DNA from: Saccharobesus litoralis
GTDB taxonomy: Bacteria > Pseudomonadota > Gammaproteobacteria > Enterobacterales > Alteromonadaceae
Direction: 5' to 3'
DNA: 64,000 nucleotides
NCBI RefSeq assembly: GCF_003063625.1
Contig: NZ_CP026604.1
Coordinates: 1,426,001-1,490,000 of the forward strand
Under the pieces are notes generated by a model, which saw only the letters and a list, made by a program, of their open reading frames with translations, was not told where the DNA came from and did no database searches. Both the position numbers and the translations under genes were made by a program. Positions 1 to 64,000 of the stretch are shown here, in pieces; position 1 is the first letter of the stretch; every line of letters starts with the position of its first letter.

Positions 1-2394
1 GCAACATGGAACACCATTGGCCAAACTTTTGTTAATACCATGGACGCGGATTACATTACACCGACGGGATATGACTGTACATCGGGTCAGTGTGAGTTAT
101 TTGTTGGTGAGAAATTTGTTGAATATGACCCGGTTGTTAACAGAACCACACGAGCTGATAGTCGTTTCACCCCGCATGACTTGTTTGGTAATCACCTAGG
201 CAACATTCGTCGTACAGAAAACCATTTAGTTGATAGCAATAAATCTTTGTTTGTTGATTTTGACTGGGATGTTGACTGGGGCAACATTATTAAAGTTGAG
301 TTCGGTGGTAAGTTATCTGAACGCTTGAAAACGGTTGATGCTCAAACCACAACATTAACCTCAGGCGCTAGAGTTGTCGAAAACATTGATGGACAAGCGC
401 AGGAAATATCCTCAGGGCCACTACAAAATATTCGTATGGCTGACATTTTGGGTAATGGTGCCTTCCCAGTTAACAACTTCTTGGAAGACTTAACGCCTAA
501 TCGTGACGCCGCTTTTTTACAGGGTTGGGGTTTGCTGGATCCGTTTAAAGCCTACGAATTGGCATTTTCAAGACCAGCCGGCACCACAGCTTTAGCCCGT
601 AACCCAGCGGGTTCACGTGAAATTGGTCAAGATACTCAAGCCTTATACGGTAAGGTTAATTTTGAATTTTTAGATGGCCATTTAACCGGTAATCTAGGTT
701 TACGATATGTTCAAACACAAGTAGAAGCGCAAGGCTTTAGCTCCATTCAATACCATAATGCGGTTCACGGTATTGATCCTTATGATTTAATCATTAATAA
801 AGAGTTGGCCGATGTCACTAAGCCTATTTGTCAGTCATTTAATTACACCAATGGTAATCAAAATGAGCCAGATAACTTTAGCGCAGTGGCTAGTAGTGGC
901 TGTATGGACTGGCGTTTAACCCATTCATATCAAACCAATAATAATAGAACACTCCCCCTATTTGAAACACGCATCGATCCGGCAACAGGTAGCGAGTTTG
1001 CATGGCCAGATGGTTCACCTAAGCAGTGGTTAGCCGATGTACCGACTTATGATCCAAGTATGACCGAGGAGGAGCTACTGGCTGAAGCTCAGGCTCATAA
1101 CATGATCCTATGGTACGACTATAGCGGCGATACACCTAAAAAGTTAGTTGATATCGCTCAGCCGGATCAAGTGCAATTTACCGACGGTTCTGGTTCTGTT
1201 ACCACCAACTTTGGTGTTGCTCGTAATAGAAACCCATTAATTGGTTGGAATGATCGCCGCACCACATTCTTTGGACCGGCGGGATCAGATGCGCAAACCA
1301 CAGCGTTTTTCCGTACATCGCCGATTGCTGACGAGTCAGACTATAGTGTTTGGTTACCAAGCTTGAATATTAATTACCAATTAAGTGATCAATATATAGG
1401 TCGATTTGCTATGTCCAAGACCATGGCTAGACCGCGTTTTGACTCAGTTAACCCTCGTGTCCAAATAAACGAGAGTATATGGGATGCATGGGGCACAGGT
1501 GCATTAGGTAATACTCATCTTAAGCCACTTGAATCGGTGAATTTAGATTTGTCTTTTGAACGTTACTGGGGCGATTCAAACATGATGTCTGTTGCCTTGT
1601 TCTATAAAGATATGAGTAATTTCGAAGAGACATTTAGCACTCCGTATTACTACGTTAATCACATGAGTGACTATACGTTGCCAGAAGGCGCGGGTAACCC
1701 AGATAACTTGCTAATCACACCTAATGGTCAAGTTCCGGGTGATGAATCTAACTGTATGCCTCAGCGTTGGGTGTTCCAGCAAATAACTCAACCACTGACC
1801 ATTCAATGTCATCAAGTCAACATTAATGAAATACGCAATGGTAAGGGTGCTGTTACACAAGGCCTTGAGCTGAGCTATACGCAAATTTATGACTTTTTAC
1901 CAGGTGCTTTATCTGGGTTAGGTTTGAGTGTTAACTACACGTATGCGGACTCTGAATCTGATGCAGAATCAGTAACCTTATCGGAAACGGAAGAACGTTT
2001 AATTACGCCATTACCGCAAACCCATACGCCTAAGCACTCTTCTAACATTGCGCTATTTTGGGAGAAAAACGGTCACTCTTTGCGCTTAGCAAATCGCTAT
2101 AACTCTATTCAATTAATCAACCGAGGTTTGACGAGTGGGGCTGAGTGGTTAGATAGCACTAATCGCCTAGATTTCAGTTCAAACTTCAAGATCAACAATA
2201 CTTTCTCTATTACGTTTCATGCTTTGAATTTAACTGATGATATTCGACGCACCTTCTATACCAGCACCCGTACTGAGATCAACGGCGAAGTGTTCGACGA
2301 AGGAAATGCAATGGACGGCGGTAATACATCAAGAACCATGTCCGAGTTTAAAACAGGCCGTAACTACCGCATTGGTATTCGCGCCTCATTCTAA
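1..2394 (+). CDS. TonB-dependent receptor, 5' end outside window
   Basis: The frame is open from base 1, so this is the C-terminal part (about 797 residues) of a larger outer-membrane receptor; the first in-window ATG at 40 is not the start. It would form the 22-strand barrel that imports oligosaccharides with TonB/ExbBD energy. The C-terminus has the late-barrel pattern of the family (TFHALNLTDD, then GRNYRIGIRASF, ending in Phe). The plug is missing, so it lies upstream. An external-loop-like stretch near the start carries GYDCTSGQCEL. It is followed by a terminator-like hairpin and a surface lipoprotein gene, the usual SusCD-like pairing in marine gammaproteobacteria. The substrate cannot be read from sequence; the neighbours suggest an algal galactan. 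Confidence 0.9.
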   Translation, partial: ATWNTIGQTFVNTMDADYITPTGYDCTSGQCELFVGEKFVEYDPVVNRTTRADSRFTPHDLFGNHLGNIRRTENHLVDSNKSLFVDFDWDVDWGNIIKVEFGGKLSERLKTVDAQTTTLTSGARVVENIDGQAQEISSGPLQNIRMADILGNGAFPVNNFLEDLTPNRDAAFLQGWGLLDPFKAYELAFSRPAGTTALARNPAGSREIGQDTQALYGKVNFEFLDGHLTGNLGLRYVQTQVEAQGFSSIQYHNAVHGIDPYDLIINKELADVTKPICQSFNYTNGNQNEPDNFSAVASSGCMDWRLTHSYQTNNNRTLPLFETRIDPATGSEFAWPDGSPKQWLADVPTYDPSMTEEELLAEAQAHNMILWYDYSGDTPKKLVDIAQPDQVQFTDGSGSVTTNFGVARNRNPLIGWNDRRTTFFGPAGSDAQTTAFFRTSPIADESDYSVWLPSLNINYQLSDQYIGRFAMSKTMARPRFDSVNPRVQINESIWDAWGTGALGNTHLKPLESVNLDLSFERYWGDSNMMSVALFYKDMSNFEETFSTPYYYVNHMSDYTLPEGAGNPDNLLITPNGQVPGDESNCMPQRWVFQQITQPLTIQCHQVNINEIRNGKGAVTQGLELSYTQIYDFLPGALSGLGLSVNYTYADSESDAESVTLSETEERLITPLPQTHTPKHSSNIALFWEKNGHSLRLANRYNSIQLINRGLTSGAEWLDSTNRLDFSSNFKINNTFSITFHALNLTDDIRRTFYTSTRTEINGEVFDEGNAMDGGNTSRTMSEFKTGRNYRIGIRASF

Positions 2395-2432
2395 GTCAAC
2401 CCGCTTTAGTTAGGTTCATGAAATTTATAACA

Positions 2433-2460
2433 GCAAAAAGGTCGTTACTGACCTTTTTGC
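2433..2460 (+). terminator. Hairpin between receptor and lipoprotein genes
   Basis: Perfect 11-bp stem (GCAAAAAGGTC, 2433-2443, with 2450-2460) and a 6-base loop. Its A-rich and T-rich arms could stop transcription in either direction. Because it lies between the receptor stop and the lipoprotein start it may lower downstream expression rather than end the operon. It also argues against translation starting before it at 2418. Confidence 0.6.
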
Positions 2461-2486
2461 GAGAACAGTACATTTGGAGAAGTAAG

Positions 2487-4304
2487 ATGAATAAAAACTT
2501 ACTAAAAAATACCTTATTAGCCAGTGTTATGGCAGTGGCATTAGTTGGTTGTAAAAGCGATGTTGAAGAGGGTTTTGACTATGGTTACAACGCCAGTAAA
2601 CCTGCAGAATTTTCAACATTAAAAGTCACTATTGTCGAAAACGCGGCATCGGAAACCGGTGACATTGTTCGTGTAGACCTGATGCAAGGCGCTACATCAG
2701 ATGGGGAACCATTAACCGCAGAGTCAACATCGGCCATTGTTCGTAGTGTGCAATTTGATTTAGATGCATTGGCCGTACTCGATCCACGAACTGGCACGGG
2801 TAACAACTCTCGTTCAGCATTTCGTATGGTCGGCAATTATTTATATATAAATCTCGCCATGTTTGCAGACGCTTTGCAAGCCGGTGGTTCATTGCCTCAG
2901 CATACGTTTATTATTGATTACATTATTGATAATGGCGCCATACTGGCGGAAGGCGAAACCCTACAAACACGTCGATTAGAATTGACCATAGCTGGTTCAC
3001 CAGATCCCGTTGAAGGTGTTGAAGTACCGAGTGAGCTAACCGTCGCGGTAGATGGTGAATTACAAGCCATGGCGTCTGTATTACCTGCTTACGCATTTAA
3101 TAAAAACCTGATTTGGCAATCGAGTGACTCTGACATTATCAGCGTTGACCCTGCGTCTGGCGTACTACGCGGTATTAAAGAAGGCACAGTTACTATTACG
3201 GTAACCACAGAAGAAGGTGGCTTTAGCGATACCTTTACCGCAAACGCAACAAATGCTCCACGAAATGTCGCGTTAATGAATGTTTATAGTAAAGATGGCC
3301 TAGAAGTTACCTCTAGTCAGAATGGTCAGAGCAATCAAAACGGTCAGGTTACTGTGCCTGCCTGTACTGCGATTGGTTTTGAAGCAATGTCTACTCCTGA
3401 AGCCGGAAAACAATTGGCAGGCGATTTTGTCTACAACTGGTCAACGGGATTAGACAGTGTTAACAACATCAACAATGGAGAAATGGTTTATTTCTCTAGC
3501 GAAGTAACAGGCCCATATGTCGCAGGTGTATCACTGAGTGGCACCGCTTTTGAAGCTGATATTGATGTAATGGTTGAAGCTAACTTGGCTTGTAACAACA
3601 GCAACCATTCAATCGACCTTAATTTTGATGATGATGGCAAGTTTACCAGATGGGGTGTGCAGCCTATTGTCGAATGGGCAACCATTACCCATGACGAAAA
3701 CGGCTTAACAGGCAAAGCACTGAGCTTTACCCGCAATGTATCGGACGCAGATAAAATGTTGGATGCAGGGCAAATCACTCAATTTGGCGATGTTCTCGGT
3801 ATTATTGCCTTTGATTGGGCAAAAGGTACGGCAAACGGTGGTGCGAGCTTTTTCGGTAGCCATTTTGGTTTAGGCACCGCGCCAGCTAATCCATCCATTG
3901 CCTCTGTTGGTAAAGAGATTAAAGCGGGTATTTGGGTCAAATTAATCAAGCAAGACCCGAGTGATACCACCCCGGTTGTCGTTAAACATCACTTACTGCC
4001 ATGGAGTGCTGCCAGTGTAATTGGCCCTAACCGCCCACCTAAGCGTTTAGTTTCACCTGATTTTACCGGTGTGATCCCTGCCGATAAGCATGATCAATGG
4101 GTATATATAGAATTTGTCGATCAACAACACGACGATGATGACGCTACTTTCAACTCAACTTTTACGATTCCTGCCTCTTGGGGTGAAAACAATGATGGCT
4201 CTGGCTGGATAAACGTTCAACCGGAATTTTTATTCGAAGGGTTGGCAGAGGGCGACACCATTCTAATTGACGATTACGCCATTCAGCACGTCAATGCCAA
4301 TTAG
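2487..4304 (+). CDS. Surface lipoprotein with bacterial Ig-like (BIG2) domain, probable glycan-binding protein
   Basis: A 605-residue protein. The start at 2487 is chosen because GGAGAAGTAAG precedes it and a typical lipoprotein signal follows (LLASVMAVALVGC, Cys at about residue 22). Residues of about 180-247 look like a BIG2 domain: a PSELTVAVDG opening, WQSSDSDIISVDPASG in the middle and GTVTITVTTEE at the end. The C-terminal third is beta-rich with acidic patches and resembles a carbohydrate-binding module, but I cannot name the family. Its place directly after a TonB receptor suggests a surface glycan-binding partner. No catalytic motif was seen. Function is inferred from context. Confidence 0.75.
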   Translation: MNKNLLKNTLLASVMAVALVGCKSDVEEGFDYGYNASKPAEFSTLKVTIVENAASETGDIVRVDLMQGATSDGEPLTAESTSAIVRSVQFDLDALAVLDPRTGTGNNSRSAFRMVGNYLYINLAMFADALQAGGSLPQHTFIIDYIIDNGAILAEGETLQTRRLELTIAGSPDPVEGVEVPSELTVAVDGELQAMASVLPAYAFNKNLIWQSSDSDIISVDPASGVLRGIKEGTVTITVTTEEGGFSDTFTANATNAPRNVALMNVYSKDGLEVTSSQNGQSNQNGQVTVPACTAIGFEAMSTPEAGKQLAGDFVYNWSTGLDSVNNINNGEMVYFSSEVTGPYVAGVSLSGTAFEADIDVMVEANLACNNSNHSIDLNFDDDGKFTRWGVQPIVEWATITHDENGLTGKALSFTRNVSDADKMLDAGQITQFGDVLGIIAFDWAKGTANGGASFFGSHFGLGTAPANPSIASVGKEIKAGIWVKLIKQDPSDTTPVVVKHHLLPWSAASVIGPNRPPKRLVSPDFTGVIPADKHDQWVYIEFVDQQHDDDDATFNSTFTIPASWGENNDGSGWINVQPEFLFEGLAEGDTILIDDYAIQHVNAN

Positions 4305-4326
4305 TAAATGATTGAGCAACAGCCTT

Positions 4327-4351
4327 GGGCATTGTCAATTTTGCAATGCCC
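4327..4351 (+). terminator. Weak hairpin after lipoprotein gene
   Basis: GGGCATTG (4327-4334) pairs with CAATGCCC (4344-4351) across a 9-base loop, 23 bases after the lipoprotein stop. No T-run follows, so it is a weak terminator candidate or an mRNA-stabilising stem. Confidence 0.35.
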
Positions 4352-4547
4352 TGACTGATGCTCTGCAAGGTGGCCAAATCAAGCTAAGCAACCACTTATA
4401 CGTTTTTGCAGCCTGCTGTGTGCTGTGTGCTGTTGCCGGAGCTGGTGGCCTCTCCACTATGCTCTGGCTTTTTGTGTACAAGCTAAAGTGTGAGAGTTCT
4501 TGTATGAGACGCCACCATAAAGAACACAATTTAAATAGGAGTCTTTT

Positions 4548-6902
4548 ATGACCAGCAATGTATCTAGACGCGACGCATTAAAATTTATCGCGGCAGGTGT
4601 TGCAGCAAGCGGCGTAGCTTGTACGGCCAATACCAATTCATTAGTAAATAGTGGAGCTAGCAAGCCCAGTAAACCAATGACTGATAAATGGGCGAATACT
4701 CATGATCGTACTTGGCTTGGTGGAGAATATTGGGCTAACCCTATGGAAGATTGGCAGATCGTTAATGGTTATGCTGAATGTGCGAGCCGCCAAGGCAATC
4801 GCAGTGTTCATTCTTTAACGCACCGCTTAGAAAATACCAACAAAGCGTTTTCAATGTCAGTGAATATTGTTCAGGTTGACGACAAAAAAAATGTAGGCGG
4901 CGCGGGTTTTCGCCTTGGGGTGAGCAGTGATATTAATGAATATAGAAGCAGCTGCTTTGTGCAACGTGGTCTAGATGTTGGCATTATTCAAGATAAGTTG
5001 TCGGTAGCCGGTAAACGAGTTGCATTAACTGAGCCTGTTGCAAAGCAGGCGGTCACATTAACCCTCACAGGTACGCCACAAGCGGGTGCGGTTTCTCTAG
5101 TATTAAGTGCCACTTTAACTGAATCAAACAAAAAGATAGGCGAATTAAGTCATTTGGTGCCGGCTAGTGATGTGTTGGGCAATGTCGCAGTGGTGAGTAA
5201 TTTTGTCGTAAACTCACATGCAAAGCCTGAAAAAGAAGGCAACTTATTCCGTTTTGGTAATTGGCAATTGTCTGGTGACGCGTTTTCGGAGAACCCATCT
5301 CGCAAGTTTGGCCCTATCTTATGGACAATGTACACATTGAACAATACTCGAAGCAAGGAAGGGTATGTGATGAAAATGAGTGCGTTTACTGGCCCTATGG
5401 GTAAAAAAGATAGCCAAACGGTTATTTTACAAATTCAGCAAGGGCAAGAATGGGTTTCGTTAGCAGAAAGCAAATTAGATCCTGATGTTTGGGTGGCTAA
5501 CTTTCGCATAGCGAATTGGCAGGAAACAAAAGACACCCCATTTAGGGTGGTGTATAACGAGCAGCATAGAGATGGCTCGACAACGCCTGATTTATGGCAA
5601 GGCATTATTCGAGCAAACCCTGAAGGTCGACCTGTGAAAATGGCGGCATTGACCTGTCAAAATGATTACAGTTATCCGTACGCGCCAGTCGCGGAAAATG
5701 TCAAAAAACTAAATCCTGATATCGTGTTTTTTTCAGGTGATCAGATATACGAAAGTCATGGCGGCTTCGGTATTATTCGTCATCCATTTAAGCCTTCGCT
5801 TCTCAATTACCTGAGAAAATTCTATCAGTTTGGTTGGGCGTTTGGTGAGGTCATGCGCGATCAGCCAACAGTTTGTTTGCCTGACGATCATGATGTTTTG
5901 CAAGGCAACCTCTGGGGGCAGGGCGGCCAACCGATGAAAAGCCCTGAATCTGACCCAAATGCATCATTAACCGGCGGTTATATTCATCCGATCCCTTTTG
6001 TAAATCTTGTACATAAAACTACGGTGGGTCACCACCCTGATCCATACGATCCTAATCCAACTGCAACTGGAGTGGTTAATTACTATTGTGACATGGTTTA
6101 TGGCAATGTTGGCTTTGCAATTTTAGCTGACCGATTATGGAAAAGCGGCCCTGAAGATGCTGGCGTTATTGTTGGCGAAACCGGTGTTGATGAATCGCCT
6201 ACGTTTATCAACCCTAAGATTAACCCGCCCAACTCGCAACTTTTAGGTGACGATCAAGAAGCCTTTCTTGAAAAATGGGGTAAGGACTGGCGCGGCCATA
6301 CCCTTAAAGCGGTGTTAAGCCAAACTGTTTTTGCTCAAGTTTCAACTCATCAGCCAACGCCTCAGCGCTACCTTAAATATGATTTTGATAGTAGTGGCTG
6401 GCCAGGACCAGCTCGAGACAGAGCCGTTGAGGTAATGCGCGAATCAAAAGCCTTACACATATGTGGTGATACGCATTTGGCTTCTTTAGTGCAATACGGT
6501 GTAGACAAGCAGCGAGACAGTAACTGGTCGTTCTGTACGCCAGCGATATCTGCCGGTTGGCCGCGCTGGTGGATGCCTGATCAAGTGGGCATTCCACATA
6601 AAAATCGACCAAGCCATGGTTTAGCGCAAACGGGTGAATATTTAGATAGCTTTGGTAACGAAATGTATGTGTATGCGGTTGGCGTTCCTGAACTAGGAAA
6701 GTCGGCAAACCGTTATATAAAAGCACATGAAAAAGGCAGTGGCTTTGGCGTGATCAATTTCGATACTAAGAAATTAACCTATACCATGGAAGCTTATCGT
6801 TATTTAATTGATGTTACGGATGGCAGTTCAAGCAATCAATTTCCAGGCTGGCCTGTAACGATACACAAAAATGAAAATGGTGGTATCAATCTTCTTTCGT
6901 AA
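4548..6902 (+). CDS. Tat-exported PhoD-like metallophosphatase/phosphodiesterase
   Basis: A 784-residue protein with a good ribosome site (AGGAG) and a Tat signal: SRRDALKF at residues 6-13, a hydrophobic stretch, then Cys25, so it may also be lipidated. Residues of about 30-360 are beta-rich and not recognised. The C-terminal half carries PhoD/calcineurin-type metal motifs: FFSGDQIY at about 393, PDDHD at about 445 and GDTHL at about 640. PhoD enzymes hydrolyse phosphate mono- or diesters outside the cytoplasm using metal ions bound after Tat export. It sits between a surface lipoprotein and a regulator of a glycan locus rather than in a pho cluster, and no Pho box was seen. It may act on a phospho- or sulfo-decorated glycan, or supply phosphate; that is inference. 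Confidence 0.8.
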   Translation: MTSNVSRRDALKFIAAGVAASGVACTANTNSLVNSGASKPSKPMTDKWANTHDRTWLGGEYWANPMEDWQIVNGYAECASRQGNRSVHSLTHRLENTNKAFSMSVNIVQVDDKKNVGGAGFRLGVSSDINEYRSSCFVQRGLDVGIIQDKLSVAGKRVALTEPVAKQAVTLTLTGTPQAGAVSLVLSATLTESNKKIGELSHLVPASDVLGNVAVVSNFVVNSHAKPEKEGNLFRFGNWQLSGDAFSENPSRKFGPILWTMYTLNNTRSKEGYVMKMSAFTGPMGKKDSQTVILQIQQGQEWVSLAESKLDPDVWVANFRIANWQETKDTPFRVVYNEQHRDGSTTPDLWQGIIRANPEGRPVKMAALTCQNDYSYPYAPVAENVKKLNPDIVFFSGDQIYESHGGFGIIRHPFKPSLLNYLRKFYQFGWAFGEVMRDQPTVCLPDDHDVLQGNLWGQGGQPMKSPESDPNASLTGGYIHPIPFVNLVHKTTVGHHPDPYDPNPTATGVVNYYCDMVYGNVGFAILADRLWKSGPEDAGVIVGETGVDESPTFINPKINPPNSQLLGDDQEAFLEKWGKDWRGHTLKAVLSQTVFAQVSTHQPTPQRYLKYDFDSSGWPGPARDRAVEVMRESKALHICGDTHLASLVQYGVDKQRDSNWSFCTPAISAGWPRWWMPDQVGIPHKNRPSHGLAQTGEYLDSFGNEMYVYAVGVPELGKSANRYIKAHEKGSGFGVINFDTKKLTYTMEAYRYLIDVTDGSSSNQFPGWPVTIHKNENGGINLLS

Positions 6903-6915
6903 TCATTACCGACTT

Positions 6916-6940
6916 AAGCCATCACAGGGGTGATGGCTTT
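6916..6940 (+). terminator. Rho-independent terminator after PhoD-like gene
   Basis: AAGCCATCAC (6916-6925) pairs with GTGATGGCTT (6930-6939) around a 4-base loop, 14 bases past the stop codon, followed by a short pyrimidine tract. It probably ends the receptor-lipoprotein-phosphatase transcript. Confidence 0.75.
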
Positions 6941-6997
6941 CCCTATTTAATTAACTATGTTCCCTTTAACTGTTGGCGAGTTCACTAAAACATGCTT

Positions 6998-7100
6998 TGT
7001 AGGTCGAGTTTTAACTCGACAGCTCTAATACGTATTAAGTAAATAAGTTGTGTTAATTAGACCTGTCGTATCTTTTCGTCGAAATAAATTTCGACCTACA
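6998..7100. repeat. Two dispersed palindromic repeats in a 450-base gene-free gap
   Basis: TGTAGGTCGAGTTTTAACTC (from 6999) and, inverted, a copy with a GTCGAAATAAATTTCGAC stem ending CCTACA (7077-7100) flank an AT-rich centre. Both belong to the TGTAGG-capped hairpin family found at many gaps here. The rest of 6941-7353 shows no gene and should hold the promoter of the regulator that starts at 7354. Confidence 0.7.
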
Positions 7101-7353
7101 TAAGATTCTGTTTTTATTGAGATTTAATTATTAACAACAATTAAGTACAACAGAGCCATTTAATTAATACAATAAGCTAATTGGGTGCGAAAGATAATTA
7201 GGTGACAGTGGGTTTAGATGGAGTCAGCCATATTAGGCTAGGCTTTGTTGTGTGGTGTTCTATAATTTTCAAACAACAGGCGTCTTGGTTTTTATCTGAT
7301 TAGCCGTTTGTTTTTGTTCGTATTTTTCTAAGCAACAGGTGTATTAAAAGCTT

Positions 7354-8814
7354 ATGGGTAAAATTGTTATTGATTGGTTAGTGCTTTTTCATAATATTTT
7401 GCCATTTGCTGCAGCTCAGTTGTTTCTGGTTGTACTCATCTATTTTACCTTGGTTAAAGAGCGAATTGCTCAAGAATACCCATACTATGCTACGTTTCTC
7501 GTTAGCTTTATATTTTATTTAACCGCGACCTTGGTCAATATTTTACCCATACAAGATATAGCGGTTTGGTTTCATTATTTGGCAAGCTTTTCACTTTTTT
7601 CTTTGGGATTTCCGTCCTTAGTCGTTGCGTTGTATATGCAATCGAAAGTGAATGTCAGCCCTGCATTGCGCGCTTTTGTTTATGGAATAGGCTCAAGTTG
7701 GTCTATTTTTTATTTTATAACCGCAGATTATCGAACCGATAAAGTTAATATACTGGCTTCCGCAGGTAAGGAAGGTGTGATTGCAGACTGGGTTAATTTT
7801 GCGAATTTATTTTATGCCCAGAGTCTGGTGATATTTTGTTTATTAGTCATACCAGGTTGCTATCTGCTGTATCGCATGGCTCCACAGCAAAGCAAAACTT
7901 ATGTTTATGGTATGTTGAGCTTGGCGGTATTTGCCATTATTGGCAGCTTTACCCAGTTTTGGTCGATTTATTATATCGGTTCTTGCTTTTGTGCGCTGGC
8001 GTGGGCGTGGGCAATGTTCAAAAGTATCAGAGATTTAAACCAGCAAGTGAAAGCGCATTCTGAACATGAAAAAGTATTAGCATCCGCGCAATTCGCAGCT
8101 AAAACGGGCAATGTACCGCTTACTGATCTATACCCTGACTCAATTGATGAAAGCTATCCTTATCGTGAACGCGAAGATGTACTTGAAGCCTTACGAACTG
8201 CCAGTACAGGCTTAGTCGGTACAAGAGTGGCTAGTTTGGTCACTTCTCTTAAACGTTTTTCGGGTGAAAGTCCTCACGTTTTTAAAGCACGCATTCGCGA
8301 GATCCTCTATTTATTGGTGGATACTAGTATCTACCTTGGCTGTGATGCCAAAACATTAATTATTCGGTTGGAAAAACAAGGGCAATTAATTGATGCTTGT
8401 GACAATGATGCGGCGATCATAGAGCTATTAACCGAAGAGTGTTTATATTTATTGCGTGTCATAGAAGTACCGAAACGAAAAACGACGGTTGATGCCTTAG
8501 TTGAACGGATTAAAGCTTGCGTCCTTGCGAATTACTATAAAGAAGAATTAACCATGGATAGTATTGCGACTGAGGTGGGTGTTAGTCGCTCCCATGCGCT
8601 TAAGAGTTTTAAAAGTAAGCAGGGCATGACGTTAAACCAGTACTTAATAGAAGTGCGGGTCGATAAAGCAAAAAGCTTTTTGCTAGAAAAATCCGTAACT
8701 GAAACAGCTTATGAAGTTGGATTTAAGAACCCGAGCTATTTTTCTACGTTCTTTCGCAAACATACTGGCTTGTCTCCTAGGGAATACCAGCAAAACGCCC
8801 AAATTGATATCTAG
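7354..8814 (+). CDS. Membrane-anchored AraC-family transcriptional regulator
   Basis: A 486-residue protein. The first ~225 residues form about seven hydrophobic segments (for example AAAQLFLVVLIYFTLV and FLVSFIFYLTATLVNIL) typical of 7TM sensor modules. A soluble linker follows. The C-terminal ~100 residues are a standard AraC double helix-turn-helix: LTMDSIATEVGVSRSHALKS, then a second helix pair ending in YFSTFFRKHTGLSPREYQ. It would sense a signal in or at the inner membrane and bind DNA while tethered. It lies downstream of one glycan block and beside the minus-strand glycosidase block, so both are possible targets. The ligand is unknown. The start has only a weak ribosome site, but no better in-frame choice keeps all helices. 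Confidence 0.85.
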   Translation: MGKIVIDWLVLFHNILPFAAAQLFLVVLIYFTLVKERIAQEYPYYATFLVSFIFYLTATLVNILPIQDIAVWFHYLASFSLFSLGFPSLVVALYMQSKVNVSPALRAFVYGIGSSWSIFYFITADYRTDKVNILASAGKEGVIADWVNFANLFYAQSLVIFCLLVIPGCYLLYRMAPQQSKTYVYGMLSLAVFAIIGSFTQFWSIYYIGSCFCALAWAWAMFKSIRDLNQQVKAHSEHEKVLASAQFAAKTGNVPLTDLYPDSIDESYPYREREDVLEALRTASTGLVGTRVASLVTSLKRFSGESPHVFKARIREILYLLVDTSIYLGCDAKTLIIRLEKQGQLIDACDNDAAIIELLTEECLYLLRVIEVPKRKTTVDALVERIKACVLANYYKEELTMDSIATEVGVSRSHALKSFKSKQGMTLNQYLIEVRVDKAKSFLLEKSVTETAYEVGFKNPSYFSTFFRKHTGLSPREYQQNAQIDI

Positions 8815-9248
8815 TTTGGTTATAGCAAACAGTGGCTAGCTTGTTAGTTACAAGTCTGTCTCTCATAGATAAATACCGCCTTTTCCTGGTCAGGTATATC
8901 TACTGCGACCTGCTAAGTACCTGCATCCATGTCTCTTATACCCAAATCTTAATTGGCACAAATCGACTAAAATAAGATGGAAAAAGTGGATTGCAGGTAG
9001 TACTTAGCGGTTAAAAAAGTACCGTCTTTCCTGCGAAGGCAGGAACCCAGTATCTTTTACTTAAACCTATCAATGGTTATCCAACCAAAGTCACTGGATC
9101 CCCGCATTCGCGAGGATGACTAGGGTATTTACCTAAACTGTGGTGATAATATTCCAACTCGTTGACCTAAAAGAACGCTTCTGAAACTTGTGTCTAAGAG
9201 GCGTACCTGCATCCATGCAGGTACGAGGATGTTAGAGCTGAAAGTCAG
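8815..9248. repeat. Gene-free gap with dispersed repeat fragments
   Basis: 434 bases between two convergent genes, no coding signal. Seen here: CCGTCTTTCCTGCGAAGGCA (9028-9047) with GGAACCCAGTATC after it, related to the inverted copy at 14136-14173, and CTGCATCCATGCAG near 9206-9219, a small palindrome also present in the MITE copy at 32743. It looks like accumulated repeat debris. Confidence 0.55.
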
Positions 9249-10568
9249 TTATAGGTTGAATCTATCATCCCAAGTGACAATGTTTGGTACATACAAGAAA
9301 CCATGAGCAGTAATATTTTCGATATTAACTTCATAGAATCGAGGGTCGTTTGAACTGCCTTTTGCCGCATATAAAACAGGCGCTAGAGACGGACCTTTAA
9401 ACCAGTTTGGGTTAAATGCAAATGGTGTTGTTGAAATCTCGTCTTCTAATATTTGAGGTACGAATGGAAAACTACCGTTTTTAATTTGTGAATTTAATCC
9501 ATATGTCGCTGTAATGTTCGAAATGGTGGTTCTAGGATCAAATGAACCTATGCGCTGGTTAGGATCAATATTGTCGTTGGTAGGATCAACGTAAGCGCGG
9601 TCAACACGAACGGCAAATTTGCAGCTATTGGCGCTAACGTTTGCAATATCAAGAATGCCGTTGTCTATGTCCCATGGTTGCAACATCACCGCCGAGTTAC
9701 CATTTTTACAAGTTATGTCACGCGCGACAATATCAAATGCCCCCAGCTTAGGTGAAGCTTGATTATGAACATGATGCACCGCATGAGGGTCTGTCTCTAT
9801 TCTCAATGTTGCGCCGCCACTGTACGAATCTAGGTTTTTGAAGAAGATATTTTTACCGATCCGAACTTGGATTAATCCATAGCCACCATGGCCATTTTCA
9901 TTACTAAAATTTTTGACTAATCCATTCTCAGGTCCATAAATTTTCGACTGATACCAACTGAAGTTAAAGTTGGCAGCAGAATGAACAGTAAAGTCGTCCT
10001 TTACATGTATATCAGACAACATGAAGTTTTTTACGTTTAATAATTTGAATGGAATAATGTTTTTATTGACTTGGTTATTGAGGTCAACCTTAAAGCGGCC
10101 GCCCGAACCACGAATACTGACATTTTCAACGGCGCTGCCATTTTCGCCAAGATTAAAGATTGCAGGGTTGCCAGTTGGATTGATAAATGGGCGAACCGTT
10201 GCATTTTTATCAAAGATCAAATGGGTGTTCGACTTTAATCTTAACTCACCGATATACCATGTGCCTGCTGGAATGAATATACTGCCGCCGTTAGGTAATT
10301 GGGTTAGATCGTTGATTAATGATTGCAATGCTGGCGTATCATTGTTTGTATCCTGCCCGTTGCCTTGAAACTGTCTGTATACGCCATTTTTAGAGTAATT
10401 CTTATAGAAATCACCTTCGTTTGGCGCAGCATTAGAACTAATATTATATGAGTTACCTTCATCTGGCGTTGCATTCGAGCAAGCGGATGTAAACATGATG
10501 ACAAATAAGGCGAGAAACTTTTTCGTAGAGAATATGGATTTAATAACTTGTTGATGTGTTTTGAACAT
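9249..10568 (-). CDS. Right-handed beta-helix lipoprotein resembling GH82 iota-carrageenase
   Basis: The ATG at 10568 (439 residues) is preferred over the upstream GTG at 10577 because of CAGG spacing. The signal ends in FTSAC, so Cys30 may be lipidated. A short tandem repeat follows (NATPDEGNSYNISS / NAAPNEGDFYKNYS). The rest has pectate-lyase-type beta-helix rungs. The stretch GYGLIQ (Q234), GGATLRIETD (E258, D260) matches, as I recall it, the GH82 active site in order and nearly in spacing (Gln222, Glu245, Asp247 of the Alteromonas enzyme). The position I would assign to His281 appears to be Trp299 (LQPWD). GH82 enzymes cleave iota-carrageenan with inversion. The altered residue allows a different substrate or a non-catalytic role. 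The alternative is an unclassified polygalacturonase-fold protein. Confidence 0.6.
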   Translation of the reverse strand: MFKTHQQVIKSIFSTKKFLALFVIMFTSACSNATPDEGNSYNISSNAAPNEGDFYKNYSKNGVYRQFQGNGQDTNNDTPALQSLINDLTQLPNGGSIFIPAGTWYIGELRLKSNTHLIFDKNATVRPFINPTGNPAIFNLGENGSAVENVSIRGSGGRFKVDLNNQVNKNIIPFKLLNVKNFMLSDIHVKDDFTVHSAANFNFSWYQSKIYGPENGLVKNFSNENGHGGYGLIQVRIGKNIFFKNLDSYSGGATLRIETDPHAVHHVHNQASPKLGAFDIVARDITCKNGNSAVMLQPWDIDNGILDIANVSANSCKFAVRVDRAYVDPTNDNIDPNQRIGSFDPRTTISNITATYGLNSQIKNGSFPFVPQILEDEISTTPFAFNPNWFKGPSLAPVLYAAKGSSNDPRFYEVNIENITAHGFLYVPNIVTWDDRFNL

Positions 10569-10942
10569 ATAAGACACCTGACTAAATTAAAATTGTTTGA
10601 TTTTTATACCTAGATCCTTCTTGTTAGCTTTTAGTCACCATTCGCAAAGATTGAGATTATTCGTTTGTCAATTCGTTAACCAAAGCTGCGATAATCCTAA
10701 AGATTTGCGATAAATTAACTTTTAATATCCGACACAATGAATTTAGAAATGAGTCTTTTGTTTCAGTTTAAGGCGCGTTAATCAACGGCTCTTAGGCATT
10801 AGGAGCCTTTAAATGGGAAGCGAATGGGTACGCGAGGGTGGTTGATATTGATTAACTAGCTTTTGAAGGCGGGGCTGGTTGTTGGCTAAATAGCCTTCGG
10901 ATAATTCAGCTTAGGTGTGGCACCTAAGCTGATCGATTTTAG
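10569..10942. other. Gene-free gap upstream of the beta-helix gene
   Basis: 374 bases without a coding signal. It should hold the minus-strand promoter of the beta-helix gene (AT-rich part, 10580-10760). GGCTC (10788-10792) and GAGCC (10802-10806) form a small stem, and a much stronger hairpin lies at 10906-10932. Confidence 0.5.
10906..10932 (-). terminator. Perfect 12-bp hairpin after GH117 gene
   Basis: TCAGCTTAGGTG (10906-10917), a TGG loop, then CACCTAAGCTGA (10921-10932), 11 bases beyond the GH117 stop on the minus strand. No U-tract follows in that direction, so it is either a terminator helped by Rho or a 3' mRNA stabiliser. Confidence 0.6.
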
Positions 10943-12241
10943 CTAATCACATTTTAAATTGTGGGTCGCTGAGGTTTTCACTCTTCCACGTTGATAACCT
11001 TGGAAGCGTTGGATATAGGTATAATCATGCGTCTTAATATTATGGGTTAGGCCCCATTTAAATATTTTAAATGGCTCGTTTGATTTAGCTAAATCGCGCA
11101 CTAGTCCCATGGCTGGCGGTGCTTGTTTTATATGGGCTAAAATTTCAAAATTAATTCCATCTTTTGCCCACTGTACTGTGTTGCGTTCAACCCCATCGGT
11201 AGTAATTAATGAGCCTATGCCGCCATTATGATGCCAAACTGCGACTTCATGACCACTATTGGAAATAGGGTTAAATGGTGATTTGGTATAAGGGCCAAAT
11301 GGTGTTTCTGCGGTGGCTACGCCGTGACGAATTTCGCGACCGCCGTGGGTCATTTCCCAGCCCATTTGTTCGCCTTTATAGTACAGGTGGAACTTGCCGT
11401 TAAAGTAGGTCAGGTAAGGGTCATGGACTTTATGGCTATCGAAATCACCTTTGTTGGTTACACTAAAGCGATCGTGCACATCATCGCCAGACCATTGAGC
11501 GTTATCAGCTGGGCTCAGAATTGGCTTATCATGCTTAGTCCATGGCCCCCAAGGCGATTTGGCGTAGGATAGACCTATTTGGTTTTTAACGCGTTGGATA
11601 TAGGGCGATTTAACGGTTTGATACACTAAGTAATAAGTATCTTGGTGTTTATATACTTCTGGGGTAAATACTGATCTGTCGTCAAACTCACCCGGCTTGC
11701 CGCGATATACCGCCGTTGCGTCTTCGTCCCAAGTAATGCCGTCTTTGGAGGTGGCATGCCATACTTCACTGTGATCCCAAGGCCAGACTTTGGCATCTGG
11801 ATCATCTGTAAAGCCTTTGCTTGGCCCTTCGGATTTGGTGTACCAGACATGGTATAAGCCGTTTTCGAATAGCACTGAACTGGGATCGCGACGCACTACG
11901 CTTTCTTCAAAAGCCAGATCGCCTTTAAGATCTTTAACCGTAAATGCACCATACCAATTGTTCGGTTTATCCTTCCATAGTAAAGCACGTTTCGACGCGG
12001 CGCTGAGTTTGTTAGGGTTAGTAATGCCCAAACGCTCAAGCTTTTGTTCATAGGTTTCAAATGAACAAACATTGGCTTTAAACGCCGCTAATTCTTGTTG
12101 AGTGACATTGCTTTTGGCGACTAAGGCATCGTTTTTTGATGACGGTAATGAGTTAGTTGGTGATGTTTGGCAAGCGGCTAATACCGAGCTAGCTAATGCT
12201 GCTAAGCCGACTAATCTAAACGTTTGATAAAGGTTACTCAT
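10943..12241 (-). CDS. GH117 exo-alpha-1,3-(3,6-anhydro)-L-galactosidase-type lipoprotein
   Basis: A 432-residue lipoprotein (SVLAAC, Cys24). GH117 enzymes remove 3,6-anhydro-L-galactose from the non-reducing end of neoagaro-oligosaccharides, the last step of agar breakdown. The five-bladed propeller core shows the family signatures: RRDPSSVL, YHVWYTKSEGP, PWDHSEVWHATS, DDRSVFTPEV, FDSHKVHDP and SGHEVAVW. Asp119, Asp274 and His331 are spaced 155 and 57 residues apart, exactly as recalled for Asp90, Asp245 and His302 of the Bacteroides plebeius enzyme, so it should be active. A ~50-residue helical N-terminal extension precedes the core, as in the dimeric family members. It is followed on the same strand by the GH82-like gene and preceded by GH29. 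Some GH117 clades have other substrates, so the agar assignment is likely rather than certain. Confidence 0.88.
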   Translation of the reverse strand: MSNLYQTFRLVGLAALASSVLAACQTSPTNSLPSSKNDALVAKSNVTQQELAAFKANVCSFETYEQKLERLGITNPNKLSAASKRALLWKDKPNNWYGAFTVKDLKGDLAFEESVVRRDPSSVLFENGLYHVWYTKSEGPSKGFTDDPDAKVWPWDHSEVWHATSKDGITWDEDATAVYRGKPGEFDDRSVFTPEVYKHQDTYYLVYQTVKSPYIQRVKNQIGLSYAKSPWGPWTKHDKPILSPADNAQWSGDDVHDRFSVTNKGDFDSHKVHDPYLTYFNGKFHLYYKGEQMGWEMTHGGREIRHGVATAETPFGPYTKSPFNPISNSGHEVAVWHHNGGIGSLITTDGVERNTVQWAKDGINFEILAHIKQAPPAMGLVRDLAKSNEPFKIFKWGLTHNIKTHDYTYIQRFQGYQRGRVKTSATHNLKCD

Positions 12242-12300
12242 ATTGTTTTTACCATTTAGTAAAAATAAGAAAACTAGATTGAACTAAGATCTTTTTTCTC

Positions 12301-12381
12301 TTCAGGCTGAGCGCGAAGCAGTCGAAGCCTTTTAGTTTTTTAAAATGCCGACACTTCGACGAGCTCAGTGTGAGGTCGGTT
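12301..12381. repeat. Dispersed palindromic repeats between GH117 and GH29 genes
   Basis: CTTCAGGCTGAGCGCGAAG with CAGTCGAAG, followed by CACTTCGACGAGCTCAGTGT (12352-12371). Both are near-palindromes of the TTCGAC/GCTCAGTG type. A related copy lies at 17440-17460. No gene in this 200-base gap. Confidence 0.5.
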
Positions 12382-12443
12382 TATTACTTCAAAGCTGTGT
12401 TAATGCTCGAAGTGACGAACCTTACCTCGAAAAGGAATATCAT

Positions 12444-14027
12444 TTACTCAAGATGCAACTTAAATACCGTGGCGATCTCGTTTAGGTCGCGCTCTGGCAT
12501 TACGATATTGAAGCTATAGGTGTCGTCTTGCCATTTCACATCAACATCTGAACCTAGCATTGTGACTTTTTGTACTGCCGAGCGTGGTGCATAGCGATGG
12601 CGGCCAAGGGCTTTAATTTTGACTTTGCTGCCGGGCTTGGGCTTACCTAAAAAGTGCACATACATAGCTTTACCATCTTTACTTACGGTAAAGCGTGCAT
12701 CCTTGGCGGTGTATTCAATTTTGGCTGATTGACCATCATGAGTACTAGATTTGCTGCCTGCTGTGCCATAGCCAAAGGTATCGAATGGACGAGTGCCGTA
12801 TACGGCTTCACCATGGGTTTTTAGCCAGTCACCAATCACTTTTAACGCGTCTCGTTGTTGTTGGTTGATCACGCCGTCGGCACGTGGCGATACATTAAGC
12901 AGTACCACTCCGTTTTTACTCCAGACGTCGATCATATTGCGCACCACCAAGGCTGGATCTTTATAAGGGTGACCTTCTACATACATCCAGCGAGTTTGGC
13001 TTAAGGTGATATCTGTCATCCAAGGTTCAGGATGCAGATCACGACGACCACCTTGTTCAAAATCCAGCACACTGAGTGAGGTTGGCATATCATTGTGCTT
13101 ATGCACGGTTACCACTTCTTGGCCGGTTTTCTGTGCATGATTAAAGAAGTTAGCTGCCATTTGTTTGCGGTAAGATTCCGGCACCATATTCATCCATGAG
13201 TCGAACCAAATAATATCGGGCGAGTATTTGTATACCACTTCGTCGACTTGCTCTAACCAGTATTGGTTAAACTCATCCAACGTTTCAAAATTACCGAATA
13301 GCTTGCGTAACTTTGGATCATTAGTGGTGGTAGGTGAACCTTGGTACCAAGGGTAATGACTGTTAAAGTCTTTCATGCCCTTTTCGAGTTTATGTTTGTT
13401 CCGCTGGCCATTACGGGCGTGATGGAAGGTGGCTATGGTTTTAAGGTCGCGTTGTTTTAGTTCGCTAAATAGCTCACCTAAAATATCACGCTTAGGCCCC
13501 ATGTCTTTGGCATTCCATGGATTAACCTGACTATCCCACATCGCGAAGCCGTCATGGTGTTGCGCTACTGGGCCTGCGAATTTAGCGCCAGAGTCTTTAA
13601 ATAATTGCGCCCATTCTGCTGGGTCAAAATGCTCGGCTTTAAACATGGGAATAAAATCTTCGTAGCCAAATTCTTCAACTGGGCCATAGGTTTTTTCATG
13701 GTGACGGTTCATTGAACTGCCTTTACGGTACATATTGCCTGAATACCAAGCGGTACCGAAAGCGGGCACGCTATATGGCCCCCAGTGAAAATAGATACCT
13801 AATTTGGCATCTTGAAACCATTCTGGAGCCGCCTCATGTTGCGATAAAGACTGCCAGTTTGGTTGATAATGAATAGGTTTAGAATTTTGAGTTTGTTTGT
13901 TGTCTAAACCTTGTTGCGTACTTGAGCAACCAAGCGCGGTAATGGCCAAAGCCATACATACTGCGAGTTTGTTTTTTTTAAGTAAACGTACTGACATTCC
14001 CTTGGTATTTGTGTGTTGTTTTGTCAT
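12444..14027 (-). CDS. GH29 alpha-L-fucosidase/alpha-L-galactosidase-type lipoprotein
   Basis: A 527-residue protein with signal ALAITALGC (Cys34), so probably lipidated. GH29 retaining enzymes remove alpha-L-fucose; some marine and gut members remove the related L-galactose (6-sulfate) from porphyran. Family features: KLGIYFHWGPYSVPAF near the start, AGPVAQHHDGFAMWDS (His157-His158), and SPDIIWFDSWM with the nucleophile Asp276. The C-terminal ~100 residues form a beta-sandwich. The start at 14027 has AAGAG eight bases ahead; a second ATG at 13997 would give a shorter n-region. Its position between GH117 and GH2 on the same strand supports an L-galactoside role in agar/porphyran rather than fucose release. 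That is inference; no fucose pathway gene is present. Confidence 0.88.
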   Translation of the reverse strand: MTKQHTNTKGMSVRLLKKNKLAVCMALAITALGCSSTQQGLDNKQTQNSKPIHYQPNWQSLSQHEAAPEWFQDAKLGIYFHWGPYSVPAFGTAWYSGNMYRKGSSMNRHHEKTYGPVEEFGYEDFIPMFKAEHFDPAEWAQLFKDSGAKFAGPVAQHHDGFAMWDSQVNPWNAKDMGPKRDILGELFSELKQRDLKTIATFHHARNGQRNKHKLEKGMKDFNSHYPWYQGSPTTTNDPKLRKLFGNFETLDEFNQYWLEQVDEVVYKYSPDIIWFDSWMNMVPESYRKQMAANFFNHAQKTGQEVVTVHKHNDMPTSLSVLDFEQGGRRDLHPEPWMTDITLSQTRWMYVEGHPYKDPALVVRNMIDVWSKNGVVLLNVSPRADGVINQQQRDALKVIGDWLKTHGEAVYGTRPFDTFGYGTAGSKSSTHDGQSAKIEYTAKDARFTVSKDGKAMYVHFLGKPKPGSKVKIKALGRHRYAPRSAVQKVTMLGSDVDVKWQDDTYSFNIVMPERDLNEIATVFKLHLE

Positions 14028-14042
14028 TGTCTTACTCTTGTG

Positions 14043-14173
14043 TTGTAGGTCGAGGCTTGCCTCGACAAGGGTGAATAAATAAACCTATGTACCTACAATT
14101 TACATAAACGCCATCTGTTGGCAGGTTCTAAAGACACTGGGTTCCTGCGTTCGCAGGAATGACGGTATCTTTA
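14043..14173. repeat. Two repeat types between GH29 and GH2 genes
   Basis: TTGTAGGTCGAGGCTTGCCT continuing to CGACAA (14043-14068) is a member of the TGTAGG-capped hairpin family with a GC-richer stem. CTGGGTTCCTGCGTTCGCAG with GAATGACGG (14137-14165) is the other dispersed palindrome, whose relative is near 9028. No gene in the gap. Confidence 0.6.
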
Positions 14174-14189
14174 AAACCTCAGCGTTAAT

Positions 14190-17111
14190 TTATCTATTCA
14201 ACTGAAACGTTACTGACCCCTTTACTGCGCCGTTGATTTTCTTCGGTTCGCCTTGAGGCCCTAACGCTTGGGCATAATGGAATTTGGTGCCTATGCCCGG
14301 AATTTTATGGAAGATATGTAAGCCACCAGCATCAGGGTAGTTCCACACGGCATGGCGTGGATGAACTTTGTCGTCCTTAACCATTTTTTTCGGATGAACC
14401 GGAACCGCAGGGATCGTGTTGCTTGGTTGTAATACCCCCACAAAACTGTCGGCTGGCGTATCTAGGGTTAAGCTTGCGTTTGATTTAAGGTAGAGCTTTA
14501 ACCAGTCAACATCACCGAAAATACCTTTGAATTCTGGCGCTCCCCATAAATTCATGCCGGTTAGTTTGTTGTTATAATCATTCGACCAAACACCATAGTT
14601 GCTGCCTTTTAAACGGTTTGCCCAAACTCTATATGGCCCTTTACCTAACCAAGTTTTAGACTCAACATTGTTTTCGGCTAAATCAAAACCAACCGCTAGA
14701 TATTTAAACTTAAACTCGTATTCGCCATAGTTGTAGTCGAGAGTCACTGCGCTATCGGCTGAGACAGTCCACTGGAAGCTATCGCCTCTTTCATTACTTG
14801 ATTGAATAATATGGTTAGCACCTTGTTTAAACGCTTTGGCTTGCCAGTTGGCGGCAAATTGCAGTTTCTTGTCAGCGGTCGCGCCATATAGCACAGGGCC
14901 TAGACCTAAGCCTGAATCCTTACCTTGGAAGCTGGCACTAAGCAATTGACCGGTTTCAGGTGAGAATGTCCATACTTGCTTGCCTACTTGCAGTTCGAAT
15001 GGATTACCGTTAACTTGGCTAACTTTCGCTTGTTGATTGACTATTACTTGCTGACTTGCTTTATCCGCTTTTTCTTTTACGATGGGCAGTGACCACGTCA
15101 TTACTTTCATACCATGTGGATCGGTGGCAGTTAGCTCTAACGCATTGGCTTTTTGCCAGTTACGCGGCAGATCAATATTAAGTTGGCCAGATTGCCCCGG
15201 TAATATTGTCGGGCCTGCCATTTTGCCTTTAGCAATTGTGCTGGTTTTAACCTTTTTATCTTGAGCTGCAGAATGGGTAACAAAGCGCCAGCTAAAGTTA
15301 CAGTCACTTAGCTTGGTATCGTAGTAATCGTTTTGTACGGACAGCTTGCCTGCAAAATCTCGACTTAGCTTGGTTTCGCTAATTTGGATTGGTGACCAAA
15401 TATGACGAACCGCATAAAAGCTGCCTTCTTTCTCACCATATGGGCCAACAATACCGTCTGCCGACATATTACCCGCGGTATCCAATTCGCCCGCCAATGC
15501 GCTACCCAGTTTATCGGTGCGTTTAAGGGCGGCATCTGCCCAGCACCACAATACGCCGCCTGCGCTAGTTGGCGTAGCACGCATTGCTGCCCAGTAATCT
15601 TCTAAGCCAGCACCATGGCCGCCATCGTATAAGCCGTGTAAGAATTCAGTTGGTAAAAATACGGTTGGTTTAGCTAACTTTTCCAACAGAATTGAGTATT
15701 TCGGATAATGGAAAGCTTCAACATCTTCAAAGTTGGTCCACGGATGAATAACCTGACGATCTTGCAGATCCAGCAAGTGGTAAATCTCGTCGATTTCAAA
15801 GTTAAAGCCACTTTCATTGCCGTTTGCCCATAAGATCACAGACGGATGGTTTTGGTATTTAGTAACAATTTCATAGGCAATATTGCGGGCGATAGGCGTA
15901 TCAATCCATGGATCATGCCAGTTGCTTAATTCAGTGATCACTAACAATCCTAGCTCATCACAAGCCTGCATAAATTCGGTTGTCGGTGGAAGATGAGAGC
16001 GAACTAGGTTCATATTAGCTGATTTAATTGCGCGGGCATCAGCCCACACTTTTTCTTTATTAACCGCGCGGCCCGTTTCAGGATGGAAGACATTACGGTT
16101 AACGCCTTTGATCATGATTTTTTTACCATTTAGGTAAAAACCATCTTGGCGACGCACTTCAAATGTACGGAAGCCAAAGCGCTGGTTGTAGCGTGAGACT
16201 GTTTGGCCGTCTTTACGCAGTTCAACTTGAACTCGATACAAATTAGGGTATTCAGGTGACCAGGTTTGATAGCCGCTTATTTGGTTATTAAAGCGTACGC
16301 GACCACTGCCATGGATCATCGGTTTAGACATAGGTTTACCGATTTTTTGGCCATCTAGGGTATAAATTTGCGCATGCACTTCATCTACGTAAATGGGTTC
16401 GGTTTTCCAAAATTTAGTGATGTAGTTGATTTGCGGGAAGACATCTAATGCGAACGAACCATCGGCTTTAGCATCAATCGCGACGCGATTAATAAAGCTC
16501 ATATCTTGCACTTCAAGATAGACAGGACGATAAATACCGCCAAATACCCAGTAGTCTGCTTTACGCTCGGCATGATCTAAACTTTCGTTGCTCGGCTTCT
16601 TCGCCACTATGACTTTAAGTTCGTTTTGCTGACCATACTTAAGCAGCTTTTTGACTTTGGTTAGGTCATGGCGAAAAGGCACAAAGCCACCTAGATTGGG
16701 TACACCTAGCTTTTTGCCATTAACGAATACGGTGGTTTCTGTCATTGAGCCTTCAAACACTAAACGTACATGCTTTTGCTGCCATTCCTTTGGGGCAAAA
16801 AACGTGGTTTTGTAGGTGCCCACTTCGTCATGCTTTTCTTCTGGCTTATCGTGACCATAGTTGTAATTACCAAAACCATGCTGCTCCCAGTTCGACGGCA
16901 CAGGGATCTTTGCCCATTCGCCACATTTGCGGCCTTTTGAGCATTTAAAGTCCCACTCAATTGCATCGGTTGTGCCTTTACCCGATAGATAATGTCTATG
17001 AGCCGTGTATTGATTGGCATCCATGTCTGACTTTGGTGGGACAGAGCTAGCGGCATTCGCCGTTACGCTTAAACCCAGAAAAAACAGAACTGAAAGTAAT
17101 TTACGCATCAT
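14190..17111 (-). CDS. Secreted GH2 glycosidase (beta-galactosidase family), copy 1
   Basis: A 973-residue protein. The start at 17111 is used because MMRKLLSVLFFLGLSVTANA is a clean signal peptide; the open frame reaches 17144 but those residues do not fit one. Domains in order: jelly-roll sugar-binding domain (VPSNWEQHGFGNYNYG, VFEGSMTETTVFVNG), immunoglobulin-like domain, TIM barrel (GVNRNVFHPETGR, SHLPPTTEFMQACDELGLLV), then C-terminal beta domains. The acid/base is Glu433 (WANGNESG) and the nucleophile Glu489 (TEFLHGLYDGG). Family 2 covers beta-galactosidase, beta-glucuronidase and others, so linkage cannot be assigned. The GH117 and GH29 neighbours suggest release of beta-D-galactose from red-algal oligosaccharides. 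It is a clear paralogue of the next gene. Confidence 0.9.
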   Translation of the reverse strand: MMRKLLSVLFFLGLSVTANAASSVPPKSDMDANQYTAHRHYLSGKGTTDAIEWDFKCSKGRKCGEWAKIPVPSNWEQHGFGNYNYGHDKPEEKHDEVGTYKTTFFAPKEWQQKHVRLVFEGSMTETTVFVNGKKLGVPNLGGFVPFRHDLTKVKKLLKYGQQNELKVIVAKKPSNESLDHAERKADYWVFGGIYRPVYLEVQDMSFINRVAIDAKADGSFALDVFPQINYITKFWKTEPIYVDEVHAQIYTLDGQKIGKPMSKPMIHGSGRVRFNNQISGYQTWSPEYPNLYRVQVELRKDGQTVSRYNQRFGFRTFEVRRQDGFYLNGKKIMIKGVNRNVFHPETGRAVNKEKVWADARAIKSANMNLVRSHLPPTTEFMQACDELGLLVITELSNWHDPWIDTPIARNIAYEIVTKYQNHPSVILWANGNESGFNFEIDEIYHLLDLQDRQVIHPWTNFEDVEAFHYPKYSILLEKLAKPTVFLPTEFLHGLYDGGHGAGLEDYWAAMRATPTSAGGVLWCWADAALKRTDKLGSALAGELDTAGNMSADGIVGPYGEKEGSFYAVRHIWSPIQISETKLSRDFAGKLSVQNDYYDTKLSDCNFSWRFVTHSAAQDKKVKTSTIAKGKMAGPTILPGQSGQLNIDLPRNWQKANALELTATDPHGMKVMTWSLPIVKEKADKASQQVIVNQQAKVSQVNGNPFELQVGKQVWTFSPETGQLLSASFQGKDSGLGLGPVLYGATADKKLQFAANWQAKAFKQGANHIIQSSNERGDSFQWTVSADSAVTLDYNYGEYEFKFKYLAVGFDLAENNVESKTWLGKGPYRVWANRLKGSNYGVWSNDYNNKLTGMNLWGAPEFKGIFGDVDWLKLYLKSNASLTLDTPADSFVGVLQPSNTIPAVPVHPKKMVKDDKVHPRHAVWNYPDAGGLHIFHKIPGIGTKFHYAQALGPQGEPKKINGAVKGSVTFQLNR

Positions 17112-17222
17112 TTTAGATTTCTCATCGGTTATAACAAAGCACAATTCGCGTGAAAATGTGCCGACATATTTTTCGTTTAACTGTTAACTATTATGTGCTG
17201 CTCATAGTGTGTTGACACATTG

Positions 17223-17374
17223 TGTAGGTCGCCAACACTTGTTCCAGACAGCTTTCGGTATTCCCTACATCCATGTAGGTCGCCGACACTTGTTCCATAT
17301 AGCTTTCGGTATGCCCTACATCCATGTAGGTCGGACGTGTACGTCCGACATGTCGAAATAAATTTCGACCTACA
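17223..17374. repeat. 51-bp tandem repeat with palindromic caps between the two GH2 genes
   Basis: TGTAGG starts at 17223, 17274 and 17325, so two 51-bp units stand in tandem, each containing TTGTTCCA and CCCTACATCCA. They are followed by two palindromes: GTCGGACGTGTACGTCCGAC and a GTCGAAATAAATTTCGAC stem ending CCTACA at 17374. The remaining gap to 17544 holds a CACTTCGACTTCGCTCAGTG copy (17440-17459). Reading frames across this tract are repeat artefacts, not genes. Confidence 0.8.
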
Positions 17375-17544
17375 ATGTCTTTTTTTCAGACATAGCTTTA
17401 GGCAATTGAAGTCTGTTTACTGCATCAACTCAGGACACTTCGACTTCGCTCAGTGTGAAGCCCATTGTCATCGACAGATCCAATTTAAACTTTGGCCTGC
17501 TTCGCAAGCCATGCAAGCATAAATGCTCGCCTACAATAAAAGCG

Positions 17545-20487
17545 TTACATTACCGAAAACGTGACTTGGCCTTTAATTGGCTTATCACTCATTACCGGTA
17601 AGCTTTGTGGGCCTATACGGTCTTGAGGGCCAAACTTATTTCCCATTGGTGGTATCTTATGGAATATAAATAAGCCGCCGTTGCCGGCTTGTTCAGGATA
17701 GTGCCACCAAGTATGAGCCGGGCCGAATTTCTGCTGTTTGCCTCGTAAGCCTTCTACGTTGCGCGGTTGCATTACACCTATGGTGTCACGCGTTGGTTTT
17801 TCTAACTTAAGTGAGCTGCCGTTTTTAAGGCCAAACAACATCCAGCGTACTTGGTCAAATATGCCTTTAAATTCCGGTGTTCCCCAGTTCTCGCCAGACA
17901 AGTAATCGTTGTATTGGCTTTGCCATAAACCAAACTGCATACCTTCTACTCGGTTTGCCCAAGTGCGGAATGGACCGCGGCCAAGCCATTGTTTATTAGT
18001 GACTTGGTCTTCAGCTAGGTTAAAGCCAACTGCGCTGTACATGATTTTTTGCTTAATTGGCACAAAGTGATAATCAAGCGTGACTTTGCCGTTATTGTTT
18101 AGTGTCCAGCTAAAGCTAGATTCATCGGTTTTACTGTTAGATGTAATAACGATGACGTTAGACTTTTTAACTAATTTAGTTCGCCAGTTGTGGTTAAAGA
18201 TAATGGGTAGGTCTTTATCCTGCTTGGCGTCATCTTCGGCTCTGGTCTTGGTTAAAATGCTTGATGGCTTGCGCGGCTTACCCGCATACAGAAGTGGGCC
18301 ATTACCAAAACCAATATCCTTGCCATTTACACTGACTGACTGCAACAGACCGGTTTTTTCTGAGAAAGACCAAGTGCTATTGCCGAGCTGCACAACATAA
18401 TCGTCAAGCTGTTTAAGCGAGACCTTTTTGTTGGAATGGCTGATTTGGTCGTTGTCGATTTGGTAGTTGCCTAAGTCCCAAGTCCAGCTCATTATTTCCC
18501 TACCGCTGGCACTGTAAGCGACTAGTTTTAAGCCGTGTGCTCTAGGTAATTGCTTGTTGATCGGTAATGAGAGTTTACCTGTTTGCCCCGGTGCGATGGC
18601 TGAACCTTTTAACTCACCTTGTGCCAATAAAGATGTTTTGTATTGTTCTTTGTGTTGCCTAGCTTGTGGGTATTGGACTTGTGAATATTGTGCCTGTGTA
18701 TATTGAAGTAATTGCCATTTAAACGTGACAGCGTTAAGCGAGGTTTCTTGATAGCGGTTTTCGACAGTTAACGTGCCATTAAAGTCACTGTTTAGTGTTT
18801 TCTCGGTTATCTGAATTGGTGACCAAATTTCGCGAACCGTAAAGTAGCTTGCCTCTTTTTCACCATAAGGGCCAACTAGTCCATCGGCTGAACGGTTGCC
18901 ATAGGTGTCTAATCTGCCACCCATATCCGTGCGTTCAATTGCCGCATCTGCCCAGCACCATAATACGCCACCCGCGCCGATGGGTGATTGGTGAATTGCT
19001 TTCCAATAGTCGGCCATACTGGCACCGTGACCACCATCATATAAACCGTGTAAAAACTCAGTTGGTAAGTAGATATTAGGGCCTTTGAGTTTGTTAACTA
19101 ACTCATCCCATTTTGGATAGTGCAGGGTATCAATACCTTCAAATAAAGACCAAGGGTGGATCACATGGCGGTCTTGTTTGTCATACAGGTGATACATCTG
19201 GTCGACTTCAAGGTTAAAGCCGTTTTCGTTACCATTCGCCCATAAAATGACTGAAGGATGGTTTTGGTAGCGTGCGACGATCTTAAACGCTATTTCACGT
19301 GCAATGGGGCTGTCGATAACCGGGTCATGCCAATTGGTTAATTCGGTGATCACTAACAAGCCTAACTCATCACAGGCTTGCATAAATTCGGGTGTAGGCG
19401 GCAGGTGAGAGCGTACTAAATTAGCATTCATCGCCTTAATATCACGTGCGGTCTGCCAAACATCTTGCTTGCTAACCACGCGACCATGTTTCGGATGAAA
19501 GACATTGCGGTTAATACCTTGGATCAACAGCTTTTGACCGTTTAGGTAGATACCGTCTCTGACTCGCACGTCAACAGTACGAAAACCAAAGCGCTCAACT
19601 TTTTCGGAAATGGCTTGGCCGTCACGTAGCATAGAAACCCGAACTTGGTATAAGTTTGGATGTTCTGGTGACCAAAGCTTGGGTTTATTGATTTTAGTAT
19701 TAAGCTGAACGCGACCAGTCGCGCCAATGATCTCGGCCGAGAAAGGCTTACCGACTTTTGTGCCGGAAAGAGTTTCGATTTGCGCTGTAACTTGGTCAAC
19801 ATAGTTAATGGTTTCACGCTTGAACTGGGTGAACCGTTGCACTTGCGGGAATACGTCCATATTAAAGCTACCATCAGCTTTGGCATCTATCGCCACGCGA
19901 TCAACAAACTCTTTAGCCTGAACTTCCAAGAATACCGGGCGATAAATACCGCCAAACACCCAGTAATCGGCTTTACGTTCGCCCATATCTAAACTGTGAT
20001 TAGTTGGCTTTTTCTTTACTAATACTTCTAATTCATTTTCTTGACCAAATTTGGCGCTGTACTTATCCAAGATAAAGTGAAATGGGATATAGCCACCAAA
20101 GTTAGTTGCACCGACAGGCTTGCCGTTAATTTTGATTGAGGTTTCGGTCATTGCCCCTTCAAATACTAGGCGTACGTGTTTGGTGTTTTTCCATTCTTTG
20201 GGTAAGAAGAACTTAGTGCGATAAGTGCCGGTTTCATCGAATTTAGTGGCTGGATCGTCGTGACCATAGTTATAGCCACCAAAACCTTGTTGCTCCCAGT
20301 TGGACGGCACAGGGATCTTTGTCCACTTGCCGCAATTACGGCCTTTTGAACATTTAAAATCCCAGTTAATGGCGTCGCTGTAGTCTTTGCCCGACAGGTA
20401 AATTCTTTCAGCTTGTAACTCGGTAGCCTGCAATGTAAGGCCACAAAACAGCATAAGCATGTTGGCTATTATTAGTATTTTTTTCAT
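17545..20487 (-). CDS. Secreted GH2 glycosidase (beta-galactosidase family), copy 2
   Basis: A 980-residue paralogue of the preceding GH2 enzyme, with the same domain order and closely similar N-terminal sequence (WDFKCSKGRNCGKW, VPSNWEQQGFGGYNYG). The start at 20487 gives the signal MKKILIIANMLMLFCGLTLQA; the frame is open to 20532. Catalytic pair: Glu421 (NGNENGF) and Glu477 (TEFLHGLYDGG), the same 56-residue spacing as in copy 1. It differs by a Gln/Tyr-rich insertion (YTQAQYSQVQYPQARQ) around 18650-18710, absent from copy 1, and by a longer linker before the last beta domain. The duplication suggests divergence to two linkages or sulfation states. Transcription may be shared with the downstream minus-strand genes, though repeats separate them. 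Exact specificity is unknown. Confidence 0.9.
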   Translation of the reverse strand: MKKILIIANMLMLFCGLTLQATELQAERIYLSGKDYSDAINWDFKCSKGRNCGKWTKIPVPSNWEQQGFGGYNYGHDDPATKFDETGTYRTKFFLPKEWKNTKHVRLVFEGAMTETSIKINGKPVGATNFGGYIPFHFILDKYSAKFGQENELEVLVKKKPTNHSLDMGERKADYWVFGGIYRPVFLEVQAKEFVDRVAIDAKADGSFNMDVFPQVQRFTQFKRETINYVDQVTAQIETLSGTKVGKPFSAEIIGATGRVQLNTKINKPKLWSPEHPNLYQVRVSMLRDGQAISEKVERFGFRTVDVRVRDGIYLNGQKLLIQGINRNVFHPKHGRVVSKQDVWQTARDIKAMNANLVRSHLPPTPEFMQACDELGLLVITELTNWHDPVIDSPIAREIAFKIVARYQNHPSVILWANGNENGFNLEVDQMYHLYDKQDRHVIHPWSLFEGIDTLHYPKWDELVNKLKGPNIYLPTEFLHGLYDGGHGASMADYWKAIHQSPIGAGGVLWCWADAAIERTDMGGRLDTYGNRSADGLVGPYGEKEASYFTVREIWSPIQITEKTLNSDFNGTLTVENRYQETSLNAVTFKWQLLQYTQAQYSQVQYPQARQHKEQYKTSLLAQGELKGSAIAPGQTGKLSLPINKQLPRAHGLKLVAYSASGREIMSWTWDLGNYQIDNDQISHSNKKVSLKQLDDYVVQLGNSTWSFSEKTGLLQSVSVNGKDIGFGNGPLLYAGKPRKPSSILTKTRAEDDAKQDKDLPIIFNHNWRTKLVKKSNVIVITSNSKTDESSFSWTLNNNGKVTLDYHFVPIKQKIMYSAVGFNLAEDQVTNKQWLGRGPFRTWANRVEGMQFGLWQSQYNDYLSGENWGTPEFKGIFDQVRWMLFGLKNGSSLKLEKPTRDTIGVMQPRNVEGLRGKQQKFGPAHTWWHYPEQAGNGGLFIFHKIPPMGNKFGPQDRIGPQSLPVMSDKPIKGQVTFSVM

Positions 20488-20580
20488 GTTGTTTTTGCGC
20501 ATATTTTGCGAACAAATCTTATTTAACAACAATCTCAGCTTGAGATTATTTTAATGTTTCTGTAGCAGCTCCACTGCTAT

Positions 20581-20707
20581 TGTCGAAATAAATTTCGACC
20601 TACATGGATGTAGGGAATGCCGTTAAGTGTCTGGAACAGCGCACGGCGACCTACATGGATGTAGGGAATGCCGTTAAGCGTCTGGAACAGCGCACGGCGA
20701 CCTACAT
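20581..20707. repeat. Two 51-bp tandem repeats with palindromic cap
   Basis: The mirror image of the tract at 17223: a GTCGAAATAAATTTCGAC palindrome (20582-20599), then CTACATGGATGTAGGGAATG beginning at 20600 and again at 20651, a 51-base period, with a third partial start at 20702. The units differ by a single base (AAGTGTCTGG against AAGCGTCTGG). The tract ends a few bases from the uxaC 3' end. Confidence 0.8.
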
Positions 20708-20726
20708 TGGCTTTTCTTACTATTGC

Positions 20727-22142
20727 TTACGCTTTTGGCAAATCAAAACCGAAGTAATTCGCCGCATTGTTGTAACAAATATCTTTAACTAAATTGCCGA
20801 TTAAGTTGAAATCTTTTGGTAGTAAACCCTGCTTAATGTCGTTACCTAAAACATTGCACAGCACGCGTCGAAAGTATTCGTGGCGCGTAAAGCTTAAGAA
20901 TGAGCGTGAATCGGTCAGCATGCCAACAAAACGACCTAGGCTACCGAGTTGTGATAAGGCTTCGATTTGCCGTTCGATACCGTCTTTTTGATCAAGGAAC
21001 CACCAACCTGAGCCCATTTGTAATTTGCCTGCGGTTTTACCGTCTTGGAAATTACCAATCATGGTGGCAATCATCTCGTTATCGCTTGGGTTTAAGTTAT
21101 AGATAATGGTTTTTGGTAAGCTTTCTTCACGATCTAAGGTATCAAGATATAAGGCTAGTTTTTCTCCTTGGCTCCAATCGCCAATGGAATCAAAGCCTTT
21201 GTCTGGCCCCAAGGTTTCGTTCATGCGTGAATTGTTATTGCGCAACGCGCCAAGGTGTAATTGCTTGGTCCAACCTTTTTTCGCGTCCATACGGGCGAAT
21301 TCTAACAGCAGTGCTGTTTTGAACTGTTCGACTTCGGTTGGGGTTGGTAAGCTGCCAGCGCGAACCTTGTTAAAAATAGTCGCTAACTCTTGGTCGGAGG
21401 CTGGTATAAAACTACAGGTATTTAAACCGTGATCCGATAAGCGACAACCTAAACTATGGAAATAATCATGGCGTTTGTACAGGGCGGTTAGTAGATCTTG
21501 AAAATGACTAATATCGATATCCGCTACCGCACTTAATTTGTCGATATAGGCGTTGTATTTAGTTGGGTTTTCAACTGCCATGGCGTTATCCGGGCGCCAA
21601 GTTGGTAACATGCTGACTTTAGATTTAGAGCTAGCATGCTGAATATGATACTCAAGCGAATCGACCGGATCATCTGTAGTACACACTAACTGGACATGAC
21701 TTTGTTCCAGCAAATCATGGGCAGATAACCCCGCGTCAAACTTGGCCGAGGTGCGATGCCAAATCTCATCCGCGTTATCGGTATTTAATAAAACATCGTC
21801 AATATCAAAATAACGCGCTAATTCAAGATGGCTCCAGTGATACAAAGGGTTACGCAAGATATAAGGCATAATGCTGGCGAACTGATCAAACTTTTCGCGA
21901 TCGGATGCATTACCTGTGCAATAGTATTCACTAACGCCGTTGGTGCGCATTTGTCGCCATTTGTAATGATCACCGTCTAACCAGACTTGAGATAAATTTT
22001 GCCACTGCTTGTTTTGCGCAAGCTCGTTTGGTGGTAAATGGCTATGGTAATCAATTATCGGCATATCAGCCGCGTATTCGTGATACAGCACTTTGGCTTC
22101 GTTACTTTGCAGTAAAAAATGCTCACTAATAAATTGATTCAT
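20727..22142 (-). CDS. uxaC: Uronate isomerase (glucuronate/galacturonate isomerase)
   Basis: A 471-residue cytoplasmic enzyme. It interconverts D-glucuronate with D-fructuronate, or D-galacturonate with D-tagaturonate. The start at 22142 (MNQFISEHFLLQ) aligns with the E. coli enzyme (about 470 residues); the frame opens at 22202 but the extra residues have no counterpart. Family marks: ADMPIIDYHSHLPP, with the metal-binding His pair of the amidohydrolase-fold family, DGDHYKWRQMRTNGV, CTTDDPVDSLEYH and GSGWWFLDQKDG. It is divergent from the XylR-like regulator at 22421, and a palindromic operator candidate sits between them. The next enzymes of the pathway, uxaB and uxaA, are 40 kb away at the other end of the window, so the pathway is split. 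Confidence 0.95.
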   Translation of the reverse strand: MNQFISEHFLLQSNEAKVLYHEYAADMPIIDYHSHLPPNELAQNKQWQNLSQVWLDGDHYKWRQMRTNGVSEYYCTGNASDREKFDQFASIMPYILRNPLYHWSHLELARYFDIDDVLLNTDNADEIWHRTSAKFDAGLSAHDLLEQSHVQLVCTTDDPVDSLEYHIQHASSKSKVSMLPTWRPDNAMAVENPTKYNAYIDKLSAVADIDISHFQDLLTALYKRHDYFHSLGCRLSDHGLNTCSFIPASDQELATIFNKVRAGSLPTPTEVEQFKTALLLEFARMDAKKGWTKQLHLGALRNNNSRMNETLGPDKGFDSIGDWSQGEKLALYLDTLDREESLPKTIIYNLNPSDNEMIATMIGNFQDGKTAGKLQMGSGWWFLDQKDGIERQIEALSQLGSLGRFVGMLTDSRSFLSFTRHEYFRRVLCNVLGNDIKQGLLPKDFNLIGNLVKDICYNNAANYFGFDLPKA

Positions 22143-22163
22143 GAATAACTCGCTATTTTGCAT

Positions 22164-22175
22164 ATTGTTTACAAT
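22164..22175. promoter_or_regulatory. Operator candidate upstream of uxaC
   Basis: ATTGTTTACAAT: arms ATTGT and ACAAT around TT, 22 bases before the uxaC start codon. It matches the TTGTATACAA palindrome before uxaB at all but one central position, suggesting one regulator for both. Confidence 0.45.
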
Positions 22176-22420
22176 GTTATTAAGTTTGTTTTTCCCTGTC
22201 AATATGTGACTTTATTTATAAAAATAGCATAATTGCGCAATTTAAGGCTCGGGGTGATAGTCGATTTATTTACACTTTTTTGGCTAATAGTTGGTTTAAA
22301 ACAGTGTTAAACCGCTAAATGCTTGTCTTTACTGGATTGTTAACAGTATGTAGAAATGATGATTTGTTAAGTTTTCAACTTTAGCCTGTGCTAATATTTG
22401 TACGTTTTCGAGGAAATTGT

Positions 22421-23536
22421 ATGAATGCGCCGAAAAAAATTTTAATGTTATTGGGAAATTATGATCCCGCTACTCATGCTGGCATTGCTAAAGCGTCGCG
22501 AGATCTAGGCTGGCACCTAAATGTGAGTATGCTCAGCCCGTTTCAAATTCCAACCCGTTGGCAAGGCGATGGCATTATTTGTTCGTTAAATAATAACCAA
22601 GCGTTAACCGACTTTATTGTTAACGCTAATGTACCTACTGTTGATTTGTCAGCGTGGCGCATTGATATTGCCATGCCAAGAATTTCAGCCGATAACCAAT
22701 GTATTGGTCGTTTAGCTGCCAGTCACTTTTGCGAGAATGGTCATCAGTCATTTGGATGGTTTTGTCATTTACAAAACCCTGTAGCGGACGCGCGATTAAG
22801 TGCGTTTCAACAAGAGCTGACCGACAGAGGCCTCGGCAAAGCCGCGACTTTAGTTGGTGAAGCTACGCAAAATCATGATGAAATTGACGCTTGGTTAGCG
22901 AGTTTAGCCAAGCCTTGCGCCATTTTAGCTTACAACGATAACGATGCCGCGTGGTTACTTAACACCTGTCTGTCTGCCGGATATCGGGTTCCTGAAGACT
23001 TTTCCATTATTGGTGTCGACAATAATCCGTTGATTTGTGAGCACATGCCTGTGCCACTTTCGAGTATTAATCATGATCATGAGCGTATTGGCTACCAAGG
23101 CGCGTTATTGCTTAACTCTATTATTGGCGGTGAAGTCGCGCCTGAAAAAATTCAATTAATTGAGCCGCGCGGTATTACAATACGCGCGAGTTCAGATTTA
23201 TTAGTGGCGACGGATCCTATTATCAAAGCCGCGTTAAAATTTTTAATGGAAAACCTGAAAAATTCGATAGGTACACAAGATGTGGCGGATTCGTTGGGGA
23301 TCTCACGGCGCAATATCGAGCATAAATTTCAAAAGCAGTTAAATACTAGTGTTCACAAAAAGTTATTGGAATATCGGCTAGCAGAGGCGGAAAACTTATT
23401 ACGCAATACCAAACATAAAATTGAAGACATCGCACTCATGGCGGGCTTTTGCCATGCGCCACACCTTAACCGCTATTTTAAAAACGCTTATGGCTTAACG
23501 CCACTGAACTATAGGAGAAATAGTAGCAAGTTATAG
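22421..23536 (+). CDS. XylR-like regulator (LacI-type sensor domain plus AraC DNA-binding domain)
   Basis: A 371-residue protein. The start at 22421 follows GAGGAAAT and gives the usual MNAPKKILMLLGNYDPATHAGIAKA opening; the frame from 22388 is not used. Residues of about 5-250 form a periplasmic-binding-protein-like sugar sensor (GDGIICSLN, FSIIGVDNNPLICEHMPVPLSSINHD). The C-terminal 100 residues are an AraC double helix-turn-helix (IGTQDVADSLGISRRNIEHKF, KIEDIALMAGFCHAPHLNRYFK, GLTPLNYRR). E. coli XylR has the same architecture and activates on binding xylose. This one is divergent from uxaC, so the ligand is more likely a sugar or uronate from the polysaccharide. It is paralogous to the regulator at 38272. 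Confidence 0.9.
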   Translation: MNAPKKILMLLGNYDPATHAGIAKASRDLGWHLNVSMLSPFQIPTRWQGDGIICSLNNNQALTDFIVNANVPTVDLSAWRIDIAMPRISADNQCIGRLAASHFCENGHQSFGWFCHLQNPVADARLSAFQQELTDRGLGKAATLVGEATQNHDEIDAWLASLAKPCAILAYNDNDAAWLLNTCLSAGYRVPEDFSIIGVDNNPLICEHMPVPLSSINHDHERIGYQGALLLNSIIGGEVAPEKIQLIEPRGITIRASSDLLVATDPIIKAALKFLMENLKNSIGTQDVADSLGISRRNIEHKFQKQLNTSVHKKLLEYRLAEAENLLRNTKHKIEDIALMAGFCHAPHLNRYFKNAYGLTPLNYRRNSSKL

Positions 23537-23568
23537 TTGCTGGATTTGCCAAAGGCGTAGGGTAATAA

Positions 23569-23596
23569 GCCGATGTTACTGGGTGCAAACATCGGC
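23569..23596. terminator. Hairpin between convergent genes
   Basis: GCCGATGTT (23569-23577) pairs with AACATCGGC (23588-23596) across 10 bases. It lies between the regulator stop (23536) and the convergent outer-membrane protein stop (23634), so it may terminate both. Confidence 0.55.
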
Positions 23597-23633
23597 ATTA
23601 GGGTTTAAAAGGCAAGATAGTCTAATTTTTCTA

Positions 23634-24542
23634 TTATTCGAAACGGTAAGATAGCGTTAAATTTAGCGAACTTATCTTGGCCGAATCCACCTGATTAACC
23701 TTGTAATGTATACCGACTGCATAAGGTGAAAAATCGTATGCGACGCCTAATCCGTAATAGAGATCAATACCTGATCGCTGTTCTTGTTTTTGTAATCTAT
23801 GCAGTGAATGGCCAGCGTCATTAGTAATAGATACGCGATAACATTGGCAGTCGGAGTCCCAACCCGCGAATTGCTCACTTGGTTGGCTCGAAGGCGTATG
23901 TGTTTGATCTGGGTTAGGTGTTGTCGTAATTAATTGACAAGTGCCTGATGTACAATCATAGCCCGCAGATTGATTACCCTCTAGCACTGGCGTTTTGTTA
24001 TTGGAAGCAGTGCCGTTGGCAACTTTGGCATTTTGGTCAACTGCAGTGATATGAGTATCGGTAGCAATTTGATTAGACCAACGATAAAGTCCCACATTGT
24101 ATTGTAAGCGCCAACTGTCCGATACTGCATATTGTCCAGCCAGACCTAGGGTAAAACCATCAATTTGGTCCTTAGCTATTACACTGCTATAACTCAAAAC
24201 GTTATTTTGTTGACTAACCGCGTTTTGCGTAGTTTCAATTTCAGCTAATTTTAAATAACCGATATCAAGTGCAATATCTTGGTTTAATTGGTAACCAAGG
24301 GTCAAGCCGTAGGCAAGTGCATCTTCACTGTCTTGAGTTTGTGCTTGGCTACTGTCGGTATCTAGCATGTCTTTGGCGCTGGCTTTACCAACCGAAAGAC
24401 CTAAGTAAATATCACTCATTTCGAGTGCCGTGGCGTGACTAGGGCTACAAAAAATAAAGGGTAATGAGCTTACAATTATTAGGCTCTTTTGGGCAAGATA
24501 ACGCAAGTTTCTGACTCCATGTGATTGTTTAAATATCCGCAC
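23634..24542 (-). CDS. Outer-membrane beta-barrel protein (OmpW/OmpA-barrel-like)
   Basis: A 302-residue protein with a long N-region, then a signal (SLIIVSSLPFIFCSPSHA). The mature part alternates amphipathic strands (YLGLSVGKAS, YGLTLGYQLNQDIALDIGYLKL, GFTLGLAGQYAVSDSWRLQYNVGLYRW) and ends LNLTLSYRFE, a small eight-stranded barrel of the OmpA/OmpW type. A long Thr/Ser/Pro-rich external loop contains GYDCTSGTCQL and CQCY, so it has four cysteines and could form disulfides. It lies just downstream of the FecR/FecI pair on the same strand, 240 bases on. Role unknown: possibly porin or adhesin-like. An ATG further in could be used, but the signal would be lost. Confidence 0.7.
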   Translation of the reverse strand: MRIFKQSHGVRNLRYLAQKSLIIVSSLPFIFCSPSHATALEMSDIYLGLSVGKASAKDMLDTDSSQAQTQDSEDALAYGLTLGYQLNQDIALDIGYLKLAEIETTQNAVSQQNNVLSYSSVIAKDQIDGFTLGLAGQYAVSDSWRLQYNVGLYRWSNQIATDTHITAVDQNAKVANGTASNNKTPVLEGNQSAGYDCTSGTCQLITTTPNPDQTHTPSSQPSEQFAGWDSDCQCYRVSITNDAGHSLHRLQKQEQRSGIDLYYGLGVAYDFSPYAVGIHYKVNQVDSAKISSLNLTLSYRFE

Positions 24543-24672
24543 GGCAGATGTTACGTTATTTTTATTTGAAGGTTAAGTTTTATATGTTGATTGGCCGGTT
24601 GTTTGTTCGGCAGGTTGATGCCTTGTTTAACTTTGTCAGCTCTCCACTTCCAAGGATCTACTTCCAAGGGAG

Positions 24673-24700
24673 TTAACAGGGCGGTAAATTGCCCTGTTAA
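24673..24700 (-). terminator. 10-bp hairpin between fecR-like and barrel genes
   Basis: TTAACAGGGC (24673-24682) pairs perfectly with GCCCTGTTAA (24691-24700) over an 8-base loop, 83 bases past the FecR stop. No U-tract on the minus strand. Terminator or partial attenuator before the barrel gene. Confidence 0.5.
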
Positions 24701-24782
24701 GATTGCTAATCAATACCAGAATATAAAAAATGTAGCGACCCGGTTTTATTACTTTTAATACTATGCATTACGCTGAATGAAG

Positions 24783-25862
24783 TTAAGCGGCCGGCGTTAA
24801 TACTATGGTACCGTCCGCTTGCTTTTTACCTTGTATAGCAAAGTTGTGTTGCAAGGCATTGAGTAAACCTTCGACATCGCCAGTTTTAAATACCCCAGCC
24901 ACTTTAGTATTGCGCAAATTAGTATCAGCTGTCAGTTCGATTTTTATTTTGGTGTAACGACTGATTTCCGCTACCGCATCTTCCAGTGATTCACCTCTAA
25001 ACACCAAGTTGCCGCTGCGCCACGATAAATCGACAGCGATCTCGGCGGGTGCAATGTCCACCACATGGTTTTTCTTCACTTCTATTTGTTGGCGATTAAT
25101 ATCGACTTTTTGGCCTTTGGTCACGGCTAATGCTGATTTGGCTAGTCGGTCGCCTTTATCCACTTCACCTTCTTGCTTGTCGACCAATACTTCACCTTCA
25201 GTAACAATCAGCTCAATGGCATTTTTTTGCATTTGTACGCTAAACGCAGTGCCGACCGCCTGAATAATTTTGCCTGCAGCTAAAACACTCAAAGGACGGG
25301 TTTTATCATGTGCTACATCGATATGAATTTCACCGCGTTGCAACTCAATAATGCGCGCATTTTGGCTGAATCTTACCTGAACAAAAGTATTGGTATTTAA
25401 AGTGAGTTGGCTGCCATCAGCCAGTTGTACCTTATTGCTTTGGCCAACTTGGGTTTGATAGTTAGTTTGGGTTGATACAATTTGTTCGGACCAAGGCCCA
25501 GCTTGCCCCATTAAGTTGATACCCGCTAACACCAACATAAAACAGATAGATGCGGCAACGGCCCAAGAACTTGGCGTCGCTTTGCTGCGCGTGGTTTGCG
25601 ATGTTTGTTCTACTTGTGTTTCCGCGTGTAAGTTAACTTGTGGAAACAGATCGGAAAGCCGCTGTAAGTCATCCATTTTGTCCCACATTTCAGCAACGTT
25701 TAATAAGCAAGGTAAATGTTGTGGTTGCTCGGCCAGCCAATTTTTTAAGGCTTGCTCTTCAATTTCGGTTAAGCCGCGATCCAGTTTACTGATCCAATCG
25801 CATGCTTGACTCATCACTTGGTCTTGGCTGTGTTTGTCTGGAAACTGAACGACATTACTCAT
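24783..25862 (-). CDS. FecR-family anti-sigma/sigma-regulator
   Basis: A 359-residue single-pass inner-membrane protein. The start at 25862 has GGAGCACG just ahead and overlaps the sigma-factor stop by 8 bases; the open frame reaches 25889. Domains: an N-terminal cytoplasmic DUF4880-like region (CDWISKLDRGLTEIEEQALKNWL), a transmembrane helix (WAVAASICFMLVLAGINLMG), the periplasmic FecR domain (TQVGQSNKVQLADGSQLTLNTNT, VGTAFSV) and a C-terminal STN-like DUF4974 domain. It relays the occupancy of a TonB receptor to the sigma factor. The receptor at 26619 has the matching N-terminal STN domain and is divergent from this pair, so the three very likely form one signalling unit. Confidence 0.92.
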   Translation of the reverse strand: MSNVVQFPDKHSQDQVMSQACDWISKLDRGLTEIEEQALKNWLAEQPQHLPCLLNVAEMWDKMDDLQRLSDLFPQVNLHAETQVEQTSQTTRSKATPSSWAVAASICFMLVLAGINLMGQAGPWSEQIVSTQTNYQTQVGQSNKVQLADGSQLTLNTNTFVQVRFSQNARIIELQRGEIHIDVAHDKTRPLSVLAAGKIIQAVGTAFSVQMQKNAIELIVTEGEVLVDKQEGEVDKGDRLAKSALAVTKGQKVDINRQQIEVKKNHVVDIAPAEIAVDLSWRSGNLVFRGESLEDAVAEISRYTKIKIELTADTNLRNTKVAGVFKTGDVEGLLNALQHNFAIQGKKQADGTIVLTPAA

Positions 25863-26427
25863 GACGTGCTCCTTGTTTGTTGGCTGCAAACTTGGTTTGA
25901 GTCGCTGGACTCAAATGTTCCCTTTCTAACATAAATTGCATGCAGCGTTTCATGCCGGCGGCAATGTGTTTTTCCACCGTGCTTTGACTGATCTCGAGTT
26001 TTTCTGCGATCTCTTTTTGCGAAAAACCGTATACTTTCTTCAAAATAAATACTTTTCTACATTGTAATGGCAATTGGCGAATACTTTCACAAAAATCAGA
26101 AAACTCTTCACGAGAGGCCGTAACCTGATACATTTCGTCGTCGTTCTGACTGCGTAGCAATTGCTCTACTTGTTCGTTTTCATCGTTTTGCGCTGCGGTT
26201 TTAACAGCGGAGCTTTTTAGGTAATCGTAAGCGATATTTTTTGCCGTTTTTACCATAAATGAGCGTGGCGATTTGATGTCACTCTTGTTGTCTATTTGAC
26301 AGATCCTAACGTAAGTTTCTTGCACTATATCTTCTATTTCACTAGGTGGAACAATTCGCGAAAGTAAACGCGAGATCAATCCCCGAGAAGATAGGAAAAT
26401 GCTGTTGAGTTTGGGATCTTGTGACAT
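25855..26427 (-). CDS. ECF sigma factor, FecI-like
   Basis: 190 residues from the ATG at 26427 (MSQDPKLNSIFLSSRG); the frame is open to 26493 and the start is uncertain, as neither has a good ribosome site. It contains sigma region 2 (EIEDIVQETYVRICQ, SPRSFMVKTAKNIAYDYLKS) and region 4 (LPLQCRKVFILKKVYGFSQKEIAEKLEISQSTVEKHIAAGMKRCMQFM). It directs RNA polymerase to the promoter of a TonB receptor when the partner FecR protein is signalled. Genes overlap with fecR and sit divergent to the receptor at 26619. The 190-base gap before the receptor should hold both the sigma gene promoter and the target promoter; I see no confident consensus. Confidence 0.9.
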   Translation of the reverse strand: MSQDPKLNSIFLSSRGLISRLLSRIVPPSEIEDIVQETYVRICQIDNKSDIKSPRSFMVKTAKNIAYDYLKSSAVKTAAQNDENEQVEQLLRSQNDDEMYQVTASREEFSDFCESIRQLPLQCRKVFILKKVYGFSQKEIAEKLEISQSTVEKHIAAGMKRCMQFMLEREHLSPATQTKFAANKQGARHE

Positions 26428-26618
26428 ATAAAAATCGACAAATTTAAGCGAGTTTCTATATGACGAATCAGTATCAATAATCCGCCATACCAATTTTTTT
26501 GACTAATCTGTTAACTATTCATTTACCTTATGGGCAAAAACTGAATAATAGTATCTGCTGTATATTGTAGTTTGTCTGCAAAAAACTGATTAATTTCGAC
26601 AAAAAATATAGATCTAGA

Positions 26619-29600
26619 TTGAATTTGTTAAAAAAATATTTAAAAAATGTATGGCGGATTTGTCCAACTTGTTCGTCTAGCGAAACTGAAGAGTATTTTG
26701 CTTTTCAGGTTTTATGCTTAGGAAGGGTTTTAACACCAGCCAGTTTTGTACTGCTAGTTTGTCTGTCAGTGCCTGCGCTTGCCGGTGAAAAAACCAAGAT
26801 TGATTTTGACATTCCTAAGCAACGAGCTGATTTGTCATTAATTCAATTTGCTGAGCAAGCTAATTTGACACTGCTTTTTCCGAGTGCCCAAATAGGTGAG
26901 ATACAAGCAAACCCATTAAATGGGCAGTACCCTGTACAACAAGCCGTGGTTTTGTTGTTGGCAGGTACAGGCGTCAAAGGTGAGTTTAATGAACAAAATC
27001 AGCTAGTTATTTCACTAGACTCAGGTTTGGAGCCAAACAACAATATGCAATTACCTAATAAGAAAAAAGTAGCTGGCGCGGTCGCGGCCATACTCGGGAC
27101 GGTAACTAGCTCACAAGTCATCGCCAATGAAACACAATCACTAGAAACAGACGAAGTTATTCAAGTCATGGGGATCCGTGGCTCGTTAAGTAAGTCAGCC
27201 TCAATTAAACGAGAAGCATCCGGCGTTGTTGATGCTATTTCCTCAGAAGATATTGGTAAATTTCCAGATACTAACCTCGCTGAATCATTGCAGCGTATTA
27301 CTGGGGTATCTATTGACCGAGCCAATAACGAAGGTAATCAGGTTACCGTACGTGGTTTTGGTCCGAGTTTTAATTTGGTAACACTAAACGGCCGTCAAAT
27401 GCCTAACTCTTCGGTTTTGGAATCGCAGGGCATTTCACGCAGTTTTAACTTTCGTGAAATTGCGTCGGAAACCGTCTCGGGTGTGACTGTTAATAAAACA
27501 GGGCGAGCTAATGTGTCTTCCGGTGGTATTGGTGCGACTATCGATATTACGACAGCAAAGCCGTTTGATTATGACGGCTTTAAAGCTTTTGCTGGTGTAA
27601 AAGGTATATACGACACTAGCGTAGAAAAGGGTGACAAAATTACGCCTGAATTATCAGGTATGGTTAGTCAAACCTTTGCTGATGGTAAATTAGGTGTATT
27701 GTTGTCGGCTTCTCATTCTGAGCGTCATAGTCACCGCGATCGTGTTGGCACCGACGGCTGGTATACATCGGCTAAAGACAGTGTTGATAAAACAGCAATT
27801 GATACCACTAAAAACCCATCGAAAACGGTATTTATTCCTTGGACCGCGACAGTTGAACATTATGATACAGAGCGCGAACGGCAAAATGCGCAGGCAGTTA
27901 TTCAATTCTCGCCTATGGATAGCCTAGTTGCGACGTTAGATTATACGTTATCGCGTTTTGAAGAAGTCAGTTATACCAACCGTATGGCTTATTGGTTCGA
28001 TGATCCAAGTGGTAAAGCGGATAGCAATGGTACCTTGATTAACCCTTTTGATCCTGATGACGAGCTAAATTTTTGGGCGTGGCAATACTTTGAGAAAAAA
28101 GAAAATGATTCTTTAGGTTTAAATGTTAAGTGGCAAGCAACAGATGAGTTGAGCTTTACCCTTGATTGGCATGATTCAACATCTCATTCCAACCCTGGTG
28201 GCAAAACTGCTGAAACCTTGGCTAACCTTAAAAACCCTAAATATGATCATGATAGCAATGACACAACCCCAAGCTTAGGGGTGGATATAGGGGCGAATTT
28301 CTCTGGTGATATTCCAGCCATCACAATTGATGACAGTAAGATCCCTGGCAGTGCGTATGACAAGGCGAATATCGTTTCGGATTTATATCAGTTACGTGGT
28401 TATGAAATGGAAAACAACATTCAGCAGTTACATTTAGCTGGTGAATGGGAAAACTTTAATACAGGCTTGTTGAGTAAAGTGAAATTTGGTGTGCAAAGCA
28501 CCGAATATCAAGTAGATACTTTTTTAAGTCAGCGTTTTGATTTTGTCTCAGTCCCGTTAACTGATTTAGATATATCGTTTGAGCCATTGGGTGATACGGC
28601 TGATCAATTCTCAGGAACAGATAAGTTATTCCCGCTGGTGCCAAAATACAGTGTTAACCAGTTTATCGATATTGTTGAGAAAGCCGGTAAGTTTAATGCG
28701 CCTAATATTCGCACTAACGGTATTACTGAAGAAACAACAGCGGCTTATATTAGTGCTGATTTAGAGACCGAAGTCGCGGGTATGCAAGCCAATATTAATG
28801 TCGGAGCTCGTTACGAGCAAACCGATATTACGGCTTACTCAGTGGCTGAAAGCATTGTCGCTATGAATTTTAACCATGATGAAGAGTTACGTCCTGTTTA
28901 TGATGGTGTTGCCGCGCGTCAAAATTTAACGGGTGACTATACGCGATTCCTGCCTAACTTAGATGTCAGTTTAAATGTGACTGATGAAGTGGTTGCTCGT
29001 GTTTCTTATGGTAAAACGATTTCTCGTGCCGACATTAGCGCTATGTTCCCTTCCACAACCTATAACGCGCGTCCAGACGGACCTTTTAGAATTACTCAAG
29101 GCAATCCAAGCTTGTTACCTATTACCTCAGATAATATCGACTTATCGTTAGAGTGGTATTTAGATGACGGTAGTTATGCGTCAATTGGTTACTATCGTAA
29201 AGACGTTGAAAACTTTATTGGCTCTGTTACCACGAATGAAGAGTGGAATAATAAAGATGGCATTGTTTTAACTGATCCGAGTATCAACCCAAGAGCAGGC
29301 TGTCCTGATTCATCTGTTGAACCTAATCCTGCTTGTTTGAGCCAAGCCAGCGACCCAGCTATCACATGGGAAGTTTCTCGTCCTGAAAATCTACAGTCTC
29401 GTACCGTCGATGGTTGGGAATTCAACGTGCAATATATGTTTGGCGAAACCGGCTTTGGTTCCGTGGCAAACTATACTACGGTTGAAAGTGACGAAACCTA
29501 TGATCGCTTTGATTTCTCGCAAACTGTGGCGTTAACCGGCCTAAGTGACTCTGCAAACTTAGTTGGCTTTTATGAGAATGACCAGTTGCAAATTCGTTTT

Positions 29601-29843
29601 GCTTATAACTGGCGCGATGAATTCTTAATGCGATTCCAAGGTTCTGAGCCGCGTTTTGTTGAAGCCTATGGCCAGTGGGATATGAACGTTAGTTACGATA
29701 TTAACGATAACATTTCGGTGTTTTTCGATGGTATCAACCTAACTGATGAAACAGTACGTCGATACGCTCGCTTTGAAGAGCAAGTTATTGACGCTGAGCA
29801 GTATGGCCCGCGTTACACCTTTGGTGTTAGAGCTAAATGGTAA
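26619..29843 (+). CDS. TonB-dependent transducer with N-terminal STN domain
   Basis: A 1074-residue outer-membrane receptor of the Xanthomonas/Caulobacter type. There is no ATG before the conserved part, so a TTG at 26619 (or 26625) is the probable start; no clear ribosome site. Signal: VLTPASFVLLVCLSVPALAG. The STN domain (residues ~60-140, FDIPKQRADLSLIQFAEQANLTLLFP) contacts FecR. The plug begins near 185 (VMGIRGSLSKSASIKREASGVVDAI, IGKFPDTNLAESLQRITGVSIDR, VTVRGFGPSFNLVTLNGRQ). The barrel ends RYTFGVRAKW. Cys residues in a late loop (AGCPDSS, PACLSQAS) may form a disulfide. It is followed by a terminator, then halogenase-like and SapC-like genes. The substrate is probably an oligosaccharide. 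Confidence 0.93.
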   Translation: MNLLKKYLKNVWRICPTCSSSETEEYFAFQVLCLGRVLTPASFVLLVCLSVPALAGEKTKIDFDIPKQRADLSLIQFAEQANLTLLFPSAQIGEIQANPLNGQYPVQQAVVLLLAGTGVKGEFNEQNQLVISLDSGLEPNNNMQLPNKKKVAGAVAAILGTVTSSQVIANETQSLETDEVIQVMGIRGSLSKSASIKREASGVVDAISSEDIGKFPDTNLAESLQRITGVSIDRANNEGNQVTVRGFGPSFNLVTLNGRQMPNSSVLESQGISRSFNFREIASETVSGVTVNKTGRANVSSGGIGATIDITTAKPFDYDGFKAFAGVKGIYDTSVEKGDKITPELSGMVSQTFADGKLGVLLSASHSERHSHRDRVGTDGWYTSAKDSVDKTAIDTTKNPSKTVFIPWTATVEHYDTERERQNAQAVIQFSPMDSLVATLDYTLSRFEEVSYTNRMAYWFDDPSGKADSNGTLINPFDPDDELNFWAWQYFEKKENDSLGLNVKWQATDELSFTLDWHDSTSHSNPGGKTAETLANLKNPKYDHDSNDTTPSLGVDIGANFSGDIPAITIDDSKIPGSAYDKANIVSDLYQLRGYEMENNIQQLHLAGEWENFNTGLLSKVKFGVQSTEYQVDTFLSQRFDFVSVPLTDLDISFEPLGDTADQFSGTDKLFPLVPKYSVNQFIDIVEKAGKFNAPNIRTNGITEETTAAYISADLETEVAGMQANINVGARYEQTDITAYSVAESIVAMNFNHDEELRPVYDGVAARQNLTGDYTRFLPNLDVSLNVTDEVVARVSYGKTISRADISAMFPSTTYNARPDGPFRITQGNPSLLPITSDNIDLSLEWYLDDGSYASIGYYRKDVENFIGSVTTNEEWNNKDGIVLTDPSINPRAGCPDSSVEPNPACLSQASDPAITWEVSRPENLQSRTVDGWEFNVQYMFGETGFGSVANYTTVESDETYDRFDFSQTVALTGLSDSANLVGFYENDQLQIRFAYNWRDEFLMRFQGSEPRFVEAYGQWDMNVSYDINDNISVFFDGINLTDETVRRYARFEEQVIDAEQYGPRYTFGVRAKW

Positions 29844-29869
29844 TTTAATAAACCTTTTGGCGAGTATTA

Positions 29870-29895
29870 AAAAGCCGTTCTTACGGGCGGCTTTT
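29870..29895 (+). terminator. Terminator after the STN receptor
   Basis: AAAAGCCG (29870-29877) and CGGCTTTT (29888-29895) with a 10-base loop, then GTTGTTTG. It ends 26 bases before the next start codon at 29922, so read-through or partial termination would set the ratio of receptor to halogenase-like protein. Confidence 0.75.
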
Positions 29896-29921
29896 GTTGT
29901 TTGAATAACAGAGTACACACC

Positions 29922-31475
29922 ATGACAACTCCAGTACGTAATATTGTCATTCTTGGAGGCGGCACCGCGGGTTGGCTCACTGCGGGCACTATCGCCGCTA
30001 AGTTAAAAAAAGAGTTTGAGCAAGGTTATTCAATTACCTTGGTTGAATCACCTAATGTGCCGCCGATTGGTGTTGGTGAAGGCACTTGGCCAACGATGCG
30101 TCGTACATTAAAAAACATGGGGGTGCGTGAAACAGACTTTATTCGTGAGTGTCAGGTCTCGTTTAAGCAAGGTGCCAAATTTGCGCAGTGGGTTACCGGT
30201 AAGCCAGATGACTTTTATTATCACCCACTCGTTTTGCCGCAAGATTTTGAACAGACTAATCTTGTGCCTCACTGGCAATCTATCGCGCAGGCACCTTCAT
30301 TTGCTCAAGCTGTGAGCCCACAAGAAACCGTATGTGAAATGGGGCTTGCGCCCAAAAAAATAACGACCCCAGAATATCAAGCAGACATTAACTATGCTTA
30401 CCATTTAGATGCTGGGCGCTTTTCAACTTTTCTGAAAAATCACTGTACATCACAACTAGGCGTTCGGCATGTATTGGCCGATGTTACTCAAGTTGTATCT
30501 GCAACCAATGGTGATATTCAAAGCTTAAAAACCCAACAAGGGAAAGAAGTTAGCGGTGATTTATTTGTCGATTGCAGTGGTTTTCAGTCTTTGTTGTTAG
30601 GGCAGCACTATCAAGTTCCTTTTGTTAGTTGTGCTGATGTGCTGTTTGTCGACAATGCCATTGCTGTGCAAGTTCCGTATCAAGCGCCAGACACTCCAAT
30701 TGCTTCTCACACCATTTCTACAGGACAATCGGCTGGTTGGATTTGGGACATAGGTTTGACTCAGCGTCGAGGAGTGGGGCATGTCTATTCTAGCCGGCAT
30801 ATTAGTCAAGATCAGGCTCACCATGAGTTACTAAGTTATATTAAGCCATTTTGCCAAGACCCAACCCAACTTAACTTTAAGCAAATTCCGATCACGTCGG
30901 GGCATCGCAAAGTGTTTTGGCAAAACAATTGTGTGGCGGTTGGTTTATCCGCAGGTTTTTTAGAGCCACTGGAAGCCTCGGCTTTGTTACTGGTAGAGAT
31001 TTCTGCCAATTTTATTGCGGAGCGTTTGCCAACGGGTCGGCAAGCGATGGATTGGGTCGCTAAGCGTTTTAATCAAACCGCAGATTATCGTTGGCAATGC
31101 ATTGTTGATTTCTTAAAACTGCATTACATGCTTAGTCAGCGGCAGGATACGGCATTTTGGCGAGATAACCGTGATGAAGCGACGATCCCTGAGCGCTTAT
31201 TAGAAAGGTTGGCATTGTGGAAATATCAAACCCCTTGGCAGGATGATTTTGACCAAACAACTGAGGTTTTTCCGGCTGCCAGTTACCAGTATGTTTTATA
31301 TGGTATGGGGTTTGAAACCTTAGCGAGTCCTTTTGGTTTATCAGCCGCTAGTAAAAAAATTGCGATGACGAGTTTTAATAAAAATATAGCGCTTACGCAG
31401 TCATTACTTAGCTCATTGCCGAGTAACCGAGAATTAATTAATCAAATAAAGCAGTACGGCTTACAACCCTTGTAA
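29922..31475 (+). CDS. Tryptophan-halogenase-like FAD-dependent protein
   Basis: A 517-residue cytoplasmic flavoprotein. The ATG at 29922 is preferred to a TTG at 29901 inside the terminator tail. The FAD-binding GGGTAGWLTAG lies at the N-terminus, followed by PPIGVGEGTWPTMRR, the family's second FAD motif. The motif WxWxIP, typical of true halogenases, is altered here to GWIWDIGL. True enzymes chlorinate tryptophan using FADH2, oxygen and halide. In marine and Caulobacter-type genomes close homologues recur just after TonB receptors, next to SapC-like genes, and are not linked to halometabolite clusters. No partner flavin reductase is adjacent. Function: unproven; possibly a sugar-locus oxidoreductase or regulator. 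Confidence 0.85.
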   Translation: MTTPVRNIVILGGGTAGWLTAGTIAAKLKKEFEQGYSITLVESPNVPPIGVGEGTWPTMRRTLKNMGVRETDFIRECQVSFKQGAKFAQWVTGKPDDFYYHPLVLPQDFEQTNLVPHWQSIAQAPSFAQAVSPQETVCEMGLAPKKITTPEYQADINYAYHLDAGRFSTFLKNHCTSQLGVRHVLADVTQVVSATNGDIQSLKTQQGKEVSGDLFVDCSGFQSLLLGQHYQVPFVSCADVLFVDNAIAVQVPYQAPDTPIASHTISTGQSAGWIWDIGLTQRRGVGHVYSSRHISQDQAHHELLSYIKPFCQDPTQLNFKQIPITSGHRKVFWQNNCVAVGLSAGFLEPLEASALLLVEISANFIAERLPTGRQAMDWVAKRFNQTADYRWQCIVDFLKLHYMLSQRQDTAFWRDNRDEATIPERLLERLALWKYQTPWQDDFDQTTEVFPAASYQYVLYGMGFETLASPFGLSAASKKIAMTSFNKNIALTQSLLSSLPSNRELINQIKQYGLQPL

Positions 31476-31506
31476 GGCCAACAGAAAATTACTAAGAGAG
31501 AACAAT

Positions 31507-32244
31507 ATGGCTAATTACACCGTAGTGGAACCTCAAGTTCACAAAAATACCAGCATAGCGCTAGGGTATAGCGCTGAATTTGGTGACAATATTCATTTTG
31601 CCCCAGTTATTGCTGACGAGTTGCGGCGCTTGGTTACCGAATACCCAGTTGGTTTTTTAAAAGATCCGCAAACAGGTCAATTTAACTTACAAGCACTATT
31701 GGGGTTTGAGGTAGGGGAAAATTTATTTTTGCAGGATCAGCAATGGTTAGCCAGTTATATTCCACTTCATTTTCAGCGCCAACCTTTTATGTTTGGTGTT
31801 GTGGGAGAACAAGAGACAACGCCGGCTGATGAAAATTTAGTGGTGGCAATTAATATGGATAGCCCACGAGTTCAAACGTCTAACGGGCACAATGCGCAAG
31901 CTTTGTTTGATGAGCAAGATAAACCGACGGCGTTTATGCAGCGAATTAATAGTATGCTGAGTCAACTTATGCCGGGTATTCGCCGTACAGACACATTTGT
32001 ACAAGCGCTATTAGATTTAGAGTTGATTGAGCGGGTACAATTTGAGATTAGATTAAAACAGGGAGGGAATAAAAAATTCGATGGTTTTTATTCAATCAAT
32101 GAAGATAAATTAGCCGAGTTACAAGGCGATATTTTACAAAGCTTCCATAGCAAAGGTTACTTACAAGCCTGTCATTTGATTATTGCATCGTTGTCAAATT
32201 TGCAGAAACTCGTCAACCTAAAAGATGCCGCGAGCGAGAACTAA
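31507..32244 (+). CDS. SapC-family protein
   Basis: A 245-residue cytoplasmic protein with a good ribosome site (AAGAGAG), 31 bases after the halogenase-like gene, so in one operon. It resembles the SapC family (YSAEFGDNIHFAPVIADELRRLVTEYPVGF, LFLQDQQWLASYIPLHFQRQPF), first named from a Campylobacter S-layer-associated protein, which recurs downstream of TonB receptors in marine gammaproteobacteria. No signal peptide or membrane segment. The role is unknown; the receptor-halogenase-SapC order suggests that they act together. Confidence 0.8.
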   Translation: MANYTVVEPQVHKNTSIALGYSAEFGDNIHFAPVIADELRRLVTEYPVGFLKDPQTGQFNLQALLGFEVGENLFLQDQQWLASYIPLHFQRQPFMFGVVGEQETTPADENLVVAINMDSPRVQTSNGHNAQALFDEQDKPTAFMQRINSMLSQLMPGIRRTDTFVQALLDLELIERVQFEIRLKQGGNKKFDGFYSINEDKLAELQGDILQSFHSKGYLQACHLIIASLSNLQKLVNLKDAASEN

Positions 32245-32742
32245 CAGAAAAGCGCACAAGATTTAAACATAAGGTAATTAATTTAAAGACTTTTGTGAAA
32301 AAAGCGGCTTTAAAGTATCAAGTTTTTGTGGGTGAGCATTTATGCTTGCAGAGCCTTAAAACCATTATCAGTTAACCATCGCTGGCGGTGGTTAACTCCG
32401 CGTAATCGGATATTTCGGTGTTATTCGAATAAGTTCGCATCTATTATGGATATAGAAAATCTCGGGTGGTAGGGAGCAAACACCGGGGAACCTTCAAGGG
32501 TAAATTTCGCTCTTGGGGTTTTGGCAGAATGAGCAAAACTAAAGGTGGTTAGGTTAAAAATGCGACTAAGTGAATTTTTGTAAGGGAAAGGTGAGTGCCA
32601 AAAAGTTTAACAATCGTGTATTGCTTCGTTGCTGTCGATATTGGCAATCATGACTGGGATGAGTAAGTATGACCAAGCGACAATACTAAGCGCTGATTGC
32701 AATGGTGTTGTCGTTTACAGACGGTAAACTGGTTAACTAATA
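32245..32742. other. Gene-free interval before MITE copy A
   Basis: About 500 bases with stop codons in every frame and no recognised RNA gene. Short direct and inverted motifs occur (GGTTAACT twice). The interval ends in CTAATA directly at the MITE border. It may be a decayed gene, but no reading frame is coherent enough to identify one. Confidence 0.4.
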
Positions 32743-33014
32743 TATAGTCAAAGCGATTAGGTTTTAGGGGCAGGTTTCTAGTTCCAGACGAAACCTAAGT
32801 ACTTACATCCATGTAAGCAAAGCCGTCAAAGCTACCGCGTCCTGCTAACGCCCCTTACCTGCATCCATGCAGGCAAGCTTCGAGACCCCATGAGCATATG
32901 CTCTATTATGTGATTGGGGTTGCCTAAAGGGATTTAGGTAGTAGAACGACGCAGGAGCCAAAGTCGAGAGTAAGCGCTGACAATGAACCATAAGGCCTGA
33001 GCGAGAAGACTATA
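32743..33014 (+). mobile_element. MITE-like element, copy A (272 bp, longest)
   Basis: Begins TATAGTCAAAGCGATTAG and ends CTGAGCGAGAAGACTATA; the ends are imperfect inverted repeats (about 13 of 18 positions pair). The interior holds the GAGCATATGCTC palindrome and several CATCCATG motifs, and has no coding capacity. Two other copies and a fragment lie at 41985, 44079 and 43768. The flanks GTTAACTAATATA and GTTAAACTAATATA could be an imperfect target duplication. It ends 22 bases before the DinB gene. Confidence 0.8.
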
Positions 33015-33035
33015 GTTAAACTAATATAGTTAAAT

Positions 33036-33608
33036 ATGGGACAAACCACATCCATGGATAATAAGACAAGCGAGCTGTACTTACAGCAATTTCAATTATT
33101 AGCTAAATACAATCAGGCACTGAATCAAAGCTTTTATCAAGCTGCATCACAATTAGATGAGGCGGCTCTTAATTTAGATCGCCAAGCGTTTTTTCCTTCT
33201 ATTCTCGCCACCTTAAATCATTTGATTGTGGGGGATATTTTGTGGCTCAAACGCTTTGCGACCCATCCTAGCCAATTATCCGCTTTAAACGCCTTGGCTG
33301 ATTACCCTGCAGCGACCAGTCTTGAGCAAATAATGTATGCCGACTTGGCTACTTTGCAACAAGCCCGCTTTGCCTTGGATGAGACCATAATTGAATTTTG
33401 CCAGCAATTGACGCCAGAAATTCTTGTAAGTCCATTTGAGTTTAAAAATATGAAAGGCCAGCAATTTAGTAAAGCCTATGGCTTGGTTATTCATCATTTA
33501 CTTAACCATCAAACGCATCACAGAGGCCAAGTGTCGACTTTACTGTTTCAAGCTGGGGTTGATGTCGGCGTAACGGATCTACTTTATCAGATCCCTGAAT
33601 TGACATAG
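33036..33608 (+). CDS. DinB/DUF664-family metal-binding four-helix protein
   Basis: A 190-residue soluble protein with the four-helix bundle pattern of the DinB/YfiT family. The metal-ligand histidines are in place: NHLIVGDILWLKRF (first ligand, ~residue 64), and the C-terminal HHLLNHQTHHRGQ. Members include thiol-dependent transferases (bacillithiol, mycothiol) and many of unknown role. A second ATG at 33054 (MDNKTSELYL) could be the true start; neither has a clear ribosome site. MITE copy A ends just upstream and probably supplies or displaced its promoter. No link to glycan metabolism is evident. Confidence 0.82.
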   Translation: MGQTTSMDNKTSELYLQQFQLLAKYNQALNQSFYQAASQLDEAALNLDRQAFFPSILATLNHLIVGDILWLKRFATHPSQLSALNALADYPAATSLEQIMYADLATLQQARFALDETIIEFCQQLTPEILVSPFEFKNMKGQQFSKAYGLVIHHLLNHQTHHRGQVSTLLFQAGVDVGVTDLLYQIPELT

Positions 33609-33674
33609 GTTATAGTCAAGCGATTTGGACTAGGTGACTTTGTCTAACCTTTGCTATCTTTATTAAATTATTGG

Positions 33675-34814
33675 TTAGTCTAACCAAGCCGTGTCATCAA
33701 TGGTTAGTTGATAATGAGATCGCTTGGGTGAATAGCATTTACTCAAGTGTTTAAAGTTAATTTGTCCCCAGTACGATTTATCAATCAACTTAGCATCTTG
33801 ATGTAGGTTGTTTTTGGTTAAGGGTTGGAGCGGCATGGTGATCATGGTATCTGTTTCTTCAGCAAAATCTATGCCCTGAGCGTAATCCAACATCAGTGCC
33901 AAAGCGACACCGCCTTCAATAAAATGACCGCCATAGGCGACATCTATCCAACCTGTTTTAATCAGATCCATGGTTTGCTGTGTCCAGTCGAAGGTGCCAA
34001 GGGTGATCTGCCCAGGCTTAAATTGCAGATCTTGCAAAACACTGATTGCACCCAAGGTAATCTCATTGCCAGCAAGCCACATAGCATGAGCACTGTTAGC
34101 CCGCTGTAGCCTTTGTCGTAGTACTCGACTGGCATCTTGTTGTGACCAATTGGTGTGGGCAACCGGATATAAGCTGACCTTATTTTCATCAACTGCTTTT
34201 TTTAACCCTTTTACCCGATTTAAACTGACGGTAGATTTTATCGCTCCAGCAATGGCAATCATACTTGTCGATGTTTGCTGTGGCTTGTTAGCTAAGATCC
34301 GACGTGTCATATGATAACTTGCAGCTTCATCGTCTGGCATTAGGTGGCCTATCCAATACTGATATTGCTCCCTTGGTTTGCCAAATATCTGACGTAACCT
34401 TTCACCAAAGCTGGTATTTAAACTGAAATATGGCAGGCGGTGTTGTTCAAAAGTATCGACAATCGCTGACTTTGGGATCATATAAAACAAACCTAGTGCC
34501 ATATCCGGTTTGTTGTCTTGATTTAAGGTTTTTTCTAGCTCTTGTGTAAATACTGCGGCTCCATTAGTTACTCGACCAATCTCTAATGTGGTTAATTTGA
34601 TGTTTAAACTTTTAGCGGCGGCTTGAGTAAATTGTTTGTGGCGATACCAAAAAGTGTCGGGCGGGGCTTTAGGGACAAAGTAAACCACATGCAGTGGTCT
34701 AACTTCCCCTTGCTCAGAAATGACTTGGCATTTTTCAGACGAGGCTCGGCCAGTGAAAAGCAAAAGTAAACAAAATAGCACTGCTAGCCAAGGATGGGTC
34801 ATGCTGTTTTTCAA
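33675..34814 (-). CDS. Periplasmic sugar-binding protein (Peripla_BP_4-type), orphan
   Basis: A 379-residue protein with signal HPWLAVLFCLLLLFTGRASS and two Rossmann-like lobes: VYFVPKAPPDTFWYRHKQFTQAA, then AHAMWLAGNEITLGAISVLQDL and ITLGTFDWTQQTMDLIKTGWIDV. This pattern fits ribose/autoinducer-type binding proteins that present ligand to an ABC transporter or a membrane sensor kinase. No ABC permease, ATPase or sensor kinase is adjacent, so the partner is elsewhere or absent. An alternative start at 34802 (MTHPWL) would shorten the n-region. The long gap of identity from classical binding proteins suggests a signalling role; that is inference. Confidence 0.75.
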   Translation of the reverse strand: MKNSMTHPWLAVLFCLLLLFTGRASSEKCQVISEQGEVRPLHVVYFVPKAPPDTFWYRHKQFTQAAAKSLNIKLTTLEIGRVTNGAAVFTQELEKTLNQDNKPDMALGLFYMIPKSAIVDTFEQHRLPYFSLNTSFGERLRQIFGKPREQYQYWIGHLMPDDEAASYHMTRRILANKPQQTSTSMIAIAGAIKSTVSLNRVKGLKKAVDENKVSLYPVAHTNWSQQDASRVLRQRLQRANSAHAMWLAGNEITLGAISVLQDLQFKPGQITLGTFDWTQQTMDLIKTGWIDVAYGGHFIEGGVALALMLDYAQGIDFAEETDTMITMPLQPLTKNNLHQDAKLIDKSYWGQINFKHLSKCYSPKRSHYQLTIDDTAWLD

Positions 34815-34897
34815 GTCGTCTGGGGGTATTTAAAGTATAAATGACTTTGTGAAATTGGCAGGTAAAAATTTTTCCTAAAGGTGCAAAAGATCCAGTG

Positions 34898-35284
34898 CTA
34901 AAGACCGAGTAAGGGTAAATGTTTGAGTCTTTTGTAATTGAGGGCAGTCATGATGCATTGCATCATAATGGCTTGAGGAAACGGTTTGGCGATCTCTAGT
35001 TTAATTTGTCGATTACCCACAAATTCGATTTGCTCGCCAAATACTTCTTTAAAGCTGGCGATGAGCTTGGTTTGGCAGTGGCAATATAACGAATAATGTT
35101 GTGGCTCTCTGCTATCCCAACCAATACGAATCGGGCTGCCGTATTGCGTTTGAAAACTTTGCTGCCCCCATTTGATTGATTGTTCAACATTGCCCAGTTC
35201 TTGTTGTTGGGCCACGTCTAAAATCAATTGGCGTAACAACTCTAGTTTTTCTTGAGCTGGGGTTGGAATTGTCGATTCTGGCAT
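34898..35284 (-). CDS. DUF1801-family protein
   Basis: A 128-residue soluble protein (SIKWGQQSFQTQYGSPIRIGWD, HYSLYCHCQTKLIASFKEVFG) of the DUF1801/YdhG-like fold. Members are small alpha/beta proteins with no settled function. It reads on the same strand as the orphan binding protein and the TRAP genes but is separated from the latter by a strong hairpin, so it probably has its own promoter. No signal peptide. Identification is by overall pattern. Confidence 0.7.
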   Translation of the reverse strand: MPESTIPTPAQEKLELLRQLILDVAQQQELGNVEQSIKWGQQSFQTQYGSPIRIGWDSREPQHYSLYCHCQTKLIASFKEVFGEQIEFVGNRQIKLEIAKPFPQAIMMQCIMTALNYKRLKHLPLLGL

Positions 35285-35317
35285 CCGTGTTAGGACTTCA
35301 TTGTTTGCTGTTTAGTC

Positions 35318-35340
35318 GCTAGAGGCTATTAGCCTCTAGC
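35318..35340 (-). terminator. Perfect 10-bp hairpin after the TRAP operon
   Basis: GCTAGAGGCT (35318-35327), loop ATT, AGCCTCTAGC (35331-35340), 18 bases beyond the dctM-like stop. No U-run. Likely ends or stabilises the TRAP transcript. Confidence 0.6.
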
Positions 35341-35357
35341 GCTGTATCTAAGATATT

Positions 35358-36635
35358 TTAGTAAAGAAGTGATGGTAACCACAAGGTGAGTTGCGGAATA
35401 AATGTGACTAAAATCAAAACCAATACTAGCGGGATCAAGAACGGGATTGTGGCTTTAGCGCAGGTTTCAAATGGCACTTTGGTAACCCGAGATAAAACAT
35501 ACAACACCATGCCGACCGGCGGCGTCAATAAACCTATCATTAAGTTAAGTACCATAACCACCCCAAAGTGAACCGGATCTATGCCTAAGCTAATGGCAAT
35601 GGGTAACAACACTGGGGTTAAAATGGTAATAGCGGCAATGGTTTCCATAAAGCAGCCAACAACAAACAGGATCAAGGTGATCAAAATTAAGATCATGATT
35701 TTGTTGTCAGTAAAGCCCAGCATCCATTGGGTGAAATCTTCAGTGACATGTTGGGTGGTTAATACCCAAGAGAATATCGACGCACCAGCAATGATTAGCA
35801 TGATGATGCTGGTGGTTTCTATGGTCTCTATACTTAACGCCACAAACTTTTTAAAGGTTAAGCTTTTATAAACCACAGTACCTAAAAACAGGGCATAGGC
35901 CGTAGCGGCAATTGCGGCTTCAGTGGCGGTGAAAATACCAAACAAAATACCACCAATTATGATCGCTGGGGTCATTAGCGATAAAAATGCGCGTTGAAAC
36001 GTAGTTGTGCAGTTACTAACCGAAAATGCGTGATCTTTAGGGTAGTTACGTTTTTTGGCATACCAAGCAATCATCGCCATTAAGGCTAATGCCATTAGCA
36101 AACCCGGGATCAAACCTGCAGCAAACAGTTGGCCAATTGAAGCGCCAGCCATAACACCATAAATAATAATAGGTAAACTGGGTGGAATGATAGGGCCTAT
36201 GGTAGAAGAAGCGGCTGTGACACCGACAGCAAAACCGGCGTCGTAGCCTTTTTCGCGCATGGCTTTAACTTCAATCGCGCCTAAGCCGCCGGCATCAGCG
36301 ACCGCTGCGCCTGACATACCAGCAAATAAGACAGAAGCGCCAACATTTACATGGCCTAAACCACCGCGTAACCAGCCAACTAATGCATTGGCAAAGTCAA
36401 AAATACGTTGGGTTATACCGGTTGAATTCATTAATGCACCGGCAAACACAAAGAAGGGGATGGACAGCAAAGGAAAACTGTTCATGCCGCCTACCATACG
36501 ATGCAATACCACTAGATCAGGCAATTGGCCGTCAACGATAACAGCCAGTAAGGACGAAACGATTAGTGCAAACGCGACCGGCACGCCTAATACGATCAAC
36601 AATAATAGTGAGATAAATAAAACCGCAATAACCAT
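35358..36635 (-). CDS. TRAP transporter large permease, DctM-like
   Basis: A 425-residue inner-membrane protein with about 12 hydrophobic segments. It couples sodium flow to import of an acidic substrate delivered by the binding protein. Family marks: PLLSIPFFVFAGALMNSTGIT, VNVGASVLFAGMSGAAVADAGGLG and TIGPIIPPSLPIIIYGVMAG. It overlaps the small permease by one base (TAATG), so translation is coupled. With the P and Q subunits upstream and GH105/kduI nearby, a uronate or unsaturated uronate is the most plausible cargo (inference). Confidence 0.95.
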   Translation of the reverse strand: MVIAVLFISLLLLIVLGVPVAFALIVSSLLAVIVDGQLPDLVVLHRMVGGMNSFPLLSIPFFVFAGALMNSTGITQRIFDFANALVGWLRGGLGHVNVGASVLFAGMSGAAVADAGGLGAIEVKAMREKGYDAGFAVGVTAASSTIGPIIPPSLPIIIYGVMAGASIGQLFAAGLIPGLLMALALMAMIAWYAKKRNYPKDHAFSVSNCTTTFQRAFLSLMTPAIIIGGILFGIFTATEAAIAATAYALFLGTVVYKSLTFKKFVALSIETIETTSIIMLIIAGASIFSWVLTTQHVTEDFTQWMLGFTDNKIMILILITLILFVVGCFMETIAAITILTPVLLPIAISLGIDPVHFGVVMVLNLMIGLLTPPVGMVLYVLSRVTKVPFETCAKATIPFLIPLVLVLILVTFIPQLTLWLPSLLY

Positions 36636-37150
36636 TAACCTTCTCCTTGAGTTGTTTTAAGCGCTGCATAATCTTGGCGGATGACAATTAGCGTTCGCCA
36701 AGCCATTAATACTAAGCACAATAAAATTAAGCCATAAACCCAACTTAAGGATACGGTTAACGAGGCTAGCGTGTGTTTTTCTATTAGGAATACGATTTGC
36801 CAAGCGTAAACGGCTAATGCGATCACAATGGCGAAACTAAGCATGGAGATCGCTAATTGAAAAATCGCCTTTACCTTAGGTGATAAATAGCGATGTAAAA
36901 TAGTAACGCCAATATGACTATTGTTACGGCTGGCGATACATGAACCGGCAAAAGCCAGCAAAATGAGTAGGTAGCGCGCGACTTCTTCTGACCAACCTAA
37001 TGGTACGTTTAACACGTAGCGAGTAAAAAATTGCGCAAATAAAATTAAGGCTAATGCCCAAAATAGGGTCAAGCTTATATAGTCTTCAAAGCGCAAGTTC
37101 TCGGCTGCGCTTTCGTCTTGTTGTTCATCAAATAATGGGTCGTTTTGCAT
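36635..37150 (-). CDS. TRAP transporter small permease, DctQ-like
   Basis: A 171-residue protein with four hydrophobic helices (LTLFWALALILFAQFFTRYVLN, VARYLLILLAFAGSCIASRNN, AISMLSFAIVIALAVYAW, VYGLILLCLVLMAW), the usual DctQ layout and size. It stabilises the large permease. The start follows AAGAAG. It is the middle gene of the P-Q-M operon, 22 bases after the binding-protein gene. Confidence 0.93.
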   Translation of the reverse strand: MQNDPLFDEQQDESAAENLRFEDYISLTLFWALALILFAQFFTRYVLNVPLGWSEEVARYLLILLAFAGSCIASRNNSHIGVTILHRYLSPKVKAIFQLAISMLSFAIVIALAVYAWQIVFLIEKHTLASLTVSLSWVYGLILLCLVLMAWRTLIVIRQDYAALKTTQGEG

Positions 37151-37172
37151 ACTGGTCTTCTTATTCGATTAA

Positions 37173-38150
37173 TTATTTAGAGACAGGATCAAGAGCCAGC
37201 AAACGCTGGTAATTATCTTGGCCGACTTTTTCGATAAACGGGGCGTGCATTTTTAAAGTCGCTTCGCGAAATGGTGTTTTATCAACTTGATGTACGTTCA
37301 CGCCTTGTTGCTTAAACCAGTCGATTAATGCCAGCTCATTATTGCGGGTGTCGCGCGAGACACGTTGTGCGGCCTGATGTAACACAGACGCAAACAATTG
37401 TTTATCTTGCTCGTTTAATGCTTGCCAAGTACGGCCACTCATAATGGTTAAAATAGAGCCCAGTAAATGACCGGTTAGGTTAATGTCGCTTTGTACTTCG
37501 TAAAACTTTTTGGCTTTAATGGTGGGTAATGGATTTTCTTGGGCGTCCACCACATTTTGCTGTAATGCCATATACACTTCAGAAAAGGCAATCGGGGTCG
37601 GGTTGGCATTAACCGCCAGTGGAAACATTTTGAAAATGGTGGCGTTAGGCACACGAATTTTCATTCCTTTAATACTGGCTAAATCGGCAACGGGCTTGTT
37701 TGAGGTTAAATGACGCTCACCATAGTAGTTGTTCCCTAACACTTGATTGCCATGGGTTTCATGTGCATAGCCGTTTGCTAAATCAGTAAACAGATCACTG
37801 TTACTAAAGGCTTGCCAATGTTGATAACCACTAAACATGTAAGGCATATCGGCAACCGCAAAAGGGGCATAAATTTGCGAGGTAAAACTGGTGCCGGTAT
37901 AAATTATGTCAACAATTCCTAAACTGAGGCTTTCGTTGAGCTCAGCTTCTTTGCCTAGAATTGAAATTGGAAATACATCAATTTCGAATCGACCATTGGA
38001 TTGTTTATTGATCTCTTGCGCTGCCCACAGTGACCACTTGTGCAAAGGTTCACTTGATTCATATACGTGTCCCCACAAGAGTTTTTGTGGTTTGGCTGTT
38101 GCGGTAAAACCTATCAAAATAGACAGGCAGACTAAAATTATTTTAAGCAT
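37173..38150 (-). CDS. TRAP transporter solute-binding protein, DctP-like
   Basis: A 325-residue periplasmic protein with signal KIILVCLSILIGFTATA. It carries the DctP pattern: HKWSLWAAQEINKQSNGRFEIDVFP, LGIVDIIYTGTSF, then KGMKIRVPNATIFK with the conserved Arg that binds the substrate carboxylate, and YMALQQNVVDAQENPLPTI. First gene of the P-Q-M operon. A TTGTAAACAG palindrome-like site lies 59 bases upstream. Homologues in uronate loci bind glucuronate, galacturonate or 4-deoxy-uronates. The specificity here is inferred from GH105 and kduI across the divergent regulator. Confidence 0.93.
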   Translation of the reverse strand: MLKIILVCLSILIGFTATAKPQKLLWGHVYESSEPLHKWSLWAAQEINKQSNGRFEIDVFPISILGKEAELNESLSLGIVDIIYTGTSFTSQIYAPFAVADMPYMFSGYQHWQAFSNSDLFTDLANGYAHETHGNQVLGNNYYGERHLTSNKPVADLASIKGMKIRVPNATIFKMFPLAVNANPTPIAFSEVYMALQQNVVDAQENPLPTIKAKKFYEVQSDINLTGHLLGSILTIMSGRTWQALNEQDKQLFASVLHQAAQRVSRDTRNNELALIDWFKQQGVNVHQVDKTPFREATLKMHAPFIEKVGQDNYQRLLALDPVSK

Positions 38151-38208
38151 GCTATTGGTTGAGTTTTAGGCACTTAATAGCAAACCATTATCAATTAATT
38201 AACACCTG

Positions 38209-38218
38209 TTGTAAACAG
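38209..38218. promoter_or_regulatory. Operator-like site upstream of the TRAP operon
   Basis: TTGTAAACAG lies within CTGTTGTAAACAG, whose arms CTGTT and AACAG pair around GTA. It differs by one base from the reverse complement of the site before uxaC (TTGTTTACAA). It could serve the TRAP operon and, on the other side, the regulator gene end. Weak evidence on its own. Confidence 0.3.
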
Positions 38219-38271
38219 TTAACATGTAAAGAGCCTTGCACTTAGGATTGTTTTATTTGAATAAGGTCGAG

Positions 38272-39399
38272 CTAATGCTTTTGATATTGCTTGCGAAAAT
38301 TGAGAGGTGTTTTGCCGTAAGTTTGTTTAAACGTATGGTTAAAATATTGAGCAGTATTAAAACCGCATTGCTCAGCTATTTTAAAAATAGAATGATGACC
38401 GTGAATTAGGGTTTCTTTAGCGGCTCGCATTCGCATGTTTTGTAATTCAGTATGCACGCTATGGCCTAATTCTTGTTTAAATTTGCTATCAAGTGTACGA
38501 CGAGTCACACCACAGGCTTCTGCTGCTCTCTCTACCGAATAATGCTTGTTGACAAAATGTTGCTGCATTAATCCTAACGCCTGTTTAACAATAGAATCGT
38601 TGACCGCTAAGCAATCTGTGCTGCGGCGTGTTGTTACACCTTGCGGCATAATTAACTTATTTTTTCTGGGGGGCGTTTCACCTTGCAAAATTTGCTGTAA
38701 CAGTTTTGCGCCTTCATAGCCTAAGCGTTCAACGTTATGGTTAACACTGGATAGCGGCACTTGTATCGAGTTGGTGATTAACTTATTGTTGTCAACGCCG
38801 ATAATGGCGATTTGTTCAGGTACTTGAATGTTATGGTTTATACAGGCTTCAAGCACCATGCTTGCGTCGAGATCACGCGTTGCCATGATAGCTGTTGGGT
38901 AATGAGCTTGCTTTAAATGTTGTACTAATCGATTGGTTTTATCAGCCCAGCTGCCTTGGGTATTGCGCATTGTCCAATCTGATATGGACAAAGCTTGATC
39001 GTTAATACAACTAAAAAAAGCGTTTTTTCTAGCGGTGGCGACTTTGTCATCCGTCGCTGAAAAATAAGCAAAATGCTTATAGCTTTTTGATAAAAAATGT
39101 TCGCCAGCGAGTGTGCCAATGGCGTGGTTATCTGCTACGACCCGCGGGGCGATAACATCTTCTCTTAATATAGATAAATCAACAAAGGGCACACCTGCGT
39201 GTGTGACAAAGTCGACAACCGCATTATTGTCGGTTAATAAGCTAACAATGCCATCACCTTTCCAGCCATGCGGAATGTTACCGTTTATGGCCATTTCACA
39301 ATTTAAATGCCAGTTATGTTGAGCGGCAAAATTAGCGACACCTCGATGCGTTCGATAATCATAACGGGATAAAGCGAGTAATATTTTTAGCTCTCTCAT
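38272..39399 (-). CDS. XylR-like regulator (LacI-type sensor plus AraC domain), second copy
   Basis: A 375-residue paralogue of the regulator at 22421. The sensor domain spans residues ~1-265 (KILLALSRYDYRTHRGVANFAA, GDGIVSLLTDN, IAIIGVDNNKLITNSIQVPLSSVNHN). The C-terminal AraC domain has YSVERAAEACGVTRRTLDSKF and SIFKIAEQCGFNTAQYFNHTFKQTYGKTPLNFRK. It lies upstream of the TRAP operon on the same strand and divergent from the GH105 gene, so both are likely targets. The conserved VDNN and VPLSS(V/I)NH stretches shared with the first copy suggest related ligands, perhaps uronate-derived sugars. Confidence 0.9.
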   Translation of the reverse strand: MRELKILLALSRYDYRTHRGVANFAAQHNWHLNCEMAINGNIPHGWKGDGIVSLLTDNNAVVDFVTHAGVPFVDLSILREDVIAPRVVADNHAIGTLAGEHFLSKSYKHFAYFSATDDKVATARKNAFFSCINDQALSISDWTMRNTQGSWADKTNRLVQHLKQAHYPTAIMATRDLDASMVLEACINHNIQVPEQIAIIGVDNNKLITNSIQVPLSSVNHNVERLGYEGAKLLQQILQGETPPRKNKLIMPQGVTTRRSTDCLAVNDSIVKQALGLMQQHFVNKHYSVERAAEACGVTRRTLDSKFKQELGHSVHTELQNMRMRAAKETLIHGHHSIFKIAEQCGFNTAQYFNHTFKQTYGKTPLNFRKQYQKH

Positions 39400-39632
39400 T
39401 GATCGTTTTTAAATCTCTGTCTTTACATATGATTAAATCATGTTTTTAGTCGTTTTCCATATATTGAAATTTTATGGGTGATTATTGCAATTGAAGTCTG
39501 ATATTTAAGGTTGTTATAGTGTAGTTGTAATTTTAAGCCTAAGTTTTGTTCATATTTTATTGAATGTGAATATTGATTTTCATCAAGAGGTTTTGTTTTG
39601 TTCTTGGTGTATGTAAAAAATGGTTACTCAAT

Positions 39633-40850
39633 ATGAAATTGTATAGAAAGATTTTGATCTCTTGTATTTCGGCCTTGTCATTAAATTTAACGGCTTGTGC
39701 TACAACATCGCAAAACACATTAAGCACAGTTGAAATAGCAAAAGATGTGCAAAGGGTAGCCGATTGGCAAATTGAACATTTTCGCGGTAAATACAGTGGC
39801 CGTAAAAAACCGCATCATATTCGTGATTGGACTAATGGTGCGCTTTATGTCGGTATGCTGAAATGGGCAGATATTTCGGGTGATCCGCGTTATCAAGCTT
39901 GGTTAAAGTCGATTGCCGAGCGCAGTGAGTGGGATATGCACTGGCGTAAATATATGGCGGATGATCATATTATTGGCCAGCTTCATCTGGATTTATATCG
40001 TCGCTATAACGATGCCAAGATGTTAGAAAAAACCAAAGCTCGCTTGGATTTTATTATGGAAAACCCAAGCAAAGAGCCAATTACCTTAGACAACTACAAG
40101 CATTTACAACGTTGGACTTGGTGTGATGCTTTATTTATGGGGCCGCCTGTCTGGGCCAAGTTGTCTGCTATTACAGGTGAGCAAAAATATAACGATTGGA
40201 TGTTCGAAGAATTTAAAGCGACAACTGATCATTTATACGATGCTGATGAAGCGCTGTTTTATCGCGACAATAGTTATATTGGGAAAAAAGTGGATGGTGA
40301 AAAGATTTTTTGGTCGCGCGGAAATGGTTGGGTATACGCTGGCTTAACCTTAGTGATGGATGAGTTAGACCCTAATACTACCCAGTATGCTTACTACAAA
40401 GATCTGTTTGTCAAAATGTCAGCAACATTAAAGCGTATTCAAACTGAACAAGGTCACTGGGCCATGAGTTTGTTAAATGCTAAGAACTATCCAACTCCAG
40501 AAACCAGCGGCACTTCTTTCTTCACTTACGGTATGGCGTGGGGCATTAACAAAGGCATTTTAAAGCGCGATGAATATTACCCTAACATAGCTAAAGCTTG
40601 GCAATCGTTAACCAGTCATATCACTCAAGATGGCATGCTAGGTTATGTACAACCCATAGGCGCAGCGCCGGGCGATGCTTGGCCAAATAAAACTGAAGTT
40701 TATGGTACAGGGGCATTTTTAGCGGCCGGTAGCGAACTGTACAAATTATTAAAAGGTCAGCTACCTGTGGCTATCGCTCGCTCACAAAAACTTGATAACG
40801 CGATTGCTATTAGTAATGCCGCGTTGGAACAAGAATACGCGAAGAAGTAA
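39633..40850 (+). CDS. GH105 unsaturated glucuronyl/rhamnogalacturonyl hydrolase, lipoprotein
   Basis: 405 residues from the ATG at 39633, which gives a classic lipoprotein signal (ALSLNLTAC, Cys22); the frame opens at 39573. GH105 enzymes hydrate the 4,5-unsaturated uronate left by polysaccharide lyases, releasing 5-keto-4-deoxyuronate. Asp110 (YMADDH) and Asp165 (WTWCDALFMG) are 55 residues apart, the spacing of Asp88 and Asp143 in Bacillus YteR. Other family marks: FWSRGNGWVYAGL and ETSGTSFFTYGMAWGI. It works before KduI (41105) and after a lyase; the propeller protein at 42138 is the likely lyase. Divergent from the XylR-like regulator. Ulvan, pectin or another uronate glycan are all possible substrates. 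Confidence 0.93.
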   Translation: MKLYRKILISCISALSLNLTACATTSQNTLSTVEIAKDVQRVADWQIEHFRGKYSGRKKPHHIRDWTNGALYVGMLKWADISGDPRYQAWLKSIAERSEWDMHWRKYMADDHIIGQLHLDLYRRYNDAKMLEKTKARLDFIMENPSKEPITLDNYKHLQRWTWCDALFMGPPVWAKLSAITGEQKYNDWMFEEFKATTDHLYDADEALFYRDNSYIGKKVDGEKIFWSRGNGWVYAGLTLVMDELDPNTTQYAYYKDLFVKMSATLKRIQTEQGHWAMSLLNAKNYPTPETSGTSFFTYGMAWGINKGILKRDEYYPNIAKAWQSLTSHITQDGMLGYVQPIGAAPGDAWPNKTEVYGTGAFLAAGSELYKLLKGQLPVAIARSQKLDNAIAISNAALEQEYAKK

Positions 40851-40878
40851 TTTTGAATGAATTGATTAGTTGAACCTA

Positions 40879-41050
40879 TGTAGGTCGCCGTGCGTTGTTC
40901 CAGACACTTTACGGCATTCCCTACATCCATGTAGGTCGAAATTTATTTCGACAATAGCATTGAAGCTGCTAAAGACTAAGCTTCCAGCTGCAACATTGCC
41001 TTAGATTCTTGGCTTTTGTCGAGGCTAGCCTCGACCTACATTAGTGCGGT
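40879..41050. repeat. 51-bp repeat unit with two palindromic hairpins
   Basis: TGTAGG at 40879 and again at 40930 mark one 51-bp unit (TTGTTCCAGACACTTTACGG inside), continuing into the AATTTATT-centred palindrome up to 40953. A second hairpin, TGTCGAGGCTAGCCTCGACC followed by TACA (41027-41050), has a different stem with the same caps. It fills the gap before kduI, so that gene's promoter must lie in or around it. Confidence 0.8.
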
Positions 41051-41104
41051 TAGCTAGCTAAGTTTCAACTAATCAAGATCTGATTAAAGTAGAAAAGAAT
41101 TAAC

Positions 41105-41935
41105 ATGAAAGTTAGATATACCCTAGGTCGAAACGAATACAGTCGCATGACTACCCAAGAACTGCGCGATGCATTTTTGGTAAACACGCTATTTCAGGAA
41201 GGGATGATTGAGCTCGTCTATTGTGAAGTAGAACGTGGCATTTTAGGCTCAGCAGTGCCGACCAGCCAAGAACTAGTACTTGAAGCTGGCGCAGAGTTAG
41301 CAGCGGATTATTTTTGCCAGCGACGTGAAGTCGGCGTATTAAACATAGGTGCAGCCGGTAAAATTAGCGTTGACGGTAACAACTATACAATGAATAAGCT
41401 AGATTGCTTATACATAGGACGAGGCGCTAAAAATATACGCTTTAGCAGTGATGATGCCAGCCAACCGGCTAAGTTTTATATTTTAAGTTACCCCGCTCAC
41501 ACTAGCTACCCAACTACGCATGCATCACAACAAGATGCTAACCCATTACAACTAGGTACGGTAGAAGACTCAAATCAACGGACAATTTTTCAATATATTC
41601 ACCCTAACGGTATTCAAAGCTGCCAATTAGTTATGGGCTATACGGCGTTAAAACCGGGTAGTGTTTGGAACACTATGCCTGCGCATACACATGAGCGTCG
41701 CACCGAAGTGTATATGTATTTTGATGTATCGCCTGACAACGCGGTGTTTCACTTTATGGGCCCGCAAGACGAGACTCGTCATATTGCGGTGCATAACCAA
41801 CAAGCGGTGATCTCACCTATGTGGTCAATTCATTCAGGTTGTGGCACTCAAGCTTATAGTTTTTGTTGGGGCATGGGTGGTGAAAATCAACGTTTTGACG
41901 ATATGGATCATATTGCTAAAACCGCTCTTAGATAG
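41105..41935 (+). CDS. kduI: 5-keto-4-deoxyuronate isomerase
   Basis: A 276-residue cytoplasmic cupin enzyme. It converts 5-keto-4-deoxyuronate (4-deoxy-L-threo-5-hexosulose uronate) to 2,5-diketo-3-deoxygluconate, after unsaturated uronate release by GH105. Zinc ligands His194, His196, Glu201 and His243 match His196, His198, Glu203 and His245 of the E. coli enzyme with a constant offset of two. Family marks: EVGVLNIG, LDCLYIGRG and SIHSGCGTQAYSFCWGMGGEN. AGAAAAG sits ahead of the start. The next enzyme, KduD, is not in this window. The gene lies between GH105 and the lyase-like gene, all on the plus strand, but repeats separate them. Confidence 0.96.
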   Translation: MKVRYTLGRNEYSRMTTQELRDAFLVNTLFQEGMIELVYCEVERGILGSAVPTSQELVLEAGAELAADYFCQRREVGVLNIGAAGKISVDGNNYTMNKLDCLYIGRGAKNIRFSSDDASQPAKFYILSYPAHTSYPTTHASQQDANPLQLGTVEDSNQRTIFQYIHPNGIQSCQLVMGYTALKPGSVWNTMPAHTHERRTEVYMYFDVSPDNAVFHFMGPQDETRHIAVHNQQAVISPMWSIHSGCGTQAYSFCWGMGGENQRFDDMDHIAKTALR

Positions 41936-41984
41936 TAGGCACTAACTTACTAGATATGGATTAACGAGAATTTTTAGTTTCAAA

Positions 41985-42113
41985 TATAGTCAAAGCGATC
42001 AGGTTTTAGGGGAAGCCGTCAAGCTTTGAGACCCCATGAGCATATGCTCTATTATGTGATTGGGGCGAGTAAGCGCTGACAATGAACCATAAGACCTGAG
42101 CGAGAAGACTATA
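41985..42113 (+). mobile_element. MITE-like element, copy B (129 bp, internally deleted)
   Basis: Starts TATAGTCAAAGCGATCAGG, ends CTGAGCGAGAAGACTATA, same orientation as copy A. The centre retains CCCCATGAGCATATGCTC and AAGCGCTGACAATGAACCAT but lacks about 140 bases. It ends 25 bases before the lyase-like gene, so it occupies its promoter region. Confidence 0.8.
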
Positions 42114-42137
42114 CAACTTTGCATATAGGTACAAGCA

Positions 42138-43532
42138 ATGGTTAAGGCAGTAAAGCAGTTTCGATTATCGGCTATATTAGCGGGTGCGCTAAGCGTCGCC
42201 GCTCCTTTTGTTAGTTTGGCTGAACCTGTGGTGTTAAATGATAACGCCGGTTGGTGTTGGTATCAGGATGAGCGGGTTATTGTTCATAATAACAAACTTT
42301 TCTTTGCGTCGGTCGCGAGCATCATAGGTAAAGACGGTGACAAGCGCAGTGGCAATATTGAAGTCGGCAGTTACGATTTATCCGGTAAATCGTCTCCTGT
42401 GGTAAGCATTATGCACGATGGTTTGGAAGATGATGACCATAATGTCCCTGCTTTACTTGCTCTACCGGATGACAATGTACTGGCGGTGTATTCCAAACAT
42501 AACACTGATTATATGGTGCGTTATAGGATCACAAACGGCAGTGATAATTTAGATTCATGGCAGGATGAAGTGGCCATGAAGCGTAAAGATAAAGTGACTT
42601 ACGCCAATGTGATGCGTTTAAGTGAAGAAAATAATGGCAAGGGTCGCATTTATAATTTTTATCGCGGCATCAACTTTAACCCGACTTTTGATACCTCAGA
42701 TGACAATGGTAAAACTTGGTCTAAAGGCACGCACTTTATTAAAAATAAAGGTCGCCCTTATGTGAAGTATATTGCTAACAACAAAGACGAAATTCACTTT
42801 GTGACCACAGAGCAGCATCCACGCGTATTTGATAACAGCATTTACCATGGTTATATCAAAGCCGGAAAAATATACAAAAGCGATGGTTCGTTTATTCAAA
42901 ATATCAGTGATGGGCCGATTGCCCCAACCGTATTAACTAAAGTCTATCAAGGTGGTAAAGACAACGTAGCGTGGACAACAGACTTACACCTAGATGAAAA
43001 TGGTTTGCCATTTACTGTGTTCTCAGTCCAAATGAATGACGGGAATAAAAATCGCTGGAAGGGTGAAAAGCACGGTGATGACATGCGTTATTACTTTGCA
43101 AAATGGGTAGAGCCAAGTTGGTGGCAGTTTGGTAAAGAAGCGGGTTGGCAGGTTAATGAAATTGCCTATGCCGGATCACGCCTATATGACAAAGAGCAAG
43201 ATTACACTGGCCTAGCTGCGTTAAATCCGCAAAACGCTAACGAAATTGTTATCTCTACCAATGCTAACCCAGATACAGGTGAACCGTTAATTAGTCAAGC
43301 TGATGGAAAGCGCCATTGGGAGCTATTTAAAGGCACATCTAGCGATAACGGCAAAAGCTTTAAATGGGCAGCCTTAACTAAAAATTCGACTGAAGACCAT
43401 TTACGCCCTGTGATCCCAATTAATACAGAAAGCGACGATATGTATTTAACTTGGATGCGCGGTAAATACGTTTCTTATATCAAAATTGATACAGAATTGG
43501 TGATGGCTAAAAACCCACAGCCCGTTGAGTAA
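42138..43532 (+). CDS. Secreted BNR_4 beta-propeller protein, ulvan-lyase-like (PL24/PL25 type)
   Basis: A 464-residue protein with signal LSAILAGALSVAAPFVSLA and seven-bladed-propeller (BNR_4) sequence: NAGWCWYQDERVIVHNNKLFFASV, TSDDNGKTWSKGTHF, and GTSSDNGKSFKWAAL near the end. PL24 and PL25 ulvan lyases have this fold. His101 (DDDHNVPALL) and His121 (VYSKHNTD) are 20 residues apart, the spacing I recall for catalytic His123/His143 of the Pseudoalteromonas PL25 enzyme; the Tyr/Arg partners could not be placed with confidence. The product would be a 4,5-unsaturated uronate oligosaccharide, fitting GH105 and KduI next door. Alternative: another BNR_4 lyase or hydrolase of unknown specificity. 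MITE copy B sits immediately upstream. Confidence 0.75.
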   Translation: MVKAVKQFRLSAILAGALSVAAPFVSLAEPVVLNDNAGWCWYQDERVIVHNNKLFFASVASIIGKDGDKRSGNIEVGSYDLSGKSSPVVSIMHDGLEDDDHNVPALLALPDDNVLAVYSKHNTDYMVRYRITNGSDNLDSWQDEVAMKRKDKVTYANVMRLSEENNGKGRIYNFYRGINFNPTFDTSDDNGKTWSKGTHFIKNKGRPYVKYIANNKDEIHFVTTEQHPRVFDNSIYHGYIKAGKIYKSDGSFIQNISDGPIAPTVLTKVYQGGKDNVAWTTDLHLDENGLPFTVFSVQMNDGNKNRWKGEKHGDDMRYYFAKWVEPSWWQFGKEAGWQVNEIAYAGSRLYDKEQDYTGLAALNPQNANEIVISTNANPDTGEPLISQADGKRHWELFKGTSSDNGKSFKWAALTKNSTEDHLRPVIPINTESDDMYLTWMRGKYVSYIKIDTELVMAKNPQPVE

Positions 43533-43595
43533 GGGTTGGTTTTACTGAGCTAGGAGCTAGGAGCTAGGCACTCGGTTTAAAAAAGGTTAACGAAA
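43533..43595. other. Short direct repeat after the lyase-like gene
   Basis: GAGCTAG occurs twice or more in tandem with a GGAGCTAGGAGCTAGGCAC stretch near 43551-43570. No terminator stem was seen for the lyase-like gene. Confidence 0.35.
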
Positions 43596-43760
43596 TTAAG
43601 AATCAACGCTGCACTCTTGTGCAGTGTTTTCTGGTAATACACCTAATAAAGAATGAGGTGCTTGTTTCGCTTGAACCGCTCCCTCAAACCTTTGCCAACT
43701 TAGGTAGAGCAACTTGGCGATTTGTTCTGCTGTGGTAAGGCTTTTCCAAAAAGGTAAAAG
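43596..43760 (-). pseudogene. 3' remnant of an unidentified gene cut by a MITE fragment
   Basis: A 54-residue minus-strand frame with protein-like composition (for example FWKSLTTAEQIAKLL and QRFEGAVQAKQAPHSLLGVL), ending in TAA at 43596. It has no start codon and stops being open exactly at the degenerate MITE border (stop at 43761-43763; MITE end at 43768). It looks like the C-terminus of a gene whose front was lost on element insertion. I do not recognise the family. Confidence 0.45.
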
Positions 43761-43767
43761 TCACAGA

Positions 43768-43820
43768 TATAGTCTTCTCGCTCAGCTCTTTTGGTTTTTT
43801 TACTAGTGCTTACGCTCGAC
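43768..43820 (-). mobile_element. MITE-like element, fragment D
   Basis: TATAGTCTTCTCGCTCAG matches the right end of the family, then a diverged version of the next ~35 bases up to TTACGCTCGAC. The other end is missing. It is an old, truncated copy next to the gene remnant. 43821-44078 holds no other recognisable feature. Confidence 0.6.
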
Positions 43821-44078
43821 AGTGCGTATTTGGATATCGGCCTGTCTTGCCTCTTATCTTCTCTTATACATAAATATTCATGACTGAAAATTAATCAAAC
43901 GTTGCAGATCCCCTGAACCCACTAGCCTTGGCTATAGCTTCGTTGAATAATCTCACTCGAACAAGCTTCGTGGAACAGATCTAGTTGAAAAATCGATTAA
44001 ATGACTGAAATGCGCTGTGTTTACAATTGCAAATCAATTAGGTTTAGTGAAGCATGTATTTTAATTAAACTCTATTTA

Positions 44079-44301
44079 TATAGTCTTCTCGCTCAGGCCT
44101 TATGGTTCATTGTCAGCGCTTACTCTCGACTTTGGCTCCTGCGTCGTTCTACTACCTAAATCCCTTTAGGCAACCCCAATCACATAATAGAGCATATGCT
44201 CATGGGGATTCGAAGCTTGCCTGCATGGATGCAGGTAAGGGGCGTGAGCAGGACGCGGCAGCTTTGACGGCTTCCCCTAAAACCTGATCGCTTTGACTAT
44301 A
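44079..44301 (-). mobile_element. MITE-like element, copy C (223 bp, inverted)
   Basis: Reverse orientation to copies A and B: begins TATAGTCTTCTCGCTCAG and ends CTGATCGCTTTGACTATA. It shares the AGAGCATATGCTCATGGGG core and the TAAATCCCTTTAGGCAACCC segment with copy A, but lacks about 50 bases next to the left end. Small frames inside are artefacts. It ends about 80 bases before the aldo/keto reductase gene. Confidence 0.8.
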
Positions 44302-44382
44302 TATAGCCCTTCTTCGTAACGGTTTAAGGGCTAAACACCACATAATCAGTTACACTGAAACGAGCTTTTTAAGAGACAAATT

Positions 44383-45435
44383 ATGCAATATTTACCTTTA
44401 GGAACCAGTGGCTTATCTGTGTCAAAAGTCTGTTTAGGCACCATGACATGGGGTGTACAAAACACCCAAGCTGATGCTGATCAACAACTTGCTTACGCAC
44501 TTAATAAGGGTGTTAATTTTGTTGATACCGCAGAGATGTATGCGATACCGCCGACCGCAGAAACTTATGGTAAAACCGAGTCCATCATTGGCGATTGGTT
44601 AAGCCGTAACTCAGCTCGCCGCAAAGATATTATACTGGCGACTAAGATAGCCGGTAATGGTCTACCTTGGATCCGCAATCGTGGCGATATTACCGGCCAA
44701 GCTGTTATTCAAGCGGTAGATAATTCGCTTAAACGTTTGCAAACGGATTACATCGATTTATATCAATTGCATTGGCCAAATCGAACATCGCCGCATTTTG
44801 CTAAACATATGCCAGGTAAAATCCGTTTTTCTGATGTTGATACAGCAGCTCATGAAGCACAAATGCTAGACATTCTGCAAGGGATCGACACTTGTATTAA
44901 GGCCGGAAAAATCCGCCATTTTGGTTTGTCAGATGACACGACGTGGGGCATTAAAACTTACCTCGAGTTGAGCAAAACCCATGATCTACCACGTGTGGTT
45001 TCTATCCAAAATGAATTTAGCTTACTGCATGCCAAAGATTGGCCTTATTTGATTGAGCATTGCGTACATGAACAAATTGCTTATCTTCCTTGGTCACCCT
45101 TAGCCGCTGGGGCATTAAGTGGTAAGTATATTGATGGCGCCCGCCCAGAAGGTAGTCGATGGACTTTTATGCAAAGAAACGGCAACTTCCGCGATACCGA
45201 AAACTCTAACGCGGCGATCAAAGCCTATGCGCAAGTAGCACAAGATCATGGCTTGAGTTTAACGACCTTAGCACTAGCTTGGTGTAACCAAGTGGATGGC
45301 GTGACATCTAGCATTATTGGCGCGACAAAAATGTCACAATTACAGGAAGATATCGACGCGTTTTCGGTGACGCTAAGTGAGCAGGCGCTAGCAGATGTAG
45401 CCGCAGTGTTTAAGCAATATCCGGTGCCTTTCTAG
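44383..45435 (+). CDS. Aldo/keto reductase, Tas-like
   Basis: A 350-residue cytoplasmic NADPH-dependent TIM-barrel reductase similar in length and order to E. coli Tas. The catalytic tetrad is visible: Asp48 and Tyr53 (NFVDTAEMY), Lys88 (ILATK) and His130 (LYQLHWP). C-terminal NADP-binding SIIGATKMSQLQEDIDAF. AGAG lies just ahead of the start. It would reduce small aldehydes or ketones. No strong link to its neighbours: MITE copies lie upstream, IS elements downstream, so it may be an older housekeeping gene caught between insertions. The strong terminator at 48271 may once have been its own. Confidence 0.92.
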   Translation: MQYLPLGTSGLSVSKVCLGTMTWGVQNTQADADQQLAYALNKGVNFVDTAEMYAIPPTAETYGKTESIIGDWLSRNSARRKDIILATKIAGNGLPWIRNRGDITGQAVIQAVDNSLKRLQTDYIDLYQLHWPNRTSPHFAKHMPGKIRFSDVDTAAHEAQMLDILQGIDTCIKAGKIRHFGLSDDTTWGIKTYLELSKTHDLPRVVSIQNEFSLLHAKDWPYLIEHCVHEQIAYLPWSPLAAGALSGKYIDGARPEGSRWTFMQRNGNFRDTENSNAAIKAYAQVAQDHGLSLTTLALAWCNQVDGVTSSIIGATKMSQLQEDIDAFSVTLSEQALADVAAVFKQYPVPF

Positions 45436-45562
45436 CACTTTTCAGCAAAAGGTATGATAAGTTTGGCTGGTTTGTACTAACAATCTGTTCAGAAAAGCGC
45501 GCAAGATAAAAAATGAGAGCCTTTGTAGATACCATCTCTCAATACCGGTCTCAAGTATTAAT

Positions 45563-46549
45563 TTATGTTACTTGAGGCTGATAATTTGTTTGTGTTTTGA
45601 CTACGCCAAAACATATTTGTGCAAGCTTTCGCATCGCTGCGCCTAAGGCTTGCATTTTCGTTTTTCCTTTGGCCAATAAGCGTGCTTTCTGTGCCTTTAT
45701 ATCTGGATTATGCTGGCTAGCAACAACTGCTGCCATATACAATTTTTCTCTTATGTAACTCGGACCGTCTTTGCTCAGAGTCGTTTTTCCAGCTTGCTTA
45801 CCGGACTCTTTCAGCTTAGGAATTAACCCCAAATAAGCCGATAATTGCTTAGCGTTCTTGAAGTCTTTACTGGCGAATAAGCTCACCATGTTCCTGGAAA
45901 TAACAGGGCCCACACCTTTGATAGTTAATAAGAAATCTCTGTTTTTTCCTAAATTGGGGTGACGGTCAATATGATCGTCAATCTCTTCTGTTAGATTATC
46001 AATTTCTTCTTTTAACGCTGCAATCATGTTTTCTAATGATTCAATTACACGTTTTGATGTACCTGAAAAGTCAGCCGCCTCAAATCGGTTTTCTTCACGT
46101 TGTAAATCCTTCTCTAATGCTTGTAATCGGCGCAACATAGCTCTTAACTCTCTGAATTCCTTGGGCTCTGGCTGCCAATGAGATAAAGAGTGCCGTCTGT
46201 CATGACCATACCTAGCCAGCATTATCGAGTCTGATTTATCTGTCTTGTGAACCAAATCTAAGGCTTGAGCATACTTGTGTGCTTTACCAGGATTAGCTTG
46301 TTGTAAAATAAAGCCTTTAGCATGTAAAAAATACATCAAGGGTTCACTATAAACCCCAGTAGGTTCAACGGTGATAACAATCTCTTGAGGTGTTAAGCCT
46401 GTATTTTTCAGTAACCATTCTGCTAACGCTTCATGGCCTTGAGAAGTGTTTTTTAACACCTTTGTTTTCTTTTTATTTGTGATGACATCACGAAGCCAAC
46501 ACACGTCTAATTTATCTTTACCAACATCAATGCCTGTAAAAGCCTTCAT
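45563..46549 (-). CDS. IS110-family transposase
   Basis: A 328-residue DEDD-type transposase, apparently intact. Asp8 (FTGIDVGKD), Glu62 (VEPTGVY), Asp104 and Asp107 (HKTDKSDSIMLARYG) are the RuvC-like catalytic residues. The C-terminal Transposase_20 domain (LLTIKGVGPVISRNMVSLFASKDF, LSAYLGLIPKLKESGK) includes the Ser-containing region. IS110 elements lack terminal inverted repeats and insert via a bridge RNA encoded in the non-coding end, so the true element ends cannot be fixed by eye; the 127 bases before and ~180 after the gene are candidates for that RNA. Confidence 0.95.
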   Translation of the reverse strand: MKAFTGIDVGKDKLDVCWLRDVITNKKKTKVLKNTSQGHEALAEWLLKNTGLTPQEIVITVEPTGVYSEPLMYFLHAKGFILQQANPGKAHKYAQALDLVHKTDKSDSIMLARYGHDRRHSLSHWQPEPKEFRELRAMLRRLQALEKDLQREENRFEAADFSGTSKRVIESLENMIAALKEEIDNLTEEIDDHIDRHPNLGKNRDFLLTIKGVGPVISRNMVSLFASKDFKNAKQLSAYLGLIPKLKESGKQAGKTTLSKDGPSYIREKLYMAAVVASQHNPDIKAQKARLLAKGKTKMQALGAAMRKLAQICFGVVKTQTNYQPQVT

Positions 46550-46577
46550 CTCTATACACCAATGCCATTAAGTTAAC

Positions 46578-46601
46578 GATTTTTAGTCGGATTTTTAGTC
46601 G
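46578..46601. repeat. 12-bp perfect tandem repeat beside the IS110 gene
   Basis: GATTTTTAGTCG occurs twice head to tail, 28 bases upstream of the transposase start. It may be part of the IS110 non-coding end or a duplicated target. Confidence 0.5.
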
Positions 46602-46729
46602 ATTGGGCTTCGCAAGCTCAGCGCTAACCAACGTTAATTTAAGAAAAGGTGAATGCTGGGGGCAAAAATATGGTAAAATAAGTGCTTAATAATTCGATGA
46701 TTTTTTTGAAAAAAACGGTTGATCTAATG

Positions 46730-48184
46730 ACACTTATCCCGCAAGAAAATTGTTCAAAATATAGCCAATCTGATAAACAACCCTGAGTTTATTGCTCGTT
46801 ATAAGTCTTCTCCTAAAGATTTTACTCGTAATCGTTCGTTAACCTTCAGTCACCTTGTCTCTTTTCTGCTGAATTTTGTAAAAGGCTCTGCTGCACAAGA
46901 GCTCGATAACTTTTTTGATATCATTGAGCAAATCAATGGTACTTATTCTCACGTAACCGCTTCGGCTTTCACGCAAGCAAGAAAAAAGCTCGACCCCTCG
47001 GTGTTCGTTGAATTAAACCGCGTGTTAGTTAACCAATATAGTCAACATTGCCGTCAACGGTGGCATGGGTTTCGCTTACTCGCTGTTGATGGTTCAACTG
47101 TCAATCTCCCTGCAACAAAGGAACTGAAAGCCCATTACAATCCAACAGATGAAAGTCGAAAGAGACCCTTAGCCCGCCTGTCTCAGCTCTACGATATCAG
47201 TCATCGAATGACGATTGACGCGTGTATTGAGGGACATCACACAGATGAACGCACGATGGCGCTGTCACATTTACCGCATACTCAGCAAGGTGATTTGGTT
47301 ATCTATGATAGAGGTTACCCAGCGTTCTATATGTTTGCTTATCATCGTCATATCGGTGTCGATTTCTGCATGCGGACGCTTTCCAACTATAACACTCAAG
47401 TTCAAAACTTCATTCAATCTGATGAGAAAGAAGAAATGGTTGAATTGCACCCGAATCGGTTTGCCATCCAGCGTTGTAAGGAGCTGGGGGTATCAATAGC
47501 ACCGCTCAAGGTGAGATTAGTCAGAGTGCCACTATCAAGTGGTGAAACGGAGGTGTTAATGACGTCAGTCGATGAAGACAGATTGCCTTATGAAGAATTT
47601 CAACCCTTATATCACAAGCGTTGGGGTGTTGAAGAAGATTACAAAATCATGAAAAGTCGACTTCAAATCGAGCAATTCTCTGGGAAGTCACAGGTCGCTA
47701 TCGAGCAAGATTTCTATGCAAAAGTCTTAAGTAAAAATATCACCAGCCTTTTCGTCAACGAAGCGCAGAGTACGATTGATGAAACGTTAGCGCATCGCAA
47801 GCGGCGCTATCAAATCAACTTCACAGCGGCCCTTAGTGTAATGAAGCAAAACATAATTGTGCTACTTCAACTAAAAGACATCACGTTGAAGATAAACAAA
47901 CTAATATCTAAAATGCTCCGGCATACCAACGCTATCAGACCAGGCCGCTCTTTTGTTAGAAACGTTAAATTGGGAGCCAAGCATCATATGAATTATAAGC
48001 GGCCTAACTAGGCAAAGGCTTAACTTAATGACATTGCTCTATACACTCCCCTTGTTCATGCAGCGTCAAGCGCTTGGATACCATTCAGTTTTATGGAGGT
48101 TAGGAAGTCAGGATATAATCTACAAAACATCATTTTCTGATAAGGGCCGAAACATAATTCCTGACTTCCCGATGTGATAAGTGT
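46730..48184 (+). mobile_element. IS4-family insertion sequence
   Basis: ACACTTATC (46730-46738) recurs inverted as GATAAGTGT (48176-48184), giving a 1455-bp element around the transposase frame, a normal size for IS4. The right end continues inwards with an inverted AGTCAGGATATAAT / ATAATTCCTGACT pair (about 48107-48166). The target duplication could not be decided. Confidence 0.6.
46731..48011 (+). CDS. IS4-family transposase, 5' end irregular
   Basis: The frame is open from 46731 to 48011 (about 426 residues, full length for IS4). DDE marks: LLAVDGSTVNLP, VIYDRGYPAF, and YHKRWGVEEDYKIMK with the conserved Y..R...E......K. However, the first usual start codon in this frame is a GTG at 47001, which would drop about 90 residues with typical IS4 N-terminal sequence (NPEFIARYKSS, ASAFTQARKKLDP). 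An ATG at 46727 reads out of frame by one base and stops after 19 codons. So either a one-base change near 46738-46741 broke the gene, or a rare start is used. Confidence 0.85.
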   Translation, partial: HLSRKKIVQNIANLINNPEFIARYKSSPKDFTRNRSLTFSHLVSFLLNFVKGSAAQELDNFFDIIEQINGTYSHVTASAFTQARKKLDPSVFVELNRVLVNQYSQHCRQRWHGFRLLAVDGSTVNLPATKELKAHYNPTDESRKRPLARLSQLYDISHRMTIDACIEGHHTDERTMALSHLPHTQQGDLVIYDRGYPAFYMFAYHRHIGVDFCMRTLSNYNTQVQNFIQSDEKEEMVELHPNRFAIQRCKELGVSIAPLKVRLVRVPLSSGETEVLMTSVDEDRLPYEEFQPLYHKRWGVEEDYKIMKSRLQIEQFSGKSQVAIEQDFYAKVLSKNITSLFVNEAQSTIDETLAHRKRRYQINFTAALSVMKQNIIVLLQLKDITLKINKLISKMLRHTNAIRPGRSFVRNVKLGAKHHMNYKRPN

Positions 48185-48270
48185 TAGCTAAACACCTATC
48201 ACTGAGAGATACAAGGGCCGAATTTATTTCGGCTAACACAAGGTTTGTCTCAATTTTTATTTTTCGATCT

Positions 48271-48306
48271 AAGGTTATCGGTCGTATCTGCCCGATAACC
48301 TTTTTT
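48271..48306 (+). terminator. Strong Rho-independent terminator
   Basis: AAGGTTATCGG (48271-48281) and CCGATAACCTT (48292-48302), 10-base loop, then a T-run to 48306. It is oriented for plus-strand transcription, yet the only plus-strand gene nearby is the IS4 transposase; before the IS insertions it probably followed the aldo/keto reductase gene. Confidence 0.85.
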
Positions 48307-48334
48307 CTATTCCAATTAGGCTGAATTTTAACGC

Positions 48335-48619
48335 TTATATTTTGTTAAAACTCAATACTTCTTTGCTCTCTACCCAAGGCTGAACCTTAGCGGCGAAAGA
48401 TTTAAAGTGCTCTGTGTCTAAGTGATATTCAAAATCAGCTTTGCTGGCGTATAGCTCATACAAAAAGATGGTGTTTTTATCTTCTTCCCCCTGACACACA
48501 TCAAAGTAATGGCAGTTGGCTTCTTTGGTTAATGAGTCATCTGCTTGCTTGTGCATGGCTGGTAAAAATTCATTTAAATGTTGCGGTTTGACTACAAATT
48601 TTACGGTAATTACGTACAT
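48335..48619 (-). CDS. ABM-domain (YgiN-like) putative monooxygenase
   Basis: A 94-residue cytoplasmic protein of the antibiotic biosynthesis monooxygenase fold (MYVITVKFVVKPQHLNEFLPAM, CHYFDVCQGEEDKNTIFLYELY, HLDTEHFKSF). Relatives include quinol monooxygenase YgiN and LsrG. Single-domain members often sit beside sugar-acid operons. It follows the otnKC genes on the same strand after a 187-base repeat-containing gap. Substrate unknown. Confidence 0.85.
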   Translation of the reverse strand: MYVITVKFVVKPQHLNEFLPAMHKQADDSLTKEANCHYFDVCQGEEDKNTIFLYELYASKADFEYHLDTEHFKSFAAKVQPWVESKEVLSFNKI

Positions 48620-48701
48620 AGTGTTTGGCCTATCTTGTTAACCGCCATTAATTTTTTTGGGGCGGATGTTATTGATTGTATTTTTTAGTCGACATAAACC
48701 C

Positions 48702-48770
48702 TGTCGAAATAAATTTCGACCTACATGGATGTAGGGAATGCCGTAAAGTGTCTGGAACTGCGCACGGCAC
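48702..48770. repeat. Single 51-bp-type repeat with palindromic cap
   Basis: TGTCGAAATAAATTTCGACC (48702-48721), then TACATGGATGTAGGGAATGC and a GTCTGGAACTGCGCACGGC end, one unit of the family at 17223, 20581 and 40879. It lies between the monooxygenase and otnC genes. Confidence 0.75.
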
Positions 48771-48806
48771 AACCAGCTACAAGTAAAAAGCGTTGCTTTA
48801 AGCATG

Positions 48807-49445
48807 TTACTTGTTGGCAAACTTGGCTTTTAAATCTGCAATATTGTCTTTGCTAAGTAAGTTAGCTTGATGGCCTTTTAACTTAAACGCGAGTTTGCAG
48901 CTTTCTTCTAACTCTTCCATACCAAAAACGCAGGATTCAACGGTTTTACCACTAACAATAGGCCCATGGTTGGCCATGATGACGCCGGGGTGATTGGCTG
49001 CTACTTCATAAACCGCATCGGCCAACGCCACATCTCCTGGTGCAAAGTAAGGTACTAAAGCGATAGCGCCAAGGCGCATGGTTAAATAAGGCGTATAGCT
49101 TGGGACGGCATCCGAAGTATTGGCACAAGGCAAGCAAGACAACGCAGTAGCGTAGGTTGAATGCAAATGCAGTACACAGGTGTCATCTGGGCGTTGGTCA
49201 TAAAATGCTTTGTGCAATAAAAACTCTTTTGAAGGTTTGTCACCGCTGATCAAGTTACCTTGTTGATCAAGCACAGACAAACGATCGGCATCTAAAAAAC
49301 CAAAGCAACTATTGGTGGGGGTGATCACCCAACCTGTGTCGGTTTTTATACTCATATTAGCGCTGGCTCCCGCGGTTAAACCGCGGTTGAATATTGACTC
49401 GGCAAAAGCCATAAGCTTTTGTTTCGCGCTTGCTGTATCTAACAT
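48807..49445 (-). CDS. otnC: 3-oxo-tetronate 4-phosphate decarboxylase (class II aldolase family)
   Basis: A 212-residue zinc-dependent class II aldolase-fold enzyme. OtnC decarboxylates 3-oxo-tetronate 4-phosphate to dihydroxyacetone phosphate. Glu74 (PSKEFLLH), His93 and His95 (VLHLHSTYAT) and His160 (MANHGPIVSG) are the metal and catalytic residues. The start overlaps the end of otnK by seven bases, with AGGAC inside otnK as ribosome site, so the two are translated together. Assignment rests on the pairing with a DUF1537 kinase; alone it could be a fuculose-phosphate aldolase-like protein. Confidence 0.88.
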   Translation of the reverse strand: MLDTASAKQKLMAFAESIFNRGLTAGASANMSIKTDTGWVITPTNSCFGFLDADRLSVLDQQGNLISGDKPSKEFLLHKAFYDQRPDDTCVLHLHSTYATALSCLPCANTSDAVPSYTPYLTMRLGAIALVPYFAPGDVALADAVYEVAANHPGVIMANHGPIVSGKTVESCVFGMEELEESCKLAFKLKGHQANLLSKDNIADLKAKFANK

Positions 49446-50716
49446 GTCATTTGTCCTAATGCTGTTTGAAAAAAGTGTTTGTCGCCAAAGTTACCTGACT
49501 TTAATGCTAGATTGACGGGGTTATCGTCTAATGTGCGTACCAATGGCACACCAGGCGCAATACTTGGGCCAATTTCAAAGCGATTAATGGCCAGTGCGCT
49601 AACAACGGCTCCTGAGGTTTCTCCTCCGGCAACCACAAAATTGCGATAACCTTTGCTGTACAAGTGTTTAGCCAGTTGCGCAAATAAGCCTTCTACTAAC
49701 TCTTGCGCGGTTTGCACGCCAAGTTGCGTTTGATTTTCTTTAACTTGTTCAGGTGTCGCGGTGGCATAAATGATTGGCTTAGCGCTTGAAGGTAAGGTGT
49801 GTAACCAGTTGGTTATCGATTCAAGTGATTGTTCACCACTTTGGATCTTTAACGGCTGGATTTGATAACCCGGATTGTGGGCTAGGTATTCAGCCACTTG
49901 GCTTTGCGTCATGGCTGAGCAGCTACCGCTTAATACGATAGTGGGTGCCGCTTGGCTAAATTGTTGCTCATGTTCAAGATGGTTTTTCTGCTTGATCCCT
50001 AATGCTGGTTTTAAATCTAGTGCAATACCAGAACCTCCGGTAATCAAACTAAACTCATCGCAAATTGCGCCTATGTTCAATAAATGTTGCTGACTAATGG
50101 CGTCGACCACTAGGTAATTATATTGCTGTTTAGCGGACTGAATAGCCGCACGTAAAACCGTTTCGCCTTGTTCAACGGTTTCGTATGGAATGTTGATGGC
50201 TTTACCATGACCTTGTTTTTCCAGCATGCGAATAATGGAAGGATCTGTCATCGGGGTTAATGGGTGATCTTTTAACGGGCTTTCATTTAGCGGTTGGCCG
50301 TTAACAAATAAATAGCCGTTGTACACGGTGCGCCCGTTAACGGGCAAAGCAGGACAAACAAGCGTACTGTTTTGCTTTAACTTGTCTAGCAAGGCATCAA
50401 TTACCGGGCCGATATTGCCTTTCGGTGTTGAGTCGAATGTTGAACAATATTTATAAAAAAATCGTTGGCAATGGGCTTGTTGTAACCAGTTTAACGCGCT
50501 TAACGTTTGCTGAACGGCTTGTTGCTTTTCAACCGTGCGAATTTTTAATGCGACCACCACGGCGTCGAAGCCTTGTAAGCTATCTAACATGTCTGGCGTT
50601 GGTAAATTATTGATTTGCAGGGTACGCAAGCCGCTTTTAACTAAAAAGCTAGCTAAATCAGTCGCACCGGTAAAGTCGTCTGCAATACAGCCTAATATTG
50701 GATATTGTTTGCACAT
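49439..50716 (-). CDS. otnK: 3-oxo-tetronate kinase (DUF1537 family)
   Basis: A 425-residue cytoplasmic kinase of the four-carbon acid sugar family. It phosphorylates a 3-oxo-tetronate at C4. N-terminal domain: LGCIADDFTGATDLASFL and YKYCSTFDSTPKGNIGPVIDAL; C-terminal nucleotide-binding domain: IVLSGSCSAMTQSQV, FVVAGGETSGAVVSAL. Operon with otnC. The isomerase OtnI and the 2-dehydrogenase LtnD, usual partners, are not nearby. The start codon lacks a clear ribosome site. The divergent GntR gene and a shared palindrome control it, probably. D-threonate kinase is the alternative, but that enzyme pairs with PdxA2 rather than OtnC. Confidence 0.88.
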   Translation of the reverse strand: MCKQYPILGCIADDFTGATDLASFLVKSGLRTLQINNLPTPDMLDSLQGFDAVVVALKIRTVEKQQAVQQTLSALNWLQQAHCQRFFYKYCSTFDSTPKGNIGPVIDALLDKLKQNSTLVCPALPVNGRTVYNGYLFVNGQPLNESPLKDHPLTPMTDPSIIRMLEKQGHGKAINIPYETVEQGETVLRAAIQSAKQQYNYLVVDAISQQHLLNIGAICDEFSLITGGSGIALDLKPALGIKQKNHLEHEQQFSQAAPTIVLSGSCSAMTQSQVAEYLAHNPGYQIQPLKIQSGEQSLESITNWLHTLPSSAKPIIYATATPEQVKENQTQLGVQTAQELVEGLFAQLAKHLYSKGYRNFVVAGGETSGAVVSALAINRFEIGPSIAPGVPLVRTLDDNPVNLALKSGNFGDKHFFQTALGQMTC

Positions 50717-50769
50717 AAGAATTTGTTAATTTATTGTTGACTTTATTTACAACATAGTTGAATCTAATG

Positions 50770-50785
50770 TTAATGTATACATTAA
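50770..50785. promoter_or_regulatory. Perfect 16-bp palindromic operator between otnK and the GntR gene
   Basis: TTAATGTATACATTAA is its own reverse complement. It lies 54 bases before otnK and 96 bases before the GntR gene, in the divergent promoter region. The TGTATACA core fits FCD-type GntR operators and recurs before uxaB (60604-60611). Confidence 0.65.
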
Positions 50786-50881
50786 TGTATTTTCAAGTGT
50801 TAAGTTTAACCACCGCTAGGGTCTGTGGAAAAATGTTGGTAAATTATGTGCCGAACTAGAGTTGAGTAAGAAGAAACAACC

Positions 50882-51565
50882 GTGAATCAAACCGTAGCAA
50901 TTAAATCGAATGAGTCGTTAAGTAACCGAGCGTATCGTGAACTTAAAGAAAAAATTCTTAAAAATGAGATCAAATTCGGGACTTATTACTTAGAAAAAAC
51001 CTTAGCTGAAAGCCTTGGTATTAGTCGTACGCCGTTAAAAGAGGCGTTAGTACGTTTAGAAAACGAAGGCTTAATTGTCATCCAGCCTAGGCATGGCATT
51101 AAAGTACAAGCTGTATCCGCAGAGGATATGGAAGAAATTTATCAAATTATTGGCTGTTTAGAGTGCGAAGCGGTTTATCTGCTTGCCAATAAAGGCTTAA
51201 GTGAAGAGCAAATACAAGCTTTTGATAAAACAGCAGTCGATATGGACAACGCGCTTAGTCGAGATGATTTAACCGCGTGGGCTGAAGCCGATGAAAATTT
51301 TCATCGTTTGTTACTCGAGTATTGTGGCAATAAACGCTTGCAAAATATTGTAATGAACCATTGGGATCAAGCGCATCGCGCGCGTTATTTCACATTAACG
51401 TTGCGAGAAAAGCCGACTAATTCAACTGCCGATCATCTAGCTGTGATCGAAGCGATGAAAAACCGCGATGTGACTCGAGCCGTCGAGATCCACCGAGCGC
51501 ATCGTTTAAAAGGCAAAAAGCTGATAGTAGATATTTTGAAGAAATTTCGGATGGAAGGCCTATAA
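50882..51565 (+). CDS. GntR-family regulator, FadR/FCD subfamily
   Basis: A 227-residue protein starting at a GTG (50882) with AAGAAGAAAC ahead. Winged helix at the N-terminus (YRELKEKILKNEIKFGTYYLEKTLAESLGISRTPLKEALVRLENEGLI), then an all-helical FCD ligand-binding domain (DMEEIYQIIGCLECEAVYLL, ADENFHRLLLEYCGNKRLQ, HLAVIEAMKNRDVTRAVEIHRAH) with metal-ligand Asp and His positions. This subfamily senses sugar acids. It is first in a plus-strand run with the dehydrogenase and Tct genes and divergent from otnK, so it probably controls the whole acid-sugar block, and perhaps uxaBA through the shared operator core. Confidence 0.92.
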   Translation: MNQTVAIKSNESLSNRAYRELKEKILKNEIKFGTYYLEKTLAESLGISRTPLKEALVRLENEGLIVIQPRHGIKVQAVSAEDMEEIYQIIGCLECEAVYLLANKGLSEEQIQAFDKTAVDMDNALSRDDLTAWAEADENFHRLLLEYCGNKRLQNIVMNHWDQAHRARYFTLTLREKPTNSTADHLAVIEAMKNRDVTRAVEIHRAHRLKGKKLIVDILKKFRMEGL

Positions 51566-51613
51566 ATCTCATAGAGGTTTGACTGACTACCGAGCAACAT
51601 AAACAGAGATAGT

Positions 51614-52720
51614 ATGAGTAAAAAAACCTCTTTCGACATTACAGTCTTACCTGGCGATGGCATTGGTGTAGAAATTACGCCAGTGTGTATCGAACTAATT
51701 GAAAAAGTGCTAACTAAGCTAGATGCCGATGTCAGTATAAACTTCACCACGTTTGAAGCTGGCGCAGCATACTATCAAAAAACGGGTATTTCCTTGCCTG
51801 AAGAAGCCTTAGCGCATGCGCAACAATCGGATGCTACCCTATTGGCTTGTATGGGCTTACCGAGTATACGTTATCCGGATGGTCGTGAAATTGCACCGCA
51901 ATTAGAACTGCGTGAAAAGTTGGATTTATATGCCGGTGTACGCCCAGTTAAAACCATGCCGGGTTTACCGCTGCCTTTGGCCGATGAACGTGGCAGTCAA
52001 CTCGATTTTGTGATGATCCGCGAAAGTACCGAGGGTTTATTTTCGTCCCGCGAGAGCTTTAGAATTGAAGGACAAGGTCAAGATGAAGCGGCTTATGATA
52101 CGCAAAAAATCAGTCGTCGCGGTTGTGAACGCTTATTTAACTTTGCGTTCAAAATGGCTGAACAACGCAAACAAAAAGGTAAGCAAGGATTAGTGACCTG
52201 TATCGACAAAGCGAATGTGTTGGGTTCCTTTTATTATATGCGCCAAGTGTTTGATGAAGTCGCACAACACTACCCACATTTAGAAGCAGATCATATATAT
52301 GTTGATGCCTGTGCATTACAGTTAGTGCGTCAACCTTGGGCTTATGATGTCATGGTCACTGAGAACATGTTTGGCGATATTCTCTCGGATTTATGTGCCG
52401 GCCTAATGGGTGGTATGGGCATGGCACCATCGGGTGACATTGGTGAAAACAGCGCGGTATTTCAACCTTGTCATGGCAGTGCACCGGATATTATTGGCCA
52501 AGGCAAAGCTAACCCAACCGCCATGTTTTTATCAGCGGCACTGATGTTGGAATGGTTAGGCTATCAACATCAAAACCAAGCAATGTTAGACGCAGCCAAT
52601 AAAATTAATCAAGTGGTAGAAGCCGCGTACGCAACAGGCGATTTATTGCCTTATGAGTTAGGTGGCAGTGATGGCACCGTTGCGATTAGCTCCAAAGTAT
52701 TTGCTATGTTGGAACAATAA
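51614..52720 (+). CDS. Isocitrate/isopropylmalate dehydrogenase-family enzyme, tartrate/tetronate-like
   Basis: A 368-residue cytoplasmic NAD(P)-dependent beta-decarboxylating dehydrogenase. Family marks: ITVLPGDGIGVEITP, LELREKLDLYAGVRPVK (substrate-arginine region), DFVMIRESTEGLF, VTCIDKANVLGSF (catalytic Lys), TENMFGDILSDLCAGLMGG (metal Asp) and PCHGSAPDIIGQGKANPTAM. Leucine genes are absent, so a role in 3-isopropylmalate metabolism is unlikely. In this setting it probably oxidises and perhaps decarboxylates a hydroxy acid such as tartrate, malate or a tetronate. GAGA ahead of the start; 48 bases after the GntR gene, in one operon with tctCBA. Confidence 0.85.
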   Translation: MSKKTSFDITVLPGDGIGVEITPVCIELIEKVLTKLDADVSINFTTFEAGAAYYQKTGISLPEEALAHAQQSDATLLACMGLPSIRYPDGREIAPQLELREKLDLYAGVRPVKTMPGLPLPLADERGSQLDFVMIRESTEGLFSSRESFRIEGQGQDEAAYDTQKISRRGCERLFNFAFKMAEQRKQKGKQGLVTCIDKANVLGSFYYMRQVFDEVAQHYPHLEADHIYVDACALQLVRQPWAYDVMVTENMFGDILSDLCAGLMGGMGMAPSGDIGENSAVFQPCHGSAPDIIGQGKANPTAMFLSAALMLEWLGYQHQNQAMLDAANKINQVVEAAYATGDLLPYELGGSDGTVAISSKVFAMLEQ

Positions 52721-52736
52721 GCTTAAGGAAGGCGAT

Positions 52737-53756
52737 ATGACTCGTTTAATACCAGCTTTAGTGATATTCACCAGTTTGCTCAGTATTTGTTTACCGACAC
52801 ACGCTGCAAAAAAATATCCTTATCGGCCGATTACGAATACTGTGGTGTGGGGTGCCGGTGGTGGCACAGACTCGATAAACCGCATGATCATGGCTGAAAT
52901 GGAAAAAGAGTTAGGCGTTAAGGTACGCGTGGCCAATAAAACCGGTGGTATTGCCGGTTCAATTGGCATGAAGTACGTTCACAGCAAACGCCCAGATGGC
53001 TATAACTTGGTTGGAATTTCAGAGTCAAATGTTACCTCTTCGGTTAATGGCGGGTGGAATAAGCGTTTTGATCAATGGTGGCCGTTTATTGTTGGCGGTT
53101 CACCCGATATTATTTCAGTGGCGGCCAATTCGCCTTATACCGATTTAAAACAGCTAATTGAAGCATCTAAAGCTAACCCTAAAACCATTAAAGTGGCTGC
53201 GGGTGATATTGGCTCTATTCATCATTTAAATATGTTGGCTTTAGTTAAAGGTACAGGCGCCAGCTTTAAGTTTATTCCTTACCCTGGCTCGGCTAAATCG
53301 CAAACGGCGGTACTGACTGGCGAAGTGGATATTGTGATCACTTCCGTGGCTGAACAAGCCGCGCTGATCCGTGGTAAAAAATTAAAACCACTTGCCACAT
53401 TAACCCCATCTGCGTTCAGTGGCGATAACATTCCTATCATTGTTTCGGCTTTGTCTATTTACCCAACCTTGCATGAGCATTTACCTATTAAACAAGCTAT
53501 AGGGTTTGCGGTGCACGCCCAAGCTTCACCTTCTACTAAATTGATATTAGGCGCAGCGTTTGAAAAAGCCATGCAGTCAGATAAGGTGAAATCGTGGGCC
53601 AAACAAAATTATTATCAATTATCCGGTAAGCATGGCTTACAAGCGAAAATTGAGTTTTCCCGTTTAGAGTCGCTGTTTGCTTGGACCTTGTATGATTTAG
53701 GGGCGGTGAACATTTCGCCGCAAGTATTTGGTATTGATAAACCTAAACTGCAATGA
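52737..53756 (+). CDS. Tripartite tricarboxylate-type transporter binding protein, TctC-like
   Basis: A 339-residue periplasmic protein; the start at 52737 follows AAGGAAGG and gives the signal LVIFTSLLSICLPTHA (the frame opens earlier, inside the dehydrogenase gene). TctC pattern: TVVWGAGGGTDSINRMIMAEM, KTGGIAGSIGMKYVHSKRPDGYNL, PGSAKSQTAVLTGEVDIVI. It binds a carboxylated substrate for TctBA. Overlaps tctB by four bases (ATGA). The context suggests a four-carbon or six-carbon acid sugar. Confidence 0.93.
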   Translation: MTRLIPALVIFTSLLSICLPTHAAKKYPYRPITNTVVWGAGGGTDSINRMIMAEMEKELGVKVRVANKTGGIAGSIGMKYVHSKRPDGYNLVGISESNVTSSVNGGWNKRFDQWWPFIVGGSPDIISVAANSPYTDLKQLIEASKANPKTIKVAAGDIGSIHHLNMLALVKGTGASFKFIPYPGSAKSQTAVLTGEVDIVITSVAEQAALIRGKKLKPLATLTPSAFSGDNIPIIVSALSIYPTLHEHLPIKQAIGFAVHAQASPSTKLILGAAFEKAMQSDKVKSWAKQNYYQLSGKHGLQAKIEFSRLESLFAWTLYDLGAVNISPQVFGIDKPKLQ

Positions 53757-54520
53757 GCCAATTAATGTTACGTCGAGCCGATTTGCGCATTGCTCTAGTT
53801 TTACTACTGGTTTGTCTGGCGCTTATTGTTGAAACCTTATCTTATCCCATGACTGGGGATTATGCGGGCGTGGAGAGTAAGTGGTATGTTTCGCCCGCAT
53901 TATTTCCCTTGATATTGTTGATATTACTGAGTTTGGCTTGTGTATTTGTGTTGCAAAATGCCCTGCGCAATGGTGGTGCTCAGCAATTGTTTAAGGTCAG
54001 CTCTTGGCTTGGTCAGCTCGATGATAAAGTCAATCTTGATCGTTGGTATGTCATTGGCTTGTTGTCGGCTTATGTGTACGTTTATATACCGTCTTTTGAT
54101 TTTTATTTAGCGACTAGTCTATTTTTATTGTCGGCTTGTTATCGCTTTTACTTTAAGCATGCCAGCCTCGCTTGGGTTAGCTTATTTAACCTAGCGGTGG
54201 TCAGTAGTGTTTTGTTATTACGCGGCTTTTACGCTGAGTCTTTTTATTTACTCAGTACTGAGCTTGCTAGTGACGAGGCGCTGATTGCAATAACAGATGG
54301 TGTGATCTTATTCGAGGTATTGGCTTTTATGACTTGGGTTGTGGTTAGTCAGCGACAAGCCGCTAAGCAACTGGCTTATTTAATTCTCACCTGTTTTGTG
54401 ATGCCGCTGGTTTTGATCATTATCTTTCAATTTTTGTTGTATGTACCTATGCCGGTAGAGTATGGCGTTATTAATCAAATGCTTGAAACCCTTTGGTATG
54501 TCAAATTAGGGTGGCAGTAG
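53753..54520 (+). CDS. TTT transporter small permease, TctB-like
   Basis: A 255-residue inner-membrane protein, longer than the usual ~150-residue TctB. It has the four expected helices (IALVLLLVCLALIVETLSYPM; WYVSPALFPLILLILLSLACV; a pair in 95-145) plus extra C-terminal helices (TDGVILFEVLAFMTWVVV and LILTCFVMPLVLIIIFQFLLYV). TctB proteins assist the large permease and have weak sequence conservation, so identity rests partly on its place between tctC and tctA. Confidence 0.85.
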   Translation: MSQLMLRRADLRIALVLLLVCLALIVETLSYPMTGDYAGVESKWYVSPALFPLILLILLSLACVFVLQNALRNGGAQQLFKVSSWLGQLDDKVNLDRWYVIGLLSAYVYVYIPSFDFYLATSLFLLSACYRFYFKHASLAWVSLFNLAVVSSVLLLRGFYAESFYLLSTELASDEALIAITDGVILFEVLAFMTWVVVSQRQAAKQLAYLILTCFVMPLVLIIIFQFLLYVPMPVEYGVINQMLETLWYVKLGWQ

Positions 54521-54527
54521 TCGAGCT

Positions 54528-56069
54528 ATGTTTGAACAGTTTAGTCACTTTTTTCAAATTTTATTTACCCTATGTACGGATCCCAGCAATTTAGCCGTGT
54601 TGTTTGGTGCCAGCATCATGGGGATTATCTTTGGCTCTATGCCGGGTTTAACCGCCACCTTGGGGGTGGCTTTGTTAACATCTTTAACCTATCAGTTTGA
54701 TACCAGCACCGCATTGATCGCCCTGTTGGGTTTATATGTTGGGGCGATTTATGGTGGGTCTTATCCCGCTATTTTGCTAAATATTCCAGGAACACCGGCA
54801 GCGGCCGCCACCGCGATGGACGGCCACCCTATGGCTAAACGTGGGGAAGGGGGCCGAGCATTAGGCTTAACGACCACTGCATCCATGATCGGCACCATTA
54901 TTGGTTTATTGTTTTTGGTGATCCTTGCTCCGGTTATTGCCACGCTAGCTTTGCAATTTACGTCGTGGGAGTTCTTCTTGCTGGCGCTGTTCGGTATTTT
55001 AATTAGCGGGACCTTGGCCAGTAGCGATATGGTGGTTAAAGGCTGGATAGCGGGTCTTATCGGTTTATTTCTCGCTACAGTCGGACGGGATGCCTTGCAG
55101 TTTTACCCGCGTTATACTTTTGAATCGAGCTTTTTAGATAGTGGCTTAGAAATTGTGCCTGTGCTGATCGCCGCGTTTGGGATTCCGCAAATTATTCGAG
55201 TTCTGTCGGAAAGACAAAACCTCGCGAGTAATATGCAATTTGGCCGAGTATTGCCGGAATTATCTACCTTAGTGCGTAATGCTAAACACATATTTCGCTC
55301 TGCTTGTATTGGTGTTGGGATTGGCTCAGTACCTGGTGTTGGCGAAGATATTGCCGGTTGGGTTTCTTACAGCACCGCTAAAAACACCTCCAAGCCGGAG
55401 GAGCAAGCTAAATTCGGTAAAGGCAGTGAAACCGCGATTGTCTCGTCAGAAACCGCTAATAATGCCTGTATTGGTGGAGCATTGATCCCATTACTGAGTT
55501 TAGGGATCCCAGGTAGCCCTCCGGCTGCAATGTTGTTAGGCGCCTTATTGTTGCATGGCGTTGTGCCCGGCCCGACGATTGAAGTGGATCACCCTGGCTT
55601 TTTACTCGAAGTGACCGCGATCATGATTATGGCTTCTTTTGCCATGTGGGCCAATGGCATGTTACTCGCTAAGCAAGTGGTTAAACTATTATATGTGCCT
55701 ACGCCGTTATTTATGCCCTTGATTGCCGTGCTGTGTATTTTAGGCTCGTACTCATTAGGGCTGAACTTGTTTAATTTGTATATCATGATCCCAATAGGCA
55801 TTGCGGCTTATGTATTAGGTGAATATAAGTTTCCTATCTCGCCATTAGTGATTGGTCTGGTGTTAGGGGGAATGGCAGATGAAAGCTTACGTCGCGCGCT
55901 TATGTTGTCCGACGGCAGCTTTTTGCCTATGTTACAGCGCCCTGTTGCTTTGTTATTGTTAGTGGTCATTGTTTATTTTGTCTTGGCGCAAATTCCTGCC
56001 GCCAAACGAGCGATGCGGCGTTTAAACCCTTTTATTAAAACCAATAAGTCGTTGACGACGGTAAATTAA
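54528..56069 (+). CDS. TTT transporter large permease, TctA-like
   Basis: A 513-residue inner-membrane protein with about 12 helices. TctA motifs are clear: ASIMGIIFGSMPGLTATLGV, IYGGSYPAILLNIPGTPAAAATAMDG, the second half-repeat VGIGSVPGVGEDIAGWVSY, and LIPLLSLGIPGSPPAAMLLGAL. It moves the substrate delivered by TctC, driven by ion gradients. Seven bases after tctB. Its stop codon is part of a 15-bp inverted repeat that pairs with the next gene's ribosome site. Confidence 0.95.
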   Translation: MFEQFSHFFQILFTLCTDPSNLAVLFGASIMGIIFGSMPGLTATLGVALLTSLTYQFDTSTALIALLGLYVGAIYGGSYPAILLNIPGTPAAAATAMDGHPMAKRGEGGRALGLTTTASMIGTIIGLLFLVILAPVIATLALQFTSWEFFLLALFGILISGTLASSDMVVKGWIAGLIGLFLATVGRDALQFYPRYTFESSFLDSGLEIVPVLIAAFGIPQIIRVLSERQNLASNMQFGRVLPELSTLVRNAKHIFRSACIGVGIGSVPGVGEDIAGWVSYSTAKNTSKPEEQAKFGKGSETAIVSSETANNACIGGALIPLLSLGIPGSPPAAMLLGALLLHGVVPGPTIEVDHPGFLLEVTAIMIMASFAMWANGMLLAKQVVKLLYVPTPLFMPLIAVLCILGSYSLGLNLFNLYIMIPIGIAAYVLGEYKFPISPLVIGLVLGGMADESLRRALMLSDGSFLPMLQRPVALLLLVVIVYFVLAQIPAAKRAMRRLNPFIKTNKSLTTVN

Positions 56070-56296
56070 CCTCAACTCTGGATAATAAATCCGTTTCTGG
56101 AGGCTCTTTGAACCAATTACTGCGTTAAGTTTACTTGCAATAGGCTAGCTATTGACGCGTAAACTTGCCTTGTTCTTGGCCCAAATTTCTCTCCAGAAAT
56201 AAAAAGGAACTATTGTTGGGTATCACAACTTGTTAACTAGCTGAAATTAATGATAAAAAATAATATCGTCGCAATTCTTAACCAGAGTTGAGGTTA
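56067..56296. repeat. 15-bp inverted repeat enclosing nested palindromes between tctA and the Gfo/Idh gene
   Basis: TAACCTCAACTCTGG (56067-56081) is the exact reverse complement of CCAGAGTTGAGGTTA (56282-56296). Inside lie TTTCTGGAG/CTCCAGAAA (56094-56102, 56191-56199) and a tight hairpin AAGTTTAC-CAATAG-CTATTG-GTAAACTT (56127-56166). The left arm covers the tctA stop codon; the right arm contains the GAGG ribosome site of the next gene. It could be a small transposable element or a folded mRNA switch. Confidence 0.7.
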
Positions 56297-56301
56297 GTAA
56301 A

Positions 56302-57339
56302 ATGAACGAACACAGTAAAAAGTTACGCGTAGTTGGCGTTGGTGCCGGATATTTTAGCCAGTTTCATTATGATGCATGGGCGCGATTAGATAACGTGGAA
56401 TTAGTCGCCGTTGTCGATTTAGATCACAGCAAGGCGCAGGCCATTGCTGACAAATATCAAATCCCACTGGCCAGTGATAACTTAGCCGCGACGTTACGCG
56501 ATATTAAACCTGACTTGTTGGATGTGATAACCCCTCCGGCGAGTCATCAAGCAGCTATCAGTTTAGCCGCCGAGTTAGGCATTAACTGTGTTTGTCAAAA
56601 ACCCTTTGGTGAAAACCTTGAGCAAGCGCAGCACATGGTAACGCTTGCGCAGCAAGCGAATATTGATTTAATTGTGCACGAAAATTTTCGTTTTATGCCT
56701 TGGTTTCGCCAAGTTAAGCAAATTATTGAGTCTGGCCAATTGGGCGAGATATTTAACGCGCAATTTTATTTACGCCCTGGTGATGGCCAAGGCAAAGATG
56801 CTTATCTTGCCCGCCAACCTTATTTTCAAACCATGGACAAATTTTTAGTACACGAAACGGCTATCCATATCGTGGATACTTTTCGTTATTTGTTTGGCGA
56901 AGTGAAATCGCTGTATGCCAATCTTAAGCAACGTAACCCTGTGCTCAAAGGTGAAGATGCCGGCACTATTATTTTTGACATGCATAATGGGGTTGAAGCT
57001 GTGTTTAACGGTAATCGCCTGCTGGATCACGCGGCAACGAATAAACGCAGAACCATGGGCGAAATGTTAATTGAAGGCAGTAAAGCGTGTTTAAGGTTAG
57101 ATGGTGAGGCGCGATTATGGCTACGTCCGTTCGATCAGTTACAAGCCGAGCCAATCGCTTATCAGTGGCAAGATAAAAACTTTGGTGGTGATTGCGTATT
57201 TCAACTTTGCCAGCATATTGCTCAGCATTATTTATCTAATCAGGCGTTAGAAAACAGTGCCGCGCAATACCTACGTAATATTGAAATTGAAAATGCGATT
57301 TATCAGTCTAATAGCTTGCGCGCCGCAGTTGATATATAG
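56302..57339 (+). CDS. Gfo/Idh/MocA-family oxidoreductase
   Basis: A 345-residue cytoplasmic NAD(P)-dependent sugar (acid) dehydrogenase. The N-terminal Rossmann domain has VGVGAGYFSQFHYDAWARL and LDVITPPASHQAAIS. The usual EKP motif reads CQKPFGENL, with Gln for Glu but the functional Lys kept. The C-terminal domain has HETAIHIVDTFRYLFGE, with the His/Asp pattern of the active site. GAGG lies nine bases ahead within an inverted repeat. It follows the Tct transporter and precedes the SMP-30 lactonase, a common pair for oxidising an aldose or uronate to a lactone and opening it. The substrate is not determinable. Confidence 0.9.
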   Translation: MNEHSKKLRVVGVGAGYFSQFHYDAWARLDNVELVAVVDLDHSKAQAIADKYQIPLASDNLAATLRDIKPDLLDVITPPASHQAAISLAAELGINCVCQKPFGENLEQAQHMVTLAQQANIDLIVHENFRFMPWFRQVKQIIESGQLGEIFNAQFYLRPGDGQGKDAYLARQPYFQTMDKFLVHETAIHIVDTFRYLFGEVKSLYANLKQRNPVLKGEDAGTIIFDMHNGVEAVFNGNRLLDHAATNKRRTMGEMLIEGSKACLRLDGEARLWLRPFDQLQAEPIAYQWQDKNFGGDCVFQLCQHIAQHYLSNQALENSAAQYLRNIEIENAIYQSNSLRAAVDI

Positions 57340-57379
57340 ACTAGTGCTGTTTTCAGAAAGAAATGATCAGTTGAATCTT

Positions 57380-57442
57380 TTGTAGGTCGAAGCTGCTGCT
57401 TCGTCAAAAGCTTTAAATACGACGCAAGCGTCGAACCTACAA
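57380..57442. repeat. Paired TGTAGG-type hairpins
   Basis: TTGTAGGTCGAAGCTGCTGC with TTCGTC after it, then GACGCAAGCGTCGAACCTAC: two members of the cap-conserved, stem-variable family facing each other around an AAAGCTTTAAAT centre. They lie in the 217-base gap before the SMP-30 gene. Confidence 0.65.
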
Positions 57443-57556
57443 AAATAGCTAGCATTGTTTCAACTAATCAAAATTAAATTGAAAACGCACTAGACACAAC
57501 ATGCCAATGACTAACATACAGCCCGACTAAAACCAAGACTAAAAATAAGAGAACAT

Positions 57557-58531
57557 ATGAGTTATAGCATTGACGATATTGCTTTTACAGCCGAGCATTT
57601 AGTGCGTCCAGAATGTGTTTTGGCGACACGCGCTGGTCATTTATATGTCGCGGATTTTCGCGGCGGCGTTAGCCATATCACACCAACAGGCGAACAATAC
57701 TTTTATGGCGGTGGCGATGTTGCCGGCTATGGTCAACTTAAACCTAACGGTATAGCCTTATTGGCTGATGGTAGTTTTTTAGTTGCGCATTTGGGTGATG
57801 AAAAAGGCGGCGTGTTTCGAGTTTATCGTGATAATCGCATAGAGCCCTATGTTACCCATATTGCTGGTGAACATTTACCGCCAAGCAATTTCATTTATTT
57901 AGATAAACAAGGGCGACTCTGGCTGACTGTCAGTACTCGTCATACGCCGCGTGCGGCTGCCTATCGCTCTGATATAAAAGACGGTTTTATCGCTGTAATA
58001 GAAGACGGACAAGCTCGCATTGTCGCAGATAATATCGGCTACACTAACGAGGTTTTTGTTACGCCAGATGGTATGCAGCTTTATGTTAATGCAACCTTTA
58101 GCCGTGAATTGCTACGCTACGATATAACGGCTGATAACCAACTGGAAAATGCAAAAGTCATTAGCCAGTTTGAGGCTGGAGTTTATCCGGACGGTTTAAC
58201 AATGGATAGTCAAGGTTACTTATGGATTGTCAGTATAGTCAGCAATCGCCTGATCCGCTTAAATCCAGCAACCGGTCAATATCAAATTATGTTGCAAGAT
58301 GTTGATATCGACCACCTTAATTGGGTTGAACAAGCCTATCAACAACACGCCATGGGGCGTCCACATTTGGACCAAGTTAAAGCGAAACGCTTAAGCAATA
58401 TATCCTCATTAGCCTTTAGTGGAGAAAACTTATCTCGCATGGTCTTTGGCTGCTTACTTGGCGCTAAACTGGCTTATATAGATACCGAGTTTAGCGGGAT
58501 TGCCCCCGCGCATTGGCATTTTGACGATTAA
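57557..58531 (+). CDS. SMP-30/gluconolactonase-family lactonase
   Basis: A 324-residue six-bladed propeller protein without a signal peptide. The metal-binding residues are in the expected places: Glu19 (VRPECVLA), an Asn in KPNGIALL, NEVFVTPDGMQLYVN, and Asp in YPDGLTMDSQGYLWIV. Such enzymes open sugar lactones (gluconate, rhamnonate, arabinonate). AAGAGAAC lies ahead of the start. It stands after the Gfo/Idh gene, which could make the lactone. The next step, a dehydratase, is not obvious unless UxaA or an outside enzyme serves. Confidence 0.88.
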   Translation: MSYSIDDIAFTAEHLVRPECVLATRAGHLYVADFRGGVSHITPTGEQYFYGGGDVAGYGQLKPNGIALLADGSFLVAHLGDEKGGVFRVYRDNRIEPYVTHIAGEHLPPSNFIYLDKQGRLWLTVSTRHTPRAAAYRSDIKDGFIAVIEDGQARIVADNIGYTNEVFVTPDGMQLYVNATFSRELLRYDITADNQLENAKVISQFEAGVYPDGLTMDSQGYLWIVSIVSNRLIRLNPATGQYQIMLQDVDIDHLNWVEQAYQQHAMGRPHLDQVKAKRLSNISSLAFSGENLSRMVFGCLLGAKLAYIDTEFSGIAPAHWHFDD

Positions 58532-58645
58532 GCAACGTGGTGAGTGTTAAGAGTTGGTATAACAAAACATATCTTTGTAGGGCGGATTTTATAGCCGCAA
58601 ACACAGGGTATCTAAATCATTCTGTATTGGTACAAGGTACTTGTT

Positions 58646-58711
58646 TTGTAGGTTGAAATTTATTTCAACGAATTTTGTTTGATACGCTGGGTTTGCCGGT
58701 GTAAAACCGGC
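58646..58711. repeat. Hairpin repeat and small stem between SMP-30 and sulfatase genes
   Basis: TTGTAGGTTGAAATTTATTT with CAACG after it (58647-58670) is another family member, with a GTTGAAAT stem in place of GTCGAAAT and matching changes on both arms. GCCGG (58695-58699) and CCGGC (58707-58711) then form a short stem followed by TTTAT, a possible terminator for the lactonase gene. Confidence 0.55.
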
Positions 58712-58744
58712 TTTATAAGTGACATTTTATTTCTTAATATTTCC

Positions 58745-60202
58745 CTATATTTTGCTGCGCCACTGCTGATACAGCACCTGTAATGCTTGTAATTTTTCGG
58801 GGTGCGCTTGCGATAAATCATTACGCTCTGACGGATCGCTTTTTAAATTGTATAAAAAGGTACCGACTTCAATATCAACCATTTCATACTTGGCATGACG
58901 TTGTGACGAAGGTTTAGCTATTTTCAATTTCCAATCACCTTGGCGAACCGCGACTTCGTGATTGGTATCCCAAACTAAATAGTCTCGTTCAAGTGTTTCG
59001 CCGCCTTTCAGCGCTTGTTGAATATTGATGCCGTCGGTTTTATCAAGGGTGCATCCAGATATATAAGCACACAAAGTGGGAAGAATATCCAAGGTCGAGA
59101 CAATATCATTACGTTGTTTGCCTGTTGGAATCGAATCAGGCCAAGAAATTATCATGGGAATACGAATACCGCCTTCGTATAAGGTGTATTTGCTACCACG
59201 CAGATGACCATTATTGGCGTAAATTGGGGTAGAGCCACCATTGTCGCTAATGTAAATAACTAGGGTATTTTGTCTGAGGCCGCTTTCATCTAAGTAATTA
59301 ATGACCTTGCCAATTTCGCTATCGAGTAATTCAAGCTGAGCTAAATATTGCGCTCGCCCTTCGTCATTATTTGGCATACGGCTACCGACATACCAAGTTC
59401 GGTAATCCTCTTTGGCCGGATCCCAATCGCGGTAGCCTTTTAAACCGCGGCGTTTGAGCTCGTGCTCTGGGATCTGATGCGTAAAGTTGTGCACGGCATT
59501 AAAAGCTAGTTTTAAAAAGAAAGGTTTGTCATTATTTTGCTGCATAAATTGAATGGCTTGTTTACCAAACAACTCAGTCGCAAAACCTTCTTGGTCGACT
59601 AACTGACGATTGATCCACATTGGCCCTTGCGCCAAACTTTGTCCTGCCTGTTTATGCTTTTTCTTGGACTGTAAAAAGGCGGCTTCTACACTTTCTTTAT
59701 GATTAAGGTAATGTTTGCGCCCGCCTTCAAAGCCGTAAAAATAATCAAAACCATGATTAAGTGGAAAATCACGGCGCGCATGGTTTTTAAGTTGAGTTTT
59801 ACCAAAGTGGAATTTACCCACATAGCCGTTGGTGTAACCGTTGTCTTTTAATACTTCGGCCATAGTTGGGATTGTTGCATCATTTAGCCCAGGCCCGCCA
59901 TACCAAAATGTGCCTTGTTTTTGTTGATATTGTCCTGTCATTAGCCCCATGCGAGATGCATTACAAATAGGTGACGTTGCATAAGCTTGCTTGAACAACA
60001 CCCCTTGTTGAGCCAATTTATCAATATTGGGCGTGTTGACATCGGCTAAGGTTTTGCCGTGATCGGCATAACCTTGATCATCAGACACAATCAATAAAAT
60101 GTTGGGTTTGGCCATTTGTGTTGTTGGCTTGGCCGTGAAAATGCTACTGCAAGCCGTTAATGTCAAAGGCAGTATAACTAAGGCTAATTTGTTGTAGTTC
60201 AT
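58745..60202 (-). CDS. S1-family (type I) sulfatase, lipoprotein
   Basis: A 485-residue exported enzyme with lipoprotein signal LVILPLTLTAC (Cys18). It hydrolyses sulfate esters using formylglycine made from Cys80 in SPICNASRMGLMTG, which fits C-x-A/P-x-R. Metal-binding Asp41-Asp42 (IVSDDQGYADHG) and the late YISDNGGSTPIY are present, as are GKFHFGK and RGSKYTLYEGGIRIPMIISW. The subfamily cannot be read. Ulvan rhamnose-3-sulfate, porphyran L-galactose-6-sulfate and carrageenan sulfates are all candidates. Divergent from uxaB, with an AT-rich shared promoter region. The maturation enzyme is not in the window. Confidence 0.92.
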   Translation of the reverse strand: MNYNKLALVILPLTLTACSSIFTAKPTTQMAKPNILLIVSDDQGYADHGKTLADVNTPNIDKLAQQGVLFKQAYATSPICNASRMGLMTGQYQQKQGTFWYGGPGLNDATIPTMAEVLKDNGYTNGYVGKFHFGKTQLKNHARRDFPLNHGFDYFYGFEGGRKHYLNHKESVEAAFLQSKKKHKQAGQSLAQGPMWINRQLVDQEGFATELFGKQAIQFMQQNNDKPFFLKLAFNAVHNFTHQIPEHELKRRGLKGYRDWDPAKEDYRTWYVGSRMPNNDEGRAQYLAQLELLDSEIGKVINYLDESGLRQNTLVIYISDNGGSTPIYANNGHLRGSKYTLYEGGIRIPMIISWPDSIPTGKQRNDIVSTLDILPTLCAYISGCTLDKTDGINIQQALKGGETLERDYLVWDTNHEVAVRQGDWKLKIAKPSSQRHAKYEMVDIEVGTFLYNLKSDPSERNDLSQAHPEKLQALQVLYQQWRSKI

Positions 60203-60602
60203 TATTTAAGTTTCTTACCTGTTTTTATATAACAACCCATATTTACATACGATCATAGTCTATTCAATTTAATCATTATCCATGTAATATCTTGTTGAAT
60301 CATATTGATTGAATGATCTTTGTAAATTCATAGGTTAAATAATACCAATTAAATATACATTCAAATATAGATTGATATTTTTTCTAGTGGATTTTCAAAG
60401 TTAGTTTTTAAGCTAAACCTGTTGTTGAACACAAATATAAATTGCGTAAATTTGCATAATTTGTAAAATAATGCGTATTATTGCAAATAACTTTGTATTT
60501 GAATTTATTGATTTATATTTAACCCTATTTATGTTTAAATTACAGCTATAATAATTAGGTTAAAACTAATTAAATTTTTAGCTCGCCGCTGTTTAGGTGG
60601 CC
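60203..60602. other. AT-rich divergent promoter region
   Basis: 400 bases with no gene between the divergent sulfatase and uxaB genes. Very AT-rich, with many TTTAAAT/AATATA steps and a run of AAATATA stretches (60340-60560). It must contain both promoters; no consensus could be chosen with confidence. Confidence 0.5.
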
Positions 60603-60612
60603 TTGTATACAA
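60603..60612. promoter_or_regulatory. Palindromic operator upstream of uxaB
   Basis: TTGTATACAA is a perfect 10-bp palindrome 24 bases before the uxaB start. It resembles the TTGGTATACCAA-type sites of the ExuR/UxuR (GntR-FCD) family, shares TGTATACA with the site at 50774-50781, and differs by one central base from the site before uxaC. Its position fits a repressor site. Confidence 0.6.
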
Positions 60613-60635
60613 TATTTTTAAGTACTGGATTTAGT

Positions 60636-62093
60636 ATGAAGCAGCTCAATAGACAAAATTTTAAGTCAAATCAGTTCCCTACCAAGATTATGCAATTTGG
60701 TAGTGGCAACTTTTTACGTGCCTTTATCGACTGGCAAATTGAGCATTTGAACAATGAACACGGTCTTAATGCGGGTATTAGCATTATTCGATCGACTGGA
60801 TCCAGCTCGCGTCCTTCATTGAATAGTCAAGACGGCTTATTCACCACTTTGGTTCGCGGTATTAACGAACAAGGCGAAACGACTGAGCAAGTACAATTGA
60901 TAACTTGTGTAAACGAAGAGATCGTTGTTAAAGATGAATTTGCTAAGTACATGGCATTGGCTGAGAGTCCAGAGCTAAAAATTATTGTTTCGAACACCAC
61001 GGAAGCTGGCATTGAGTTTGTCGAATCAGATAAATTGGCTGATGCACCAGCTAGCGCGTTTCCAGCCAAACTAACGCAATGGTTATATAAGCGTTATCAG
61101 CACTTTAATGGCGCTAAAGACGCTGGCTTAATGATTATTCCGTGTGAATTGATTGACTATAACGGCGAGAAACTTAAAGAGGTTGTGTTGCAATATTGCT
61201 CGCACTGGCAGTTAGAGAGTGGTTTTACTGCATGGATAGAAAACGCTAACCACTTTTGTTCGACTTTGGTTGATCGCATTGTTACGGGCTTCCCACATGG
61301 TGAAGAGGCTAAACTGCAACAGCAGCTTGGTTACCAAGATGATTTTATGGTGAGTGCTGAATACTATTATCTGTTAGTGATCCAAGGTCCGGCTGAATTA
61401 GCCGATGTATTGTGCTTGCACGATAGCAGTTTAAATATTCAACTGGTTGACGACATTTATCCGTACAAGCAGCGTAAAGTGGCAATTTTAAATGGTGCTC
61501 ATTCAGCACTAGTGCCATTAGCTTATATGGCAGGGTTAAATGCCGTGGGTGAAGCTATGGCGGATCCGCTATTTGAAAACTATGTAAATCAATTGGTATT
61601 TAATGAAATTATTCCCACGCTTGACCTACCTAAAGATGAATTAGAAAGTTTTGCCGGTGATGTGATTAAACGTTTCCAAAACCCATTTATCCATCACTTA
61701 CTGATCTCTATTTCGCTCAATAGCATGACTAAAGTGCAAACACGACTCGTGCCGCAGTTATTAAAATCAATTGAAAAAAATGGTCAAGTGCCGAGCCTAA
61801 TGGCGCATGCTATTGCCGGACAGATACTTATGTATAGCGGTAAGCGTGGTGAAGAAAGCATTGAGCTAAGTGATAGCGAAAAATGGTTAGCCCTATTTGC
61901 CGATGCGTGGCAAGCCTATGCAGTCGGTGAAAAATCATTGCAGCAATTGGTGGCGGATGTGCTGTCTGCCGAGTGGCATTGGGGACAAGACTTAACTCAA
62001 ATTAATGGATTGCATGCGGCAGTTAGCCAAGCATTAGAAAATATTATCGAGCATGGAGTTCGCAAAACTTTAACTCAGGTGTTGGAGCCTTAA
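60636..62093 (+). CDS. uxaB: Tagaturonate reductase (altronate oxidoreductase)
   Basis: A 485-residue cytoplasmic enzyme, same size as E. coli UxaB (483). It reduces D-tagaturonate to D-altronate with NADH. The start at 60636 (MKQLNRQNFKSNQFPTKI) is chosen because the upstream GTG at 60597 would place the operator in the coding region. Mannitol-dehydrogenase-type fold: MQFGSGNFLRAFIDWQI, IIVSNTTEAGIEF, IPCELIDYNGEKLK and the catalytic region KVAILNGAHSALVPLAYMAG with Lys and His. It abuts uxaA with no gap. Mannonate oxidoreductase (UxuB) is the closest alternative but differs in these stretches. Confidence 0.95.
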   Translation: MKQLNRQNFKSNQFPTKIMQFGSGNFLRAFIDWQIEHLNNEHGLNAGISIIRSTGSSSRPSLNSQDGLFTTLVRGINEQGETTEQVQLITCVNEEIVVKDEFAKYMALAESPELKIIVSNTTEAGIEFVESDKLADAPASAFPAKLTQWLYKRYQHFNGAKDAGLMIIPCELIDYNGEKLKEVVLQYCSHWQLESGFTAWIENANHFCSTLVDRIVTGFPHGEEAKLQQQLGYQDDFMVSAEYYYLLVIQGPAELADVLCLHDSSLNIQLVDDIYPYKQRKVAILNGAHSALVPLAYMAGLNAVGEAMADPLFENYVNQLVFNEIIPTLDLPKDELESFAGDVIKRFQNPFIHHLLISISLNSMTKVQTRLVPQLLKSIEKNGQVPSLMAHAIAGQILMYSGKRGEESIELSDSEKWLALFADAWQAYAVGEKSLQQLVADVLSAEWHWGQDLTQINGLHAAVSQALENIIEHGVRKTLTQVLEP

Positions 62094-63584
62094 ATGAAAC
62101 ACTTAATTCGCCTGCATGAAACAGACAATGTTGCTATTGCTTTAGCGCCATTGTCGCAAGGTATCAAATACGAATTTGATGGGCTTAGCGTTACGCCGAC
62201 TCAAGATATTGATAAGGGCCATAAAGTGGCATTGCAAGCTTTAGCTGAAGGTAGTGATGTTATTAAATATGGTGCACCAATTGGGCATGCGTTAAAACCG
62301 GTACAAGCAGGCGATTGGATCCACGTTGAAAATGTCAAAACCAATTTACATGACGAGTTGCAGTACACCTATTTGCCAGAAGGTAATCAAGCTAATTTAT
62401 TAGCGGATGATTCACCACAAGTGCAAATTTATCGCCGCGATAATGGTGAAATTGCCATTCGTAACGAGCTTTGGGTTATTCCTACTGTGGGTTGTGTTAA
62501 TGGTGTGTCAAAGCAGATGGTCACCGAGTTTTTACAAGAACACCCTGATTTAGAAATTGATGGCGTACATGTTTTTCCTCATCAATTTGGCTGTTCACAG
62601 CTAGGTGATGACTTAGTCAATACGCGTGGTTTGTTACAAAATATGGCCCGTCATCCTAATGCCGGTGGTGTTTTGATTGTCGGTTTGGGCTGCGAAAATA
62701 ATCAAATCGCTATGTTTGAAGCTGGCCTAGGCGACTATGACAAAGACCGCATTAAATTTTTGACCTCGCAATTGGTTGAAGATGAAGTAGAAGCCGGCCT
62801 TGAGCTAATGGAAAGCATTTATCAAAGTATGCGTAATGACAAACGGGTTGATGGTCGCTTATCTGAAGTGAAATTTGGTTTGGAATGCGGTGGCAGTGAT
62901 GGCTTGTCAGGCATAACGGCTAATCCATTATTAGGTCAATTCTCGGATTATTTAATCCAGCGTGGTGGAACAACCGTATTAACTGAAGTACCAGAGATGT
63001 TTGGTGCTGAAACAATTTTAATGCAACGCTGTAAAGACGAAGCAACCTTTAATGATTTAGTTAATATGGTCAATGGCTTTAAGCGTTACTATAAAAAGCA
63101 TGACCAGCCAATTTACGAAAACCCATCACCGGGTAACAAGAAAGGCGGTATTTCAACGCTTGAGGATAAATCATTAGGCTGTACGCAAAAAGCGGGATTA
63201 AGCCCAGTGCAAGCGGTATTAAAGTATGGTGAACGTTTATCGACGCCAGGCTTAAATTTGTTGGACGCGCCAGGTAACGATGCGATTGCGACCAGTGCAT
63301 TAGCTTCAAGTGGTTGTCATATGGTGTTGTTTACTACTGGCCGTGGCACACCATACGGTGGCTTTGTGCCCACCATGAAAATTGCAACTAACTCAGAATT
63401 AGCGGCTAAGAAAAAGCGCTGGATTGATTTTGATGCCGGTAAGTTAGTGACAGATACATCTATGGAGGAGTTACTACAAGAGTTTATCGATTTACTGGTA
63501 CGCACTTGTAATGGCGAGCCAGTGAAAAACGAAATTAACAATATTCGTGAAGTGGCTATCTGGAAAAACGGCGTTACATTGTAA
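62094..63584 (+). CDS. uxaA: Altronate dehydratase
   Basis: A 496-residue cytoplasmic enzyme (E. coli UxaA, 495). It dehydrates D-altronate to 2-keto-3-deoxygluconate. An N-terminal SAF domain (residues ~1-95, GHKVALQALAEGSDVIKYGAPIG) precedes the large galactarate-dehydratase-type domain with PTVGCVNGVSKQM, VFPHQFGCSQLGDD, LIVGLGCENNQ, FGLECGGSDGLSGITANP and GRGTPYGG. The start codon follows the uxaB stop directly (TAAATG), with GGAG inside uxaB. Its product goes to KdgK and KDPG aldolase, not present here. Confidence 0.96.
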   Translation: MKHLIRLHETDNVAIALAPLSQGIKYEFDGLSVTPTQDIDKGHKVALQALAEGSDVIKYGAPIGHALKPVQAGDWIHVENVKTNLHDELQYTYLPEGNQANLLADDSPQVQIYRRDNGEIAIRNELWVIPTVGCVNGVSKQMVTEFLQEHPDLEIDGVHVFPHQFGCSQLGDDLVNTRGLLQNMARHPNAGGVLIVGLGCENNQIAMFEAGLGDYDKDRIKFLTSQLVEDEVEAGLELMESIYQSMRNDKRVDGRLSEVKFGLECGGSDGLSGITANPLLGQFSDYLIQRGGTTVLTEVPEMFGAETILMQRCKDEATFNDLVNMVNGFKRYYKKHDQPIYENPSPGNKKGGISTLEDKSLGCTQKAGLSPVQAVLKYGERLSTPGLNLLDAPGNDAIATSALASSGCHMVLFTTGRGTPYGGFVPTMKIATNSELAAKKKRWIDFDAGKLVTDTSMEELLQEFIDLLVRTCNGEPVKNEINNIREVAIWKNGVTL

Positions 63585-63608
63585 ATTGAATGGCGAGTTT
63601 GCAAAAAT

Positions 63609-63645
63609 AAGCGGTAGGGTATACGCATTACTCTACCGCTTTTTT
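63609..63645 (+). terminator. Rho-independent terminator after uxaBA
   Basis: AAGCGGTAG (63609-63617) pairs with CTACCGCTT (63633-63641), 15-base loop, then a T-run to 63645, 25 bases after the uxaA stop. It also separates the convergent reductase gene. Confidence 0.88.
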
Positions 63646-63661
63646 ATAGGATAAGCAGTCG

Positions 63662-64000
63662 TTACTGTAATTGCTGAGTAAATTGTTCAATCGCCTCGTT
63701 ATGTTTATCAACCTCAAAACTGGATTGACAGCGACAATACAGCATACCTTGGTATTGCATAGCAAAGTAGCTGGACGTTTGACTGAAAATCGCCTCAAAA
63801 CCATCATCAGCTTGTTCAGCTGCACCAGTGGCAATCACACGACTGAACTTATCTTTTAGTGCCCGTCCGCGGCTTTTATCGACTTCAATTAAGTCACACA
63901 TACGGTCTAAAAATAACTTCATGGTGGCACTCGGCGAATACCAATAAATTGGCGAGGCAAATATCCATTGATCATAGCCTAGCAAGTGTTGGATCAAGGT
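63662..64000 (-). CDS. Flavodoxin-like NAD(P)H-dependent FMN reductase, partial
   Basis: The C-terminal 113 residues of a minus-strand gene that runs past the right edge; the frame is open to base 64000. The stretch YDQWIFASPIYWYSPSATMKLFLDRMCDL is the characteristic middle of the FMN-reductase/flavodoxin-2 fold, where the flavin phosphate and ring are bound. It probably reduces quinones, FMN or a xenobiotic using NAD(P)H. It is convergent with uxaA, and so not in its operon. A TTG at 63997 is not a real start. Confidence 0.8.
   Translation of the reverse strand, partial: TLIQHLLGYDQWIFASPIYWYSPSATMKLFLDRMCDLIEVDKSRGRALKDKFSRVIATGAAEQADDGFEAIFSQTSSYFAMQYQGMLYCRCQSSFEVDKHNEAIEQFTQQLQ

Follow-up and report, generated by a model that had tools for sequence, protein, structure and literature searches.

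Element at the tctA-Gfo/Idh junction

In the window, by which we mean the whole 64,000-nucleotide stretch of Saccharobesus litoralis DNA that was analyzed, a tctA-like permease gene is followed by a gene for a Gfo/Idh-type oxidoreductase (both names come from the initial reading of the sequence), and between them lies an element with terminal inverted repeats, an internal structured core, and a variable region (Table 1). A 15-bp perfect inverted repeat reaching from the tctA stop codon to a GAGG motif, with two nested palindromes in its interior, had been described in the original prediction, and both observations are confirmed. The arms TAACCTCAACTCTGG (56067-56081) and CCAGAGTTGAGGTTA (56282-56296) are complementary at 15/15 positions and form part of a longer arm pair of 27 nt with 85% complementarity, and the nested stems pair at 9/9 positions (outer, 56094-56102 with 56191-56199) and at 8/8 positions (inner, 56127-56134 with 56159-56166). 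When the segment 56055-56310 was folded as RNA, a check that had been proposed along with the prediction, the minimum free energy was -73 kcal/mol against -47.6 ± 4.1 kcal/mol for shuffled sequences (z = -6.1), and 0/200 shuffles reached the stability of the native segment.

Table 1. Coordinates of the genes and element parts at the junction (window positions)
Feature	Position	Strand	Remarks
tctA-like permease gene, 513 aa	54528..56069	+	TAA stop (56067-56069) at the element boundary
Whole element, TAACC...GGTTA	56067..56296	+	10 full copies in its own genome; ends set by the duplications and empty site of other copies
Left terminal inverted repeat, TAACCTCAACTCTGGATAA, including the tctA stop TAA	56067..56085	+	Resembles the ends of IS982-family IS
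Internal structured core, with outer (TTTCTGGAG/CTCCAGAAA) and inner (AAGTTTAC/GTAAACTT) stems	56094..56199	+	Covarying stems in two alignments
Apical stem of the core, around CAATAG/CTATTG	within 56094..56199	+	
Variable region, from core to right end	56200..56265	+	Alignments
Right terminal inverted repeat, minus-strand TAACCTCAACTCTGGTTAA	56278..56296	-	Resembles the ends of IS982-family IS
GAGG in the right terminal repeat	56290..56293	+	Likely ribosome-binding site for the Gfo/Idh gene; spacing 8 nt
Gfo/Idh-type oxidoreductase gene, 345 aa	56302..57339	+	Begins 5 nt past the element

No open reading frame of at least 80 amino acids is listed in the interior of the window copy, and a promoter scan found nothing inside it beyond chance. 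A test for rho-independent terminators (a GC-rich hairpin followed by a T run) found none inside 56067-56296, the two terminator-like sites that it detected both lying outside these limits, and Rfam covariance models searched against 55800-56700 matched no family up to E = 5.

Copies in the S. litoralis genome and in other genera

The search for other genomic copies, likewise proposed with the prediction, yielded 13 DNA matches in the S. litoralis genome (5.87 Mb, 2 contigs), of which 10 are full copies; many other genera have the element besides. Six of the matches are 228-231 bp long with 90-100% identity, the window copy included, four are 280-294 bp long and carry extra internal sequence, and three are fragments; a covariance model run on this genome returned the same 10 full copies. 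In the host's family, 64 of 295 sampled genomes (23/52 genera; two candidates scored per genome) have a DNA match, and in the order, 62 of 295 sampled genomes (21/100 genera; eight candidates per genome) match the covariance model, where both tallies count the S. litoralis genome, the order tally also counts some of the genomes from which the model was made, and the host genus is represented by one genome. Twelve genomes, chosen among those with hits, hold 11-131 matches each. Nine plasmid records also match (seven from Pseudoalteromonas and two from Catenovulum), and no match was found among the phage records or the E. coli genomes that were searched.

Outside the S. litoralis genome the element is 196-200 bp long in 32 examples and 193-211 bp long in 60 further ones, full-length copies having been favored in choosing both sets; because these elements were drawn from the best-scoring hits, weak and truncated copies are under-sampled. 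The variable region is about 30 bp longer in the S. litoralis copies than in the ~198-bp copies from other genera. The properties of a MITE are present in that the element is short (228-294 bp for the full S. litoralis copies), multicopy, and devoid of a transposase gene, and has terminal inverted repeats that match at 15/15 positions in the window and have ends common to its relatives.

Target duplications

A perfect 5-bp repeat flanks ACC...GGTT in 25 of 42 elements (10 from S. litoralis, 29 from other genomes, and 3 from plasmid records), and a 5- or 6-bp repeat does so in 29/42, against 7.7% perfect at 5 bp when left and right flanks of different elements were paired. Sixty further elements behave similarly, with a perfect repeat of 5 bp in 33 and of 5, 6, or 7 bp in 35 (9.7% perfect at 5 bp in the mismatched-flank control). 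Most of the 53 perfect 5-bp cases among 94 elements read ANNTA; a T stands before the repeat in 52 and an A or G after it in 42, and the target is thus close to TANNTAR. A TA-only duplication of the IS630/mariner type, suspected from the TA that flanks all 10 S. litoralis copies, was rejected, the duplications being 5-6 bp. In the strict sense, the mobile unit is probably ACC...GGT(T), at about 56069-56294/5, with the outer TA on each side forming part of the target duplication.

Target-site duplication is therefore evident for the element family and unclear for the window copy, in which 3/5 positions match, and we infer the insertion event of this copy from the family. Among the ten S. litoralis copies, three have a perfect duplication, five match at 4/5 positions, and two (the window copy and L003) at fewer.

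Element-free sites

We examined 80 loci with a relative of the Gfo/Idh gene, and 12 of them also have a tctA relative, which is directly upstream in 11. The distance from stop to start at those 11 tctA-Gfo/Idh junctions is -8 to +43 nt, too short to accommodate the element, and all 11 are therefore element-free. Removing the element from the window with one TA kept leaves ...GTAAAT-TAG-TAAAATG, suggesting that the tctA stop before insertion was TAG.

The second example is a copy (L039) in genome G276, located between two genes that we take, from their proteins, to be apaG and apaH. In G587, a sister species whose apaH is the most similar to that of G276 among those found (84%), the junction reads ACATTAAATAATGGC and has an exact TAAATA empty site, and the filled site in G276 reads ACATTAAATA-ACC...GGTT-AAATAATGGC. 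Twenty-five apaG-apaH loci were read among 26 genomes of this genus, and 21 of them have a gap of 2-15 nt, the exceptions being the element (202 nt) and gaps of 77, 98, and 358 nt. The apaG-apaH empty site makes a stronger case than the tctA-Gfo/Idh junctions. Separately, we note that two of the three other long apaG-apaH gaps contain another palindrome with similar ends.

Together, the copies, the duplications, and the element-free relatives support the second option offered by the original prediction, an inverted-repeat element of about 230 bp that brought its own ribosome site.

IS982 ends and a candidate transposase

NF033520, the NCBIfam model of the IS982 transposase, gave hits in 9 of 17 chosen genomes, over the cut-off in four; it matched nothing in the S. 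litoralis genome, and so no IS982 mover was found there. Genome G185 has three IS copies, without differences among them over 990-991 bp, whose ends are of the same type as those of the element; the outer repeats at two sites are AAATAA and AATTA. We scored an end profile at seven of the 25 NF033520 hits (the six over the cut-off plus L116), located in five genomes, and the best scores were 22.9-31.5 bits against a null maximum of 14.4 bits over 80 control loci. A high-scoring end is present on at least one side in 7/7 of these hits, with both ends matching in G185 (three copies) and G540, and one end in G366 (at a contig edge), G502, and G112. The IS in G540 shares the end asymmetry of the element, one end continuing CTTAAGGAATTG and the other GGATAA.

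The element thus has its ends in common with IS that carry a recognizable transposase, and, judged by sequence, these ends are IS982 ends. We infer that an IS982 transposase acts in trans to move the element, most likely inserting it at TANNTA and duplicating 5-6 bp. When run on the IS, the covariance model gives a weak score that falls mostly at the ends, so nothing in the core visibly traces back to the transposase gene.

Several other candidates were discarded. The six NF033520 hits in G108, all below the cut-off, have unrelated ends; and when 20 regions in G000 and G112 were scanned for an autonomous partner bounded by paired terminal repeats, the wide pairs inspected, in L093, L102, and L109, had ordinary genes inside and no transposases. 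A lone right end (L013) adjoins a group II intron reverse transcriptase, with no partner transposase there. An IHF site with at most one mismatch occurs in 43/60 elements, against 20.5 in simple shuffles, which is too weak for a claim.

From these lines of evidence, the feature is almost certainly a MITE with IS982-family ends, which at this locus occupies the tctA stop and comes immediately ahead of the Gfo/Idh start codon.

Insertions at stop codons

The landing sites of 94 elements (10 from S. litoralis, 31 from alignment A2, and 53 from alignment A4, both described below) were compared with neighboring genes called by simple open reading frame rules, with no gene finder. Overlap with a called reading frame exceeds 60 nt in 4/94 elements, leaving 90/94 without such overlap, and among the 93 elements with both neighbors, the flanking genes are convergent in 33, co-directional in 51, and divergent in 9. 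In 30 of 188 cases the element end falls on the stop codon of a reading frame of at least 100 codons; the TAA is completed by the element in 16 of these, and in the other 14 a target TAA or TAG stands just outside. Reconstructed empty sites keep a stop codon in 30/30, and therefore none resembles a truncation.

Element ends are found on stop codons three to four times as often as control sites are. Of the TANNTA sites in non-coding parts of the same flanks, 39/909 fall on such stops (Fisher p = 9e-8, odds ratio 4.2), and with the stricter TANNTAR control the figure is 31/529 (p = 6e-5, odds ratio 3.1); without the 16 element-completed stops the comparison is 14/188 against 21/909 (p = 0.001). 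These controls replaced a first one (2.2%), which was biased because the last codons of genes were excluded. The excess may reflect selection against harmful insertions and not targeting. A start codon of a reading frame of at least 80 amino acids lies within 12 nt of eight ends. Three elements, namely the window copy, L007, and L039, combine a stop at one end with a start at the opposite end.

Predicted translational coupling

The terminal repeat forms a TAA stop at one side and provides an outward-facing GAGG at the other, so that neither reading frame at the junction is broken. Before the insertion tctA would have ended in TAG, as reconstructed above, and the GAGG of the terminal repeat would serve as the ribosome site of the Gfo/Idh gene. 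The 15-bp terminal stem would keep this GAGG hidden as long as no ribosome finishing tctA has opened the left arm, and the two genes would thereby be kept translationally coupled across a 230-nt insert.

Folding predictions for the window copy agree with this scheme. In the intact mRNA the GAGG has a probability of 0.0001 of being unpaired, which rises to 0.34 if 56055-56081 is kept open to mimic a terminating ribosome, and the energy predicted to be needed to open the start region is 19.1 kcal/mol intact and 10.6 kcal/mol with the ribosome, compared with 11.5 kcal/mol for the reconstructed empty junction and 4.3, 5.8, 12.1, and 16.6 kcal/mol for four other starts in the window. With a shorter folded segment, GAGG exposure goes from 0.0001 to 0.42 and the cost from 16.7 to 10.6 kcal/mol. 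For the apaG-apaH copy the cost goes from 18.5 to 10.7 kcal/mol (7.0 at the empty site) and the gain in exposure is slight, 0.0004 to 0.031 (entry L277); for L007 there is almost no effect, with the cost going from 11.0 to 10.6 kcal/mol and exposure from 0.14 to 0.17. Being clear in the window, slight at apaG-apaH, and absent in L007, coupling is not a rule of the element family, and we regard it as plausible, on these predictions, for the window copy.

There is also a real possibility, somewhat short of an even one, that the insertion is neutral, with the terminal stem and the GAGG having no effect on expression of the gene pair. The landing sites are mostly tolerated ones, as the counts of overlap and of convergent and divergent neighbors indicate, and the opening cost with a ribosome is near that of the empty junction, although the 19.1 kcal/mol predicted in the absence of a ribosome leads us to expect some effect.

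Conservation of the internal fold

The internal fold was followed in two alignments. A2 comprises 31 of the 32 elements outside the S. litoralis genome, with L025 left out, and A4 comprises 53 of the 60 new elements, 46 of these 53 coming from other families of the order, plus L021, aligned without structure; L224, L230, L232, L242, L248, L254, and L275 were left out of A4 by eye (repeat genomes or odd length). In A2, standard pairs make up 94.2% of paired cells and both partners have changed in 18/47 pairs; covariation scores 0.202, compared with 0.089 shuffled and at most 0.064 with the partner slid. The structure was partly derived from A2, and this score is biased in its favor. The A4 score is 0.287 against 0.119 shuffled and at most 0.096 slid, and 258 cells are doubly changed, but pairing in helix 2 is seen in only 67.9% of A4 cells. 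A free consensus fold recovered the core and terminal stems and did not recover helices 2-4. The need for both ends to fit a single transposase could by itself make the terminal stem covary, an explanation that does not extend to the inner stems.

The compensatory changes in both alignments, along with the narrow lengths given above for sets in which full-length copies were favored, would fit a core that is a functional structured RNA riding on IS982 ends and selected via its transcript, possibly a minus-strand one, but we consider this unlikely. Plus-strand mismatches, which are mildly more often A-C than G-T, point the same way: counted by pair and genus, the numbers are 42 versus 22 in the inner stems (p = 0.017) and 51 versus 24 in the outer stem (p = 0.002), but counted by pair they are 13 versus 7 for the inner stems (p = 0.26) and 11 versus 2 for the outer stem (p = 0.02), all p values ignoring shared ancestry. 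Since a plus-strand A-C reads as G-U in the complementary strand, the lean is a weak hint of minus-strand RNA. Against this, two inner pairs, set aside from the mismatch count, are majority T-G on the plus strand; orientation relative to flanking genes shows no preference among the co-directional elements (27 versus 24); and the promoter scan of the window copy gave nothing beyond chance. A DNA hairpin used in transposition would covary too, and is an equal alternative to minus-strand RNA.

We think it quite improbable that these are order-wide IS982-borne elements with a selected structured domain that have become adapted to operon junctions, by means of an inward TAA and an outward AGG at each end and a coupling stem, and so split coupled pairs without silencing them.

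That the oxidoreductase gene evolved a dedicated RNA switch (an attenuator or riboswitch-like leader) of its own, the first option of the original prediction, is hardly credible, for although the fold is very stable and buries a GAGG that is freed in silico by a ribosome on tctA, the element stands at nine other full-length places in its own genome and at many in other genera, 11 relatives have the same gene pair without it, and Rfam offers no match. Because the fold belongs to the element and recurs at unrelated sites, a switch is unsupported as its origin. A switch would at most be a side effect of the mobile element, and a switch-like effect of this kind is possible on the folding models.

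Relation to known interspersed elements

If the predicted coupling is true, parasitic DNA can enter tight operons and leave them intact, by supplying a stop codon and a ribosome site together with a stem that links the two. The element family is widespread and structured and offers a testable idea on insertion into coupled operons; it is also abundant, with as many as 131 matches in a single one of the 12 chosen genomes, and has a named candidate partner transposase, so that both its mobility and its effect on operons can be tested directly.

Among known repeats, ERIC and Correia elements come nearest to the element described here in lifestyle. ERIC elements differ from it in their ends, length, and mobilizer. 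They resemble the element described here in being short, multicopy, mostly intergenic, and common to related families, although they occur in other hosts, and at the 3′ end of Yersinia genes they can alter mRNA levels (PMC10969869). Our literature search found no description of the element family, and Shewanella SonMITE_1, which is named in PMC10969869, may be identical to it. The Correia elements of Neisseria, compared by description, also have terminal inverted repeats that act in mRNA, with RNase III cuts described at the repeats, but they carry promoters, whereas the element here has none beyond chance (PMC10969869). The BOX, RUP, and SPRITE repeats of pneumococcus are likewise structured interspersed repeats, and 36 annotated genes have a stop codon encoded by a BOX repeat; by description, BOX differs in its modular structure and its hosts (PMC3049150). 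MITECca01, an IS982-derived MITE of the Cardinium endosymbiont of Oedothorax gibbosus, is about 240 bp long, lacks a transposase, and has inverted repeats much like those of the IS982-family ISCca4; compared by description, as given in PMC9769881, it is a lineage-specific element of an endosymbiont, whereas the element at the tctA-Gfo/Idh junction is found in many gammaproteobacterial genera and has a covarying core.

Size classes and an IHF-like sequence

Four of the element copies in the S. litoralis genome (L007-L010, 280-294 bp) carry extra internal sequence that includes a palindrome near CCCTCCATGGATGGAGGG, so copies of the element family fall into size classes within a single genome. 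Additional pairs of the element's terminal repeats are present on three contigs (C1-C3) of genome G112, spaced ~140, 154 and 240-247 bp end to end, and these differing spacings suggest several size classes; the places correspond to a Catenovulum adriaticum plasmid record.

With up to one mismatch allowed, an IHF-like sequence is found in 43 of a set of 60 elements, versus 20.5 in simple shuffles; exact matches, lying ~40 bases from the element's right end, occur in six of the 60 (1.5 in simple shuffles).

Genomic settings of the element and related insertions

The ORFs surrounding the window copy form what we take to be a TctC-TctB-TctA type transporter gene cluster with the element within it, followed by Gfo/Idh and then, presumably, an SMP-30-like gene; TctC, TctB and the SMP-30-like gene were assigned by eye. 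Elsewhere, copies occur as a tandem pair and as a lone end, the latter adjoining an ORF that, judged by eye, resembles a group II intron reverse transcriptase.

Locations of the gene neighbourhood and of tandem and partial copies
Location	Feature
Window 51614-58531	ORFs around the element
G009:C2:358916-359311	Head-to-tail pair of copies, 2 bp between them
G000:C1:5058939 (L013)	Lone right end of the element

At the apaG-apaH junction, which holds a copy of the element in one species, two more species (loci L296 and L301) have palindromic insertions that differ from it, with ends that are similar.
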